Assembly: GCA_028867595.1 (NCBI GenBank)
Contig: JAGWGB010000003.1
Span: 50,094 to 114,093 of the forward strand
Origin: Nitrososphaerota archaeon
Lineage (GTDB): Archaea > Thermoproteota > Nitrososphaeria > Nitrososphaerales > Nitrosopumilaceae
Direction of reading: 5' to 3'
DNA: 64,000 nucleotides
Position numbers and translations under genes: made by a program. Position 1 is the first letter of the stretch. Every line of letters starts with the position of its first letter. The notes below the pieces were generated by a model. The model made no database searches. It was not told the origin of the DNA and was given only the letters and a program-made list of their open reading frames with translations. Shown one piece after another: positions 1-64,000 of this stretch.

Positions 1-221
1 ACTGCAACAGAATGATCAAGGTTTGATTTTACATATAAAATGGCCTCAAGTACAGTAGTCCATTTCTGCACTGGAACTTTGAACTCATCGAATTTTGTTT
101 CAAGGTTTTCTGATGGATTGGATCTAGATATCCTAAGTGTTATTGTCTTGGGTTTTGATTCCTCAGGAGCAGCAGGTGTTGAATCTATTTTTTTCTCTTC
201 TGGTACTGTTACTGTTGCCAT
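1..221 (-). CDS. sdhB: Succinate dehydrogenase/fumarate reductase iron-sulfur subunit, N-terminus only (truncated by window edge)
   Basis: Reverse-strand reading MATVTVPEEKKIDSTPAAPEESKPKTITLRISRSNPSENLETKFDEFKVPVQKWTTVLEAILYVKSNLDHSVA; position in sdhA-C-D-B order. Confidence 0.75.
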   Translation of the reverse strand, partial: MATVTVPEEKKIDSTPAAPEESKPKTITLRISRSNPSENLETKFDEFKVPVQKWTTVLEAILYVKSNLDHSVA

Positions 222-223
222 GT

Positions 224-568
224 TTATGACATTCCCATCCCGGCCATCAATATAGTTCTTGAACCATAAGCTATCAAAGCTGCCATTGCTGCAATCGAAC
301 CATAATTGATTGCTCTTTCATATGTCACACCTTGTTTTAATTCCAATAATATGACTCTCAATCCATTAAATCCATGTACTGACAGTAGAACAAGTATTAC
401 TTCTAACATAAGTGCATAAGGCAAAAAATGATAGTTAGCCATAACATTCTGATATGCTAGAGAATCAGTAAATTTCTGCGACATTCTCATAAGAATGTGT
501 ACAGCCACAAGTGCTACTGCTCCAAGTGCAGTCCCATAATGTATCTTCATGATTATGCTTTCCCTCAT
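224..568 (-). CDS. sdhD: Succinate dehydrogenase membrane anchor subunit (SdhD-like)
   Basis: Hydrophobic ~114 aa protein in the sdh operon; start chosen at MRESIIMKIHYG. Confidence 0.7.
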   Translation of the reverse strand: MRESIIMKIHYGTALGAVALVAVHILMRMSQKFTDSLAYQNVMANYHFLPYALMLEVILVLLSVHGFNGLRVILLELKQGVTYERAINYGSIAAMAALIAYGSRTILMAGMGMS

Positions 569-569
569 C

Positions 570-1004
570 TTAATCACCAAACAATACTCCAGCGCCATAC
601 ATCATTGCCAATGCTGCCAGTGCTATTGATACCCAGATGCACAGTCTTTGTTTAGAGTTCAACGATAAAGCACGATATGGGTATTCTGGTTGTCCTGGTT
701 TACCTACTCCTTTCCCACCTTCGCTTATCATAAGTCGTATTCCGTTTCCAGTATGAAAAACACACATTCCTATTACAAGCACAAGTACAAGATGTCCTCC
801 AGGAGTTTCTGTTAATGAAAGCATGCTGTCCCATGCAGCTTTTCCGTGTAGAATTGTGCTTGTTTCATAAATATGCCCAATCAGATAGGCAAGCAATCCA
901 AGGCCACTAATTCTTTGCAACCAATATGCAAATCGTTCCATACCATAGCGAGTTGGGTTTGCCATTCCTTTGATGCCTTCACGGTTAGAGAGTCGTTCGG
1001 CCAT
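570..1004 (-). CDS. sdhC: Succinate dehydrogenase cytochrome b/membrane subunit (SdhC-like)
   Basis: GMERFAYWLQRISGLGLLAYLIGHIYETS plus three TM segments; directly downstream of sdhA. Confidence 0.75.
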   Translation of the reverse strand: MAERLSNREGIKGMANPTRYGMERFAYWLQRISGLGLLAYLIGHIYETSTILHGKAAWDSMLSLTETPGGHLVLVLVIGMCVFHTGNGIRLMISEGGKGVGKPGQPEYPYRALSLNSKQRLCIWVSIALAALAMMYGAGVLFGD

Positions 1005-2716
1005 CAGTATTTTCTCTCCACCGGCTTGTATTTAGTAATAGTGACAGGATGTGTTTTCATGACTGGTTCTTTTGTATCATAGTAAACTAGCGTGTGAGTC
1101 AAAAAGTTCTTGTCGTCCCTATCCGGATAATCGGTTCTTGCATGAGCTCCTCGAGATTCTTTTCTCCAAATTGCACCCATCAAAATTACTTCAGCTACGC
1201 GAAACATAGAATCAAGCTCCATTACGTTTGTAAAATTAGTGTTATACTCTTTAGCTTTGTCGTCTACATGTTTCCATGTTTTTTGTCGTAATTCTCTTAC
1301 TAACTTGAGACCTTCTACAAGATCAGTTTCAGTTCGAAAGACGTATGCTTTGTTGTTCATTATTTCAGTTAGCTCTTGTCTGACTTCGTATGGATTTGCA
1401 CCACCTGTGCCTCTGAATATGCCATCATAGATTCTTTTTTCTTCAGTTGTAACAAGATGTAATGGAAATGGCGGAGGTGCTTTACCTTCCACGATGTATT
1501 TGGCTGCAAGCTCTCCAGTGATTTTTCCCCAGACAAGGCATTCTGCGGTAGAATTTGCACCCAACCTATTTGCACCGTGCACGCTGTTACATGCGGCTTC
1601 ACCAGCTGCCCACACTCCTTGAATCTCGGTTGCACCATCTATGTTGGTATGAATGCCACCCATCATGTAATGGCATACGGGCCTTACATCTACTGGTTCA
1701 TCTGCCGGATCTATTCCCGAAAATTTTAACGATATCTCTCTTATGGCAGGAAGTTTTTGTATTATCAGCTCTTTTCCTAGGTGTCTCAAGTCTAGTTTCA
1801 GGCAGTCTACTCCGGTATCGTGCTTGTAGCCTCGCCCTTCATTGATTTCAGTAATCATTGCTCGAGATACAACATCTCTTGATGCCAGTTCTAGTTTACT
1901 TGGAGCATATTTTTTCATGAAACGCTCGCCTTTGTTGTTAAGTAGATAGCCTCCCTCTCCTCTAGCGCCTTCGGTAATTAAAATTCCTGAAGGTAGTATG
2001 CCAGTTGGGTGAAATTGGACAAATTCCATATCCTTTAGTGCCATACCAGCGCGATATGCCATATCAAGGCCATCAGGGGTTGATGCTAGCGCATATGTTG
2101 AAAAGCTGTATACTCTTCCAGCTCCACCAGTAGCAATAATCAGCGCCTTTGCCTTAAAGGTGTAAAATGTGCCGCTTGACATCTCAATTGCAGTAAGACC
2201 ACAAAATCTTTGACCATCATGAACTACTGATGTAACAAACCATTCATTGTAGAATTCAATGTTATCAAATTTTTGACATGTATCATACAAAGTCTGCATT
2301 TCATAAAATCCCACCTTATCCTGAGCAAAGGTTGCCCTTGGGAAGCTATACCCTCCAAAGTTTCTCTGACCAATCCTTCCATCTTCTCTTCTAGACCAGG
2401 GCATACCCCAGTGTTCTAGTTGATATACTTCAGATGGCATTTCAGAAACAAGTTTTTCAATTACATCTTGATCACCTAGAAAATCGCTTCCCTTGACAGT
2501 ATCGTAGACATGAGATTCTATTGTATCTCCATCTTCAGGATAGAGTACTGCTGCAGTACCACCTTCTGCAGAAACAGAGTGTGAACGCATAACCTGTAGT
2601 TTTGAAATAACAGCGATTTTGATATGTGGTGCAATCTTTGCAGCTTGGATAGCAGCTCGTAGGCCAGCAAGACCAGAACCCACGATCAGAAGATCTTTTT
2701 CAATACTGTTAACCAT
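1004..2716 (-). CDS. sdhA: Succinate dehydrogenase/fumarate reductase flavoprotein subunit
   Basis: DLLIVGSGLAGLRAAIQAAK FAD motif, HSVSAEGGTAA, QFHPTGILPSGILITEGARGEGG. Confidence 0.95.
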   Translation of the reverse strand: MVNSIEKDLLIVGSGLAGLRAAIQAAKIAPHIKIAVISKLQVMRSHSVSAEGGTAAVLYPEDGDTIESHVYDTVKGSDFLGDQDVIEKLVSEMPSEVYQLEHWGMPWSRREDGRIGQRNFGGYSFPRATFAQDKVGFYEMQTLYDTCQKFDNIEFYNEWFVTSVVHDGQRFCGLTAIEMSSGTFYTFKAKALIIATGGAGRVYSFSTYALASTPDGLDMAYRAGMALKDMEFVQFHPTGILPSGILITEGARGEGGYLLNNKGERFMKKYAPSKLELASRDVVSRAMITEINEGRGYKHDTGVDCLKLDLRHLGKELIIQKLPAIREISLKFSGIDPADEPVDVRPVCHYMMGGIHTNIDGATEIQGVWAAGEAACNSVHGANRLGANSTAECLVWGKITGELAAKYIVEGKAPPPFPLHLVTTEEKRIYDGIFRGTGGANPYEVRQELTEIMNNKAYVFRTETDLVEGLKLVRELRQKTWKHVDDKAKEYNTNFTNVMELDSMFRVAEVILMGAIWRKESRGAHARTDYPDRDDKNFLTHTLVYYDTKEPVMKTHPVTITKYKPVERKY

Positions 2717-2788
2717 GGTTCGACATCTTCCTTTTCAGACTTCATAATTATGTCTTGTGAAGAACTATGCCCCGAATCATTAATATAT

Positions 2789-2812
2789 ATCGCTAGCGAT
2801 ATCGCTAGTGAT
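2789..2812. promoter_or_regulatory. Tandem 12-bp palindromes (ATCGCTAGCGAT + ATCGCTAGTGAT), candidate operator of the adjacent PadR regulator
   Basis: Seen directly; lies between a TATA-like stretch (taatatatat, 2781-2790) and the padR start codon. Confidence 0.6.
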
Positions 2813-3320
2813 GATTTCGGATTGGCTCCAGAGAGTTGGAAGTTCCATCCCAAGAGGATTTTCAAGATATTTCATTTTAGAAACTTTGAAGAAGAAACCT
2901 AGTACTGGAAAGGAGATAATTGATATGGCAATTGCTCAAAGCGGAGGAAAGTGGAAACCTTCTCCTGGACTGATATATCCTCTGCTTGGACGACTACTAG
3001 ATGACAGCCTTATTGAAGAAACAAGAGAAGGAAAGTATCAGATCACTAAGAAGGGAAGAGTTGTTTCAGACGATCTTGAGACTATGGATAAAATAGTCAA
3101 AAATCAACTAGACGTAATTTTTAGAATGGGTAGTGTAGGAAAGTTTGTAGCCATGGATCTAATAGAACGTGTAAGCACTATTGGAAACTCGTTGAGTTCA
3201 AACATTTCATACATGAGCAAGGATGAGACTCAGAGATACAAGAAATTTCTAGAGGCAGAGCTACGAAAGATTGAAGCTGCTGAAAAGAGACCTCAAGGCA
3301 AGGAAATCAAGATCAATTAA
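2811..3320 (+). CDS. PadR family transcriptional regulator
   Basis: RYFILETLKKKPSTGKEIIDMAI...SPGLIYPLLGRLLDDSLIEE...YQITKKG winged-helix signature. Confidence 0.85.
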   Translation: MISDWLQRVGSSIPRGFSRYFILETLKKKPSTGKEIIDMAIAQSGGKWKPSPGLIYPLLGRLLDDSLIEETREGKYQITKKGRVVSDDLETMDKIVKNQLDVIFRMGSVGKFVAMDLIERVSTIGNSLSSNISYMSKDETQRYKKFLEAELRKIEAAEKRPQGKEIKIN

Positions 3321-3353
3321 GCAATAAATAATTGTGTAACCGTATAGCGACAG

Positions 3354-4217
3354 TTGGCAAGCATTAGAAAGTTAGTATACGACAAATCAAAACCGCTTGT
3401 ATTTCCAGGTGTCTATGACGCGATAACAGCCAGAATAGCTCAAAAAGCAGGATTTGAGGCAATGTTTCAAACAGGATACGGGACGTCGGCCGCATTACTT
3501 GGTATGCCTGACTATGGGTTTATCGGATCTACAGAAACCATTGACAATGCAAGGAGAATCTGCAAATCAGTTTCAGTTCCAGTAATAGTTGATGCAGATA
3601 CAGGTTATGGTAACCCCCTAAGCGTATGGAAACTTGTTAACGAATTAGAGGCCGTTGGAGCTTCCGGCATTTTTCTCGAGGACCAGAAATGGCCAAAGAG
3701 ATGTGGTCACATGTCAGGAAAAGAAGTCATTCCTAAAGAAGAGTATAGTGAAAAACTCAGGGCTGCACTTGATGCAAGAAAAAGTAAGGACTTCATAGTT
3801 GTAGCAAGAACAGACTCGAGGGCAACTGAGGGACTCGATGCTGCAATCAAGCGAGGTCTTAGGTACAAAGACATAGGAGCAGATGCCATATTCATAGAAG
3901 CCCCGAAATCAATCGACGAGATGAAGAAAATAGGAAAAGCGATAGATGCTCCACTGGTAGCAAATATGATAGAAGGTGGCGCTACGCCACTTCTTCCTTC
4001 AAGTAGACTGCACAAAATGGGTTTCAACTTGATTCTTTATCCACTTTCAGTGTTATACGCTAATACATTTGCAACACTTCAAATTCTAAAGCAACTAAAG
4101 AAAAGTGGAACTACTTCAAAGATCAAAGACAGACTTGTTAATTTTGATCAGTTCAACGAAATCGTAGAATTGTCAAAGTTCAAGAAAATGGAGCACAGAT
4201 ATACTACAAAATTATAA
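3354..4217 (+). CDS. Isocitrate lyase/PEP mutase superfamily protein
   Basis: FPGVYDAITARIAQKAGFEAMFQTGYG, VDADTGYGNPLSV, GIFLEDQKWPKRCGHMSGKEV; TTG start. Confidence 0.85.
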   Translation: MASIRKLVYDKSKPLVFPGVYDAITARIAQKAGFEAMFQTGYGTSAALLGMPDYGFIGSTETIDNARRICKSVSVPVIVDADTGYGNPLSVWKLVNELEAVGASGIFLEDQKWPKRCGHMSGKEVIPKEEYSEKLRAALDARKSKDFIVVARTDSRATEGLDAAIKRGLRYKDIGADAIFIEAPKSIDEMKKIGKAIDAPLVANMIEGGATPLLPSSRLHKMGFNLILYPLSVLYANTFATLQILKQLKKSGTTSKIKDRLVNFDQFNEIVELSKFKKMEHRYTTKL

Positions 4218-4251
4218 AAAATAACAAAAAAGGAAAGATTTCAAGGCTTCC

Positions 4252-4536
4252 TTAAGAATTGTTTCTCTTTACTTCTATTTCTATAGTAGAAACATTCCTA
4301 GAGCGTCCATCTTGTGATTGAAGCTGTTCTGATCCAATCTTGATGTTTCCAATTGAGAATCCAGCATTTTCAGTCTTGCGTGAAATTATTTGTGCTACGT
4401 CAACTGCACGACCAATGCTTAGTCCTCTTGCCTTGATAGATACCTTTGGTTGATTTGCCAGCTGTATGAGCGTAGAAGTAACATACGCCATCAGAGGCTT
4501 CTTGCCTATGTAGATAGTTTCTCTAGATTCGGACAT
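4252..4536 (-). CDS. albA: DNA/RNA-binding protein Alba
   Basis: IYIGKKPLMAYVTSTLIQL...ISIKARGLSIGRAVDVAQI Alba fold signature. Confidence 0.9.
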   Translation of the reverse strand: MSESRETIYIGKKPLMAYVTSTLIQLANQPKVSIKARGLSIGRAVDVAQIISRKTENAGFSIGNIKIGSEQLQSQDGRSRNVSTIEIEVKRNNS

Positions 4537-4589
4537 GTGCCTCCTATCTCTGGGGATAATTTAAATCTAAGAATAGAAGAAACGATGCA

Positions 4590-4997
4590 ATGAAATTTCT
4601 TCTGATATTATTTTTTTCTCTTGGTATGATTGGAATCAATTCTGTCTACGGATACGGAGAGATTTCTACTTCAAATTTTCAAATAGTTAATTCTCTTGGA
4701 GAAAACATTTACTCTCCAGTAGTAGACCAACAACTTAACTTACAAACATCATTACAAAATGTAAGTCAAAAAAACGTAGATTGGGCATATGTTGTTCAAA
4801 TAATTGATTCCAACGGGGCAGTGTCAGACTTGAATTATGCAACAGGTTCACTTGTTACTAATCAAACTCTTACAACAGCCCTTTCGTGGACGCCTCACAC
4901 AAGCGGTACATACAAGATTCAGGTATTTGTATGGGATAATTTACGTGACATTAATCCATTAGCACCAATGTCCACATTTACAATCACTGTGACTTGA
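4590..4997 (+). CDS. Secreted protein resembling the C-terminal domain of the S-layer-type protein at the end of the window
   Basis: Signal peptide; SWTPHTSGTYKIQVFVWDNLRDINPLAPMSTFTITVT vs SWTPSAAGTYTAQIFVWQSIDNPNALSPPLSTTINVQ. Confidence 0.75.
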   Translation: MKFLLILFFSLGMIGINSVYGYGEISTSNFQIVNSLGENIYSPVVDQQLNLQTSLQNVSQKNVDWAYVVQIIDSNGAVSDLNYATGSLVTNQTLTTALSWTPHTSGTYKIQVFVWDNLRDINPLAPMSTFTITVT

Positions 4998-5009
4998 TTT
5001 TTAAAAAAG

Positions 5010-5083
5010 TGGACCGGGTGGGATTTGAACCCACGATCTCACCCATGCCAAGGGCGTATCCTACTAGGCTAGACGACCGGCCC
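5010..5083 (-). tRNA. tRNA-Ala(GGC)
   Basis: Cloverleaf: acceptor GGGCCGG/CCGGTCC, anticodon loop TTGGCAT, T-loop TTCAAAT, discriminator A. Confidence 0.9.
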
Positions 5084-5214
5084 GTTTTAATCAGAGTTTG
5101 GATCTGATTTGCATTAACTTTTTTTGTGAGGTTATTAACGTTTAGCGTAAACCAGAAAATTAGCTTGACCAAAATAGCATAAGATATTTAACTATCAAGA
5201 ATTGAATTCTTCGC

Positions 5215-6054
5215 GTGGTCATAGAAAACAAAGCAATAATTTCATACATTCAAATTCAAAAAGAAGACCTAGCAGTTTTTAGATTTATTCCAAAAGAAGG
5301 CGAGTTGCCTCAATACAAGTCAGGTCAGTTCGTTACGTTAGGAGCTCACGTACAATCAGAGAACAAAGTAATTAGAAGAGCTTATTCAATTGCATCAAAT
5401 CCAGAAAACCGAAAATACATCGAGTTATACATCAGATGGGTCAGAAAACCACTTCCTGGTCGTCTTACAACCGTCTTATTTAGCGCAAAGGAAGGAGATG
5501 AGATTACTTGGGTAAAGCCAACGGGTGCATTTACAATTGAAGAAAAGAAACCAAATGGCGAACCAGATGATAGAAGAATTGTTTGTCTAGGAGGAGGTAC
5601 TGGTTTGGCTCCTTTTGTAAGCTATGCACGTCATCTACATGATACCGGAAGTAAGAGGGAGATAGTGGTTTTACATGGAGCCAGCTATGTAGATGAACTT
5701 GGTTATAGAGAGGAGTTGACTCGACTTGAAGAAGAAAGCCTTGACAGAGGTAAAGACAAGTGGAATTTCAGATATAGAGCAACAGTGAGCAGACCAGATG
5801 AATGGTTCAATAGAACTTGGAATGGACAAAAAGGAAGAGTGGAAACTTTCTTACAATCAAAGAATGGAGAGACATCTACACTTGAAAAATTAGTTGGAGA
5901 AAAAATTACCAAAGATAATACAGTATTTTTCATTTGCGGATGGCAGGGAACCATAGACGGTTGCCTTGATGTGTTAACTCCAAAAGGATTTGTAACTGAA
6001 AGAAATAAGAGAGCTGACAAAAGCTTCGAGATCAAATACGAATCTTACGGATAG
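5215..6054 (+). CDS. FAD/NAD(P)-binding oxidoreductase (ferredoxin-NADP+ reductase-like)
   Basis: YKSGQFVTLG...RRAYSIASNPENR...LGGGTGLAPFVSYARHL...FFICGWQGTIDG. Confidence 0.85.
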   Translation: MVIENKAIISYIQIQKEDLAVFRFIPKEGELPQYKSGQFVTLGAHVQSENKVIRRAYSIASNPENRKYIELYIRWVRKPLPGRLTTVLFSAKEGDEITWVKPTGAFTIEEKKPNGEPDDRRIVCLGGGTGLAPFVSYARHLHDTGSKREIVVLHGASYVDELGYREELTRLEEESLDRGKDKWNFRYRATVSRPDEWFNRTWNGQKGRVETFLQSKNGETSTLEKLVGEKITKDNTVFFICGWQGTIDGCLDVLTPKGFVTERNKRADKSFEIKYESYG

Positions 6055-6100
6055 TCAAACCAGTTGAAAAGATAATATTCTATTATTATGGCCAAACTAC

Positions 6101-6175
6101 GGGGACGTAGGTTAGCTTGGATAGACTGCCAGCCTCGGGCGCTGGATGTCGTGGGTTCAAGTCCCATCGTCCCCA
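6101..6175 (+). tRNA. tRNA-Pro(CGG)
   Basis: Acceptor GGGGACG/CGTCCCC, anticodon stem CCAGC/GCTGG with loop CTCGGGC, T-loop TTCAAGT. Confidence 0.9.
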
Positions 6176-6239
6176 TACCTACAACATCTATTCAAATCCA
6201 ATCAAGGATTGAAATATGCCAGATAAATACAAATGATAA

Positions 6240-6836
6240 TTGACAATAGCAATCTATCTTGCCCATTTGAATCCCGTTACTAAAGCACATGTTGAGATCA
6301 TCAATGAATTAAAAAACTATGATGAGGTAAGAGTTCTACCAGTCATATTCAAAATTGACGGCAAAGAAATCAACAGTAAGAGCTTCCCATTCAGTTATGA
6401 ACTGAGAAAAAAAATGCTCCAATCTGTATTTGATGATTCCATATCAATAATGTCAAATTACACATTTTATGCACCATTTGCAAAATACATGCCACCATTG
6501 ATTTCCCCATATTCATGGAATATCAAAAAGCAGATTCTGGACGGAATTAAAACAGATTACTTTACATATACTGGAGACAAGGCAGAGGCTTTTGTACTAA
6601 GACTATATGGATTGAACCCAAAGGTTGGCAAAAGAAAAGAAACATCAGCTTCATTTGTAAAACAAAAATTGTTTGAGGCTGCAGAAGGAAAGGACACCGA
6701 TTGGGAACGCCACGTTGAGCCTGAGGTTGTGAAGATAATCCACGATAACTGGGATGTCGTAAAGAAATTTGCCAATTCTCCTGATCTTACGTATAGAGTG
6801 CTTGGCATGAAATTTCCAAGCACTGGATTTTGGTAG
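6240..6836 (+). CDS. Nucleotidyltransferase-like protein (HIGH/NMNAT superfamily resemblance)
   Basis: AIYLAHLNPVTKAHVEIINEL N-terminal motif. Confidence 0.55.
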   Translation: MTIAIYLAHLNPVTKAHVEIINELKNYDEVRVLPVIFKIDGKEINSKSFPFSYELRKKMLQSVFDDSISIMSNYTFYAPFAKYMPPLISPYSWNIKKQILDGIKTDYFTYTGDKAEAFVLRLYGLNPKVGKRKETSASFVKQKLFEAAEGKDTDWERHVEPEVVKIIHDNWDVVKKFANSPDLTYRVLGMKFPSTGFW

Positions 6837-6859
6837 AAATAGATTAATTATAGTCATAG

Positions 6860-7789
6860 TTGGTTTTGTATATGAAAACTTTTGTTCCCGAGTTTGTTTG
6901 GTTTGATGGGAAATTTGTAAGAGATAAGGAAGCAAATGTTTCTGTGATGACCCATGCAATACATTATGGAACATCAGTTTTTGAGGGGTTACGCGGATAC
7001 TGGAATTCTAAAAATCTTTACATTTTCAGACTACATGATCATATTAAGAGATTCAGAAATTCTGGAAAAGTATACTCCATGTCATTAAAGTTCACAGACA
7101 AACAAATGGCGGATGCAATAATTGGGCTTTGTAGAAAAAATAATGTAAAAGAATCTTGCTACATAAGACCATTTTATTTTGTTGGGCGCTATGGAATAAA
7201 TCTACATGTGACAGAAAATAGTCCTACTCATGCAGTAGTCGTTATGTTTCCCTTTGGAGATTTATTCAATAAAAATGGAATCAGAGCTGGCATTTCATCG
7301 TGGAGAAGAATTCACGATATTTCTACCCCTCCACTTGCAAAAATGGGTGGCAATTACTTGAATTCCATATTGGCCACCCAAGAATGCAAAAGAAATGGAT
7401 ATGATGAAGCTATTTTGTTAGATCATCTTGGAAACATAAGTGAAGCGCCTGGTGAGAACATATTCATGCTAAGAGATAACAAATTGATAACGCCATCATC
7501 TAGCTCTTCAGCATTAGAAGGGATCACAAAAGATTCGGTAATCAAAATAGCAAAAGATCTAGGTTATGAAACAATAGAGCGAGAAGTTCCCAGAACCGAG
7601 ATTTATTTTGCCGATGAAGTGTTTTTGACTGGTACTGCAGCTGAGATAACACCAATTATTTCAATAGATGGAAAAAAGGTTGGAGATGGAAAGGTCGGCA
7701 AAATAACACAACAAATTAGGCATGTTTATTCAGAAATTACAATAGGAAGAAACAAAAAGTATTCTCGTTGGATAACTCCAGTGTATTGA
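6860..7789 (+). CDS. ilvE: Branched-chain amino acid aminotransferase
   Basis: AIHYGTSVFEGLRGYWN, YIRPFYFVG, GGNYLNSILATQECKRNGYDEAILLD; true start may be the second Met (MKTFVPEFVWFDG). Confidence 0.9.
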   Translation: MVLYMKTFVPEFVWFDGKFVRDKEANVSVMTHAIHYGTSVFEGLRGYWNSKNLYIFRLHDHIKRFRNSGKVYSMSLKFTDKQMADAIIGLCRKNNVKESCYIRPFYFVGRYGINLHVTENSPTHAVVVMFPFGDLFNKNGIRAGISSWRRIHDISTPPLAKMGGNYLNSILATQECKRNGYDEAILLDHLGNISEAPGENIFMLRDNKLITPSSSSSALEGITKDSVIKIAKDLGYETIEREVPRTEIYFADEVFLTGTAAEITPIISIDGKKVGDGKVGKITQQIRHVYSEITIGRNKKYSRWITPVY

Positions 7790-7790
7790 T

Positions 7791-8726
7791 ATGAAGATCA
7801 TACAGATTGGAGTTGGAGGATTTGGTAAGAATCACGCAAGAATTCTTTCTCAACTGGGAGTTCTCTCGGCAATCTGTGATGCAGACTCGGTAAAAGCCAA
7901 AGAATTAGGAGAAAAATATTCTGTCAACCACTATTCAAGTATTGATTCCCTTTTAGAGAAAGAGCAATTTGATGGTGCATTTGTTTGCACTCCTACTTCA
8001 ACCCATTTCGAAATTGCTAAGGCATTATTGCAAAAGAAAAAAAATGTCTTTGTTGAAAAACCCATGACATATCTGTCTCGAGAAGGAGAAGAACTGTTGG
8101 AATTATCAAAGAAAAACAAAGTTGTTCTGACGTCAGGCTATATTGAAAGATTCAATCCTGCAGTATCTCTAGTTAAAGAATACGTCAAGACAAAAAAATA
8201 CGGAGAGTTGATAATGCTTGAGTTTCATCGAGAAAATAGAATGCCGCTTCATATCAAAGATGTTGGCATAATTTATGATACTTCAGTACATGATATAGAT
8301 ACAGCAATGTGGCTTTTCGATGATGCGCCAGAGGTTGTCTTTGCAAGATCTGGAAAAATAAGACATGAGCATGAAGACTTTGCCACTATAATGCTAGGTT
8401 TTAAAGAAAACAAAGTAGCCATTATTTCATCAAACTGGATAACTCCAATCAGAGTCAGACGATTCAATGCAGTTTGTAGTGACGCGATAATTTCTTCGAA
8501 TTTTATCACACAAGAAGTAAAGATAGAGACAAACACAGGAGCTGAAATTCCGCGCAAAGATGTAGAAGAACCACTTCTTTTAGAAATTAAAAACTTTATT
8601 GCTGCATCAGAAGGAAAAGAGAGTATCAGAGTAAGACCTGAGCATGCAGTAAATACAACAAAGATTGCTGAAGCGGCACTTTTATCTAGCCATAAAGGGA
8701 CTCCAATTTATCTAGATTTGAAATGA
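7791..8726 (+). CDS. Gfo/Idh/MocA family oxidoreductase
   Basis: IIQIGVGGFGKNHARIL, NVFVEKPMT, IYDTSVHDIDTAMWLF. Confidence 0.9.
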   Translation: MKIIQIGVGGFGKNHARILSQLGVLSAICDADSVKAKELGEKYSVNHYSSIDSLLEKEQFDGAFVCTPTSTHFEIAKALLQKKKNVFVEKPMTYLSREGEELLELSKKNKVVLTSGYIERFNPAVSLVKEYVKTKKYGELIMLEFHRENRMPLHIKDVGIIYDTSVHDIDTAMWLFDDAPEVVFARSGKIRHEHEDFATIMLGFKENKVAIISSNWITPIRVRRFNAVCSDAIISSNFITQEVKIETNTGAEIPRKDVEEPLLLEIKNFIAASEGKESIRVRPEHAVNTTKIAEAALLSSHKGTPIYLDLK

Positions 8727-8992
8727 ACAAGAAAATGATAGAAATTCTCGCATGTCCTATAGACAAGCATTTTCCACTTGATATTTTTGAAATTTCATCA
8801 AAGGAAGGAATCATTTCAGAAGGGGCAATATTTTGTTCCAAATGTTCTCGATTTTATCCCATCATTGATGAAATTCCCATCATGTTGCCAGATGAGCTAC
8901 GAGACAAAAATCAAGATATTGAATTTTTGAAAAAAAACAAAGATAACCTGCCTGAAAAAATAGTCAGTAAAGGATCACCCTGGCACTTGTGA
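8723..8992 (+). CDS. Trm112-like zinc-binding small protein
   Basis: IEILACPIDKHFPLD...CSKCSRFYPIIDEIPIMLPDE; 4-nt ATGA overlap with upstream gene. Confidence 0.8.
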   Translation: MNKKMIEILACPIDKHFPLDIFEISSKEGIISEGAIFCSKCSRFYPIIDEIPIMLPDELRDKNQDIEFLKKNKDNLPEKIVSKGSPWHL

Positions 8993-8999
8993 TAAAAAA

Positions 9000-9476
9000 A
9001 TGGTCACAAATTTTGTGTCAGATAAAGCAAAGTTGGGCAAAAATGTAAAGATATGGCATTTTGCATACGTAGGCGATAACACAGAGATCGGCGATAATGT
9101 AAAGATTGGCTCTTTGGCTCACGTTGATTACAATGTAAAGATTGGAGATAACACCATGATAGAAGGCATGGTATACATCCCACCGCTTTCAAGAATTGGA
9201 AAAAATGTATTCATAGGTCCTGCGGCATCTCTTACAAACGATCCTTACCCAGCAAGCAAAAAGATGATTGGTGTTACAATAGAAGACGGGGCAGTAATAG
9301 GTTCAAGAGCAGTCATAAAAGCTGGAGTAACAGTAGGCAGGAATAGCGTAGTGGCGATGGGAGCAGTTGTTACCAAAGACGTTCCACCAAATATGGTAGT
9401 TGTAGGAGTTCCTGCCAGAGTCAAATATTCTCGCGAAGAATATGACAAAAAGAAAAAAGACTGGGAAAGCAGCTAA
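9000..9476 (+). CDS. Left-handed beta-helix acyl/acetyltransferase (hexapeptide repeat)
   Basis: Hexapeptide repeats IGDNVKIGSLAHVDYNVKIGDNTMIEG...VPARVKY. Confidence 0.9.
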   Translation: MVTNFVSDKAKLGKNVKIWHFAYVGDNTEIGDNVKIGSLAHVDYNVKIGDNTMIEGMVYIPPLSRIGKNVFIGPAASLTNDPYPASKKMIGVTIEDGAVIGSRAVIKAGVTVGRNSVVAMGAVVTKDVPPNMVVVGVPARVKYSREEYDKKKKDWESS

Positions 9477-9703
9477 TTTTTGATCTGTTTGTGAAATATC
9501 CAGTTCTTTATCTTTGACATGATGAAGATCCAAAGAACAACAAGCAAAATGGCAATGACTGCTTTCATGCCTGAATCTAAAAATTCATCATATCTTCCAA
9601 ATCCATGTATCTCCATTGGAGCAATTATGCTAAATAGAAGACCGCCACCGGCAATAATCATTATCCACATTATGAGGACATAAACGTAAATTGGCGCTTT
9701 CAT
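9473..9703 (-). CDS. Small two-TM membrane protein
   Basis: 76 aa hydrophobic ORF, 4-nt overlap with upstream gene. Confidence 0.65.
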   Translation of the reverse strand: MKAPIYVYVLIMWIMIIAGGGLLFSIIAPMEIHGFGRYDEFLDSGMKAVIAILLVVLWIFIMSKIKNWIFHKQIKN

Positions 9704-10695
9704 ACTCTCACATTCATCATAAATGCAGTTATGATTGCAAGTGCAGCTGAAAATAACGCCAATTTGAAAATTGTAAATCCCACTTCTTTTTCAGTCATTG
9801 GCCTGTTAGCTACAATTAAGCGGACTAGTGTTACTGGAGCATCTTTATCAGCAGCTGCTCTAAGCTTGAAATCTTCCGTATGTTCTACGGGATTTGATTT
9901 TAGTTGTCTGTGTTCAATTATTCTTTTTACGCTAGAGAGAAATAGGAACGAGTTTATCACTGCAGGAAGAAGAGCTATTGCAGCAATTATTTCCACGTGA
10001 CCCACTATAGCAATTGTACCATACATGGCTCCTAATGTAAGCGCTCCAGAATCTCCTGGGAATATTTTGCTTGGAAACTTATGATATTTGTAAAATGCTA
10101 AAGAGACAAAACCGAGAGGTAAACTTGCTATAGCTATATCATAATGATGCACAATGAATAACGATATAGTGAGTGCAAAACTTGCAATTGTCATAAAGCC
10201 ACTTGCAACTCCATTTAGCACATCAATAGAATTGATTGTGTTTCCAGTAATTGGAATCATGAATATTATTAATGCAAGATACAATTCAGGAATTCTTACA
10301 TGTCCAAATAACGGAAATGCCAGATGCGGTTCATAAACTCCTAGCAAAATGATTGGTATTGCACTGCCAGCTAGGGCAAGAGGTTTGAACCACCCGCCAA
10401 GTACTTTTCTATCATCTGCCAAGCCCACAAGAAACGCCAAAAAAGTTGTAATAATTATTGCCAGTACAGCTACAGAAGAATAGAATCCATAGAGTGTAAT
10501 TTCAGATGCCAGTATTCCTGCTAAAATGGATGGACCGCCTGGTCTTGCAACCATCGCTCCTCCAACTCGATTGTAGTCTTTTACCACCAATTTTCTTTTT
10601 TCAAGTGTTGTGATAAGAGCTGGTGTGATGGCATAAACCGTAACAAACGCAATGGCCGAGATTATTATGGCTGCTATTGTTTTGTCAAGCATCAT
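9700..10695 (-). CDS. Glycosyltransferase family 4 (UDP-GlcNAc:polyprenyl-phosphate GlcNAc-1-P transferase type)
   Basis: GLADDRKVLGGWFKPLAL, NTINSIDVLNGVASG, FPGDSGALTLG; multi-TM. Confidence 0.85.
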   Translation of the reverse strand: MMLDKTIAAIIISAIAFVTVYAITPALITTLEKRKLVVKDYNRVGGAMVARPGGPSILAGILASEITLYGFYSSVAVLAIIITTFLAFLVGLADDRKVLGGWFKPLALAGSAIPIILLGVYEPHLAFPLFGHVRIPELYLALIIFMIPITGNTINSIDVLNGVASGFMTIASFALTISLFIVHHYDIAIASLPLGFVSLAFYKYHKFPSKIFPGDSGALTLGAMYGTIAIVGHVEIIAAIALLPAVINSFLFLSSVKRIIEHRQLKSNPVEHTEDFKLRAAADKDAPVTLVRLIVANRPMTEKEVGFTIFKLALFSAALAIITAFMMNVRV

Positions 10696-12818
10696 CTTAT
10701 CTTTTTGAGATGTGTCTTTATGTTTTCTGCAATTACAGGCCCTATCTTATCGATTTTGGCAAGTTTTTCAACAGAAATTGACTCCAATTCGTCAAGTGTC
10801 TTGATTCCGTTTTTGTACAAAAGCCTTGCACGTACTCTTCCAATGCCTTTCACTTTGACAAGATCAGTGAGTTCTTCTTTTATTCCATATGTTACTCTGG
10901 TTCGTAAAACATCTAATTCATCTATGACATTATCTAATTTTTCGAGTTTGGCAAGCTCATAAAATGCATGAATGAGCCAATCTGCAGTTTCAGTCATTCT
11001 ATGCATATCTCCAGATTCAATACCTATGTTATCAGAAAGGAAGACCTCAGTTGATTCATTGACCCAATAATACATTGCAAGTAGGCTTCGGTTACAATCA
11101 TACTCTGAAATACTTTCAATTAATTGATCAGCGTGATTTTCAAGAAGTGTACTAACTAGTTCATAATCTTTGTTTCTCAGTGAAAATTTGGGGAAAAAAT
11201 CTTCGCAGTTTGTTATAGCATGTAGTATTCCAATAGTGTGTTTTCTTCCTTTTGAGATTTGTTGTAATGTTTTTTTGAAATATACAGATGTGAGTGGATC
11301 AATATACAACGTTGAAGTCTTTTTTCCAAATTCTGTTGCAATGAATCTTCCACCTTTTTGCTTTATGAGATCTTCAGATTCAAGATAACGCAGTGTTATC
11401 TGAATTTTAAATTTTATAGTGGATTTTCTTTCCTGAAAACCCGAAAGTGTTTTTGCAAAAAAATCAACAACTTCCTCGTTTTTTATTCCAGGTGTAGTTG
11501 AGATTAAACTTAGTGCATGTATTCGTAGTGCCTTGTCTCCTGTAAGTTTTGAAGAAATTGGTTCCGGTAAGCCATTGATGTAATAGTCAATAAGATCATC
11601 ACTGTTAGCATTTGCTACAATAATAGATTCTCCATAATCATCATATTGCGGTCGTCCAGCTCTGCCGCAAAGTTGTTTGTATTCTAAAACACTAATGGCT
11701 TTATTTACACCATATTTCCCATCGTATCTACTGATACTAGAGATCACTACCCTCCTTGCTGGAAGGTTTACTCCAGCAGCTAGTGTTGGAGTAGAAGCAA
11801 GAATCTTTATTTTTCCACTCCTAAATTCTGATTCAATAATTTCTCTACAATTTTGGTTTAATCCCGCATGATGAAATGCAACTCCCTTTTTCACTAGTGT
11901 TGCAAGGTTCCGAATTAGTTCAGTATGTTCATTGTCTTCAAGAATTTTTTGTGAGATTTGCTCCAGGTTTTTCTTTTCCTTTTCTGTGACATATTTTGAT
12001 ACTGCATCTGATGCCTTTGTTGCTAGTGATGCAGCTCGTGCTCTAGTTTCTGCAAATAAGATTGCCTGTCCTCCAGTTTTAAGAGAATCAAGACCCAAGT
12101 CAACTGGCAATCCGCGTATGCTTGTTTCAACTTGGAAATTTTTTCGGTTTTGCATTATTACTGTACCTTGATCACATACGCCTTCCCATAATGGAACAGG
12201 CCTCCAATCACTTTCTACAAGTTTGCATCCAAGCCATTTTGATATTTCATCAGCATTGGTTATTGTTGCACTAAGTGCAAGTATCTGCGGTTTTTTCTGA
12301 AGTGATATCAGTTTTGTAAGCACAATTTCAAGTGTAGGGCCTCTGTCTTCATCGCCCAGCAGATGAACTTCGTCAGCAATAACAAGTGTGACATCATTTA
12401 GCCATTCTGCTCCTTGTCTTATGATAGAATCCATCTTTTCATTGGTTAGAACAAGTATATCGTTCATTCCAAGGCTTTTGTCAGTTTGGTCATAGTCACC
12501 TGTTGAAATTTGTACCTTAATTTTCCTACCAATGTCTATAGATTCTAGTTTTTTAAATTCAGAAAACTTTTCGGATGCCAGTGCTTTAAGAGGGCTGAGA
12601 TAAACTACCTTGCCTCTTTTTTCAACAAGATGTTTTATTGCGGCAAGCAAAGCAATTAGCGTTTTTCCACTGGCAGTAGGAGCAGAAACAAGCAGACTGA
12701 CATCATTTAGCAGACCTGCCTTTACACTTTTTTCTTGTGGAGGATAAAGAGTGATAATCCCATTTTCATGGAGGATTTCAACTAGTTTTTTTGGAATATC
12801 TAGCTCTTCTACTTTCAT
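10692..12818 (-). CDS. hel308: Hel308-type DEAD/DEAH helicase
   Basis: LVSAPTASGKTLIAL, DEVHLLGDEDRGPTLE, LCGRAGRPQYDDYGE, C-terminal HhH VKGIGRVRARLLYKNGIKTLDEL. Confidence 0.85.
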   Translation of the reverse strand: MKVEELDIPKKLVEILHENGIITLYPPQEKSVKAGLLNDVSLLVSAPTASGKTLIALLAAIKHLVEKRGKVVYLSPLKALASEKFSEFKKLESIDIGRKIKVQISTGDYDQTDKSLGMNDILVLTNEKMDSIIRQGAEWLNDVTLVIADEVHLLGDEDRGPTLEIVLTKLISLQKKPQILALSATITNADEISKWLGCKLVESDWRPVPLWEGVCDQGTVIMQNRKNFQVETSIRGLPVDLGLDSLKTGGQAILFAETRARAASLATKASDAVSKYVTEKEKKNLEQISQKILEDNEHTELIRNLATLVKKGVAFHHAGLNQNCREIIESEFRSGKIKILASTPTLAAGVNLPARRVVISSISRYDGKYGVNKAISVLEYKQLCGRAGRPQYDDYGESIIVANANSDDLIDYYINGLPEPISSKLTGDKALRIHALSLISTTPGIKNEEVVDFFAKTLSGFQERKSTIKFKIQITLRYLESEDLIKQKGGRFIATEFGKKTSTLYIDPLTSVYFKKTLQQISKGRKHTIGILHAITNCEDFFPKFSLRNKDYELVSTLLENHADQLIESISEYDCNRSLLAMYYWVNESTEVFLSDNIGIESGDMHRMTETADWLIHAFYELAKLEKLDNVIDELDVLRTRVTYGIKEELTDLVKVKGIGRVRARLLYKNGIKTLDELESISVEKLAKIDKIGPVIAENIKTHLKKIR

Positions 12819-14896
12819 ACCCGGTTATAATGACCGGGTTTCGATTCATAAATAGCTGACTCTCGTTGCAATTTCTTTATGTATTTTCGTGCTTCTTCCT
12901 CAGTGAATTTTCCTGTCTTTACTAGTTCTTTTACAAAAGTTTTTTCTTCAACAGGTCTTTTCTCGTCTCCTTCTAATGATTTCATCACATCCATGAATAG
13001 TTGCATCTTTGAGACCTCGCTGTGAGGACGTCCCTGTAAAACTCCAAGATCTACTTTTCCTGTGTTCACGTCAACTCCTGCATCTTGCAGCATGCTTTGG
13101 ATTAGAAATATTGCCCTTTCCGCATCTTCGCCTTCAACTTGTGTCTTCATCAATAATCTTGCCCTAGCAGTAGCCAGTCTTACCAAGCCTTCAAGTTGTC
13201 TTGGTGTAACTGTTATCATACCTTCAGATTCGACATTTCTCATTGTCATATAATATTGTAAAATCTTGTCTTCTGCTTCTGGTGTAAGTATAGGATCAAA
13301 TCTTTTTGCATATGTAAGATATTTTGTAAGAATATCTACATCAATTAACGATTTAGTATCGGCCCCTGTGGTCCTATGAAGATTCAATATGTGACGCGCT
13401 ATTCTTGTATCTCTTTCTTTAGACGGAATATCTCTAACAACAAAAATGAGATCAAAACGTGTAAGGAGTGGAACAGGAAGGTTCACGTTCTCTGTGATGT
13501 TCTTGAATGGATCATATTTTCCATACATCGGGTTAGCAGCAGCCAAGATTGATGTTCTTGCATTAAGTGTTGCCACAATTCCACCTTTTGCTATGCTCAC
13601 AGATTGCTGTTCCATCGTTTCGTGTAATGCACTCCTGTCTTCCGGTTTCATCTTATCAAATTCATCTATACAAACTAGACCTTGGTCTCCTAAAACTACG
13701 GCTCCTGCTTCAAGCATCATTATTCCAATTTTGTCCCTTACAACAGCTGCTGTCAGTCCTGCAGCAGTAGAACCTCTTCCGGAAGTATAAAGTCCTCTAG
13801 GCGCAATCCTTGCGCAGAACTTTAACATCTCACTTTTTGCAGTACCTGGATCACCCACCAAAAAGACGTTAATGTCTCCACGAATTTTAGCGCCGTCAGC
13901 AAGTAGTTTTTGAGTCGAGCCTACAATCAATAGCAAAATTGATTCTTTTATGATATCATGCCCATGAACGTGTGGAGCAAATGAGGCCACAAGCCTATCA
14001 TAAATATCAGAATTTTGTCCAAGCGATTTGATTATTTTTTCCTCGTCAGGTGAGATTTCCTCTCTTTCTGTGCTTCGGGAGCTTTTGTTTCCTTTACCGC
14101 CTAAAAATTCAATGTTGTTTCCCTGAACCCTTAGTCGGTAGATGCCGCTTTTTCCTTTCATAGATGGTATGTGCTCTTGTTCAATTCTTACAATACCTGT
14201 GAGAATTACACGGTCTCCTGGCCTTGCATTGTCAACTAAATCCTGAAGCACTGTAACGTCTAGATAGTGAGGTAGTTGTCCAGGAGGAAGATCTTCTGGG
14301 AGTTCCTGAAGCCTCACCATTTGAAAATCAATGAACTTACTTTGTTCTGGATTTAGATCCAGATCTCTGTGAGTACATTTACCGTTATCACATTTCAGTG
14401 GTTCCTTGAACTCTAGACCCTTTTCCTGTATTCTTTTAGTCTGGTGTCCCTCTGGACAGATATAGACTAGTTCTTTTGCAAGTGGTTTTATCTCAGATGA
14501 TCTCACAACCATTCCAGAAACACTTATCATTTTTCCAATTACTTCTGCATTTACTTCACGCAAGCTTCGTTGTGCCGGATAGTTTGAGATTCTTGCCCTA
14601 ATATCGTGTCTAATTTTTTCTGCGTATTGAGAAAATCTTTCCTTTAGGATATCCTTGATTGCACCGCTAAATGCATGAAGAATTTCGTCTGGATCGGTAT
14701 TAAAAACAGATTCAATTTCTGGGTATAACACTAGATCATTGTAATCTACCACGATGTACTGAGTTTTCTTTGACATCATCTGATCTATCTCTTCAACATA
14801 TTTGTACGAACCAGACTTGTCTTTGAACTGACTTAGAAAGTCTTTTACTTGATCTTGCAGTTTGCTTGAGGAAATAGATTCAGGTTGCACTGTCAT
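12815..14896 (-). CDS. mcm: Replicative DNA helicase MCM
   Basis: INVFLVGDPGTAKSEMLKFCARIAPRGLYTSGRGSTAAGLTAAV, VCIDEFDKM, LLTRFDLIFV. Confidence 0.97.
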   Translation of the reverse strand: MTVQPESISSSKLQDQVKDFLSQFKDKSGSYKYVEEIDQMMSKKTQYIVVDYNDLVLYPEIESVFNTDPDEILHAFSGAIKDILKERFSQYAEKIRHDIRARISNYPAQRSLREVNAEVIGKMISVSGMVVRSSEIKPLAKELVYICPEGHQTKRIQEKGLEFKEPLKCDNGKCTHRDLDLNPEQSKFIDFQMVRLQELPEDLPPGQLPHYLDVTVLQDLVDNARPGDRVILTGIVRIEQEHIPSMKGKSGIYRLRVQGNNIEFLGGKGNKSSRSTEREEISPDEEKIIKSLGQNSDIYDRLVASFAPHVHGHDIIKESILLLIVGSTQKLLADGAKIRGDINVFLVGDPGTAKSEMLKFCARIAPRGLYTSGRGSTAAGLTAAVVRDKIGIMMLEAGAVVLGDQGLVCIDEFDKMKPEDRSALHETMEQQSVSIAKGGIVATLNARTSILAAANPMYGKYDPFKNITENVNLPVPLLTRFDLIFVVRDIPSKERDTRIARHILNLHRTTGADTKSLIDVDILTKYLTYAKRFDPILTPEAEDKILQYYMTMRNVESEGMITVTPRQLEGLVRLATARARLLMKTQVEGEDAERAIFLIQSMLQDAGVDVNTGKVDLGVLQGRPHSEVSKMQLFMDVMKSLEGDEKRPVEEKTFVKELVKTGKFTEEEARKYIKKLQRESAIYESKPGHYNRV

Positions 14897-15408
14897 TTCT
14901 TATCACTCAATACCTGTTTTTTGAAAATCATACTGTTATTGTAAATATAGTCAAATAATGCGCGTTCCTCTACTGTCAATTTCTTTGCAGATTCAGAGGT
15001 GAGTTTTGATGAGTCCGCCAATTTTATAATCTTACCTTGTCGTTTTCGAACAAGAGAATTCAGCATACTTTCTAGTTTGTCTTTATCTTGTTGTGGCAGT
15101 CTTTGCATAAATGAATTCATCTTTATGTAAAATTCTGGCTCTAGCGTAGAGAGATCAAAATCACCCTGAACATTTTCTTTTACGATTGCCTGTTTCAAGG
15201 CCACCACCATGTCAGTATCCTGCACCTCCACAAGTTTTTCGTAGGATAATACATCCGATACCCATCGCGGTATACTCAAGATCTCACCATGTTTGGCATC
15301 AATTGATACCTCTGGTGCCTCTATCTTGACATCATGCCCAAAATTGACCTTAACATCCTGTAGGCGATATCCTATGGTATGTATCTGTATTAGTTCTGAA
15401 ATATCCAA
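14893..15408 (-). CDS. GINS complex subunit (archaeal Gins-like)
   Basis: Position upstream of mcm with ATGA overlap; EVSIDAKHGEILSIPRWVSDVL GINS-B-like N-terminus. Confidence 0.6.
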   Translation of the reverse strand: MDISELIQIHTIGYRLQDVKVNFGHDVKIEAPEVSIDAKHGEILSIPRWVSDVLSYEKLVEVQDTDMVVALKQAIVKENVQGDFDLSTLEPEFYIKMNSFMQRLPQQDKDKLESMLNSLVRKRQGKIIKLADSSKLTSESAKKLTVEERALFDYIYNNSMIFKKQVLSDKK

Positions 15409-15655
15409 ATTATGTCATGATCCTCCCCAAGTCTTTAATGGGATCGATCGATCAATTCTGTTTACCATTTGCTCTGATCATTTGATCTAATACTTATGTT
15501 GCTTTCTCTCATGTCTGCTCCTCTAGCATGAAATTTACCCAAAATGATCGCCTCTAAAGTAAGGTATTCTCTGTTAATCTTAATGGTCAGGTAATTTGGA
15601 TATAACCTAGATCTTAGACTTAATTTTATTAGTAGGGCAAAGAGGTAAAGAGCCT

Positions 15656-16609
15656 ATGACCGAATCTTTCATGTGGGTAGAAAAGTATCGACCCATGAAG
15701 TTATCAGAAATTATAAACCAAAAAGAGGTCATAGGCAGTTTGAAAGCTCTTTTGAAAAATATGTCAGAAATGCCACATCTAATGTTTTCAGGTTCTGCCG
15801 GAGTTGGCAAGACAACTGCTGCATTGTGCATAGCGAGGGAAGTTCTAGGTGATTCGTGGCGCGAATATACTCTGGAGTTGAATGCATCAGACGAAAGAGG
15901 AATAAACATGGTAAGAGAAAGAGTGAAAAAATTTGCAAGGTTTTCAGGACTTGATACTAGCATACCGTTCAAGCTTGTCATATTAGATGAAGCAGACGAG
16001 ATGACTTCAGATGCTCAGACTGCCCTTAGGAGAATTATCGAAGATACTGCAGCACATTGCAGATTCATCATGATTGCAAACAACATATCAAAGATCATAG
16101 AACCGCTTCAAAGTAGGTGTGCGGTATTCAAGTTTACTAGAATATCCGAAGAAGAGGTAATTGACTATCTTGAAGAAATTTGCAAGAAGGAGAAACTCAA
16201 GTATACAAAAGAGGGCCTCAAAACACTCTATTCCTATTCAGAAGGCGATATGCGTCATTCTATTAACATGCTTCAGGCAGCTGCAAGTCTCGGAACAATA
16301 AATGATGACAATGTAAAACTATCGGCGGGACTTTCAAAGACAAGTGACGTAGGCGAAGTGCTAAAACTTGCACTAGCAGGAAAGTTGACAGAGGCAAGAA
16401 ACAAGATGGTTGAGTTAATCAAGGTATATGGAATGTCAGAGTCAGACTTTCTGAAGTATCTCAATGAGGAATGTTACAAAATAAAGACAGGAAATCTCTC
16501 AGAAATTTTAGAATCAATAGCTAAATATGACTATAGATTGGTGATAGGTGCCAATCCAGAGATTCAGCTCTCTGCCCTTTTAGCAGAGCTTGGAAAGATA
16601 AGAAAATAA
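15656..16609 (+). CDS. rfcS: Replication factor C small subunit
   Basis: WVEKYRPMKLSEIINQKEV, FSGSAGVGKTTAAL, ELNASDERGINMVR, LDEADEMT. Confidence 0.95.
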   Translation: MTESFMWVEKYRPMKLSEIINQKEVIGSLKALLKNMSEMPHLMFSGSAGVGKTTAALCIAREVLGDSWREYTLELNASDERGINMVRERVKKFARFSGLDTSIPFKLVILDEADEMTSDAQTALRRIIEDTAAHCRFIMIANNISKIIEPLQSRCAVFKFTRISEEEVIDYLEEICKKEKLKYTKEGLKTLYSYSEGDMRHSINMLQAAASLGTINDDNVKLSAGLSKTSDVGEVLKLALAGKLTEARNKMVELIKVYGMSESDFLKYLNEECYKIKTGNLSEILESIAKYDYRLVIGANPEIQLSALLAELGKIRK

Positions 16610-16612
16610 CAA

Positions 16613-16696
16613 CGCAGAGAGAGGGATTTGAACCCCCGCGTGCTTGCGCACATAGGCTCTCAAGGCCCACGCCATGCCGGGCTAGGCGACCTCTGC
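16613..16696 (-). tRNA. tRNA-Ser(TGA), type II with long variable arm
   Basis: Acceptor GCAGAGG/TCTCTGC, anticodon stem TGGGC/GCCTA loop CTTGAGA, variable arm GTGCG-CAAG-CACGC, discriminator G. Confidence 0.9.
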
Positions 16697-16814
16697 AATT
16701 ATTTTCTAGAAAGACTTGTTAAAATTTGTTTAAGAATAGATGGATCCTATCAGAGATGATCGTTTATACAATATCTATTAGACGATTAAGAAAAATAAAA
16801 GGAACGAAAAATTT

Positions 16815-17366
<552 letters not shown>

Positions 17367-17396
17367 TTATTTAAACCTAGACAAAGTTAGTTTAAA

Positions 17397-17843
17397 CTAA
17401 GGTATGTTAGCGATCTCTTTTTCATGAATTTCTTGATTTGTCTGATCTACTTTGATTGCTTTTGTCGGACAAACCTCTACACATGCCATGCACCAGATGC
17501 AATTAGCTTCCTTTACAGGGCTTGCCTTATCAGTGAAGTCTTTTCTATCATTTCTGCCTGTTTCTCCTGGATTTTTGTACCACTCAAATACTTTGACTGG
17601 GCAGCTAAGCAGACAAATTCCGTCAGCAATGCAAGAATCCCAATCTACTGCAACATATGTTCCATGTATTCCCATAGGTTCAATTTTTTCACCAGTTGTT
17701 TTGTAATCAGCCACAACTTTTGGATCTGATGCTGCCTCTGCAAGTCTTCCAGGGCCCCAGACTAGGTGATAGTTTTCGCTTAATGGATCCTTGTATTTTT
17801 CCACCACTTTGTGGCTTGCAGGAAAATTTGGATCTATTGGCAC
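17397..17843 (-). CDS. Ferredoxin with N-terminal extension (zinc-ferredoxin-like), paralogue 2
   Basis: CIADGICLLSCPVKVF and [18 protein letters not shown]; same [13 protein letters not shown]-type extension. Confidence 0.85.
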   Translation of the reverse strand: MPIDPNFPASHKVVEKYKDPLSENYHLVWGPGRLAEAASDPKVVADYKTTGEKIEPMGIHGTYVAVDWDSCIADGICLLSCPVKVFEWYKNPGETGRNDRKDFTDKASPVKEANCIWCMACVEVCPTKAIKVDQTNQEIHEKEIANIP

Positions 17844-17920
17844 AATAATTCAGACATATTGCTAGTTATTTAAAGTGTATACAAGATAAATTCATATCTT
17901 TCAGAACTTGGCTTTAATCA

Positions 17921-18592
17921 GTGGGAATTTTCAAGTATGATGTATATCGCAGTCCTAACGTAGGAATTTATGCAAAATGTAACGATAGTTTTGTCTTTGT
18001 TCCAAATGGTTTTGCTACAACAAAGGTCAAAAATTTATGTGAATTTCTCAAAACTGAACATGTCTTTACATCAGTTGCAAATACTAGACTTCTTGGTGCC
18101 TTGATGGTAGTAAACAACAATGGCCTTCTTTTGCCACGAAATTCTCTTGAAGAAGAAGTTGTCCATCTCAAGAAATCTACTGGTCTCAATGTAGACATAC
18201 TTGATACAAAACATACAGCTCTTGGCAATTTGATATGTGTAAATGACAAGGGAGGAATCATGTCACCGCTCATACCTACAGAATATGTGAAAAAAGTTGA
18301 AGATGTTCTTGGGATTGAAGTGATAAGAAGGAGAATTGCAGGATATCACCAAGCAGGAGCAATGGCAGTTGCAACATCACGTGGCGGAATCATACACCCT
18401 GCTACTGAAGAAGAGGATATCAAGGCGGTATCCCAAGTGCTCGGTGTTGAACTTGAACCTGCGACTATAAACGGCGGTACTCCCTATGTATCCTCTGGCA
18501 TACTTGCAAACAACAGTTCACTAGTGGTTGGCACACTTACAAATGGTCCTGAGCTTGTAATGCTTACAAAGGCATTTAGAATTGAAGATTAG
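17921..18592 (+). CDS. eif6: Translation initiation factor 6
   Basis: VYRSPNVGIYAKCND, GNLICVNDKGGIMSP, SRGGIIHPATEEEDIKAV. Confidence 0.95.
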   Translation: MGIFKYDVYRSPNVGIYAKCNDSFVFVPNGFATTKVKNLCEFLKTEHVFTSVANTRLLGALMVVNNNGLLLPRNSLEEEVVHLKKSTGLNVDILDTKHTALGNLICVNDKGGIMSPLIPTEYVKKVEDVLGIEVIRRRIAGYHQAGAMAVATSRGGIIHPATEEEDIKAVSQVLGVELEPATINGGTPYVSSGILANNSSLVVGTLTNGPELVMLTKAFRIED

Positions 18593-19856
18593 ACTTTGGA
18601 TCGCTTAAAAGAACATCAAGTTTAACCTGTTTTTCAGAACCGTCTGTCATATTGCGAATTACAACAGATTTTTCGGCATATTCCTTTGGAGCAATTATTA
18701 CAACATATCTAGAATCGGATGCCAAATCCATCTGCTTTCGCAGTGATTTTCCTGCAAGATCCACCTCTACAGGTATACCCTTGAGTCTCAATGCAGATGC
18801 TGTATTTATCGCGATTTTTTTCATATCGTCGTTGACAAATGCTACCCAAACATGTTCTTTATTTGATAGATTTACAATTCCTTGTTTCTCAAGAGAGTGC
18901 ATTATGCGTTCTACTCCTCCTGCTGCACCGGTTGCACCCATATCATCTCGTCCAAATGCTCTAGTAAGCATATCATAACGTCCACCACCAACAAGTGCAC
19001 CAAGGTCAGAACTGCTGTCAAATATTTCAAAGACAATTCCAGAGTAATAGTCAAGCCCGCGCACAATACCAAAGTTTGCTCTGACATTTTCTACCCCCCT
19101 ATTCTTCAACGACTCAAATAGTTGCAAAATCTTGTCCCAGTTTTTGAGAGTGGTGGTGTCTATCTGCTTTTCAATTTCTTGAGGAGTGCCTTTGATTTGA
19201 GAAAATTCCAATATTTTTTCCAAATCACTCTCAGAATATCCCTTTTCTTGATATTCTTTGATTATCTCCTGTTTTCTTTTCTTTTGTATTTTATCTACGG
19301 CTCGTAAGATGTCTCCTATTACCTCAGGAGATTCAGTTTTGAAAATATTTTTTACGTATGATTCAACTAAGGTCCTATCACATATCTCAATTGTAATGTT
19401 CTGCAGTTTTAGATTTGAGAAAAACTTTGAAGTAAAATCTATAATTTCTGCATCAGATTCTGTGTTTGGTTCACCGTATATTTCAATATCCCACTGGTGA
19501 AAGAATCTATATCTTCCCTTTTGTGGTTCGTCATATCTCCATACCCCACCAAATGTAGAAAACTTGGCAGGAAGTCTCATTGATTTTTGTGATACTGCAT
19601 ATCTTGTAAGACCTATAGTAAAGTCAAATCGAAGTGCAATTTCTCTGTCACCTTTATCTTTAAAATAGTAAATCTCATTTTTTATCGAAGGTCCGCTTTT
19701 AGTCTCTATTACTGAGACAAGCTCTATAGGCGAAGGTTCCATGAATTGAAATCCAAATAGGTTTGATGTCTCTATGAATTTCTGTCTGACGTATTCTAGA
19801 GTGGCAGACTCTCTGGGCTCTATATCTCTCATCCCACGTGGTAAGTCCAAATTCAA
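18576..19856 (-). CDS. hisS: Histidyl-tRNA synthetase
   Basis: LPRGMRDIEPRESATLEYVR, RFFHQWDIEIYGE, VRGLDYYSGIVFEIFD, GGRYDMLTRAFG. Confidence 0.95.
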   Translation of the reverse strand: MNLDLPRGMRDIEPRESATLEYVRQKFIETSNLFGFQFMEPSPIELVSVIETKSGPSIKNEIYYFKDKGDREIALRFDFTIGLTRYAVSQKSMRLPAKFSTFGGVWRYDEPQKGRYRFFHQWDIEIYGEPNTESDAEIIDFTSKFFSNLKLQNITIEICDRTLVESYVKNIFKTESPEVIGDILRAVDKIQKKRKQEIIKEYQEKGYSESDLEKILEFSQIKGTPQEIEKQIDTTTLKNWDKILQLFESLKNRGVENVRANFGIVRGLDYYSGIVFEIFDSSSDLGALVGGGRYDMLTRAFGRDDMGATGAAGGVERIMHSLEKQGIVNLSNKEHVWVAFVNDDMKKIAINTASALRLKGIPVEVDLAGKSLRKQMDLASDSRYVVIIAPKEYAEKSVVIRNMTDGSEKQVKLDVLLSDPKSNLQF

Positions 19857-19948
19857 GACTCTTCTTTTTCTAATGCATTTAGACTTTATTATTTTGCAAG
19901 GCTACATGATAAATTAATAATGCAAGCGGAACCTAGCAAAGGTCTGCT

Positions 19949-20365
19949 ATGACATACAGATACTTGGAACACATGACAGATGCGTTCATCGAAGTGACAG
20001 GAGAGACTTTAGAGGAGGCCTTTGCAACTGCTGGCATAGCAGTAGTTGACACTATTATCGATATCAAATCAGTGGATAAAAAAACAGAGAGAAAAATCAA
20101 GATAGAGGCACCTGATCTAAATAACTTGCTCTATAGCTGGCTTGAGGAGATAATCATACTTACAATAACAGATGGGTATGCAGCAGCTAGTTTTCAGGTA
20201 CAGATAACAAAATCAGAGAAATATGTTCTAGATGCAACAGTTAGAGGGGAAGAATTGGATTTTGAGAAACATCATTTTAAGCTTGAAATCAAAGCTCCTA
20301 CATTCCATCTGATGGAAATAAGACAGGAAAAGCCCATCGTAATGAGATTTCTTCTCGATCTCTAG
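19949..20365 (+). CDS. Archease (RtcB ligase activator)
   Basis: YRYLEHMTDAFIEVTGETLEEAFATAGIA, LLYSWLEEII. Confidence 0.9.
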   Translation: MTYRYLEHMTDAFIEVTGETLEEAFATAGIAVVDTIIDIKSVDKKTERKIKIEAPDLNNLLYSWLEEIIILTITDGYAAASFQVQITKSEKYVLDATVRGEELDFEKHHFKLEIKAPTFHLMEIRQEKPIVMRFLLDL

Positions 20366-20401
20366 TAGAAATTAAATATTGTTCAAGTTTAGTTCATCAA
20401 G

Positions 20402-20785
20402 TTGGTAGACGAAGAGATAGAGAAAATAATGAAAAAAAAGCTGGCTGAAATGACTTCTGGCAGGGAACAGGAAATTCTAGAATTAAACGATTTAACTTTT
20501 GACAAGGGAATAGCTGGCAATATGCCAGTAATAGTAGACTTTTGGGCCACATGGTGTGGACCGTGCCAGTTTATGTTGCCAATATTTGCAAGAATGGCAA
20601 AAAAATACAGGAACATCAAATTTGCTCGAGTAAATGTAGATGAGGCACAGGGAATATCCCAGAGATACCAGGTGTATGCCATTCCAACATTTCTTGTCTT
20701 CAAAGAAGGGCAGCTTGTCGATAAAGCAGTTGGGGCAGTAGGCGAGCCAGGTCTCCACATGCTTGCCCAGAAATATTCTCAATAG
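20402..20785 (+). CDS. trxA: Thioredoxin
   Basis: VIVDFWATWCGPCQFMLPIF...YAIPTFLVFKEGQLVDKAVGAV; TTG start. Confidence 0.9.
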   Translation: MVDEEIEKIMKKKLAEMTSGREQEILELNDLTFDKGIAGNMPVIVDFWATWCGPCQFMLPIFARMAKKYRNIKFARVNVDEAQGISQRYQVYAIPTFLVFKEGQLVDKAVGAVGEPGLHMLAQKYSQ

Positions 20786-22563
20786 CCGTAAGCAGGATCT
20801 AATTTTCTCTGAATATCGACAATTTCTTTTAAAACTTGAAATTCTTCTGGATTTAGTTTGTGTGAAAATTGCTTGAGTAAGAGTTTTGCCTCACGTGAAT
20901 TAGGTAGAGAGTAGAATGCCTCTTCTTCTGAGACCTGTCTTCCAACAGTGACATTTTGGATTGACATTGCCACCTCTTGCCCTTTTTTAGCAGAATCGAT
21001 GTTCTTTCCGTTATCTTGAAGCTGGTGCACAATTCCAATTCTTCTTCCACTTACATTCATTATTGGGATTTTTTGCTTAAGCGTTCCCACATCTACACGT
21101 GCTCCAAAAACTGCCGGGTTACTCTTTCTGAATACATACCCTTTGAGAAATGTCACTTTACAAATTGGTGTGAGTTCTTGAAATATTGCATTTTCTTCGT
21201 TTGCTGTATCCTCTTGAACCCATTGTAGGTAGTTGTCGATCAAACTGTATATCACCTGGTCGTTAAAAATTCTAATGTGACTTGAATCTGCTTCTTCTTG
21301 CGCATCTTGTAATATTTTAACGTTAAATGCTAACACCACCCCAAGATGTCTGTCATTTTCCTTTATTGCTTGAGCCTCTACAATATCTCGCCTTGTGACG
21401 GGACCAATGTCTGCCATAGATACTGCAACGTTTTGTCGCTTGAGCATGTCAGTAATTGCCTCAAGTGAGCCAATTGTATCACATTTCAAGATAATGCCTT
21501 TGTTGTCGGTCTTGACAAAGACAGACTTCATTTCAGATTCGATTGATTTCTTAAATTCTTCAATCTTTGATTCGTCGCTGGACGCATAGACTGGGCTTCC
21601 GGGTAATACTCCTTCCAAGTCTGGAGATGCAATCTTGATTCCTGCTGCAGCATAGACTTCGTTTACTGGTCTAAACTTGTCTCTTGGATCACGCATTTCA
21701 TCGAGAGGTTTTGGCAAAAGTATTGCTTTTGGTTTTGTTGTAACTATAGAGTCTCGCTTGGCAAGAACTATGTGATCTGTTTTTTTAAGCATGCCATCAA
21801 TTAGTATGATATTTGCAGTGACTCCAAGGCCTACCTCTTCTTTTACCTCGAGAACTATTCCCCGTGTTGCTTTTTCGGATTGATCAAGTTTCTTTTGCAT
21901 GTATTGCTGTGTAAGGCCAACTAGTACTGCCAAAAGTTCTGGAATTCCTTCACCTGACCTTGCACTAACCGGAACGATTGAGACTTCTTTTGCAAAATCT
22001 TTTACTCGATAAAATGCTTCTGAGCTAAACCCAAGTATTGATAGTGTTCCAACAACGTTATACAATAGTTCATCAAGCATTGTCTGCACCGAAGGCTCTT
22101 GTTCTTTTATTGTCTGAGTGATAAACTTGGATTTTGGATTTTTTTTCCAGCCAGAGACCATATCCACTTTGTTTAATGCAACTACAAATGGAACTTTTCT
22201 GCTTTGCAATATTTTCAGGCTCTCATTTGTCTGAGGCTGAAACCCTCGATTAACGTCAACTACCAAAATAGCAATATCTGCAGCAGAACCACCTCTTGCC
22301 CTCAGATTAGTAAAAATTTCGTGTCCGGGGGTATCAATTACAAGCAGGCCTGGAATCTCTTGTTTGTCACCTGCCATCTTTGCATAGAGCGGTCCACAGA
22401 CCTTCTTGATTGCTTCAGTTGGTAGAAAACTTGCTCCAATATGCTGCGTGATTCCTCCCGCCTCTCTTGACTGGACACCAGTGCCCCTAATGTTATCTAG
22501 TAGCGAGGTCTTACCAGAATCTACATGACCTAGAACTGCCACTATTGGCTGACGTATTTGCAA
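20779..22563 (-). CDS. infB: Translation initiation factor aIF5B (IF-2 family)
   Basis: PIVAVLGHVDSGKTSLLDNIRGT, EAGGITQHIGASF, VIDTPGHEIFTNLRARGGS. Confidence 0.96.
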   Translation of the reverse strand: MQIRQPIVAVLGHVDSGKTSLLDNIRGTGVQSREAGGITQHIGASFLPTEAIKKVCGPLYAKMAGDKQEIPGLLVIDTPGHEIFTNLRARGGSAADIAILVVDVNRGFQPQTNESLKILQSRKVPFVVALNKVDMVSGWKKNPKSKFITQTIKEQEPSVQTMLDELLYNVVGTLSILGFSSEAFYRVKDFAKEVSIVPVSARSGEGIPELLAVLVGLTQQYMQKKLDQSEKATRGIVLEVKEEVGLGVTANIILIDGMLKKTDHIVLAKRDSIVTTKPKAILLPKPLDEMRDPRDKFRPVNEVYAAAGIKIASPDLEGVLPGSPVYASSDESKIEEFKKSIESEMKSVFVKTDNKGIILKCDTIGSLEAITDMLKRQNVAVSMADIGPVTRRDIVEAQAIKENDRHLGVVLAFNVKILQDAQEEADSSHIRIFNDQVIYSLIDNYLQWVQEDTANEENAIFQELTPICKVTFLKGYVFRKSNPAVFGARVDVGTLKQKIPIMNVSGRRIGIVHQLQDNGKNIDSAKKGQEVAMSIQNVTVGRQVSEEEAFYSLPNSREAKLLLKQFSHKLNPEEFQVLKEIVDIQRKLDPAYGY

Positions 22564-22569
22564 CCACTT

Positions 22570-22971
22570 TCACTTGAATATTACAGCTACCTCTTTTTCA
22601 AAACTTTCCTTAGAATCTGAGGCATGAATTATGTTATCGGATATTCCAAGTCCAAAGTCTCCCCTAATCGTGCCAGGGGCTGCTTCAAAAGACTTTGTAG
22701 AACCTATCATGAGTCTAGTTGTTGCAATTGCATTGTTTCCTTCAATTACTGCTGCAACAACTCTCCCTGATGTGATAAAGGAGACAAGCTCTCCAAAGAA
22801 TGGCTTTGTGTTATGTACAGAATAAAATTCCTCCGCCATCTGTTTTGTAAATGTGAACATCTTCAATTTGACAATGTTAAAGCCTTTTTTTTCAAATCTT
22901 GCAACAATTTCTCCGGCAATTTTTCTTTCTACACCGTCAGGTTTTACTATGAATAATGTTTGCTCAGTCAT
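22570..22971 (-). CDS. ndk: Nucleoside diphosphate kinase
   Basis: [51 protein letters not shown]. Confidence 0.95.
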
Positions 22972-22972
22972 T

Positions 22973-23176
22973 TTACTTTTTGACCCTGATTCCGCCCTTG
23001 ACGTATTTGTTTGTCCACTTTAATCTTCTAGGATCTCTTTTTAGAACAAGCATGTTCTTTTTACATTTTGAAGAACAGAACCAAAATACTGTACCGTCAT
23101 TTTTTACAAGCATCGTACCTGAACCCTTAGCTACAGGTCTGTTGCAAAAGCTGCATGGTTTAACTAGAACGCTCAA
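22973..23176 (-). CDS. rpl24e: Ribosomal protein L24e
   Basis: [48 protein letters not shown]. Confidence 0.96.
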
Positions 23177-23183
23177 TCCCTAA

Positions 23184-23390
23184 TCACTTTATCTTCCTTG
23201 CTTCGCGCTCTGTTTCACGTAACATAAGGATATCTGACATTCTAACTGAGCCCTTGACATTCCTTGTTAGAATTCTTCCCTTGTCTTTTCCTTCTAGTAT
23301 CTTTACTCTTACTTGTATAACTTCGCCTGCAATACCTGTTCGACCTACAATTTGTATTACTTCAGCTGGAGTTGGAATTTCGGTACTCAT
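23184..23390 (-). CDS. rps28e: Ribosomal protein S28e
   Basis: [59 protein letters not shown]. Confidence 0.96.
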
Positions 23391-23782
23391 TTGTTAGCTT
23401 GACCACCTTTAATCTGCGACAGTGATGCAACAATTTGGTCAACAATATGTTGGGCATCTCCTGAATCCATTATCGCAGCAGCTGCAGATGTAACATCAAT
23501 TCCCAATGCCTTGCCCAATTCTTGTCTGCTTGGAACAAAGGCGTATGCCACGTTGTGCTCTTCGCACAGGATTGGTAAATGTGCCACTACCTCTGGTGGT
23601 TCGACGTCTTCCGCTATGACTACGAGCTTACTAACTCCGCGCTCGATTGCTTTTGTAACTTCGTTTGTGCCTTTCTTTACTTTACCACTCTGATGAGCAA
23701 CTCTTACTGCTTCATAGATAGGGCTAACTAGGTCAGCTGGGACTTGAAACTTTACGTAATAAGCCTTAGCCACATGTATCAC
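23387..23782 (-). CDS. rpl7ae: Ribosomal protein L7Ae
   Basis: [59 protein letters not shown]. Confidence 0.97.
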
Positions 23783-23833
23783 CCAATGGGATCATTTCCA
23801 TTCCTTGAGTGCTTTTAATTGGTTTTAAAAGTG

Positions 23834-25180
23834 TTATCTGCCAGCTGCCCGCTTTATCTTTGACATGTATTTATCGAATATTTGTTCTAGTTTATCTTCA
23901 GAACTAGATTCTGCATATATCCTTGCTATCGGTTCTGTTCCGCTAAGTCTTACCATAACCCAGCTTGAGTTATCAAGAAACATCTTGATGCCGTCGGTTA
24001 GATCTTTTTTGTAAGGCTCGTTTTTGAGTGTGTGCAGTATTTTTTTAAAATCATCTTTTGAGCACTCTATCTTACCTTTTGTGGTAAACGACTGTGGAAG
24101 GCTGCTCATCTCTTCTGCCATAGTCATGTTTGTTTTTGACAAGAGGTCTAGCACAAGCGCAAGCGTCATTGCACCATCTCTTACTTGATTGTGTCTTCCA
24201 TACATGAATCCGCCATTTTCTTCAAATCCTATCAGTGCTTTTTCTTGAACCATCTTTCTTGATACTTCAACACTGCCAACCCTTGTTCTTAGTACAGTAG
24301 AGTCTGTCCCTTTTGCAATTTGTTCAATTGCAGAGGTAGAGTTGATTGTTGTAACAACCTTTGATCTTGGATGTTCAGTCAAAAGAAATCTGGAGATTAG
24401 AAGAGCCGACCTGTCTCCAGTCAGAATATTTCCCTTGTTGTCGCAGAAGATGCTCCTGTCTCCATCTCCATCAAAGGCAATACCAAGGTCTGCCCCTGAC
24501 TTGACAACCATGTGTGAAAGCCTACCTAGGTTCTGTGGTGTTGGCTCTGAGCCTCTACCTGGAAATTTTCCATCAATTTTTTCATTTATTGCAACTACAT
24601 TACATCCAAGTTCTTTGCATAGAAGTGGTGCAGTTACAGCCTGTGCTCCATTTCCAAGATCAAGTGCAACCTTGAATTTTTGTTTTCGTATTCTCTTTGA
24701 ATTTACTTTGGATTTTATTCCATCAAGATATGTTTTGATAGCTCTGCTATCATGTCCCGTACTTCCTGGATTTTCTAATGTGTGCCATCTTTTTTTGAAA
24801 TAAATTGTTTCTACCTTTAGCTCGTCTTGGCGTGAGATCTCAACTCCATCGCTTGCAGTAGGTTTTAGTCCATTGTATTCCGGTGGATTATGCGATGCAG
24901 TAATCATGATGCCTCCACCATATCCAAGTTTTTTTGTTGCATATTGCAGACACGGAGTCGGTACCAGTCCACACAACATAGAATCAAGCCCTAACGCGCC
25001 AAGCGACGAGCATACTATTTTGGACAGTATCTTGCTAGAGTCTCTTCCGTCATATCCTACAAGTATTGGACCTTTTCTAAAAAAAGTTCCAATCGATGAC
25101 GTGATATCAGATACAAAATCTAGTGTCAGGGTATCTCCAAAGACTCCCCTAACACCATTAGTGCCAAATAATCTTGCCAT
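23834..25180 (-). CDS. glmM: Phosphoglucosamine mutase/phosphomannomutase family
   Basis: LFGTNGVRGVFGD, MITASHNPPEYNGLK, GIAFDGDGDRSIFCD; start set at MARLFGTNG. Confidence 0.9.
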   Translation of the reverse strand: MARLFGTNGVRGVFGDTLTLDFVSDITSSIGTFFRKGPILVGYDGRDSSKILSKIVCSSLGALGLDSMLCGLVPTPCLQYATKKLGYGGGIMITASHNPPEYNGLKPTASDGVEISRQDELKVETIYFKKRWHTLENPGSTGHDSRAIKTYLDGIKSKVNSKRIRKQKFKVALDLGNGAQAVTAPLLCKELGCNVVAINEKIDGKFPGRGSEPTPQNLGRLSHMVVKSGADLGIAFDGDGDRSIFCDNKGNILTGDRSALLISRFLLTEHPRSKVVTTINSTSAIEQIAKGTDSTVLRTRVGSVEVSRKMVQEKALIGFEENGGFMYGRHNQVRDGAMTLALVLDLLSKTNMTMAEEMSSLPQSFTTKGKIECSKDDFKKILHTLKNEPYKKDLTDGIKMFLDNSSWVMVRLSGTEPIARIYAESSSEDKLEQIFDKYMSKIKRAAGR

Positions 25181-25227
25181 TTGTACCATCAACAATAGAT
25201 AAATTTGTCTTAAAAGTCATGGTGCAT

Positions 25228-25312
25228 GCGGGAGTTGCCAAGCCTGGTCAAAGGCGCAGGGCTTAGGACCCTGTCTTTTAGGAGTTCGTGGGTTCAAATC
25301 CCACCTCCCGCA
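25228..25312 (+). tRNA. tRNA-Leu(TAG)
   Basis: Acceptor GCGGGAG/CTCCCGC, anticodon stem CAGGG/CCCTG loop CTTAGGA, long variable arm. Confidence 0.92.
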
Positions 25313-25317
25313 TCTTT

Positions 25318-25503
25318 TTACTGAATTATGCAAAGTTGCATGTCTTTGTGACTGTGAAAATGTGTACTGCAAAAGTTGTTTGAGCACTCGTAGCAATGCC
25401 AGTCACCAATCGTAGAGCAAACCTTGCAGGTCTTGATTGGGTTATTATGATCATAACTGTTTACCCTACCCCTAGTCTTGTTAGAATTCTTTGATCTGTC
25501 CAT
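25318..25503 (-). CDS. Small Cys/His-rich protein with B-box-like zinc-finger spacing
   Basis: CKVCSTIGDWHCYECSNNFCSTHFHSHKDMQLC. Confidence 0.6.
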   Translation of the reverse strand: MDRSKNSNKTRGRVNSYDHNNPIKTCKVCSTIGDWHCYECSNNFCSTHFHSHKDMQLCIIQ

Positions 25504-25659
25504 TACTTTTCCTCAGAGTACAAAATTAAGAAAGCAAGTTTGTCCATTCAATCACTCATTACGGGGCAAGTGCATCTCGTTCTACCAGCATTTGATAATA
25601 CCCCATATTTCAAAAGACTATTTAAGCATTAATAAGGCGCCAGGTGCGTACCAAACAAA

Positions 25660-26517
25660 ATGGAAAAGACAATCGTAGAGATTACAATAGTTGGAAAGGA
25701 CCACGAAGGAGTAGTTGCAGGTTTCACTAATTTCATTTTTCAAAATGGAGGAAATATTGAGAAGATAAACCAGAATGTCATCAAAAATCTCTTTGGGATG
25801 TACATGGAGGCATCTTTTACAAGAAACATTGATAGGAAAAAATTCAGCCAAGAAGCAGAAAAGATTGCAAGGAACTTGAAGATGGAGGTAAACATCCATT
25901 ATGAAACATCAAAGAGGAGACGAGTTGCCGTGCTTGTTACAAAAGAACCACACTGTCTAGAAGCCATACTTGATGCAAGAACAAAACACCAGCTAAAAGG
26001 AGAGATTGTCGTAATAATTGGCACAGAAAACACGTTATCAAAACTTGCCAAAAAAGCAAAAATCCCATTTGTTCTAGTAGATGAAAAAGATCAGGCAGAC
26101 GCAGAAGAGAAGATAATTACCATATCAAAAAAATATGATGTTGATCTAATAGTTCTTGCAAGATACATGAGGATACTTTCTCCAAACTTTGTGTGGAGAT
26201 ATCCAAATAGGATAATCAACATACATCCATCACTTTTGCCTGCATTTCCTGGAGCCTTTGCATATGTACAGGCATACGAGCGAGGCGCAAAGATTGTCGG
26301 ATGCACTGCACACTATGTTACAGAAGACTTGGACCAAGGGCCCATAATATTCCAAGACGCGTTTGCCATTGACGAGGATGAAACACTAGAATCTTTGAAG
26401 AAGAAGGGCCAAAGACTAGAGGCAAGAACTCTACTTGAGGCAGTAAAGATGCACCTTGATGGAAGACTTGAGGTTTATTGGGGAAAAGTTCATGTCAGAA
26501 AAAGACGATCTAAATGA
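25660..26517 (+). CDS. purU: ACT-domain formyltransferase (formyltetrahydrofolate deformylase/PurU-like)
   Basis: N-terminal ACT (VEITIVGKDHEGVVAGFTNFIFQNGGNIEKINQ) then RIINIHPSLLPAFPGAFAYVQAYERGAKIVGCTAHYVTEDLDQGPII. Confidence 0.88.
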   Translation: MEKTIVEITIVGKDHEGVVAGFTNFIFQNGGNIEKINQNVIKNLFGMYMEASFTRNIDRKKFSQEAEKIARNLKMEVNIHYETSKRRRVAVLVTKEPHCLEAILDARTKHQLKGEIVVIIGTENTLSKLAKKAKIPFVLVDEKDQADAEEKIITISKKYDVDLIVLARYMRILSPNFVWRYPNRIINIHPSLLPAFPGAFAYVQAYERGAKIVGCTAHYVTEDLDQGPIIFQDAFAIDEDETLESLKKKGQRLEARTLLEAVKMHLDGRLEVYWGKVHVRKRRSK

Positions 26518-27239
26518 TAGCTCGTGACCTTTCACATCCGCACATAAGCAAAGAGATTAAAAAAAATCCTGTTGCCATAATTCCCGTAGGCTCAATTGAA
26601 CAGCATGGCCCCCACTTGCCAATTTCTACAGATTCTGACATAATATCCTACATTGCAGACAAGGTTGCACAAAAGACAGGATTTCTTTTACTGCCAACCA
26701 TTCAGTGCGGTGTATCATTTGAGCACCATCCATTTTTCAACCTAAGTGTAGACCATGACATCTTGCAGAAGTACATCACGGCGATGTGTCTCTCGCTTGC
26801 ACAAAACAAGGTCAGAGCAGCCATCATACTAAATGGACATCATGGCAATCAAAAGGCGCTAAAAGATGCGTCCAGGCAATTAGCTAAAAGCAAGCCAGGA
26901 TTTAGGGTCCTAGTCTACTCATATTGGCATTTTATGGAACATAGGTTTGATCATGCTGGATTTGTAGAGACATCCATCATGCGTGTAATATCAAAAAGGG
27001 TGGAAATGTCAAAGGCAGTAAAGGGGTTTGACGAAAAACTTTACACGCAAAAGGAGCTGGATAAGATAGGCAAGATTGCAAACAAGTCGTTTATCTCAGT
27101 CACAAAAAATGGCGTCTGGGGAGACCCAAGAAGCGCCAATGCCAAAGAAGGAAGAAAAATTCTATCCCAAGTAATCAATTCCATCGTAAAAGAGAGTCAA
27201 ACTTGCCTTACCGGCAAAAGCCGAAAATTACACCAATGA
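26514..27239 (+). CDS. Creatininase/creatinine amidohydrolase family protein
   Basis: VAIIPVGSIEQHGPHLPISTDSDI, LNGHHGNQKAL. Confidence 0.88.
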   Translation: MIARDLSHPHISKEIKKNPVAIIPVGSIEQHGPHLPISTDSDIISYIADKVAQKTGFLLLPTIQCGVSFEHHPFFNLSVDHDILQKYITAMCLSLAQNKVRAAIILNGHHGNQKALKDASRQLAKSKPGFRVLVYSYWHFMEHRFDHAGFVETSIMRVISKRVEMSKAVKGFDEKLYTQKELDKIGKIANKSFISVTKNGVWGDPRSANAKEGRKILSQVINSIVKESQTCLTGKSRKLHQ

Positions 27240-27284
27240 AATTTTAATATATACCCTCTATAGAGTGGGTAATAAGTGAAATAA

Positions 27285-27515
27285 ATGTCCGTTGATATGG
27301 CAGTAAAAGTACTTGATGAAAGCCTCAACAAGGTTGTTCTTATCAAGCTCAAAGGGGGCAAAGTGATAAGAGGAAACTTGCATGGCTTTGACCAGCACAT
27401 GAACCTGCTACTTGATTCTTCAGAAGAGATCCCTTCTGAAGGAGAGACAAAAAGTCTAGGAACCATAGTTGTAAGAGGAGATAACGTAGTTATCATATCT
27501 CCTCCACCAAAGTGA
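27285..27515 (+). CDS. Archaeal Sm-like protein (Lsm)
   Basis: [23 protein letters not shown]...[16 protein letters not shown]. Confidence 0.93.
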
Positions 27516-27522
27516 AAGTACA

Positions 27523-27690
27523 ATGACTAAAGGCACAACCTCCATGGGAGGATACACAAAGAAACACGTTCACATCAGATGCCGAAGATGTGGAAAGAAT
27601 TCTTATCATGCAAGACACAACAAATGTGCCAGCTGTGGATATCCTGAGGCAAAAATAAGAAAATATACTTGGATCAAATGGTATACGTAA
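27523..27690 (+). CDS. rpl37e: Ribosomal protein L37e (below the ORF-track size limit)
   Basis: Read from sequence: [55 protein letters not shown]; directly downstream of Lsm, as is common in archaea. Confidence 0.95.
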
Positions 27691-28650
27691 ATGGAAGAGA
27701 TCGCCCTCGTTTTTAGTTCGCTTGCGGGCGCATGCACTGCAGTTGCATTAGACAAGATTCCAAGACGCAAGTATAAACAAACTGTTACTGTAAGCTCGGC
27801 AGTAGAAAACCAATTACACTCTTTAAGAATTGAGAAAGAGATCCTAACAAAAACAATTACAAGGCTTCACAATGATAGTTCTGGGGTTTCCCAAGTGCAG
27901 CGCGACAAGCTTCTCATCAGATATCAGCACCAGCTTGGGACAATAGTTGCAAAAATTGAGAAACTAGAGATTGCAAGTAGATATCCTGACCTGGGACCAG
28001 TGGGTGATAGCTTAGTTACTTTGATGGACAGCAAGTTATCAAAGCTAGACCAGAGACTACATGAGATCTCATCCAAGATCTCAGTTAGCAACATCCAGCC
28101 TGCACAGGTTGTACAACAAACGGCAAAACATGCAGAGCAAACAAAGCAGGAACCTCCAAGACAAATAGTTGAAGAAAAGCCTCCAGTGAGAGCAGAACCA
28201 AAAATAGTACCGCAAAAAATCGAGGTTCCGCAAGAAAAGATTCCAGAGATTACAATTCCTCCTGTTGAAGTATATCTTCCGGAGAAACGCGTATCAGTTG
28301 AGCTAAGTACGCTTACCACAATTCCAAACAAGATGCCAGAGTTTCCGGCAGAATTTATCAAAGCTCCAACTGTAGAGATACCAAAAATTGAGATTTCAAA
28401 AGCAGAGCCCAAAGTAGAGATACCACAATTGATTGTCCCACTAGAGCCTGCACCACTAGTTCCAGTTGAAGATGTTCCAGTAATAGAGACACCAAAGGTT
28501 GAGCCAGTAGTAGAGAAAAAGGTGCAGATGCCAACTCCAATGAGGATTCCAGATGAAGAAAAAATTGAAGATGATGACAAGGATCTAGATAAAATAAAAA
28601 GCGAGATAATGAAGGCTCTCTCGAAACTGGAACAAGTAGAGGTAGAATAG
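27691..28650 (+). CDS. Coiled-coil protein with long Pro/Glu/Val/Lys-rich C-terminus
   Basis: ORF immediately after rpl37e; short hydrophobic N-terminus, coiled coil, then PxVExPxxE-type low complexity. Confidence 0.75.
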   Translation: MEEIALVFSSLAGACTAVALDKIPRRKYKQTVTVSSAVENQLHSLRIEKEILTKTITRLHNDSSGVSQVQRDKLLIRYQHQLGTIVAKIEKLEIASRYPDLGPVGDSLVTLMDSKLSKLDQRLHEISSKISVSNIQPAQVVQQTAKHAEQTKQEPPRQIVEEKPPVRAEPKIVPQKIEVPQEKIPEITIPPVEVYLPEKRVSVELSTLTTIPNKMPEFPAEFIKAPTVEIPKIEISKAEPKVEIPQLIVPLEPAPLVPVEDVPVIETPKVEPVVEKKVQMPTPMRIPDEEKIEDDDKDLDKIKSEIMKALSKLEQVEVE

Positions 28651-29322
28651 TTGACAGTAGATGATGCCATAAAGGCATTATCACCTCAAGCGTTAAAGCT
28701 TGTCAAGAACAATTATGTCATAGGTCTCGGCAGTGGTAGGGCTGCAACTGCGATAGTCAGGCTTTTGTCTGCATATCTGAAGAAAAATAATTTTTCTGTC
28801 AAGTCAATTCCAACGTCGTTGCAAATAAAGATGGAGGCAGAAAATGGCCACATACCAATCATAGAACCAGATCAGATAGACCACATTGATATTGTATTTG
28901 ATGGTGCAGACCAGATAGATGCAAGTGGAAACATGATAAAGGGTGGTGGAGGTGCCTTATTGCGGGAAAAAATTCTCATAGGCATGGCAAAAAAAACTGT
29001 AATCATTGCAGATGAGACAAAGTTTGTAAAAAAACTCAATAAACGCGTTCCAGTCGAAGTTCATCCGTTTGCAAGAAACACGGCTGCAATAAAGATTAGA
29101 AAACTTGGCGGCAAGCCACACATACGGTTGCTTGAGAGAGGATACCCATTTGTGACAGAAAATGGCAACATTATACTTGACTGCGATTTTGGTACAATAC
29201 CAAATCCCCGTACGCTTGCTACAAAAGTAATAGAGATTGCAGGCGTGATGGAAGTTGGCATATTTCCCAAGCCCGACATAATTTACAAGGCAAAAGAAAA
29301 CGGCAAGTTTGAGATTTTATGA
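28651..29322 (+). CDS. rpiA: Ribose-5-phosphate isomerase A
   Basis: VIGLGSGRAATAIVRLL, DIVFDGADQIDASGNMIKGGGGALLREKI; TTG start. Confidence 0.95.
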   Translation: MTVDDAIKALSPQALKLVKNNYVIGLGSGRAATAIVRLLSAYLKKNNFSVKSIPTSLQIKMEAENGHIPIIEPDQIDHIDIVFDGADQIDASGNMIKGGGGALLREKILIGMAKKTVIIADETKFVKKLNKRVPVEVHPFARNTAAIKIRKLGGKPHIRLLERGYPFVTENGNIILDCDFGTIPNPRTLATKVIEIAGVMEVGIFPKPDIIYKAKENGKFEIL

Positions 29323-30708
29323 TGCTTTTCTCGGAATAAATTTTCCATAGCCTGGCTTTGCCACAACTTTTCCATCTTCTGCTATGACCTCTCCTCTCAC
29401 GAGTGTTTTAACCGGCCAACCCTTCAGCTTCCATCCTTCGTATACCGTATAATCTGAAAATCCATCTAAAAGTTCGGCACTTGCTTTTTTTTCTGCTTTG
29501 ATGTCAACAAGTACAATATCTGCATCAGAATCTTTTTGGATAATTCCTTTTTTCGGATACATTCCAAATATTTTTGCAGCATTCAGACTTGTCAGAGTTG
29601 CAAGTTGTGGCAGAGAGAACCTTTCTTTATTTATGCCCTCGCTTAGCAAAATTGGCAACAGCGTACCAATGCCTGGAAAGCCTGCCAGTGCATCCCAAAC
29701 TGTGTCTCCACCAATTTTTAGCTTGAGTTGGTTTGCCACGTGATCTGTGCCAATTGTGTCAATTGTTCCACTCTGTACTTCTCTCCAGATTCTTTCAGCA
29801 TCTTTTGATGACCTAATTGGAGGCATTACCTTGGCAAGATACCCTTGCTGGGACTCGTGCGATAGTGTAAGATAGTGCGGGCAAGTCTCTACAAAAATTT
29901 TGGTGCCATTTTTTCTTTGTTGAAGTATGGCATCCATTGCAGCCTGCGAGCCAATGTGCACAAAATATAGAGTGCATCCATGCTTTCTTGCCATCTCAGA
30001 TGCAGTTGTAATGGCTTTTACCTCAGATTCAACTGGCCTGCTCTCTGACCAAGCCCCAAGCCCATTCTTTTTTTTCTCTTTTGCTTCACGTATTCCACAT
30101 GAACACATTTGATAGTCTTCGGCGTGAATCAATACAGGACAGTGAAGCTTGGCTGCCTTTGCAATTACTTGTTCTACTATCTTTGAGCTTGTCTCTACCC
30201 TCTGCTCAACTAGCGCGTTTTTTCCAGGAGTCATATCCATGTAAACATGGCTTACCTCATCTCCTAAGTTCATGTACAACTTGAAGGAGGAGATTCCTTT
30301 CTTGGTGCAGTAATCCATCTCATCAATTTGGCTTTCATGCAATATTGAGGCGTGAACTGTATAATCGACATAGTGAGACTTGGCGCTTTCTGCAAGATGC
30401 AAGTCAAGTTCTTTTGTGTAAGATCCACCCATGCGAAGCATTCTCATCATTGTTGTGACCCCACCCACTGCTGCAACCTTTGATTCGGTTACTGCTGCCT
30501 GCTCGATTGGGGAATACACTCCATAGTGGACGTGTGGATCTATTAGCCCTGGAAGTGCAACAAGACCTTTTGCGTCAATTTTTTTGTCACACTGCGGAGC
30601 GTCATTTGTAAGCCCTACTATTTTTCCTTGATCTATTACAATATTTTTATTGATAATTCCGCTTGGCAGGACTATATGCGAATCTAGAATTATCGCATCA
30701 AAAGTCAT
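29317..30708 (-). CDS. Dihydroorotase/dihydropyrimidinase family amidohydrolase
   Basis: ALPGLIDPHVHYGVYS, FKLYMNLGD, LIHAEDYQMCS, TIGTDHVANQ. Confidence 0.85.
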   Translation of the reverse strand: MTFDAIILDSHIVLPSGIINKNIVIDQGKIVGLTNDAPQCDKKIDAKGLVALPGLIDPHVHYGVYSPIEQAAVTESKVAAVGGVTTMMRMLRMGGSYTKELDLHLAESAKSHYVDYTVHASILHESQIDEMDYCTKKGISSFKLYMNLGDEVSHVYMDMTPGKNALVEQRVETSSKIVEQVIAKAAKLHCPVLIHAEDYQMCSCGIREAKEKKKNGLGAWSESRPVESEVKAITTASEMARKHGCTLYFVHIGSQAAMDAILQQRKNGTKIFVETCPHYLTLSHESQQGYLAKVMPPIRSSKDAERIWREVQSGTIDTIGTDHVANQLKLKIGGDTVWDALAGFPGIGTLLPILLSEGINKERFSLPQLATLTSLNAAKIFGMYPKKGIIQKDSDADIVLVDIKAEKKASAELLDGFSDYTVYEGWKLKGWPVKTLVRGEVIAEDGKVVAKPGYGKFIPRKAS

Positions 30709-30783
30709 CGTAAACTTTGCAAAAATCCCAGTATTATGCTTTGACTAAATGAATAAAAGAAGATACTATTCTTGATAACAAAA

Positions 30784-30856
30784 GGGCCGGTAGTCTAGTG
30801 GTAGTGATGCCGCGTTCGCAACGCGGATGTCGGGGGTTCAAATCCCCCTCGGTCCA
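30784..30856 (+). tRNA. tRNA-Ala(CGC)
   Basis: Acceptor GGGCCGG/TCGGTCC, anticodon stem CCGCG/CGCGG loop TTCGCAA, T-loop TTCAAAT. Confidence 0.9.
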
Positions 30857-30962
30857 CTTCACATTATTTGAGACGGTTATTTTCATCAATGAAAAAGGAA
30901 AGATAAGAAAACCACGGTTACATTTCCATTTAAATAGACATTTCGCTGGGCATCAGTATAAC

Positions 30963-31142
30963 ATGCAAATCAGAGTCATGATTGCAATTTTAGTGATATT
31001 GGCGGTAGCGTCAGTATCATGTTTTGAAATAGATGATCATACTGCATATGCAAGATCATCACATTACCACAAAACAACAACATATCATAGCACAACAAAT
31101 TATGAAAAAATTATTCCTGAACCCAAAACCAAGAATCAATAA
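30963..31142 (+). CDS. Small secreted His/Tyr/Thr-rich protein
   Basis: MQIRVMIAILVILAVASVSCFEIDDHTAYARSSHYHKTTTYHSTTNYEKIIPEPKTKNQ; signal peptide-like N-terminus. Confidence 0.5.
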   Translation: MQIRVMIAILVILAVASVSCFEIDDHTAYARSSHYHKTTTYHSTTNYEKIIPEPKTKNQ

Positions 31143-31188
31143 TCAACTGAAATAAACGTCACAAAATCATGAAAAAAATTTGTAAACG

Positions 31189-31731
31189 TTAGACTAGTTT
31201 TTCTTTTTCATCAAAAAATTGTGCCCTATGGGTTGTGTCTGATCTCTGTAAGCGTTTTTCAAGTATAGAATTTAGTTCGCAAAGCAGGGCTTTTTTATGT
31301 GCGATATCTTCTAACAATTCCTGTTTTAATTTTATAACCAGTTTGTTTACTACGGACATTACTTCATTGATATCATAAGGTTTGTAAATTATGGCAGATG
31401 CGTTCATCTCAAGCAATTTTATTTTAGTATCTTCGGTCATGTCTGCTGTTATCAATATGAGGATAGCATCAGATTGGATTTCTCTTATCTTTTGTAACGT
31501 ATAAAATCCATCATGTTTTTTCATCATGACATCCAAAAAGACGACATCTGGTCTTAGTTTTTCATACATCTTGACTGCTTCCAGTCCGCCATACCCTTTA
31601 CCGATTACAACCATGCCTTTTAGCTGTAAAAAATCAGAAAGGACAGATACTGTATCCACATCATCATCAACAACCATTGCAGTGATGCCTGTGTTGTTTC
31701 GGTTTACATGAGGATGCTGAAAATATCCCAT
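31189..31731 (-). CDS. Orphan response regulator receiver protein
   Basis: AMVVDDDVDTVSVLSDFL...PDVVFLDVMMKKHDGFYTLQKIRE...IYKPYD. Confidence 0.88.
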   Translation of the reverse strand: MGYFQHPHVNRNNTGITAMVVDDDVDTVSVLSDFLQLKGMVVIGKGYGGLEAVKMYEKLRPDVVFLDVMMKKHDGFYTLQKIREIQSDAILILITADMTEDTKIKLLEMNASAIIYKPYDINEVMSVVNKLVIKLKQELLEDIAHKKALLCELNSILEKRLQRSDTTHRAQFFDEKEKLV

Positions 31732-31788
31732 GTATTTAGGATGTACAAAATGTGTATTTTAGATGACTTGTGTCTAGTCTGAACAAAC

Positions 31789-32538
31789 TCATTTTTGTGC
31801 AACCTTTACCAGTTCTGAATTTTTCTTGTATTGTACTGGCAGATCAATCAAAATAAGCTCCGTGTCTCTTTGAGCTTGAAGTTTCAAGACTTCTTCATTT
31901 TCTATCTGTGCTGCATCTCTTGTGTATAACACCTTGTCATTTAGCATTACTTTTCCTTCAATGACAAAAAAATATGCCATTCTGCCTTTCTGCAAATTGT
32001 AGGTTTGGGCTTGTCCTGTTTCTAGATTTGAGATGTAAAATGTTGCGTCCTGGTTTATTGCAAGCCTGTCTTTTTGATTAGAATTTTTTGGACTTATTAC
32101 AGGCAGCAGCTTATTTTTCCTCTCATCTCTTGTGTATCTCTTTTGTTCCCATGATGGCTGCAGTCCGCGAGTATCGCTAAATAGCCATATTTGCAAGAGC
32201 CGCAATGGGTTTTCGTTAGAATGATTGAATTCTGAATGAAGCACACCAGTTCCAGCAGACATTCTTTGTATCTCTCCTGGCTCTATTATTCCGTGGTTTC
32301 CAAGACTGTCCTTGTGCTCAAGTGTTCCGTCTATCACATAGGTCACAATCTCCATGTCTTGATGTTGATGTAAATCAAACCCTGTTGCAGGCTGTATTGT
32401 ATCATCGTTGAAGACTCGCAATGGCCCAAAATTGACGTTTTTTGGATCGTAATAATCGGCAAAGGAAAAGTGGTGATATGTTGTTAACCAGTCACTCTCT
32501 CCTTTGTAGTGCTGCATCTCTTTTGTTACTTGAATCAC
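31789..32538 (-). CDS. Pirin family protein
   Basis: FGPLRVFNDDTIQPATGFDLHQHQDMEIVTYVIDGTLEHKDSLGNHGIIEPGEIQRMSAGTGVLHSEFN. Confidence 0.93.
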   Translation of the reverse strand: MIQVTKEMQHYKGESDWLTTYHHFSFADYYDPKNVNFGPLRVFNDDTIQPATGFDLHQHQDMEIVTYVIDGTLEHKDSLGNHGIIEPGEIQRMSAGTGVLHSEFNHSNENPLRLLQIWLFSDTRGLQPSWEQKRYTRDERKNKLLPVISPKNSNQKDRLAINQDATFYISNLETGQAQTYNLQKGRMAYFFVIEGKVMLNDKVLYTRDAAQIENEEVLKLQAQRDTELILIDLPVQYKKNSELVKVAQK

Positions 32539-32620
32539 ATAGATAGTATAATTCGAATTTTACTTAACTATTCTCCAAGGCAACAGATAGAAAAGGCAGA
32601 TACAAGTAATTACATAGCAG

Positions 32621-32731
32621 ATGACCAACTACTACTATTGTCTTGGCTGCAAGAAAATCATTGTAAGTGTAAATCGAGATTATGGGCCAAGATGTCCCAA
32701 ATGCAAAAAAGAGGCAGCCAAGACCAAATAA
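32621..32731 (+). CDS. 36-aa zinc-ribbon microprotein (below the ORF-track size limit)
   Basis: MTNYYYCLGCKKIIVSVNRDYGPRCPKCKKEAAKTK*: CxxC...CxxC. Confidence 0.6.
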   Translation: MTNYYYCLGCKKIIVSVNRDYGPRCPKCKKEAAKTK

Positions 32732-32756
32732 CTAGATAAAAAACAATATACAGCTA

Positions 32757-33143
32757 TTGCAACTAGTTCAAGTGATGAAAGTATTCAATGGAAAATCGGC
32801 TGCAGAAGACTATATGTCAAATCACACATTGACTTTTTCGACGCCAGAACTTACTCTAATGAGATTTGCTTTCTGGCTTGGCGACATGGTTCCTGATTTG
32901 AAAAATCCAGGGCAACAAATGCCGCGAATCATGGCGTTTGTGGAAGAAAAAGACTTTGCCCCAGTAGCCATAGTAGATGATGACAAGTTTGTTCCTACAG
33001 GAGCTGTCAGGACAATGAGTGACGGACTTTATGGAAACATTGGCGAAGAAGCAGGTTCTGGCTCAAAATTTTGCTCAGAATGTGGCACAAAACTATCTGC
33101 AAATGCTAGGTTTTGCACAGAATGTGGTGCAACCCAGGACTAG
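32757..33143 (+). CDS. Protein with C-terminal double CxxC zinc ribbon
   Basis: FCSECGTKLSANARFCTECGATQD. Confidence 0.75.
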   Translation: MQLVQVMKVFNGKSAAEDYMSNHTLTFSTPELTLMRFAFWLGDMVPDLKNPGQQMPRIMAFVEEKDFAPVAIVDDDKFVPTGAVRTMSDGLYGNIGEEAGSGSKFCSECGTKLSANARFCTECGATQD

Positions 33144-33658
33144 ACCTTATTTCCACACTTGGTGCAAAACTTTGATGTTGGCTTGAGAGGTGCACCACAT
33201 GAACTACACATAGGACCTCCAGCAGAACCTTTTGGCAATAGTGATGGGTCAGGTGTAGGCAAAACTCCCGGTGTCGAAAATGCAGATGCTGCTGAAATAA
33301 CAGACGGCGGACGACCTGCTCCCGGTAACGTTGCTGCTGTGACTTGTGAGGCCTGCGAGCTACCAAAACTCATTCCGCTAGGCATTGTGCCGCCGCTTGA
33401 TGCACCAGTCTGGCCCCCGGCAGTTTTATCAAGCGCTTTTTTTAATTCAAAGATTACCTTGACTGAAAGAAACTCTAAAGCAGAATAGGCAACAACATAA
33501 TCCCCAAGTTTTTCAAAAAATTCCTTGTCTGACAATTTTCCTTGCTTGTACATCCCATTTGCATCAAGAAACGATTCATAGTATCCTTGTGTGTCGTTAA
33601 GTAAATTTTGTAGCTTGTCAAACAGTAGGGTAAGAGTATCGACTTCACCAAATGACAT
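33140..33658 (-). CDS. Protein with C-terminal zinc ribbon, convergent with previous gene
   Basis: MCSSCGAPLKPTSKFCTKCGNKV; 4-nt convergent stop overlap. Confidence 0.75.
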   Translation of the reverse strand: MSFGEVDTLTLLFDKLQNLLNDTQGYYESFLDANGMYKQGKLSDKEFFEKLGDYVVAYSALEFLSVKVIFELKKALDKTAGGQTGASSGGTMPSGMSFGSSQASQVTAATLPGAGRPPSVISAASAFSTPGVLPTPDPSLLPKGSAGGPMCSSCGAPLKPTSKFCTKCGNKV

Positions 33659-33720
33659 GTGAATTGTTCGCTCTGACCTGTATTTATTTTAGATCGAAAA
33701 AAGATAGGTAAAGGTTTGTC

Positions 33721-34053
33721 CTAGACTTTCTCAAGGGCTCTGTCTATCATTCCCTTGTACGAAGATTTTGATGCTGCTCCTACCTGCTGGGCAACTATCT
33801 GACCTTTGTTGAACAGGGCCAGCGTTGGTATGCTAAACACGTTATACTTTGATGCAAGTTCGTTGTTCTCATCAACATTTACCTTGACAAAGTTAACCTT
33901 TCCTGCATATTCACCTGCAAGTTCTTCAACAACAGGACCAACCATTCTACACGGACCACACCATTCGGCCCAGAAATCTACAAACACAGGGATCTTGGAA
34001 TTTATCACTTCGCTGTCCCAGTTTTGTTGGTTAACAGGTTTTGCTTTATCCAT
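33721..34053 (-). CDS. trxA: Thioredoxin
   Basis: PVFVDFWAEWCGPCRMVGPVVEELA...FSIPTLALFNKGQIVAQQVGA. Confidence 0.95.
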   Translation of the reverse strand: MDKAKPVNQQNWDSEVINSKIPVFVDFWAEWCGPCRMVGPVVEELAGEYAGKVNFVKVNVDENNELASKYNVFSIPTLALFNKGQIVAQQVGAASKSSYKGMIDRALEKV

Positions 34054-34097
34054 GTTTTATCAATTGTTCGTATCCCTAAATATATTGAACGCTTTTT

Positions 34098-35384
34098 TTA
34101 CCAGCGGCTTCTTAAACCGTAATAGCTTCTGCCACCTTCGCGGCCACCGCCATACCTTCGTCGTCCATCTCCTCTTCTGTCATCGCTTCTTCTTCCCCAG
34201 CTGCGAGATCTGCCATATCCTCTCCTTTGCGGCATCTCTCTTTTCAATGGGTCAGGTATCTTTACCTCAATTCCAAGCTCTTTGTTTAGATCACGCATTG
34301 CAACCTTGGTTTGGCTTGAGATTGCCTTGAAATCCCCAATTGAAGAATATGAGACTAGTGTAATTGCTTTGCCCTTTGCACCAGCTCTTGCAGTTCGGCC
34401 TATCCTGTGAAAGTATACCATATCATGGCTTGGCACATCATAGTTTACGACAAGCGCAACTTCTGGAACATCGATTCCTCTTGCTGCAACATCAGTTGCG
34501 ACAAGAATGTCTGCCTTGCCTTTTCTGAACATGTACATGGCCTTGTCGCGTCTAAACTGAGACATGTCTCCTTGAATTGAGACAACTGTAAGCTTGCTTG
34601 CCTTTTCCAGCTCATGTGCCACTCTTCTTGTTCTGTCCTTGGTTGAGCAAAAGACAATTGTTTGGCCTGAAGGATTTTCTTTGATAAATTTCAGTAAATA
34701 GTCTGTCTTTTCCCTGTCCTTTATTACTAGAAATGCCTGCTCGATTCCCTCACCGCTGAGGTCATCTGCATCGATGAAGATTCTTTGTGGGTTTTTCATG
34801 TACTTTTCTGCAAGCATGAGAATCTCTGGCGGCATTGTTGCAGAAAACAGTGCGGTGATGTGTTGCTTTGGTACAAGGTCCAAGATGAATCGTATATCAT
34901 CAATGAATCCCATGTCAAACATTGTATCTGCTTCGTCAAGCACTACATACTTGACGTGATTTAGCTTCACAGAGCCTCGCTTTATGTGGTCGATCAGTCT
35001 ACCTGGGGTTGCAACAACAATCTCGACGCCGCGGTCAAGCTCGTCAAACTGTACATTGATGCTTTGTCCTCCATAGATTGTTACGTATCGTATTCCAGAA
35101 TTTCTTGAAAACTTTTGAATCTCGCCTGTTATCTGTACTGCAAGCTCTCTTGTTGGTGCAAGAATGATTGCTTGAATTCCACCTTTTGGAACAATTGTCT
35201 GAATTATTGGCAACGAAAAAGCTGCTGTCTTTCCCGTACCTGTATGCGCCTGTCCGATTACATCTTGCCCAGACAGCAATACTGGAATTGCTGCTGCTTG
35301 AATCGGAAACGGTTCATCAAAATGGATCTCACTTAGCGCTGTAAGTATTGGATTCTTTATCCCTAATTCTTCAAATCTTGTCAA
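34098..35384 (-). CDS. DEAD-box RNA helicase with Arg/Gly-rich tail
   Basis: GQAHTGTGKTAAF, LAPTRELA, VLDEADTMFDMGF, HRIGRTARAG; tail RRGYGRSRSWGRRSDDRRGDGRRRYGGGREGG. Confidence 0.95.
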   Translation of the reverse strand: MTRFEELGIKNPILTALSEIHFDEPFPIQAAAIPVLLSGQDVIGQAHTGTGKTAAFSLPIIQTIVPKGGIQAIILAPTRELAVQITGEIQKFSRNSGIRYVTIYGGQSINVQFDELDRGVEIVVATPGRLIDHIKRGSVKLNHVKYVVLDEADTMFDMGFIDDIRFILDLVPKQHITALFSATMPPEILMLAEKYMKNPQRIFIDADDLSGEGIEQAFLVIKDREKTDYLLKFIKENPSGQTIVFCSTKDRTRRVAHELEKASKLTVVSIQGDMSQFRRDKAMYMFRKGKADILVATDVAARGIDVPEVALVVNYDVPSHDMVYFHRIGRTARAGAKGKAITLVSYSSIGDFKAISSQTKVAMRDLNKELGIEVKIPDPLKREMPQRRGYGRSRSWGRRSDDRRGDGRRRYGGGREGGRSYYGLRSRW

Positions 35385-35611
35385 CTTTAATCATCATCTT
35401 CTTTATTGAAACGACGGGAGAAATGTTTCGGTAAATTTCTGCCATTATTTTTGTTTAAGCTTCCTTATCGGCTCTATTAACTCTTTCCAAATTATTGAAA
35501 AAAAGTGTGTAATTTTTTAAAATTGTATAATCTCTTATCGCTATACGTGGCAAAGATTTGACCAATCGATATCATATACATACTTAAATGACTTTTTTCT
35601 AGATTAGAGAC

Positions 35612-36325
35612 ATGAGCAGTGAATTACGCTTGAAAAAACTCAGAGGCTCTGGAGGATACGTAATGGCAACTGTTGATGACGAGCAGCAAAGAAAAGGAAA
35701 CCTCGGCGGACCAGATCTCTTCTTGGCTCCAATTGGCAGGCTAGATTCTGAAAAAATTTCAAAATACTATTGCAATACATGTGAGAAAGAATACGAGGGC
35801 AGTCCAAAGATAGAGTATGAATCACCAAACGAGGTGGTTGCAGAAAACTTGGTTCTTTTGGAAAAAGGTCAGTACATGTGCACTACATGTGGCTCCATAC
35901 TTGCAGAATACAGAAACTTTAGCAAGCCAAACGAAAAAGAAGATGTAGGTCTTGCAAGACCAGAGGCTGCAGCTCAGATGTATACTCCTCTAGCCGCAGA
36001 ACCCCAGCAGTCGTTTCAAGCACCAGCAAGCTCTGCAGTTCAGACGTTTAACTCAGTTACCGGACTTTCAGTATATGATTCTGAGGCAAGAAGAATTGGA
36101 GTCGTAAAAGAGATTGGAATTCAACCAGGACAGTCTGGCATTGTTCTTGTAATTACAAAAAATGATGGCACAAGCACTACAATCAAGTGGGAAGAGATAA
36201 GAAAGATAGGGGAGATTGTTCTGCTTGGAGGGCAAGTAAGCAACGACTCCAAGTGTTCCAGATGTGGAATTGCTAACAGCCCCGGCTCGAAATTCTGCGA
36301 AGGCTGTGGAAACAAGCTAAAGTAA
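35612..36325 (+). CDS. PRC-barrel-like protein with internal and C-terminal zinc-ribbon motifs
   Basis: YCNTCEKEYEG...CTTCGSIL; GLSVYDSEARRIGVVKEIGIQPGQSGIVLVITKND; CSRCGIANSPGSKFCEGCGNKLK. Confidence 0.7.
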   Translation: MSSELRLKKLRGSGGYVMATVDDEQQRKGNLGGPDLFLAPIGRLDSEKISKYYCNTCEKEYEGSPKIEYESPNEVVAENLVLLEKGQYMCTTCGSILAEYRNFSKPNEKEDVGLARPEAAAQMYTPLAAEPQQSFQAPASSAVQTFNSVTGLSVYDSEARRIGVVKEIGIQPGQSGIVLVITKNDGTSTTIKWEEIRKIGEIVLLGGQVSNDSKCSRCGIANSPGSKFCEGCGNKLK

Positions 36326-36377
36326 TGTGACATTGTTAAGCAAGATTTATCTTACGAACTTTGAGGACAAATTATAA

Positions 36378-37013
36378 TTGAACCGCAGCGCCAAATCAGG
36401 TTTTGTAAAAGATATCATAATTGTTGTAATCGGCATTGCAATAATCTGGATCGGGTTGAGAGTAACATTTGGAACTGAGAATCCGTTCTATGTTGTATCA
36501 AGTGGAAGCATGGTACCAAACCTCAATGTCTTTGATGTGATTGTTGTAAACGGAAACATTCCCTTCAATCAGCTCAAGATTGGAGACATTATAGTTTTTC
36601 ATGCAGCGGCTGAAGACAAGGTAATAGTTCATCGTGTAGCCGAGATGCTAAGCCAGAATCCGCGCATAATTAGGACCAAAGGAGACGCAAATCCGGGCTC
36701 TATACCTGGAGTTGACTTTCCAATTGCACAGCAAAACTACATAGGCAAAGTCGTATACGTGGTACCGCAGATTGGATATGTTACAAGAATTCTCACTCCG
36801 CCCATCAACTATATCATAATAGCTGTAATAGTTGGAGTGATGATTGTGCGACAGTTTGGCAAGCCCAAGTCTGAAAGCGGTATTGCTTTCAAAGGTCCTC
36901 CGCCAGACAACAAGCCTGATGCAAGTGAGACCAAGATAGATTCAGAATACAGTTCTGGACAGGGCAAAGACACCAACCTTAGCTCTGATAAAAATCCTGA
37001 AAAGAAAGAATAG
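36378..37013 (+). CDS. Signal peptidase I (archaeal/Sec11-type)
   Basis: FYVVSSGSMVPNLNVFDVIVVNG, KVIVHRVAEML, TKGDANPGSIPG; TTG start. Confidence 0.9.
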   Translation: MNRSAKSGFVKDIIIVVIGIAIIWIGLRVTFGTENPFYVVSSGSMVPNLNVFDVIVVNGNIPFNQLKIGDIIVFHAAAEDKVIVHRVAEMLSQNPRIIRTKGDANPGSIPGVDFPIAQQNYIGKVVYVVPQIGYVTRILTPPINYIIIAVIVGVMIVRQFGKPKSESGIAFKGPPPDNKPDASETKIDSEYSSGQGKDTNLSSDKNPEKKE

Positions 37014-37017
37014 AGTT

Positions 37018-38526
37018 TTATTTTTTGCCGCTTATCTTAAAGACTCGCTGGAAATAGTCAGACATTTCTGGAGATTGAGGCGTATCGTCTTTTACATTTG
37101 CCAAGTTTTTGGCAAGCTGTTTTTTGTATTCCAGCTGCATCTGTCTTGCAATCTGAATTCTTTGTGCCTGCGGCGAGCCTGCACCGTGCATTGACTCTGT
37201 AAGATATCCTACTGCATTTCTTCCAAGCGTCATGTTCTCAATCAATCTCAATATTCTCATCCTGTCTTCAACATCGACACCCTTTCGTCCGCGCAAATAT
37301 TTTCGTAGTATTGGTCCAGTTTCTGGGTTTCGAAGATCTTTCTCAGATGGAAGTGTAACCATCAGGCCTCCTGCAATGTCTTGTGCAAGCCTTCCTATTT
37401 CATATGGGAATCGTGTAACGTTATGCTTGCATACGTTTGCCAGCATGTCGTCGTTTAGCCAGTTGCCTGACTTGGTGCGATGTGCTTGGTATGACGACGC
37501 CACGCCTGCTGCATAAATTGTCTCATTGAGGTGGGTCATCTCCACTAGCTTGTCACGTATGTGAGATACGTTTGGAATTCCGTTGTAATCAGAAATTGCG
37601 GCAGATGCCCCTATTAGTACGTCTCCAAGGCCTGTCTTGCATACATAGCTTCTCCTGTGGTAGCATGTGAATCGCTCAACTAGCATAGAGGCAAACTCAT
37701 ACTCGCCGTTCATGAATACATGTTCCCATGGAACAAATACGTTGTCAAAAATTATCATTGCCTCCTGGCCTGCAAACTTGGAGTTTCCTGAATCAAGATC
37801 TCCATCTTCCATGCTTCTTGTGTCACATGATTGTCGTCCATAGATGTACGTGATTCCCGGCGCATCTGCTGGGACTGCACCCACTACAGCATAGTCAACA
37901 TCGTTTTCTTGCAGCCTCATGGTTGGCATAAATATTATCCAGTGTGAATTTATGCATCCTGTCTGGTGGGCCTTGGCTCCCCTGACAACTATTCCCTTGT
38001 CATTTTTTTCAACAACACGCAAAAAGACATCAGGGTCTTCCTGCTCGTGCGGTGCCTTGCTCCTATCTCCCTTGGGGTCTGTCATGGCACCACCAATTAC
38101 AAAATTTTCAGACTGGATCATTTTGATAAATTCGACAAGCCTCTTGTGATAGCTTGTCTTGTGCTTTTCATCAATTTCAAATGTAACAGAATACAATGAG
38201 TTTAGCGCATCCATTCCGACGCAACGCTGAAAACATGTGCCTGTAAGCTGGCCCAACTTTCTTTGCATCTTGTTTTGGTTTACCAAGTCTTCTGCACTTT
38301 CTGCAATGTGTAAAAACCGGTTTACTTGGAGTCCGCTAATAGATGACTTGGCACTTGCAAGCTCGCCTTCGCTAACTGCTAGATCATAAGTTTCTGCCAC
38401 AGCATTGATCGAGGGACGAATCATCGGATGGTCGACTGGCTCTTTTACAAGTTCGCCAAAAAGGTAGACCTTCATCTTTCGGCCCTTGAGACTTTGGATG
38501 TACTCTGCCCCTGTCTTAATTGGCAT
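37018..38526 (-). CDS. abfD: 4-hydroxybutyryl-CoA dehydratase
   Basis: 4-hydroxyphenylacetate-3-hydroxylase-like family; TGTCFQRCVGMDALNSLY, KAHQTGCINSHWIIFMPT, FTCYHRRSYVCKTGLGDVLIGA. Confidence 0.9.
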   Translation of the reverse strand: MPIKTGAEYIQSLKGRKMKVYLFGELVKEPVDHPMIRPSINAVAETYDLAVSEGELASAKSSISGLQVNRFLHIAESAEDLVNQNKMQRKLGQLTGTCFQRCVGMDALNSLYSVTFEIDEKHKTSYHKRLVEFIKMIQSENFVIGGAMTDPKGDRSKAPHEQEDPDVFLRVVEKNDKGIVVRGAKAHQTGCINSHWIIFMPTMRLQENDVDYAVVGAVPADAPGITYIYGRQSCDTRSMEDGDLDSGNSKFAGQEAMIIFDNVFVPWEHVFMNGEYEFASMLVERFTCYHRRSYVCKTGLGDVLIGASAAISDYNGIPNVSHIRDKLVEMTHLNETIYAAGVASSYQAHRTKSGNWLNDDMLANVCKHNVTRFPYEIGRLAQDIAGGLMVTLPSEKDLRNPETGPILRKYLRGRKGVDVEDRMRILRLIENMTLGRNAVGYLTESMHGAGSPQAQRIQIARQMQLEYKKQLAKNLANVKDDTPQSPEMSDYFQRVFKISGKK

Positions 38527-38573
38527 ATCTGCTATACCCTTTCAAAGCAATATAAATATTATAAGAGATTCTT

Positions 38574-40679
38574 CTAGGCAAGACCGATTCGCACATCAAC
38601 CACTTTGCATCCCTTGCCTTTTTCAAAGACAAGAACTGGATTGAGATCAAGTTCTTTTATCTCGTCAAAGTCAGTTACAAGCTGCGAAATCTTTTGGATG
38701 CATTCAGATAATTTTTGCGTGTCAGATGGCTTCTCTCCCCTTACACCCTGCAACAACTTGTTTGTCTTGATAGTTGAGATCATTTCTTCTGCTTCAGCAT
38801 TTGTGACAGGAGCAATTCTAAAAGTAACATCTTTGAGTACCTCGACATAAATTCCTCCCATTCCAAACATCACTACAGGTCCAAACCCTGGCTCTTGTTT
38901 TGAGCCAACAATTGTTTCTTTTCCACCTTTTATCATCTCCTGTACCAAGACTCCTTTGATTGTTGCTTTCTTGTCGTATTTCTTTGCGTTTTTGATTATT
39001 TCCTTGAATGCCTTCTTTACTTCTCGTGGGGTCTTGAGCCCTACCTTTACTCCTCCTGCGTCAGACTTGTGAATAATTTGTGGCGATGCAATCTTCATTA
39101 CAACTGGATAACCAATCTTTTTTGCAGCAGCGGCAGCCTCTCTATCTTTTGTTGCAAGAATGCTCTTTGGAAGTGGAACGCCATATGCCTTGAGCACTTC
39201 CTGGCCCTCCTCCTCTAGCAAGTTCTTTCGCCCCTCGGCTCGCACCTTGGCAAAAATCTTTTCTACTTGCTTTTTGTTTGCCTTGAACTCTTGCACCTTT
39301 CCCTCGTTTGCCTCAGACCACGTGGTGAATCGTACCATTGCCTTGAGTGCTCGAATTGCGCCCTCGGCATACTTGTAGTGCGGAATTCCGCCATCTGCAA
39401 GTATCTCCTTGTTCTTTATTCCCTCATCTAGGCCCATCAGGCTTGCAAGGATTGTCTTGTTGTATTTCTTTGAGACGTTTACTATGACCTCTGCAAGTTT
39501 GTTATAGTCAAGTGTCGCAGAAGGAGTGCACATTGCAATTACAGAGCCGACATTTTTGTGCGCAAGAACTAGGTTTAGCACATGATCAAACCTGTTGAAA
39601 TCTGCATCGCCCACTATATCGACTGGGTTTCTTGATGTGCCCCACGGCGGAATTACTGCATTTATCTGCGGTCTAATGTCCTCGATGTTTGCCATCTTTA
39701 TGCCAAGCTTGGAACATGCATCTGTTGAGATAATTGCAGGGCCTCCTGCATTGGAAACTATGACAAGGTCGCCCTTTGTCGGAAGCGGTTGTTTTGAAAA
39801 TGCGGTAGCATAATCGAAGAGCTCTTCCATGGAATCAACTCTTATTGCACCTGCCTGAGTGAGCAGCGCGTCATAAATTTCGTCAGAGCCCATCAGTGCA
39901 CCAGTGTGCGACATGGCAGCCTTTGCGCCCTCGGGGCTTCGCCCTGACTTTAATACAAGAACTGGTTTTTTGGCTTGGCTTAGCCTTGTTATTTGCTTGC
40001 ACACCTTGAGAAACTCTCTACCATTTGTCATGTCTTCAAGATACATGACAATCACCTTTGTCTGGTCATGTTCTGCCAACATCTTGAGCATGTCGACCTC
40101 GTTGAGGTCTACCTTGTTTCCCATGCTGATTACTGCAGAAAATCCAATTCCTTGTGCACTTGCATCCTCGACGAGTGCTGCACAGATGGCGCCGCTCTGC
40201 GAGACAAGTGCAATTCCGCCTGACTTGGGAGTAACTTTGAGAAAAGTAGAATTCATCATTGTCTGCGGAGCAAGGTTCATCACTCCAAGGCAGTTGGGTC
40301 CAATTATCCTGAGGCCATATTGCTTTGAGATCTCGGCAAGCCTTTGCTCAAGTTTTGCACCCTCTTCGTTTACCTCCTTGAACCCTGCAGTAATTACGAC
40401 GGCTCCCTTGATTCCTTTCTTGCCACACTCTTCAAGTACAGATGGAACAACATCATTTTTTGTAACTATCACTGCAAGGTCTATAGGTTCTGTAACATCA
40501 AGAACTGTCTTGAATGCCTTTTTGTCAAAAACAGTTTCTCGAGTTGGGCTGATAGGAAAGATCTTTCCTGTGTACCCTTTGATAATATTTGACGTGATTG
40601 CGCGTCCCACACTTCCTTCCTTGTCGGACGCACCAACTATAGCAATTGATTTTGGCGAGAGAAAGAAAGACTCGGTCAT
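38574..40679 (-). CDS. ADP-forming acyl-CoA synthetase (probable 4-hydroxybutyryl-CoA synthetase of the thaumarchaeal HP/HB cycle)
   Basis: CoA-binding IAIVGASDKEGSVGRAI, GPNCLGVMN, SQSGAI, MSHTGALMGSD, ATP-grasp HKSDAGGVKVGL; adjacent to 4HB-CoA dehydratase. Confidence 0.88.
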   Translation of the reverse strand: MTESFFLSPKSIAIVGASDKEGSVGRAITSNIIKGYTGKIFPISPTRETVFDKKAFKTVLDVTEPIDLAVIVTKNDVVPSVLEECGKKGIKGAVVITAGFKEVNEEGAKLEQRLAEISKQYGLRIIGPNCLGVMNLAPQTMMNSTFLKVTPKSGGIALVSQSGAICAALVEDASAQGIGFSAVISMGNKVDLNEVDMLKMLAEHDQTKVIVMYLEDMTNGREFLKVCKQITRLSQAKKPVLVLKSGRSPEGAKAAMSHTGALMGSDEIYDALLTQAGAIRVDSMEELFDYATAFSKQPLPTKGDLVIVSNAGGPAIISTDACSKLGIKMANIEDIRPQINAVIPPWGTSRNPVDIVGDADFNRFDHVLNLVLAHKNVGSVIAMCTPSATLDYNKLAEVIVNVSKKYNKTILASLMGLDEGIKNKEILADGGIPHYKYAEGAIRALKAMVRFTTWSEANEGKVQEFKANKKQVEKIFAKVRAEGRKNLLEEEGQEVLKAYGVPLPKSILATKDREAAAAAKKIGYPVVMKIASPQIIHKSDAGGVKVGLKTPREVKKAFKEIIKNAKKYDKKATIKGVLVQEMIKGGKETIVGSKQEPGFGPVVMFGMGGIYVEVLKDVTFRIAPVTNAEAEEMISTIKTNKLLQGVRGEKPSDTQKLSECIQKISQLVTDFDEIKELDLNPVLVFEKGKGCKVVDVRIGLA

Positions 40680-40736
40680 TTGAACGAGATGGGTTCAAGG
40701 TTTTATCTATAATAAGTTATCCGCGATCTTTTCAGG

Positions 40737-41093
40737 TTAGCTTCCAAGCATTTTTCCTGCCAAGTTTTCATTTCTTGGAATCCACTTTATCGCAATTCCT
40801 TTGTATTTTCCAATGAGATTCCAGGCCTCCATCGCAAGCAACCTAAGCTGTTCGTTGTTTATTGCAAACTCGTGGTTTAGCTGCGATACAGTATTTTTAG
40901 AATCGCTATAAATTACAATTTCCTCAGTCGAGCCTAGGTATTTTTTTAGTACGGAAATTATTGCTTTGTACTCGGCTTGGTTGTTTGTTATGCCGGGCTC
41001 TTTTTGGTAGAACGACTCGCCTGTCTCCTTTACAAAAAATCCAAATCCAGAGGCAGGTCCTCCAGAGCCGTCAACAAAGATGGAAAGCGTCAT
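40737..41093 (-). CDS. rnhA: Ribonuclease HI
   Basis: IFVDGSGGPASGFGFFV, TNNQAEYKAIISVLK, IYSDSKNTVSQLN, WIPRNENLAGKML. Confidence 0.85.
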   Translation of the reverse strand: MTLSIFVDGSGGPASGFGFFVKETGESFYQKEPGITNNQAEYKAIISVLKKYLGSTEEIVIYSDSKNTVSQLNHEFAINNEQLRLLAMEAWNLIGKYKGIAIKWIPRNENLAGKMLGS

Positions 41094-41202
41094 GGTATAC
41101 AATACCACCTATGCGTTTTATTGGTGTTGGGAAATTCTTGCCAAGCTTGAAATGATTTTCGCATTGTACAGGACCTGTTTTATCAAGTAGCAAATAAAGC
41201 AT

Positions 41203-41499
41203 CTACTCTAGTGTTATCTTCAACAGTATCAGAATTCCTGCAAGCTCTGCAACATAGATGGCTAGCAAGTATGGCAAAAGCGCCAGTGCATAAAGCTCCA
41301 TCATTGAGAAATATGCATAAACTGTGATTGCGTTGTGCAGAAAAAGCAGGCCTGCAAAAAATATCATCCCAAGAGGGAGCTGTGCTTTTGTCTTTGAATA
41401 TATGCTTCCAAAGACCTTCATGAGAATTCCTAGCGCTACCATGTTGGCGCCAGAGACCACCGTGCTTGCAGTCATTAAGAGTTCCATTTGAAAAAACAT
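41203..41499 (-). CDS. Small multi-TM membrane protein co-oriented with HTH gene
   Basis: Hydrophobic 98 aa ORF downstream of the winged-helix gene. Confidence 0.65.
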   Translation of the reverse strand: MFFQMELLMTASTVVSGANMVALGILMKVFGSIYSKTKAQLPLGMIFFAGLLFLHNAITVYAYFSMMELYALALLPYLLAIYVAELAGILILLKITLE

Positions 41500-41513
41500 T
41501 CACCTTGCAGAGC

Positions 41514-41816
41514 TTATTTACTTTTTTCCAATTTGGTTACAATTTCGTCAAATGCTTCAATATTGACCTCAAGAAAAGTAGATAGAAAATAGGTAGCACC
41601 ATATTTTTCCCCGACTCGGGTTATGAGATTATTTTTTTCAAGGACTCCTATATGGTGCTGGATTGCCTTGTAGTCAAGGCCAAGTTCCTTTGCAAGTTGG
41701 TTTGCGTTAAGCGGTTTTTGGCGGATTACGGAGATTAGCCTCATTCGGTTCATGCCGCCCTTTGATCCCATGAATACAAACCAGAGAAGGCGCTTTGCAT
41801 AAGGGTCGGCAGGCAT
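41514..41816 (-). CDS. Winged-helix (ArsR-like) transcriptional regulator
   Basis: RLISVIRQKPLNANQLAKELGLDYKAIQHHIGVLEKNNLI. Confidence 0.85.
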   Translation of the reverse strand: MPADPYAKRLLWFVFMGSKGGMNRMRLISVIRQKPLNANQLAKELGLDYKAIQHHIGVLEKNNLITRVGEKYGATYFLSTFLEVNIEAFDEIVTKLEKSK

Positions 41817-41906
41817 TGTATGCCTTGCTATACCACTAGCTAATTAAAACATCTCATGTTTGTTTTCTTGAAAATTGTTGTTACATATCATCAGTAAACT
41901 GATAAA

Positions 41907-42809
41907 TTGGATAAAGGACAACTAGAATTGATGTTAAACTATGACTATCCACTTTACAGGCCGCCGTCTGAGGCCAAGTCGCTAATCTTTCAGGTAACCC
42001 TTGGGTGCTCGTTTAACAAGTGCTCGTACTGCGACATGTACAGGACAAAAGAGTATCAGGAAAGGCCCTGGGAGGAGATAAAGATGGAAATTGACATTGC
42101 TGCAAAACACATGCCAGAAACGCAGAGAATATTTCTTGCAGACGGGGATGCGCTAAACCTCGCAACTGATAGGTTGATTCAGATCTTAGACTATATTCGC
42201 GCCAAGTTTCCAAGCCTTGAGAGAGTCTCGTGCTATGCAATGCCAAAAAACATTTTGGAAAAATCTCCAGAAGACTTGAAAAAACTCCATGATGCCGGGC
42301 TTGGTATGTTTTACATTGGAATTGAGACAGGCTCTGATATCATACTGAAAAAGATTACCAAAGGAGCGACAAGCCAGACAATCATCAAGGCGTGCCAAAA
42401 AGCAAAAGATTCTGGATATACAATATCATGCATGGTAATTTTGGGCTTGGGCGGAAAGAGTTACTCGAAACAGCACATAGAAGAGACTGCAAAAATACTA
42501 AGCGTTACATCGCCTCACTATGTCGGGGCCCTGACCCTTCACCTTGACAATGGAATACATGATGAGTTCTTGGAAAAATTTAAAGAGCCCTTTTTGCCAA
42601 TTGATGACGCAGATGCGCTCGATGAACTAGAGTCTCTTGTAAGCAAGATTGAACCGTCAAGCCCTGTAGTCTTTCGTGCAAACCACGGGTCAAACGCATA
42701 TCCAATAGGTGGGACATTCCCTCAAGAAAAGCAAAGCATGCTTGAAAAGATCTCGTACCTGAGGCAGCATCCGGAACTTTGCAGGCCAATTGGTTTTAGA
42801 GGATTTTAA
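41907..42809 (+). CDS. Radical SAM protein
   Basis: FQVTLGCSFNKCSYCDMYRTKEYQERPWEEI (CxxxCxxC), FYIGIETGSDIILKKITKG. Confidence 0.93.
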   Translation: MDKGQLELMLNYDYPLYRPPSEAKSLIFQVTLGCSFNKCSYCDMYRTKEYQERPWEEIKMEIDIAAKHMPETQRIFLADGDALNLATDRLIQILDYIRAKFPSLERVSCYAMPKNILEKSPEDLKKLHDAGLGMFYIGIETGSDIILKKITKGATSQTIIKACQKAKDSGYTISCMVILGLGGKSYSKQHIEETAKILSVTSPHYVGALTLHLDNGIHDEFLEKFKEPFLPIDDADALDELESLVSKIEPSSPVVFRANHGSNAYPIGGTFPQEKQSMLEKISYLRQHPELCRPIGFRGF

Positions 42810-42939
42810 AAATCAGCAGCCAATACATGCGTGGTGGCAGTTTGCCAAAAATGCAAGCGCCCAAGTTATTAACTCTAGCATGATCTGTCGTAGCCATCCA
42901 CGTATAAAAAACTAGTGCGTGTTTCCTCAAGTTGCAGAT

Positions 42940-43560
42940 TTAGCTTGTGTTTCTTACTGTAAAGTGGTTCACTGAGATGTGTCCCCACTGGTCATCCCCT
43001 ATTACTGTATACATCCCATCGGTAAGTGGTTGGAACTGTTTGCCTTGATAATATCCGTTGAATGCAATGTGGTATTGCATGTTTACAGGATAGTTGGTGG
43101 AATTGTATGTCTCAATTGTTGCCTTTGTGCTGGAGGGCTCAAATACAAAATCTACTATGCCAATTGTCTTGCAAATGTACCTTCCACTTGGATATAACGA
43201 AAGTCTCTCTCCCTGGCTCATGTTATCTAACGTATAATCACCTTGCATCAGAGCCATTCCAAATGGCAGGTGAAAGACACATGGCCCAAGGCTCCATTTT
43301 CGCAGCGGCCAGTTGTGCTGTGGATTGACAACCAAGGTGTTAGGCGATGTGTTTGCAAGAGACATGTCCATTCCCATCGACTGTCCTGTCTTGATTTGAG
43401 TAGAATTTATCGATACGGCAAGTGCAAGCTGTGAGCCGTCGTCTGTGGTTGGCTGTGAGTTAAAGCTGAAAATGTGTGGTGAGAGAAGGGCAATTGCTCC
43501 AAACGCTGCAATGGCACCAATTCCTGTTGCTATAATTATTGAAAGATGCAATGTTTTCAT
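42940..43560 (-). CDS. Secreted/membrane-anchored hypothetical protein
   Basis: N-terminal TM/signal HLSIIIATGIGAIAAFGAIALL; ATGA overlap with upstream gene. Confidence 0.65.
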   Translation of the reverse strand: MKTLHLSIIIATGIGAIAAFGAIALLSPHIFSFNSQPTTDDGSQLALAVSINSTQIKTGQSMGMDMSLANTSPNTLVVNPQHNWPLRKWSLGPCVFHLPFGMALMQGDYTLDNMSQGERLSLYPSGRYICKTIGIVDFVFEPSSTKATIETYNSTNYPVNMQYHIAFNGYYQGKQFQPLTDGMYTVIGDDQWGHISVNHFTVRNTS

Positions 43561-44096
43561 TTTGACACACCAAACTCTTGCATTCCAAATTTTTTGCCAG
43601 ACAAAGTTTTGTAAAGTAGGAGAGATCCAATTGCTGCTGCAAGCACAAGGCTTGATGTTGGAAACTCTGGAACGGTTGTCGTACCTTGAGTTGTCCCTGC
43701 TGTTGCAGTATTTTGTGTTACGACAAATCCGTTTATTCTTGCGCTTGCCGCAATATTGAGACTACCTGCAGATGCAGTAAGCGGCACCTTGAACTGCAAA
43801 GCAAAGTTACCGTTCTGGTCTGACGATACGGTTCGAATCAGGATTAGATTCCCCTTTGCGTCCTTGACCTGTATGGCTACAAGCTGTCCTGGCGTTCCGC
43901 CGTTTATTGTGCCTGTGAGTGTTACGGTATCTCCTGGGCCATATGTCGATTTTGATGTATTGATGGTAATTGACTGGTCTTCTTGTGCCCAAGAACTTGG
44001 CATGGCAAGAGCTAGCAGCGATGCAGTAATCAGTGCAAACAATGCAATCTGCAGTTTGCTTGCTCTATGAGATGCCGACAAAATACGATAATTCAT
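43557..44096 (-). CDS. Secreted Ig-like domain protein with C-terminal VPEFP-TM-basic tail
   Basis: Signal peptide ending SSWAQ; STYGPGDTVTLTGTINGGTPGQLVAIQVKDAKGN; TTVPEFPTSSLVLAAAIGSLLLYKTLSGKK. Confidence 0.75.
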   Translation of the reverse strand: MNYRILSASHRASKLQIALFALITASLLALAMPSSWAQEDQSITINTSKSTYGPGDTVTLTGTINGGTPGQLVAIQVKDAKGNLILIRTVSSDQNGNFALQFKVPLTASAGSLNIAASARINGFVVTQNTATAGTTQGTTTVPEFPTSSLVLAAAIGSLLLYKTLSGKKFGMQEFGVSK

Positions 44097-46626
44097 GTGA
44101 TTCTGATGTTCCTCCTTTGTTTGGCCAGTCTGTAAGTGTATCTGCATAGATGCTGGCAAGTCCTGTAGACGACTGCATTGGTACGTAATATGGTAGTACC
44201 ACTTCAGAGTTTCCTGGGTTTAGTGTATATTCTGCAGAGCTTGTGCCAAGTGTGTCAAGATTTGAATCAAACAAGTTTATTGTTACAAGTGTTGGGGCAG
44301 TGTAGCTTGAATATAGCTGTACCCTGACAAATCCGCTCTGTCCTCTAGTAAACAATGATACAGTGTTTCCGTTCTGGTCTGTTGGTTGCACTGATACTAT
44401 CTTGATTCCGCTGGAGTTGGTAGAGTTATTTTCTATGTTTGCAATGCATGTATTTACTCCATTTACAACTGTAAGGTCACCATTGCTGTCAAAACATGAC
44501 TGGACATTGCTGTCTGCAAGTCCGTACTCGACATTGAGGTTTTGGTTTATCTGAACTATTTGTGCGTGGTTTACTGCGGCATAGCTGTCAAATGTTTGTA
44601 TTGCCTGGTCCCAGCTTCCGCCGTTGTCAAGAACATTTTGCATTGCTGCATTTGCGGCAGAGACTCTCTGTTGCATGAAATTAAATTCGCCCTCAAAGAC
44701 TTGCTGTGTTCTGTTGTCAGGTACAGTAGCAAGGAATGAGGCGTACTGGGCACTGGGGGTGTTTGCAATGTTTGCCTGAGCAAGAGCCGTTAGGTCTTGC
44801 TTTAGCTGACTTGCTGCTGCAACTCGCTGCTTTTGTATCAACTCATCGTTAATTTTTGCTGCTGTTTCATTTCCAATTATGTTTGCAACTTGTTGCTTTG
44901 AGATCTGAATCTCTTGCAGTATCTTTTGTGCCATAGGATCGTTTTGTAGTGCTGGGCCTACCAGAGTCGTAAACTGGGTAACATTTCCGGAGCTTGTTGT
45001 GTTTTGTGTAATAGTAGAGTTGAGTGCGTTAAGGTTTAGGCTTACTAGTGAGATTGATTTGTCACCAACATTTGTCGCAGTTCCGTTTTTGTATGCAAGG
45101 GCCAAGAGCTGGGCCTGAGTTGGGCTCATAAACGTCATGCTGTCATTTTGTACTGCAACGCCAAGCATGACTGTTGCCTGATCATTTGTCATCTGGTTTT
45201 GCGTGGATACAAGCGTTGTTCCTGCAAGGTTCTGCGGATGTTGTGTACATGTTTGCGGTTGTATAGGTTGGTATGATACTGGAAGTGTTGTGGGATCTTC
45301 CAAGCTGGCTGAAAGACATGACTCTGTAGTTAGAGGAGTTCCTCCATTGCTAGGCCAGTCAGAATATGCATCGGTGAATATGTCAGAGGAGCCAACCTGT
45401 GCGTTAGGCGGTATGAAAAATGACAATGTCATCTGTGTATCCCCCGGGTTTATCGTGGACTTGATTGACGCTGTACCTATACTGCTTTGATTAGTATCAA
45501 AGAGGTTTAGCGTAAGTAGAGCAGGTATTGTCTCTCCAGAAGAGATGGATACTTTGACAAAGTTGTTCTGGCCTTTTTTTATCATTGATGCTGGGTTGCC
45601 CTGCTGGTCTATTAGCTGCACTGAATTTATCAAAATGCCGTGTGTTTTTATCACGCTAAATTCTGTCGAGTTGGTATAGCTTTTCCCGTCAACTAACGCA
45701 GTTGCAATATCGGTATAGTTGCCTGTCTGAAAATTAGATGGGATCTTGAACTGTAGCTGGGCAGTTCCATTTACATCTGTAGTTACTGTTCTTGATACAA
45801 TGTCATTTCCTGTGGGGTCGGCAACTACAATTGCAATATTTTGTAATCCAAGTCCTGGCAGCAGCGCCTTTATTGTTACTACATCGCCGTATGCATAGTA
45901 TGACTGGTCATCAGTTAGAGCCAGCCCAGCTGGAAGTATCGGAGAGCCTGTGTATATAGTAGATGATGAGGTAGCGCTTGAATTTGCAGCGGTTTGGTTT
46001 ACGCTGTTACCTACTCCAGAGATTACAATGCTTGGCGATATTGCTGACTCGCTGCTAGACGAGGAACTCGATGTCGTAGGAGTAAGTATTGTTATATCAG
46101 AGCTAGAACTACCCGAGCCTGATCCTTCGGTGGAGGGAGCTATTACCGGGTTTGACGACTCGGAAGATGATGATGAGGTTGTGGTTGCATTAGTATTGGT
46201 AGAGTTTGTTGTAGTGGTACTGGTACCGTTGGTTGTCTGGGTAGAATTTGTTGTTGAAGTTTGGTTGGTTTGTCCTGCATTGGTGCTCTGCGTTGAGTTT
46301 GTAGAGCCAGTGCTTTGATTTGTTGAATTCGTTGACTGTGTTGAACTGGAATTGGTCGAATTGGTAGTTACTGCGGAGTTTGTGTTAGACGTGTTGCTAG
46401 TTTGATTATTGGTACTAGAAGTCGATGTATTGTTTATTCCCAAGGTTGATGTACTGTTAGAATAATCTGTAAATGTCAGAGTGGAAAATGCATGTTGTGG
46501 CATAAAAAAAACAGTGGAGACTGAGATTGCAACAAGTATTGTGAGAAGAAGATTTTTTCTATATTTTGATGTATGGTTAGAATCTTCGAAATGATTTCTA
46601 CTAGTAGATTTATTAGAATGTATCAC
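44065..46626 (-). CDS. Large secreted Ser/Thr/Asn-rich protein with Ig-like and duplicated beta-sandwich-like domains
   Basis: Signal peptide; ~110-aa S/T/N/Q tract; repeat pair IxSVQxxDQxGNxxSxxxxGQxxFVxVxxxS...DWPxxGGT. Confidence 0.8.
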   Translation of the reverse strand: MIHSNKSTSRNHFEDSNHTSKYRKNLLLTILVAISVSTVFFMPQHAFSTLTFTDYSNSTSTLGINNTSTSSTNNQTSNTSNTNSAVTTNSTNSSSTQSTNSTNQSTGSTNSTQSTNAGQTNQTSTTNSTQTTNGTSTTTTNSTNTNATTTSSSSSESSNPVIAPSTEGSGSGSSSSDITILTPTTSSSSSSSESAISPSIVISGVGNSVNQTAANSSATSSSTIYTGSPILPAGLALTDDQSYYAYGDVVTIKALLPGLGLQNIAIVVADPTGNDIVSRTVTTDVNGTAQLQFKIPSNFQTGNYTDIATALVDGKSYTNSTEFSVIKTHGILINSVQLIDQQGNPASMIKKGQNNFVKVSISSGETIPALLTLNLFDTNQSSIGTASIKSTINPGDTQMTLSFFIPPNAQVGSSDIFTDAYSDWPSNGGTPLTTESCLSASLEDPTTLPVSYQPIQPQTCTQHPQNLAGTTLVSTQNQMTNDQATVMLGVAVQNDSMTFMSPTQAQLLALAYKNGTATNVGDKSISLVSLNLNALNSTITQNTTSSGNVTQFTTLVGPALQNDPMAQKILQEIQISKQQVANIIGNETAAKINDELIQKQRVAAASQLKQDLTALAQANIANTPSAQYASFLATVPDNRTQQVFEGEFNFMQQRVSAANAAMQNVLDNGGSWDQAIQTFDSYAAVNHAQIVQINQNLNVEYGLADSNVQSCFDSNGDLTVVNGVNTCIANIENNSTNSSGIKIVSVQPTDQNGNTVSLFTRGQSGFVRVQLYSSYTAPTLVTINLFDSNLDTLGTSSAEYTLNPGNSEVVLPYYVPMQSSTGLASIYADTLTDWPNKGGTSESHELSYFVGIS

Positions 46627-46766
46627 ATCTGCGCACCTTATGAATATCTATTGAGCAGATCCTGTAATTCAGACTCATAGTATCCTGTCTGGCTGTAATT
46701 TATAATGGATTGCGACACCTTGTTAAGGAACAATGTTAGCGATGATATAAAGATTGGATAGGATTT

Positions 46767-47135
46767 CTAAGGAACTAATTTTGTGCACATTGCATATATC
46801 GTAAACGACGGAGGCGGGCCGTAAAAGTGGAGTGAAGAATAAACCATTGCAACATACCATTTTGTACCGTCATCAGAGGGGCCGTTTTGAAAAACTGACA
46901 GCATCTCATGGAACTGTGAGGAATAGTATCCACCTCCTGTAAGAGTCTCATCGTTTTTGCATGCCACCTGCCCTAGTCCGTAGTATCCCATGGCGTAAGA
47001 TGAATTGGTTCTTACTGTTGTTACTAGCTTTTCAAATCCAGGCATTACAGCAGATTGTGCTTGCACGTTTGTAGACAATGCGGCTGCCACTAAAATCATG
47101 CCAAGAATTGAAAAGAACACAAGTCTTGGATGCAT
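46767..47135 (-). CDS. Secreted hypothetical protein
   Basis: MHPRLVFFSILGMILVAAALSTNVQAQSAVMPGFEKLV signal peptide. Confidence 0.65.
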   Translation of the reverse strand: MHPRLVFFSILGMILVAAALSTNVQAQSAVMPGFEKLVTTVRTNSSYAMGYYGLGQVACKNDETLTGGGYYSSQFHEMLSVFQNGPSDDGTKWYVAMVYSSLHFYGPPPSFTIYAMCTKLVP

Positions 47136-47244
47136 GATATACGTTACGTGTTTTATGCATATAAGAGAACAGGAAGACAAGGATAACAAGTGAACTCAAA
47201 ACTGCAGTTTAGTTATTTGTTGCCGCAGTTAAAGTAGAATATGG

Positions 47245-47318
47245 TGGGTCCACAGGGATTCGAACCCTGGATCTTCGCCGTGTAAGGGCGACGTCATAAC
47301 CAACTGGACTATGAACCC
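47245..47318 (-). tRNA. tRNA-Val(TAC)
   Basis: Acceptor GGGTTCA/TGGACCC, anticodon stem TCGCC/GGCGA loop CTTACAC, T-loop TTCGAAT, discriminator A. Confidence 0.9.
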
Positions 47319-47481
47319 ATGCAAGCTCCGATTTAAAATGCATATAAGGGTACTGCCAAATTTAGAAATAAATTCCGCACTCGACCATATTGTGTCACGC
47401 GGATTTGAAATATTGTGAAATGATATATGGTAACAATGTTGCACAACTCTAAAATATTTTAAAACAGCTTTGGCAATTATC

Positions 47482-47652
47482 ATGGCCGAAAAAGTATCCT
47501 TAACTGAGATGTGGCGTGCCATAGAAAAGAGTGGTATAGACCGCAAACTATTGGAGCAGACAGATCCTAGTGAGGAACTGATACGCAATCTGTACACTGC
47601 CATAACAGCAATACATGAAAAAGAACTCGAATTGAAGCAGTTGGAAGCCTAA
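47482..47652 (+). CDS. Small conserved-looking hypothetical protein
   Basis: MAEKVSLTEMWRAIEKSGIDRKLLEQTDPSEELIRNLYTAITAIHEKELELKQLEA; amphipathic helical composition. Confidence 0.55.
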   Translation: MAEKVSLTEMWRAIEKSGIDRKLLEQTDPSEELIRNLYTAITAIHEKELELKQLEA

Positions 47653-47716
47653 CTTCTGTGACGCATGCAACTTTTGCAAATATAACTGGCATGTAAAAGA
47701 CGACTAGATATACCAC

Positions 47717-48730
47717 ATGAAAGACTTGGTTTTCTTCACAAGCCCCATAGGGCTTGGACATGCCTCAAGAGACGCTGCAATAACTTGGCATCTTGACTAT
47801 GTTTCAAAAAAATTTGTAAGTGGAGCAGCGGCATCCAAGTTGCTTGCGAAATATGGATTTGATGTAGATAATCTGTACAACCCTCCTCCGTTTCAGATAG
47901 AAAATGGCAAGCTGCAAAGCCCGCTTTGGTGGCTTTTCAAGTATCTTTCGTATTATAATAGGTGCAAAAAGATCTCGTCAGATGTAATTGGAAAGGAAAA
48001 GCCTAACCTTGTAGTAAGCGATGAGGACTTTGCTTCGCTTGTAGTAGCTCAAAGACAGAAGATTAAGACAGTTCTTATCACCGACATACTAGAGTCGCGG
48101 TTTGCAAAAGGCATATCCTCAGTAATAGAAAAAAGAATGAGTAGCGGCATGAAAAGCATAATAGAAAAATGTGATCTTGTCATTATTCCAGAAAACGGCC
48201 AGGATTCTGGCAATAAGGTGCGAGTTGGACCCATAGTAAGAGATGTAAAAGAATCTCGTGACCAGTTGCGAAAAAAATATTCTTTTGACAAAAAAACAAT
48301 ATTGGTAAGCATAGGAGGCACAAGCGTTGGAAAATTTTTAATTGAAAAAACTATCGAGGCTTTTAAAAAATCTGGAGTTGATGCAGAACTTGTTCTGGTT
48401 TCTGGACCTTCACTAGAACTTGAAAATACGAAGTATCGTAATCTTGGATTTGTGGATAACTTGCATGAAGCCATATTTGCTGCAGACCTTTTGGTCTCGC
48501 TTGCTGGAAAATCTACAATTGACGAATCAAGGCATTTTGGCACTCCTGGAATATTTATTCCAATAAAGGGTCACTTTGAACAGGAGGAAAATGCAAGGGA
48601 AATAGGTTATTCCTTTGAGGACATTTTCAGGTTGGAAAAACTGATTTTGGAAAAAATAGATGAAAAAAGAGACCCCAAGCCCTTTGACGGAGCAAGAAAG
48701 GCCTCAGAGTTGATAAAGAAATTTCTGTGA
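47717..48730 (+). CDS. Glycosyltransferase (MurG/GT28-like)
   Basis: FFTSPIGLGHASRDAAI, ILVSIGGTSVGKFL, FGTPGIFIPIKGHFEQEENAREI. Confidence 0.8.
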   Translation: MKDLVFFTSPIGLGHASRDAAITWHLDYVSKKFVSGAAASKLLAKYGFDVDNLYNPPPFQIENGKLQSPLWWLFKYLSYYNRCKKISSDVIGKEKPNLVVSDEDFASLVVAQRQKIKTVLITDILESRFAKGISSVIEKRMSSGMKSIIEKCDLVIIPENGQDSGNKVRVGPIVRDVKESRDQLRKKYSFDKKTILVSIGGTSVGKFLIEKTIEAFKKSGVDAELVLVSGPSLELENTKYRNLGFVDNLHEAIFAADLLVSLAGKSTIDESRHFGTPGIFIPIKGHFEQEENAREIGYSFEDIFRLEKLILEKIDEKRDPKPFDGARKASELIKKFL

Positions 48731-48907
48731 CTAGTTGTTTTTTTGAAAATCTATGCAACCTGTAATCTCTTTACAGAATTGTTCGTTGTGAACCAGTCCT
48801 ACATCGGGTAGATACTGAAGTATGTGGTTTGTGTTCTTGTCTTTGAAGAGTTCTCCGGTATCAATACTCACGCATGATACACCCCGTGATCCAAGCCATG
48901 TAAACAT
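48731..48907 (-). CDS. 58-aa hypothetical protein (below the ORF-track size limit)
   Basis: MFTWLGSRGVSCVSIDTGELFKDKNTNHILQYLPDVGLVHNEQFCKEITGCIDFQKNN*; fills the gap between two CDSs. Confidence 0.45.
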   Translation of the reverse strand: MFTWLGSRGVSCVSIDTGELFKDKNTNHILQYLPDVGLVHNEQFCKEITGCIDFQKNN

Positions 48908-49012
48908 AATTGGACGATTTTACTTTTAAGGAATGCGTACAAATCATCCCAATCGGCATCTCATGAATCTCTTCATGCATGTGCTTACCAGCCAAACTTT
49001 ATAGAAGGTTGG

Positions 49013-50446
49013 GTGAGATGTAATCAAGTTTTGCAAAATCTAGTTGTAGCAAAATTTGGTGGAAGTGCTGTGGGAATAGATGGCACACTAGTACCTACTA
49101 TAATCAAGAGGATAAACGAATTAAAAAAAGACGCCAAAGTGATTGCAGTTTTTTCAGCACCATTGACTATACATGATAACAAACAAAGATCACTGACAGA
49201 TATTGCACTAAGACTTGGCCAAAAGGCCGAAAGCGGCCAGAGTTTTGATATTGAAGAGCTTCGCAAGCCCTACCTGAAGATACTGGAACTTGTTGATAGA
49301 CAACTCCAAGACGAATGCAAAAAAACAATAGATTCTTTCTTGAAAAAGGCGGCGTCTTCGCTTGAGGATACGGCACAGAAAAAGGAATTTGCAGACGAGA
49401 CAAGGGCAAGAGTACTTGCATATTCTGGAGAAGTTCTGATGTCAAACGTTATGAGTTTTGTTCTGAAAAGCGCTGGCATAAAGGCAGATGTTGTAAGTTT
49501 TGATGCATGGCCCATCGTAACTGATAACAACATTGAATCTGCAAACTTTCTTGCCACACAGTCATCTGAGAACCTAAAAGGGATGGAAGCACTACTTGAG
49601 AAAAATGATGTAATAGCAATTGGGGGATTTATCGGTAAGACAGTTGACGGTCTTGAGACTACATATGAGCGAGGTGGCTCTGACAGGACTGCTGCAGATC
49701 TTGGAATCTTGTTTAGTAAAAAATACAATACAAAGATCGATTTTGAAAAAGACAGCGCTGTACTCTCTGCAGATCCTAGAGTAGTAAAAGACGAGCTTGA
49801 ATACATAAAAAACCTGTCTTACAACGAAGCAAGAATTGCAGGCATGTTTGGCATGAAGATACTAGATCCAATTGCGATAAAGGAGATAGTTGAGAACGGT
49901 GTAGACATGCCAATAATAATAACAGACATGGGAAGACCTGACAAGATAACAACAATTCAGAGGAGGCCTGGCAACAGCAATGGCCATCCATTAAAGATTG
50001 TAACAGGAAAGAAGAACTGTGCCATACTTCGAATGGAAAGCAAGTCGGCAGAAGATCTTTTTGAGTCACTTGAAAGAGACAGGAGGTACAGTGAGTTTGT
50101 AGTCTTATCTCCCTTTACAAAGGACGACATTGAGTTTACAAGAATTCTCTTTTTGGATGGAGATTATGTAAAGCGAAATGAGAGATATGTGCTGGCCTTT
50201 GACCCTCTTGCATCAATTACATACAACAGGGGAGTGATAACATTGATTGGCGACGAGATGTGGAGAGTTCAGCAGATTGCATCAAAGGCAAGCTCAAGAA
50301 TTGGCGAGGCAGGCCTCAACATTCTCAACATGGATGCACAAGAAGAGACGTCACGCATAATCATTGTAACAGAAGACAGCGGCGATAACATAGAGAGGGC
50401 AATCCGCGCTGTTCACGCAGAAAGATCAAAAATAAAATTTGTCTAG
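49013..50446 (+). CDS. lysC: Aspartate kinase
   Basis: LVVAKFGGSAVG, YERGGSDRTAADLGILF, C-terminal ACT domains; likely true start TTG at 49031. Confidence 0.9.
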   Translation: MRCNQVLQNLVVAKFGGSAVGIDGTLVPTIIKRINELKKDAKVIAVFSAPLTIHDNKQRSLTDIALRLGQKAESGQSFDIEELRKPYLKILELVDRQLQDECKKTIDSFLKKAASSLEDTAQKKEFADETRARVLAYSGEVLMSNVMSFVLKSAGIKADVVSFDAWPIVTDNNIESANFLATQSSENLKGMEALLEKNDVIAIGGFIGKTVDGLETTYERGGSDRTAADLGILFSKKYNTKIDFEKDSAVLSADPRVVKDELEYIKNLSYNEARIAGMFGMKILDPIAIKEIVENGVDMPIIITDMGRPDKITTIQRRPGNSNGHPLKIVTGKKNCAILRMESKSAEDLFESLERDRRYSEFVVLSPFTKDDIEFTRILFLDGDYVKRNERYVLAFDPLASITYNRGVITLIGDEMWRVQQIASKASSRIGEAGLNILNMDAQEETSRIIIVTEDSGDNIERAIRAVHAERSKIKFV

Positions 50447-50465
50447 TTTTACCTAGAGAACAGAG

Positions 50466-50540
50466 TTACTTTTTCCTTTTTCTTCGTGCAGCCCTTTGAT
50501 CTGCAACTCGCATGTGCTTGCCTTTTTTTCTTGCAACCAT
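50466..50540 (-). CDS. 24-aa extremely basic micropeptide, candidate only (L41e-like composition)
   Basis: MVARKKGKHMRVADQRAARRKRKK*; half of its residues are Lys/Arg. Confidence 0.35.
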   Translation of the reverse strand: MVARKKGKHMRVADQRAARRKRKK

Positions 50541-50605
50541 TTGCTTGTAAAATGATCAAGCATGTTTTGTATCTTTCTATATTAGATTTAAAAATCGAGT
50601 AAACA

Positions 50606-50691
50606 TTTGACCCCTACAAGCCTTTACCTGTAGGAAGTCAAAGTGGGTTTATTCTTGGGCCTTTTATCTAGAATCAGCCCGGCGTTACCCA
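50606..50691. ncRNA. Two consecutive hairpins, candidate structured RNA or 3' UTR element
   Basis: TTTGAC-C-CCTACA-(10 nt)-TGTAGG-AA-GTCAAA and TGGGT...GGGC-(16 nt)-GCCC...ACCCA. Confidence 0.4.
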
Positions 50692-50746
50692 AAACACGCG
50701 CTATTATACATACATCGAGGAAATATTTAGAGTTGATCTATATAGT

Positions 50747-50956
50747 TCAGGTATGGGCATTGGCTAAAGCCATCAGTACGAGTGCGGCACCTATACATGC
50801 ATACCACTTGAAGTTGCTCTTGCTTACAAACATGGTCTTTGTAGACATCGCCTCGTCTTTCACAGTAGACAGGCGTGCCTTTCTCATCTCAAAGCCATTT
50901 CCAGCCAAGCCTATAACAAGCAATGCAGCGGCTGCAAATGAAAGGATGTAATTCAT
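50747..50956 (-). CDS. Small two-TM membrane protein
   Basis: MNYILSFAAAALLVIGLAGNGFEMRKARLSTVKDEAMSTKTMFVSKSNFKWYACIGAALVLMALANAHT. Confidence 0.65.
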   Translation of the reverse strand: MNYILSFAAAALLVIGLAGNGFEMRKARLSTVKDEAMSTKTMFVSKSNFKWYACIGAALVLMALANAHT

Positions 50957-51063
50957 GACATACAATGGTACAGTGCCACATTTAAAGAAAGCAGCAATTT
51001 CTTATGCTCTCTTTTGTGATTCGGATTAAATTATTTAAATTACCAAAATGTATCCCAAACTGT

Positions 51064-51978
51064 ATGAAAGAGCAGGGTAAAATTTGGATGAACGGCAAAC
51101 TTGTTCCGTTCAAGAACGCAAAGGTACATGTTCTTACCCATGCGTTGCATTATTCGACTGCAGTCTTTGAGGGAATCAGGTGCTACAAGACAACAAAGGG
51201 CCCTGCAATTTTTAGACTGCAAGAACATGTTGATAGGTTATTCAAATCTGCAAAAATTTACTCGATGAAGATCCCGTATTCAAAAAAAGAAATTTCTGAC
51301 GGCATCATCAAGACAGTGCAGGCAAGCGGACTGAAAGAATGTTACATCAGACCCATAGCATACTATAGCTATGGAGTTCTTGGACTCACGCCGACTCCAA
51401 ACAAGGTAGATGTGGCAATAGCATGCTGGGAGTGGAATACTGGAGAGTCAAGTGCCGGAAAGGTACGCGGCGCAAGATGTAAGGTTTCAAGTTGGCTTAG
51501 AATAGATTCCAGGTCACAGCCAATGCAGGCAAAAGCCGCATCAAACTATGCAAATGCTGCACTGGCAAGAGTAGAGGCTTTGAAGGACGGATACGATGAA
51601 GCAATAATGTTAAACTATCACGGCAAGGTCTCGGAAGGAAGTGCAGAAAACATCTTTACAGTAATCAAGGGAGAGATAGCTACACCTCCACTAAACGCTG
51701 GAATCTTGGACGGGATAACAAGGGACAGTGTAATCAAGATAGCAAGATCTGAGGGAATCAATGTTGTCGAGCGAGAAATAGACAGGGACGAGCTTTACAT
51801 AGCAGACGAGGTCTTTATGACAGGCACTGCTGCCGAAGTCAAGTCTGTTACAGAGATTGACAATGTTTTGGTGGGAGACGGAAAGCCTGGCCAGATTACA
51901 CGCAAGTTGCAGGAAACATTCTATGAAGCATCTCGCGGTAGAGATGAGCGATTCTCAGACTGGCTTGTACCAATCTAA
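51064..51978 (+). CDS. ilvE: Branched-chain amino acid aminotransferase (second paralogue)
   Basis: KIWMNGKLVPFKNAKVHVLTHALHYSTAVFEGIRCYK, YIRPIAYYSYG, ASNYANAALARVEALKDGYDEAIMLN. Confidence 0.93.
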   Translation: MKEQGKIWMNGKLVPFKNAKVHVLTHALHYSTAVFEGIRCYKTTKGPAIFRLQEHVDRLFKSAKIYSMKIPYSKKEISDGIIKTVQASGLKECYIRPIAYYSYGVLGLTPTPNKVDVAIACWEWNTGESSAGKVRGARCKVSSWLRIDSRSQPMQAKAASNYANAALARVEALKDGYDEAIMLNYHGKVSEGSAENIFTVIKGEIATPPLNAGILDGITRDSVIKIARSEGINVVEREIDRDELYIADEVFMTGTAAEVKSVTEIDNVLVGDGKPGQITRKLQETFYEASRGRDERFSDWLVPI

Positions 51979-52019
51979 GCCTTGAAAGGTTCAATTAAGA
52001 CGTGGAATATAATTAATTC

Positions 52020-52193
52020 ATGGTACTCTCAATGGTTGACCAACACAAGCCCAAGTGCTACATATGCAGCAATGTATTTGAAAACATAGAAGCGTTGAGG
52101 CGACATCAAGAAGTTGACCACAAAGACTTTGTAGAGTTTCACAAAAACATGGACGAGCACGGACCCGCACCAGGAGATGTTACGGTATTTTAG
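52020..52193 (+). CDS. 57-aa C2H2-type zinc-finger protein (below the ORF-track size limit)
   Basis: MVLSMVDQHKPKCYICSNVFENIEALRRHQEVDHKDFVEFHKNMDEHGPAPGDVTVF*: CxxC-x12-HxxxxH. Confidence 0.75.
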   Translation: MVLSMVDQHKPKCYICSNVFENIEALRRHQEVDHKDFVEFHKNMDEHGPAPGDVTVF

Positions 52194-52195
52194 GG

Positions 52196-52354
52196 GAAAA
52201 GTGTTCAGGCCCTGACGCTGAATCAATTTGTTGGTTCTGCAAAAAGGGACGACATCAAGAATGCATGGGAAAGATTCCTACAGATGCCAAGTCGGAAGGG
52301 CCTCATGACTGTACCTTTGACACAAAACTTGTAGACTGTCAATGCTCACACTAA
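52196..52354 (+). CDS. Cys-rich ORF with no visible start codon, in the -1 frame of the preceding zinc-finger gene
   Basis: EKCSGPDAESICWFCKKGRHQECMGKIPTDAKSEGPHDCTFDTKLVDCQCSH*. Confidence 0.5.
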   Translation, partial: EKCSGPDAESICWFCKKGRHQECMGKIPTDAKSEGPHDCTFDTKLVDCQCSH

Positions 52355-52453
52355 ACAAGTTTGATTCCATTGCAAAGGTTGTTACAAAATAATGAGTTTA
52401 TCAAATGACAGATGTAAAACTAGAGAAATAGATTTGTAAATTATTACTTTTGA

Positions 52454-52534
52454 TCAGATGTCTTTTTTCCGAGCAAGTTTTCTTCTTTTTGTTATGAATT
52501 TTCTTCTTAGAGGACCGTCGATGAATGTACTCAT
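52454..52534 (-). CDS. 26-aa basic micropeptide, candidate only
   Basis: MSTFIDGPLRRKFITKRRKLARKKDI*; A/T-rich TATA-like element ~25 nt upstream (leaderless spacing). Confidence 0.35.
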   Translation of the reverse strand: MSTFIDGPLRRKFITKRRKLARKKDI

Positions 52535-52660
52535 CAAAACTATCTTACATGACAAGATATCATAAAAATCAGTATGTCTCTTTTGAACAAACCTAAAAGT
52601 CTATATTCTATAATAGAAAGTTTTTGGGAATTTTGTCCAAGACCTTTGTATTAGAAGCAG

Positions 52661-52750
52661 CGGGTCTAGTGGGATTTGAACCCACGGCATAGGGATGTCT
52701 CTGAAATGATCATAAGAGTCCCTCGCTCTACCTGGCTGAGCCATAGACCC
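52661..52750 (-). tRNA. tRNA-Lys(CTT) with 16-nt intron at 37/38 (intron 52697-52712)
   Basis: Acceptor GGGTCTA/TAGACCC; BHB: AGGGA-CTCT-TAT-GA...TC-AGAG-ACA-TCCCT; spliced loop CTCTTAA. Confidence 0.9.
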
Positions 52751-52804
52751 GTAAAATAGCAGACGCTCAAGTCGTTATTAAAAGGATTTGAAAAAGTATG
52801 AGAT

Positions 52805-53401
52805 TTAGTTTTTGACTGTCTCGATTTGAGAATATTTCTCAAGTATCTTTGTCAGTACTGTTGAAACTGGAACATTGTTCATCTTCTCTTTTTCTTCCAA
52901 GAGTTTTCTGTATGCATCAAGTGTGATGTATACTGGAATTGAGCCGTTGCCTTCAAGCAATCCTCTAACTCTGTATAGAGCAGTTTCCATTCCCTTCTCG
53001 GCAGTTTTTGCAAACTTGACCTTGTTTAGAATTCCACCTAGAGGACCAAATGGCATTTCATAGTTTACTGTCATGGTAACACGGGTTGATTTCTCACCCA
53101 GTTCCTTGAACTCTACTGAAATATTCCAAGCCTTGAAAGGTCCCTTGATCATTTTAGCTGCGATCTTTTGTTCTGGAACAAATTCTGTTGTCTCACAGTC
53201 CCACTCGAGTCTCTTGCCATCAAAGTCGCCTATTACCCTAAAGGTAGTACCTACGCCCATTCCTGCCTTTACATCCATAGGAACTACAGTCATTCCTACG
53301 CGTTCTTCGAACTGGTCAGAGATATGCTCTGGTCTTGCAAAGTATGTAAAAACATTCAGGGTTTTTTCTTTGATATCAATTGACTTTGTAACAGTGGTCA
53401 T
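52805..53401 (-). CDS. SRPBCC/polyketide-cyclase-like protein
   Basis: TKSIDIKEKTLNVFTYFARPEHISDQFEERVG...VTMTVNYEMPFGPLGGILNKV. Confidence 0.8.
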   Translation of the reverse strand: MTTVTKSIDIKEKTLNVFTYFARPEHISDQFEERVGMTVVPMDVKAGMGVGTTFRVIGDFDGKRLEWDCETTEFVPEQKIAAKMIKGPFKAWNISVEFKELGEKSTRVTMTVNYEMPFGPLGGILNKVKFAKTAEKGMETALYRVRGLLEGNGSIPVYITLDAYRKLLEEKEKMNNVPVSTVLTKILEKYSQIETVKN

Positions 53402-53499
53402 ATGGGCCAATCTTTTCAAACTTGATTTAAAGCTTTTGTTAATTTCCAGAGATCGAGAAGTTTGTAACATTATATTAAAGAATGACCCATTAGAAAAAG

Positions 53500-54057
53500 A
53501 TGATTAATTTTCGGTTTCTAGTTGCAGGATTTGCTTTATTGTTAGTTTTTTCGCCAATGATTCACTATGCAAGTGCCCATGAAAATCTAAACTCTGGCGA
53601 CGAAACAATAGGAAACTATGAAGTGCAGGTGGCAACAGATCCCGAGATCCCGTCTGCAAACCAACCGTTCAAGATGAGTTTTCGAGTGCTAAACCACCAG
53701 TCAGCATCCAACCTGCTCAATTCGTTTGACACAAAACTAAGCGAGGTAGACCACTTTAGAATGGGAGTAAGGATTTATTCCAATAACGAACTTGTCGGTA
53801 CAATTCCTGTTCAGGATTTCAAGGGAGGCGAATGGTCTACCACATATTCATTTCACGAGTCTGGGAACCATGTGATGTATCTTGATCTGTATGATGCAGG
53901 ACCCAATGGTCAAACCCTTACGTATATTTTCAATATTAGTGTGCTTGACATATTTGGTCCTCTGTTTCAGTACATCATCTCTGCCGGCGGAATCAGCTGT
54001 TTCGTATTGATTGGCTGGATAGCAATATCTAAAAAAAGGCTAAAGTCTAAGCACTAG
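53500..54057 (+). CDS. Secreted beta-domain protein with C-terminal TM
   Basis: Signal peptide; YEVQVATDPEIPSANQPFKMSFRVLN; C-terminal TM and KKRLKSKH. Confidence 0.7.
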   Translation: MINFRFLVAGFALLLVFSPMIHYASAHENLNSGDETIGNYEVQVATDPEIPSANQPFKMSFRVLNHQSASNLLNSFDTKLSEVDHFRMGVRIYSNNELVGTIPVQDFKGGEWSTTYSFHESGNHVMYLDLYDAGPNGQTLTYIFNISVLDIFGPLFQYIISAGGISCFVLIGWIAISKKRLKSKH

Positions 54058-54493
54058 TCTTTATTGCTGCGCCGCGAGAGATTCTAAAGGCATAGATTGC
54101 CGTAAGCAGAGTCATTGCAAATAGCAATATTCCTATTCCGTTATGTATTGCAACTATTGTTGCTTTGAGTTGTGTGTTGATTACAATGGCTCCTAGCGCA
54201 ATCTGTGATGTTGCAAAGATTGCTGCAAGCGTTCCTGTGATCTTTATTTTTTTGTGTGAACCTGCAACCTTCCAGCTGCCAACTGCAGTTGCAATTATCA
54301 CTACACCTGTTATTGCTGCAATCAATCTGTGGATCCATTCTGTTAGATATTGTGCAGAAGGCAGAAATCCGCTGGGACAAAGTGGCCACTGGGGACATGC
54401 AAGTCCCTGTCCACTTGACTCTAGATATCCTCCAATGAACATGAGGATGTACAAAATTACAAGTGAACCAAGTGCAAGATACTTGAAATACAT
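54047..54493 (-). CDS. ctaA: CtaA/COX15-like heme A synthase (short form)
   Basis: GGYLESSGQGLACPQWPLCPSGFLP, EWIHRLIAAITGVVII, SQIALGAIVINTQL. Confidence 0.88.
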   Translation of the reverse strand: MYFKYLALGSLVILYILMFIGGYLESSGQGLACPQWPLCPSGFLPSAQYLTEWIHRLIAAITGVVIIATAVGSWKVAGSHKKIKITGTLAAIFATSQIALGAIVINTQLKATIVAIHNGIGILLFAMTLLTAIYAFRISRGAAIKTSA

Positions 54494-55513
54494 TTACTTT
54501 ACAATAAAGTTGCCATTCATTCCAAGTGCTGCATGTCCTGGAACTGTACAGATGTAATGATACAGTCCTGGAGTTCCTGCTACAAATGTTACATCACCGG
54601 ATTCTCCTGGCTTCATTGGACTGTCTGCAGTCTTGAATGCAGCATTCCAAACAACTGAGCTTGGGTTGTCTGGGTCTGTCACAACACCAAATGCATGGAA
54701 TGACTTGCTTGGGTTGCTTAGATGTATTGTAACCGTGTCACCGGATTTTACTGTAATGTCAGGATTTGCACCAGGTGATCCTATCGGTGCGTTAAAACCA
54801 TACTTTGAAAAGTCTGAGCTGATTTGGAAGCTTAGTGTAAAGTCAACCTTGTTTCCAGTTGCAGGCACTGTGCCACCAGTTCCTGCTGGGATTCCGCCTG
54901 CTGACTGTCCAGAACCTCCTCCTACTACAATCTTGCCCTCCATGCCAAGTTCTCTATGGCCTGGGACAGCACAGATGTAATAGTATGTACCTGCAGATCC
55001 TGGAACAAAGCTTACAGTACCATGTTCGCCTGGCTTCATTGGACTGTCTGCAGTACCAATTGTGGTACCATCAATGGCAGGACCTGGTCCGCTTGAAGAG
55101 GCAGTGACTGCAAATGCATGAAATGACTTGCCTCCGTTTGTAACATCAAAGTCAATCTTGTCGCCTGGGTTTACGTCGATCTCTGGATCTGCTCCTTGTG
55201 ATCCTATAGGCGCGTTAAAACCATAATTTTTGAAATCTGGCGATTCTACAAACTTTAGTGACACATGAATTTCCTTACCAGTAAAAGTTCCCTGTGTTGA
55301 GGATGGGCCTGCGGCTGCTCCTGCTGCAGCTTGCTTTTCCATCTGCTCTTCCTGCAACCTGCCTGCTTGTGGCAGGTAAGAATTCCAGTAATCATAATGA
55401 GTGAAAAATATCGCGCCACCTACTATTTGGATTCCAATTATAATTGCAAGCATCTTTCCAACTCTTCTAGGGGAGGTCCTATAGACTGGTGCCTCGTGCT
55501 CTGTGCGGCTCAT
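54494..55513 (-). CDS. Membrane-anchored protein with two cupredoxin (plastocyanin-like) domains
   Basis: Each repeat has SFHAF...YYIC/YHIC..VPGHxxLGM, i.e. His-Cys-His-Met type 1 Cu ligands; N-terminal TM. Confidence 0.9.
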   Translation of the reverse strand: MSRTEHEAPVYRTSPRRVGKMLAIIIGIQIVGGAIFFTHYDYWNSYLPQAGRLQEEQMEKQAAAGAAAGPSSTQGTFTGKEIHVSLKFVESPDFKNYGFNAPIGSQGADPEIDVNPGDKIDFDVTNGGKSFHAFAVTASSSGPGPAIDGTTIGTADSPMKPGEHGTVSFVPGSAGTYYYICAVPGHRELGMEGKIVVGGGSGQSAGGIPAGTGGTVPATGNKVDFTLSFQISSDFSKYGFNAPIGSPGANPDITVKSGDTVTIHLSNPSKSFHAFGVVTDPDNPSSVVWNAAFKTADSPMKPGESGDVTFVAGTPGLYHYICTVPGHAALGMNGNFIVK

Positions 55514-55514
55514 G

Positions 55515-57062
55515 TCAGTATCCCGAATGACCGCCGTGCGGATTCTTTGCTTCTACTGGATAGTAATACTTTCCACCAATACCCCACGGGTCGTCCATGT
55601 TGGCTTCCTTACCTTTTGCAGAATAGTAGATTAGCGAGGCCAAGAATATTGCAAAGCTTGCTCCGATCATCCACGCGCCTATAGTAGAGATCTGGTTAAG
55701 CTGTGTCCATGAGGTAAACTCTGTCGGATAATCATAAACTCTTCTTGGCATACCTTCAAGACCAAGCAGGTGTTGGGTGAAGAATGTCTGAACGGTTCCC
55801 CAGAACATCAGTACAAAGTGAGCACTGGCCAACTTTTCGTTGTACATTCTTCCCGTGATATACGGGAACATGTAGTATATCATAGCTACAAATCCAAATC
55901 CAATTGTTCCAATGAGGAACAAGTGCATGTGACCTACTACCCAGTATGTTCCGTGCGAGATAAAGTCTAATGGCATTGCAGAGTTTAGCACACCTCCTGC
56001 GCCTGCAGAGAAGAATAATGCAATTCCACCAACTGCAAATTTCATTGGAGCTGCAAAGCGAATTCTTCCTCCCCACATTGTTGCAAGGAAGTTGAAGACG
56101 TGCATTCCCGATGCAGGAACTGCTGCTAAAGTACCAATCATGAATACTACCTTGGTTGTAAAGTCCATTCCAGTTGAGTACATGTGATGTCCCCAAGAGG
56201 CAAATCCAATGATACCTAGCATTACAAATGCAAAGACACCAGAAGCCTGACTGTACAGAGGCTTTCTTGAAAATCTTGGAATAATCTCATACATCATTCC
56301 GATTGCAGGCAATAAGAAGATGTAAACCTCAGGATGGAATGTAAACCAGAACAAGTGTAGATACGCAATAGGATCTCCACCTGCAAATGGATTGAAGAAT
56401 CCTGAAAGTCCGAGTCTGTCAGTCAACATCATGATAAGTGCTGCAGCATATGTCGGCATTGCAACTATAGTCATTAGTGAAACAGTAAGCATTGACCAGG
56501 CAAACAATGGAACTCTTCTAAGTGGAAGGTCGGGATGTTTGCACTTTACAATTGTAACAACGAAATTAATAGATGATAGAATTGAGGAGATGCCTAGAAT
56601 CTTCATGCCGAAAATGAACATGTCTGCTGCAGGACCTGGTGCTCTAATGATAGAATATGGTGCATAAGAGACCCATGTGGTGTCTGCAAATCCAAGCCAG
56701 AGCAATGCAGCACCTACAGGATTCATCCAGAATGCGATTGCATTGAGCTTTGGATATGCCATATCTTTGTATCTGACCATGATTGGGACCAGAATGTTAC
56801 CGATGCCGTTTGCAACCGGAAGTGCAAAAAGGAATAGCATGGTAAGCCCGTGAACTGTGAATATTCTGTTAAACGTTGCAGAATCTGAAACGAGAACTCC
56901 TTGTCCTGGGAAGAACAAGTGTGTTCTGATAATCATTGCCAAGACTCCTCCCATGAATAAGAATACGATACCAAATACCAGATAGAGATAGCCTACATCA
57001 GTGTGGTGTGTTGAGAACATTATCTGCCAGACTGGTCGAGGCTTTTGTAATTCTAGTACCAT
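55515..57062 (-). CDS. coxA: Heme-copper oxidase subunit I
   Basis: STHHTDVGYLYLVFGI, LFWFTFHPEVYIFLLPAIGMMYEIIPRFS, HYWVVGHMHLFL-type region. Confidence 0.96.
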   Translation of the reverse strand: MVLELQKPRPVWQIMFSTHHTDVGYLYLVFGIVFLFMGGVLAMIIRTHLFFPGQGVLVSDSATFNRIFTVHGLTMLFLFALPVANGIGNILVPIMVRYKDMAYPKLNAIAFWMNPVGAALLWLGFADTTWVSYAPYSIIRAPGPAADMFIFGMKILGISSILSSINFVVTIVKCKHPDLPLRRVPLFAWSMLTVSLMTIVAMPTYAAALIMMLTDRLGLSGFFNPFAGGDPIAYLHLFWFTFHPEVYIFLLPAIGMMYEIIPRFSRKPLYSQASGVFAFVMLGIIGFASWGHHMYSTGMDFTTKVVFMIGTLAAVPASGMHVFNFLATMWGGRIRFAAPMKFAVGGIALFFSAGAGGVLNSAMPLDFISHGTYWVVGHMHLFLIGTIGFGFVAMIYYMFPYITGRMYNEKLASAHFVLMFWGTVQTFFTQHLLGLEGMPRRVYDYPTEFTSWTQLNQISTIGAWMIGASFAIFLASLIYYSAKGKEANMDDPWGIGGKYYYPVEAKNPHGGHSGY

Positions 57063-57120
57063 GATTCTCCCTCTGTCTTTTCAGATATCTTTGGTATACA
57101 TAAAATGTTTATGCTTATTT

Positions 57121-57546
57121 TCAAGACTTGTCATCCTCCACTACGAGTGATCCTCTCATGTTATAGTGTAACAATCCGCAATATTCTCTGCACTGTATTG
57201 GATATGTGCCTACTTCATTTGGTGCAAACCATGCGTGGTTTGTGTGTCCTGGCACTGCATCTTCAAAGACTACCCAGTCTGGAATGTTAAAAGAGTGCAT
57301 TACGTCTTTTGAATAGATCTCAAAGAGGTATGCATGATCCTTTTTCAAGTGTAATGTAGAAATTTCTTTTGTGCCGTCTGCATGTTCAAATGACCAGAAC
57401 CACTGCTGGCCTGTCACCTTGATTACTTCGGCATCTGCTGGGACTGCCTCTACTTCTTTTTGGACAATCCAAGAATCTACACCGACATAACATAATACTG
57501 CAATAACTATTGCGACAAAGACCCACTCTGCTGTATCGTGACCCAT
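57121..57546 (-). CDS. coxB: Heme-copper oxidase subunit II
   Basis: QQWFWSFEHADG, DVMHSFNIPDW, CuA motif QCREYCGLLHYNMRG. Confidence 0.93.
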   Translation of the reverse strand: MGHDTAEWVFVAIVIAVLCYVGVDSWIVQKEVEAVPADAEVIKVTGQQWFWSFEHADGTKEISTLHLKKDHAYLFEIYSKDVMHSFNIPDWVVFEDAVPGHTNHAWFAPNEVGTYPIQCREYCGLLHYNMRGSLVVEDDKS

Positions 57547-57855
57547 CTAGTGACCCTCCTCTTCATAGCTTCCAGCTGTTGGATCGTCAAGATGCTCCCA
57601 CTTGGTAGGGGCTTTGTTCTTTGGATTTGATTCTCTGAACCTCCAGACAAGCCAGATCATTGTACCGGATACAATGGCACCAACCGTAAATGCGGCTGTT
57701 GTCATCCTAAAGAACTCGTTCCAGACCTCTGCTCTTAGGTTGATGTATTGCTTTGCAGATGTCTGCTGCGCAAGCTGGGCATGTGCAAAGTGAAGTTGGG
57801 AAACAAGAGCCAAGGCGACTAACGTAATAATGGAAATAGCAATGAGAGTTTTCAT
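57547..57855 (-). CDS. Oxidase-cluster small membrane protein
   Basis: Signal/TM segments; first gene of the cox operon. Confidence 0.7.
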   Translation of the reverse strand: MKTLIAISIITLVALALVSQLHFAHAQLAQQTSAKQYINLRAEVWNEFFRMTTAAFTVGAIVSGTMIWLVWRFRESNPKNKAPTKWEHLDDPTAGSYEEEGH

Positions 57856-58024
57856 TTGCTGTTTTCACGTGCACTCCACTTTCTATTTAAGCGTTTTGAA
57901 GATTGTCAGCGATCGAGTTAGTTTTAAGATCGCAATTCTTGGAAAAAGACTTGCGACTTGTAATTAAGTTTTTTTAAATATTTATTTGTGGTTAATTACC
58001 AGATGTTTTTTAAAGCACATAATT

Positions 58025-59143
58025 TTACTTGATTATTTGTTTTTGATAGAGATATTGCATCATATCATTGAATTCCCGTTTTGTTATACCTCCATTTGAA
58101 AGCCAAAGTGCAGGTTTTTGAACCCATGTTGGAATGCTGGTACCTGCTATGCCAAAATCATCTAACAGTTTTTCTGTTCTATTTTGATCCTGTGGATATA
58201 TCAGCCAGTTTGCCACATCATCAGACAGGGTTGTGGGCTCGTTTTCTTGTAATGACTCTAGCATTGCATTGCTTGTAAGGATCTTGTATTCTGGATAACA
58301 ATTTATCATGGTATAGTTGTCTTTGTGATAAAAATTCCAGTCTTTACATGATACATCATATTCATATTTTGAGTTGTCGTCTCTCCAGCCAAATCCATTT
58401 TTGATTGCGTTGCTTGGATAGCCATGTCCTCGTACAAGTGTTATAGTATTATTCTCATAGTTTGTCGCCACCTGAGCATAGAGTGCGTTGGGATAAAGAA
58501 AGATAACGTCAGGATGGCCTGTTATGGCATCAAACTCTTTTTTTGTCACATATTCATTGTGCAAAACTATAACTCGTTTGTACTGTTTTAAAATGTCTGG
58601 ATTTTTGTCCACATCTTCGTCCTTTACATATGGATAGTCAAGCAGTTTTAGTACCCATGCACTAACTATGCTTGATGCTTGTATTCCGTTTACCTTGTTT
58701 GGTATCTTGACTGTGAGACAGCTAGAGTCGCATTCTTTTTTGTAATAATTGTAAAACCCGTGATCCCCGTAAGCGGCTTGCGTAAAGCTTGGATAAATGA
58801 ATACAATGTCTTTGGGTTTGTCAAACAATCCCACTTGATGATAAAAGTCGTCAAGGCCTGGCCTGAGATACAATGAAAGAGATGTTTCGTTTCCCTGACT
58901 ATCATAGATTGGTGTTACGTCAAATAGCATTTGGTCTGATGGAATATGCAATGTTTGTTTGTAGCCTTCCGAGTTTGATACTATATCGAGATATCCTTGC
59001 TGAGATTGCAAGTTGGATGCATCAGATGATGTCTTGTCAGAATCATTGTAAGTTTGTGCACGGATGGTATTGGGTACTAGTGAAAATATCATCATGAGAA
59101 AAAGAAATGCCGATAGCTCTGATCTGTGCCCATGCAACCCCAT
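58025..59143 (-). CDS. Secreted hypothetical protein
   Basis: Signal peptide ...SLVPNTIRAQ; long well-formed ORF. Confidence 0.75.
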   Translation of the reverse strand: MGLHGHRSELSAFLFLMMIFSLVPNTIRAQTYNDSDKTSSDASNLQSQQGYLDIVSNSEGYKQTLHIPSDQMLFDVTPIYDSQGNETSLSLYLRPGLDDFYHQVGLFDKPKDIVFIYPSFTQAAYGDHGFYNYYKKECDSSCLTVKIPNKVNGIQASSIVSAWVLKLLDYPYVKDEDVDKNPDILKQYKRVIVLHNEYVTKKEFDAITGHPDVIFLYPNALYAQVATNYENNTITLVRGHGYPSNAIKNGFGWRDDNSKYEYDVSCKDWNFYHKDNYTMINCYPEYKILTSNAMLESLQENEPTTLSDDVANWLIYPQDQNRTEKLLDDFGIAGTSIPTWVQKPALWLSNGGITKREFNDMMQYLYQKQIIK

Positions 59144-59469
59144 AATGATTTGAGATTTGTGTCATGCATTTGTGAATTTGGAAGGTGATTACCATAGACA
59201 TATGTAGGGTACATAAAGATCTGAAAGTTTCTTAGTTTTAATCAGAAGACTTTGTCCCTTGCTTGTGATAAGATTTCATAGTCTTTAACTACTGCATTTA
59301 CAAAAGTTGTTACCGTAATATTTGTACCAACGAGTGTGTCATGCCGGAATGAGATTTTGTCTTGATAATTACTAACTGAAAAATGCAAAATTAGATTTAG
59401 TTTAACTATCGTTAGGACGTTTTACAAAAAGGAAAAAGGGGAAAGTTAGTTGTTGTTTTGGTTTCTAGT

Positions 59470-62400
59470 CTACTGTACGTTAATCGTTGTGCTCAACGGT
59501 GGGCTCAGTGCGTTTGGATTATCAATGCTCTGCCATACAAAGATTTGAGCAGTGTATGTGCCAGCTGCTGATGGGGTCCAAGACTGGGCTGGGTTGAGTG
59601 ATTGACCTGCTGACAGTGTACCAGTAATCCATGAGAGTGAAACAGTCACACCGTTTGCATCCTGTATTTGTACAAGATATGCAAATGGCTGGTCTCTATT
59701 CTGGCCGTTAGCAAGGTCTGCAGTCACTTGGATCTGCTGGCCTACTTTGACGGTACCATTTATTGCGTTGCCGAACGAGTCAACGATTCTTGGGTTAGTT
59801 GCCGGTGCTCTCTCGAGCGGTGGAACTATTGTACCAATGAATGTTGTCGAGGTCAATCGCAATTGATCAGCCGGGGTGTATGGCGGTGGCAAGGTTCTAT
59901 CCTTGTATTCGCCGGTTACTGTATCGCCTTCTGAAACGTGCAACCTATTTCCGGATGAACCGAAGTTGGTTGTAAAGTATACCGTACCTTGGAAGATACC
60001 GGTATCCTGGCCTGTCTCTGTCATGGTGAGTTGTATACCACCTGAATCAGAGTCTGACCACACGTTGGTGTTGAACTTGTCAACTGCCTTTGGATTGAGG
60101 TTCATGTCTGGGTCTACGATTTGCAATACTCCTTGACCATTAGCTGGGTAGCTTGACTGCAACCATGAGATTTCACCGATGTTCCATCTGATTAGTGCGG
60201 AACCAGTAACTGTTTGATCTCTTGTGAATTCAAACGATACTGATACACCGTCAGAGTCTTCTGCCTGGAGGAATCCGTCAGTTGGGCCACATGGGTTAGA
60301 CTGGGTACACTGGCTTGTATTGCCGTTACCTGTCGTTCCAGTTGGCTCTTCGCCCTGTCCGTCTACACCGCCACCGTTACCGGTTGCTGGGTTGATGGAT
60401 GGGTCTCCTGAAAGGATGACGTATCCAGTGAAGATACCTGTATCGACACCGGTCTCAGACAACTTATAGTAGATGCTGTGACCTCTGGTTGAAACGGTTA
60501 CGAGGTCTTCGCCGCCGTTGTTACCAATAGTATCGATCAAGTTTGGATCAAAGTTGTGATCTGGTGCTACAACTGTCATGTAGACACGATCAGTCCAGGT
60601 GTATACCTTCTGGTCGAGTTCAACTGTAGCTCCAAAGTTGGAGGTGTAAATTGTCAACTCAATATCTTGGTTGTTTGCACCTACTGTCTTGGAACCTGCT
60701 GGACCCCAGTCAGTATATTCTAGGTTGATCTGTTCGCCTCTCTCAAGCAAAGTGTTCGTGATTTGTTTTGGAATCTTGATCACTGCTTGGAAGATGCCTG
60801 TGTCTTTACCAGTCTCTACAAATGTTGATGGCTTGGCATCAAAGGATGCAAATGTTCCAGGACCGGATACTCCATCCGCCAATGGACCCATTGTGCCCTT
60901 GTATGCGTGCGAATCCCACTCGATTAGATCAAGTGGTAAAGTCTCAGCAGTTTGTGAGTCTAGGTTAAAGTCTGGTTCTACAAGTGTTAGGATCATGTCT
61001 GAGCCTATGATGTAGACAGACTTGTCAGATTGTAATACACCGTTGCGTAAGTCAAATGTTGCAGAGTCTGTAACAGTTTGTGGGTTACCGGATGCATCAC
61101 TTGTGTCACGGTATGTGACAGTGAGTACATCTCCCTGCCTTACACAATAGTTGTTAGTGCTTGAGTCACCACTTACTGCATCTGTATGAGCAAATGTGAA
61201 TCTAGCATACTCACCGCTATCATGTACTGCGGTACCAGTCAAAGCATCGTTTCTTGCCAAAAATCCAGATGAACCGTTGATAGCATCAAAGTTATCAACA
61301 GCTGGACAATCTTGGCCTCTTGGACCATCAGTTAGTTCAATTGGCAGATCTGCTTGGAATATTCCAGCACCTGGTGAAATCTCGGTCATTGGTCCCAAGT
61401 CTCTAATACCGTTCCATGTTGTGGAACCTACTTGAGGTAATTGGGTTGTACCAAGATCAAGAATTGTACCAGCTTTTGCTGCTGGACCACCAGCAGTAGC
61501 TAATAGAACAGACTGTCCTTGTCTTGAGATTTGGAAGGCAACAGGACCGTTGGAGGATCCCCATACAGGAACATTGATGAAGTTAGTTCCTGTCGGTGCC
61601 AATGTATAGTCTGGGTCATTGACCCTCGCGTGTACAATGACGTTTCCTTGACCTAAGGCAAAGTTTGAAACGGTAGCACCAGTTGTCAGTGTGGTACCTT
61701 TTGCTACGATGCCAGTTCCGGCCAAGTCACGATGTAATGGGAATACACCATTGGCGCTTGGGTTGCCAAGCACGACGTTTGAAACTGTTGTTGAACTGGA
61801 TGTTGTACTTAGACCAAAGCTAGCAGATGCTGCACCTTGGGCACTGCCAAGTTTGCCGGAATCTACTACTGAGCTGACCCCTCCAAATGGAACTGGGTAA
61901 ACTGCTTTGTCTAGTTTAACTGAACCAGTGTTACCTCTGATACCAGCATTGTCAGATACTTCGACAAGTTTACCGGACTGATCACGGAAGTCAACATAGT
62001 TGACTTTCATGTTAAGACCGTTGGCTACGACTGCACCACTGCTGGTACAGACAAAGCCTGGAACTTCGAAAGTGCCTGTAAAGATACCAGAACCAGCTGC
62101 GGTCTCAACTAAGTTGAAACCAGAGTCTTGAAGGCCTATTGAGCCTCCAGCTTGTGCATCTGGTGTTGAACCTGCTGCAGTAAAGCATGTACCAGATCCT
62201 GGCACATTTGCGTTTGCTGTAGCGGTCCATCTAATATCTTGTTGACCAAATTGGATATCTAGCAGTCTACCAATTGCTCTGCCATCGGAATATGTACCGA
62301 GGCCCAGCTTACCGACTGTGTCGGATGCTGGATCAGTTGCGCTTGGTGCGACTGTGCTGTATATTACAACTAGGTCGTTGTTGGTATTAAGGTCTGGATC

Positions 62401-64000
62401 GTTAACTGTAACTGTTACTGTGTCTGCTACCTTGTATGTCTTCTGATCAAATGATACGGTTCCAGTGTGAGTTGGGATATCTTGCTGTGCAGATATCTGT
62501 GAACCAACACCATCAGCACCTAAATCGAAGTAGGTTACTTGTGGTGCTCGTGCCTCACTTTGGAGCATATCTTGGATTGCTGGGAATAGAACATCGTGGC
62601 TGATTGGTCTCAATTGTGAATAGGTTGCTGGATCGAGGAGGTTCAACTGGTTGAGCATTAGATACTGGGTTGTGCCAGTAAATACGCCAGTGTTGTCACC
62701 TGTCTCTTCAAGCTCCCATCTATAGATGCCGTTGTTAATTCTTTGGGAATTATCAGTACCGTCACCTATGATACCTATTGAGAAGAAGTCAGTAACGATT
62801 GGCAAGCCAGAGGTGATTCTGCTTCCGTCAGTCTTTAGTGGTTGGCTAGGCAATGTGATTGCGACTCCGCTAGAATCTCGGAAGATGTAGAGGAATCCAA
62901 TTTCATCGCTAGTTGGAATGTTCAGGATTCTTTGCATAACAAGTGAGCCGTTGTCGACTACACCTGGGATGTAAAAGTCACCGTGAGCATCAACCTTGCC
63001 TGATGGGTTAGCTGCAGCGCTTGTCGTTGACAATGCTGTTGTACCGTTCAAGTTTACAAGGTCCAGCATGTTAGTGTCGTTTACAAGCGAGATGGCTGTA
63101 ACACCAGCTGCTGGTAACTGACCTGCTTGGATGTTTGTAAAGAACGAACCACTTGGAGCACCAGTTGACTTTGCTGCCGTAACTGATTGTTGTGGACCGT
63201 GTACCAAGTAAATCTGAACTGATGATGGGGTACCGCTTGCGCCGTTAAGGGTTGTAAACGACCTCAAGTCAAAGTTGAGGAAGTTGAAACCATGGAACCT
63301 TGTTGCTGCGTTAGACGATCCACCGTTTGGATTGTGGATTGTATTGAGCAGGGTTTGCATGGTAGCACCCGTATCAATGAGCACACCACCAGTGTTACTC
63401 AACGTTACCGTTGAACCAACACCAGCAGCTTGTGTGAATGCTGGTATTACTCTGTTGCTAAATGATTCATCTATGCCCAAGTCTGGGTCAGTAGATGCGG
63501 TTGCTGCTGAGAAGTTTCCTGATACCGAGCCTACTGTGCCAACATACGTAACGGTTGTTGTACCGTTAGTATGCTTTAAGGCTGTTGCACCTGGTGCAAA
63601 TGAAGCACCGGTGGTTGGCACGAATATAGAAGGATCAGAACAACCTGCGTTATTTGTACCACATCCTGCATTAATGGAGAATGGAGTTCCAATCTTCATT
63701 GCAGTGATTCTATCTACTGTGGCAGAATAATCATTCAGGTGTTCAGTCAGTTTGCCGTTCTTGTTCTCATCCATATCAGTTAATGTAACTGGAATTCTAG
63801 TACCTGATGGCCAAGTGCCGTTTGTCGGGGTTACTGTAATTGAACCAAATGCGAAACCGCCTACGATGCTTCCAGATATATCATTATATTTGAAAGTAGA
63901 AGACTGGCCTCGAATTGAACCCTGTGCTGGGTAGACGCTGGCAATGCCGGTCTCCTCAGATGGGCTTAGTGTTACAATACCTGCGTTTCTTGAGCCGTCC
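59470..64000 (-). CDS. Large secreted repeat protein, probable S-layer protein (N-terminus beyond window edge)
   Basis: Open frame continues past the Met at 63774 to the window edge; repeated ETGxDTGIFxGxV motifs; beta-rich composition. Confidence 0.85.
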   Translation of the reverse strand, partial: DGSRNAGIVTLSPSEETGIASVYPAQGSIRGQSSTFKYNDISGSIVGGFAFGSITVTPTNGTWPSGTRIPVTLTDMDENKNGKLTEHLNDYSATVDRITAMKIGTPFSINAGCGTNNAGCSDPSIFVPTTGASFAPGATALKHTNGTTTVTYVGTVGSVSGNFSAATASTDPDLGIDESFSNRVIPAFTQAAGVGSTVTLSNTGGVLIDTGATMQTLLNTIHNPNGGSSNAATRFHGFNFLNFDLRSFTTLNGASGTPSSVQIYLVHGPQQSVTAAKSTGAPSGSFFTNIQAGQLPAAGVTAISLVNDTNMLDLVNLNGTTALSTTSAAANPSGKVDAHGDFYIPGVVDNGSLVMQRILNIPTSDEIGFLYIFRDSSGVAITLPSQPLKTDGSRITSGLPIVTDFFSIGIIGDGTDNSQRINNGIYRWELEETGDNTGVFTGTTQYLMLNQLNLLDPATYSQLRPISHDVLFPAIQDMLQSEARAPQVTYFDLGADGVGSQISAQQDIPTHTGTVSFDQKTYKVADTVTVTVNDPDLNTNNDLVVIYSTVAPSATDPASDTVGKLGLGTYSDGRAIGRLLDIQFGQQDIRWTATANANVPGSGTCFTAAGSTPDAQAGGSIGLQDSGFNLVETAAGSGIFTGTFEVPGFVCTSSGAVVANGLNMKVNYVDFRDQSGKLVEVSDNAGIRGNTGSVKLDKAVYPVPFGGVSSVVDSGKLGSAQGAASASFGLSTTSSSTTVSNVVLGNPSANGVFPLHRDLAGTGIVAKGTTLTTGATVSNFALGQGNVIVHARVNDPDYTLAPTGTNFINVPVWGSSNGPVAFQISRQGQSVLLATAGGPAAKAGTILDLGTTQLPQVGSTTWNGIRDLGPMTEISPGAGIFQADLPIELTDGPRGQDCPAVDNFDAINGSSGFLARNDALTGTAVHDSGEYARFTFAHTDAVSGDSSTNNYCVRQGDVLTVTYRDTSDASGNPQTVTDSATFDLRNGVLQSDKSVYIIGSDMILTLVEPDFNLDSQTAETLPLDLIEWDSHAYKGTMGPLADGVSGPGTFASFDAKPSTFVETGKDTGIFQAVIKIPKQITNTLLERGEQINLEYTDWGPAGSKTVGANNQDIELTIYTSNFGATVELDQKVYTWTDRVYMTVVAPDHNFDPNLIDTIGNNGGEDLVTVSTRGHSIYYKLSETGVDTGIFTGYVILSGDPSINPATGNGGGVDGQGEEPTGTTGNGNTSQCTQSNPCGPTDGFLQAEDSDGVSVSFEFTRDQTVTGSALIRWNIGEISWLQSSYPANGQGVLQIVDPDMNLNPKAVDKFNTNVWSDSDSGGIQLTMTETGQDTGIFQGTVYFTTNFGSSGNRLHVSEGDTVTGEYKDRTLPPPYTPADQLRLTSTTFIGTIVPPLERAPATNPRIVDSFGNAINGTVKVGQQIQVTADLANGQNRDQPFAYLVQIQDANGVTVSLSWITGTLSAGQSLNPAQSWTPSAAGTYTAQIFVWQSIDNPNALSPPLSTTINVQ

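What the first reader, a model, noticed from the sequence alone, without database searches (positions are those of the whole stretch)
52020..52354. C2H2 zinc-finger gene followed by a start-less Cys-rich frame in -1 phase
The 57-aa zinc finger stops at TAG (52191-52193) within GTATTTTAGGGG. From the same place the -1 frame runs open as LGEKCSGPDAESICWFCKKGRHQECMGKIPTDAKSEGPHDCTFDTKLVDCQCSH*, with many Cys/His but no ATG/GTG/TTG near its start. Options: a frameshift in the T-run (one extra T would fuse both), a non-canonical start such as ATT, or a decayed gene. Neither frame is in the supplied ORF track.
Basis: partly seen in the sequence, partly recalled or inferred. Interest (0 to 1): 0.6.

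Follow-up and report, generated by a model that had tools for sequence, protein, structure and literature searches.

The report
Archaeal gene lacking a normal start
In one lineage of soil ammonia-oxidising archaea, a conserved small cysteine-rich protein has lost its normal start codon in all eight species examined and is probably started instead at an unusual ATT codon that overlaps the stop codon of the zinc-finger gene just before it.

Summary
The Cys-rich frame is a real gene: relatives occur in 114 of 119 good-quality Nitrosopumilaceae genomes sampled, always open, and more weakly in a second family of the order. In nearly all relatives it begins at an ATG shortly after the zinc-finger stop. 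In the window's genome and seven other Nitrosotalea-related species no usable ATG/GTG/TTG start exists. These eight form one clade (bootstrap 98) whose sister clade keeps ATG, so the ATG was lost once and the gene persisted: synonymous sites are near saturation (pS 0.71) while pN is 0.08. That rules out decay and assembly error. A frameshift fusion is unlikely: no slippery site, and the zinc-finger stop is kept 8/8. The only near-cognate codon in all eight that keeps the conserved N-terminus is ATT at 52187-52189. It overlaps the stop (ATTTTAG, 7 nt) and lies 9-10 nt after an AGGAGATG Shine-Dalgarno-like site. Best explanation: a leaderless two-gene mRNA whose ribosomes, after the zinc finger, reinitiate at AUU. 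A screen of roughly 500 orthologous genes found no second case. AUU starts are known in bacteria; I found no archaeal example in the open library. Protein-level proof is missing and the protein's function is unknown.

The parts
51984..51997 (+). Conserved promoter-like element GAAAGGTTCAATTA (TATA/BRE-like); its TTCAATTA starts 30 nt before the zinc-finger ATG
   Evidence: TTCAATTA-like motif 29-35 nt before the zinc-finger start in the 35 loci printed; promoter role and leaderless transcript are inferred
52020..52193 (+). Zinc-finger gene, 57 aa, one C-x2-C-x12-H-x4-H finger, conserved C-terminus PGDVTVF, stop TAG
   Evidence: weak Pfam C2H2 matches below cut-off; conserved upstream of the Cys-rich gene in the genus
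52172..52179 (+). Shine-Dalgarno-like AGGAGATG inside the zinc-finger gene
   Evidence: duplex with the archaeal anti-SD AUCACCUCCU -7.2 to -8.7 kcal/mol in all eight no-ATG species; background 5th percentile -6.9. Also largely present in ATG species, because it encodes conserved PGDV
52187..52189 (+). Proposed ATT start codon, overlapping the zinc-finger stop as ATTTTAG (7-nt overlap)
   Evidence: 8/8 species of the clade
52187..52354 (+). Cys-rich gene, 55 aa from ATT, stop TAA; nine invariant possible zinc ligands (C15 C18 H23 C26 H40 C42 C51 C53 H55)
   Evidence: conserved family; purifying selection

Best explanation
The pair is a two-gene operon. A promoter about 30 nt before the zinc-finger ATG makes a leaderless mRNA (inferred). 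The first cistron encodes a one-finger zinc-finger protein. The second encodes a conserved 55-aa Cys/His-rich, probably zinc-binding protein. In most relatives of the genus ribosomes restart at an ATG about 5-16 nt after the first stop. In this clade that ATG was lost, by replacement with AAG or deletion (shown). The reading frame now begins at ATT inside the 7-nt overlap ATTTTAG (inferred). Terminating ribosomes, held by the AGGAGATG site 9-10 nt upstream, reinitiate there with initiator tRNA, presumably inserting Met. Translation of the second protein would then depend on translation of the first.
For: Relatives of the Cys-rich protein were found in 163/200 family genomes and 114/119 good ones; the family extends to a second family of the order at E about 1e-6 to 1e-11. 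Of 83 distinct loci, 75 have an ATG 9-14 codons before CWFC; the other 8 have none (one has only an internal GTG at codon -4). The 8 form one clade, bootstrap 98, sister to four ATG species. Within the clade pS 0.71 against pN 0.08 for the body, and third codon positions vary far more (34/41 against 9 and 8, Fisher p 5e-11). The segment from ATT to CWFC also behaves as coding: third-position difference 0.60 against 0.33 and 0.25, Cys kept 8/8 with TGT/TGC swaps, length differences only of 3 nt. Of all in-frame codons shared by the 8, only ATT and the Ile codon just before CWFC are near-cognate in all 8. SD duplex -7.2 to -8.7 kcal/mol before ATT. Zinc-finger stop kept 8/8. A screen of 710 matched ORF pairs, about 500 of them usable genes, found no other start-less conserved gene. 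Published work: reinitiation in Haloferax needs overlaps or very short distances, and ATT is named there as a possible overlapping start (PMC10666635).
Against: No peptide, ribosome-profiling or transcript data. The A of GTA that makes ATT is also kept in nearly all ATG relatives with Val there, so its conservation in the clade is not independent proof of start-codon use (control: 0 of 30 all-Val columns are GTA in all eight). The SD-like site is also present in ATG species. ATT is a weak start elsewhere (about 0.3% of ATG in E. coli, as cited in PMC10666635), and aIF1 in Sulfolobus discriminates against non-canonical starts (cited in PMC6237735).
Confidence: 0.72

Rival explanations
1. Programmed -1 frameshifting (or transcript slippage) near the zinc-finger stop fuses the two frames into one two-domain protein.
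For: The frames overlap in the -1 phase in all eight species and the phase is fixed in the clade (-35 or -32 nt), while it varies in ATG species.
Against: No X_XXY_YYZ heptamer in the last 12 codons of 7 of 8 species. The Phe codon can be TTC, which breaks the T-run. Re-pairing from GTA-TTT/TTC to GGT-ATT is not plausible. Relatives make two separate proteins.
Confidence: 0.07
2. Translation starts further in, at the Ile codon (ATT/ATC) right before CWFC or at another near-cognate codon, giving a shorter core protein.
For: That Ile codon is near-cognate in 8/8; the core holds most invariant residues. One species has GTG at -4.
Against: The segment upstream of it evolves as in-frame coding sequence and keeps the N-terminal Cys. 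Ile there is conserved in ATG species for protein reasons.
Confidence: 0.13
3. The second gene is no longer translated in this clade (decay).
For: No canonical start codon.
Against: Near-saturated synonymous divergence with strong amino-acid conservation and no stops in eight species.
Confidence: 0.02

Closest known systems
Bacterial genes with AUU starts (infC and pcnB from my own knowledge; Borrelia pncA/BBE22, PMC13398362)
   Same: Only plausible start is AUU; annotation misses or truncates the gene
   Different: Those are bacterial; here it is an archaeon, and the AUU overlaps an upstream stop codon
Termination-reinitiation coupled gene pairs in Haloferax and E. coli (PMC6728339, PMC10666635)
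   Same: Overlapping stop/start, SD motif inside the upstream gene, short distance
   Different: Known pairs mainly use ATG-type starts with 4-nt and 1-nt overlaps; here a 7-nt overlap with ATT. PMC10666635 only mentions ATT as a possible explanation for rare 5-nt overlaps
Same operon in Nitrosotalea devanaterra and N. bavarica (L059/L028, L048/L016)
   Same: Same two proteins in the same order
   Different: Second gene starts at ATG about 10 nt after the zinc-finger stop
C2H2 zinc-finger families PF13894/PF00096
   Same: One C-x2-C-x12-H-x4-H finger
   Different: Scores below the curated cut-offs

Membership tests
AUU-initiated gene | No ATG/GTG/TTG that could serve as start | tested here: met
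   8 species; one has an internal GTG that would remove the conserved N-terminal Cys segment
AUU-initiated gene | ATT conserved at a position where a start gives the conserved protein | tested here: met
   8/8, but the base is also kept in ATG relatives
AUU-initiated gene | Protein N-terminus or initiation complex mapped to AUU | not testable with these tools
   needs proteomics or ribosome profiling
Termination-reinitiation coupled pair | Stop and start overlap or lie within about 20 nt | tested here: met
   7-nt overlap in the clade if ATT is the start; about +5 to +16 nt in ATG relatives
Termination-reinitiation coupled pair | SD motif in the upstream gene | tested here: met
   -7.2 to -8.7 kcal/mol
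Termination-reinitiation coupled pair | Downstream output lost when upstream translation is stopped early | not testable with these tools
   needs a reporter experiment
Programmed -1 frameshift gene | Conserved slippery heptamer before the 0-frame stop | tested here: not met
   absent in 7 of 8; one non-shared chance match
Pseudogene | Relaxed selection, stops or frame breaks | tested here: not met
C2H2 zinc finger (PF13894, PF00096) | Pfam score over gathering cut-off | tested here: not met
   21.3 against 27 and 17.7 against 25.2 bits; the ligand spacing itself is present
Any Pfam/NCBIfam family for the Cys-rich protein | Significant profile match | tested here: not met
   none for the window protein; weak DUF6248 in 35 of 64 members, best E 0.011

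The most novel reading that the evidence does not exclude
A native archaeal gene whose obligatory start codon is AUU, fixed in a whole clade and used through stop-overlapping reinitiation; this would mean reinitiating archaeal ribosomes relax the start-codon check that de novo initiation imposes.
Probability: 0.5. Interest if true: 0.72.

Novelty: new variant of a known kind. Interest (0 to 1): 0.56.

Why it matters
If true, it gives a natural, conserved case for asking whether terminating archaeal ribosomes can restart at a non-canonical codon, and how much aIF1 proofreading applies during reinitiation. It also shows that small conserved archaeal proteins can be missed because no standard start exists: the gene is present in essentially all good family genomes, but in the window no ATG/GTG/TTG ORF covers it. 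The mechanism is testable by swapping single codons in a two-gene reporter.

Tried and rejected
Sequencing or assembly error in the T-run: rejected by eight species. Decay: rejected by pN/pS. Frameshift: no slippery site. Val-codon conservation as proof of ATT use: looked strong (0 of 30 control columns) but GTA is also kept in ATG relatives, so I do not rely on it. SD strength as a clade-specific gain: also present in ATG relatives. The first version of the genome screen used too strict a tolerance and missed the positive control; rerun with a better rule. One apparent second start-less gene (G128, L277) is a frameshift. Structure prediction gave low confidence (pLDDT 63.5), so no fold search was run. 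PDB sequence search gave only a chance-level desulfoferrodoxin match, E 1.1. Own-genome 16S was not found, so the anti-SD was taken from the published class consensus (PMC10783764).

Full report
What is there. The window lies in a 1.68 Mb genome of an ammonia-oxidising archaeon of the Candidatus Nitrosotalea group: the genome search places 36 other species in its genus, and matching records in the named collection are N. devanaterra, N. bavarica and related MAGs. At 52020-52193 is a 57-aa protein with one C-x2-C-x12-H-x4-H finger. In the -1 phase, open through ATT 52187 to TAA 52354, is a Cys/His-rich frame.

The Cys-rich frame is a gene. A protein search of 200 family genomes found it in 163 (114 of 119 good ones), once per genome, never with an internal stop in the matches listed. 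A profile search across the class found it also, more weakly, in a second family of the order, and not in two other families listed. In an alignment of 64 members nine possible metal ligands (C15, C18, H23, C26, H40, C42, C51, C53, H55) are invariant. No Pfam or NCBIfam family matches the window protein. One or two zinc sites are a reasonable inference; function is unknown and the structure model was of low confidence.

The start codon. Among 83 distinct loci, 75 have an in-frame ATG 9-14 codons before the CWFC core. Eight do not: the window's genome (G000) and G113, G151, G123, G142, G128, G172, G138. A tree of MCM and aIF5B DNA puts these eight in one clade (bootstrap 98) with a sister clade of four species that all have ATG (bootstrap 100). 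So the ATG was most simply lost once: the position aligned with the ATG of G079 reads AAG in five of the eight and is missing in three. MCM third positions differ by 35-60% between G000 and the other members, so this is an old, stable state and not a recent lesion.

Still selected. In the eight, pS is 0.71 and pN 0.08 in the body; 34 of 41 third positions vary against 9 first and 8 second positions (p 5e-11). In the short segment between ATT and CWFC third-position differences are 0.60 against 0.33 and 0.25, the N-terminal Cys is kept 8/8 with synonymous changes, and length differences are single codons. This segment is therefore very probably translated, which argues for a start upstream of it.

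Which start. Codon by codon, only two in-frame positions carry a near-cognate of ATG in all eight: ATT overlapping the zinc-finger stop, and the Ile codon just before CWFC, which is conserved for protein reasons in ATG species as well. ATT is thus the best candidate. The overlap reads ATTTTAG (ATTCTAG and ATTCTGA in two species). An AGGAGATG-like site sits 9-10 nt before it with anti-SD energies of -7.2 to -8.7 kcal/mol, in the strongest 5% of random window 20-mers; the 20 nt before the ATG of relatives are mostly weak. Two cautions: the SD-like site exists in ATG relatives too, because it encodes PGDV, and the A that makes ATT is conserved there too. These features predate the loss of ATG; they may be what made the loss tolerable.

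Operon. A GAAAGRTTCAATTA-like element lies 29-35 nt before the zinc-finger start in the 35 zinc-finger loci printed, the distance expected for a promoter of a leaderless archaeal transcript (inference). I did not search for a separate promoter of the second gene. Work in Haloferax shows that reinitiation in archaea needs overlaps or very short distances, and its authors mention ATT as a possible overlapping start (PMC10666635, PMC6728339). In S. solfataricus aIF1 disfavours non-canonical starts (cited in PMC6237735), so the proposed use would be of mechanistic interest.

Is it general? I compared 869 kb from two clade genomes with 1.2 Mb of the ATG species G079: 710 matched ORFs, of which about 500 are usable genes. 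The only gene with a conserved N-terminus and no start codon was this one, in both genomes; one other candidate was a frameshift, and the rest were judged by eye to be shadow frames or to have a start slightly inside the alignment. The use of ATT is therefore gene-specific at this sampling, not a change of code.

Verdict. The gene and the loss of its canonical start are shown. AUU initiation by reinitiation is the best explanation (0.72) and needs one peptide or one reporter to be settled. AUU starts are known in bacteria (for example Borrelia pncA, PMC13398362); full-text searches of the open library gave no archaeal example, which is not proof that none exists.

Noticed in passing
G142:C4:23277-26435 (L145): MCM helicase gene interrupted by an in-frame insert of about 1.07 kb (open frame 1055 aa), probably an intein; no such insert was evident in the other full-length MCM matches.
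   Followed up: no
window 52660-52750 (-): ARAGORN reports an undetermined tRNA with a four-base anticodon; by eye it fits tRNA-Lys(CTT) with a 16-nt intron after position 37.
   Followed up: partly
window 6860-7789 and 51004-51978 (+): Two class IV aminotransferase (IlvE-like) genes in the same window; the second directly precedes the zinc-finger operon.
   Followed up: no
L277 to L279, about 34660-34900 of the joined stretch (G128): A gene whose N-terminus lies in another frame, so a frameshift or assembly indel in that genome.
   Followed up: partly
L013, L014, L016, L028 and others: In many Nitrosotalea the zinc-finger stop is followed directly by an out-of-frame ATG (TAGATGA) giving a very short ORF that overlaps the real ATG of the Cys-rich gene; possible decoy or regulator.
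   Followed up: no
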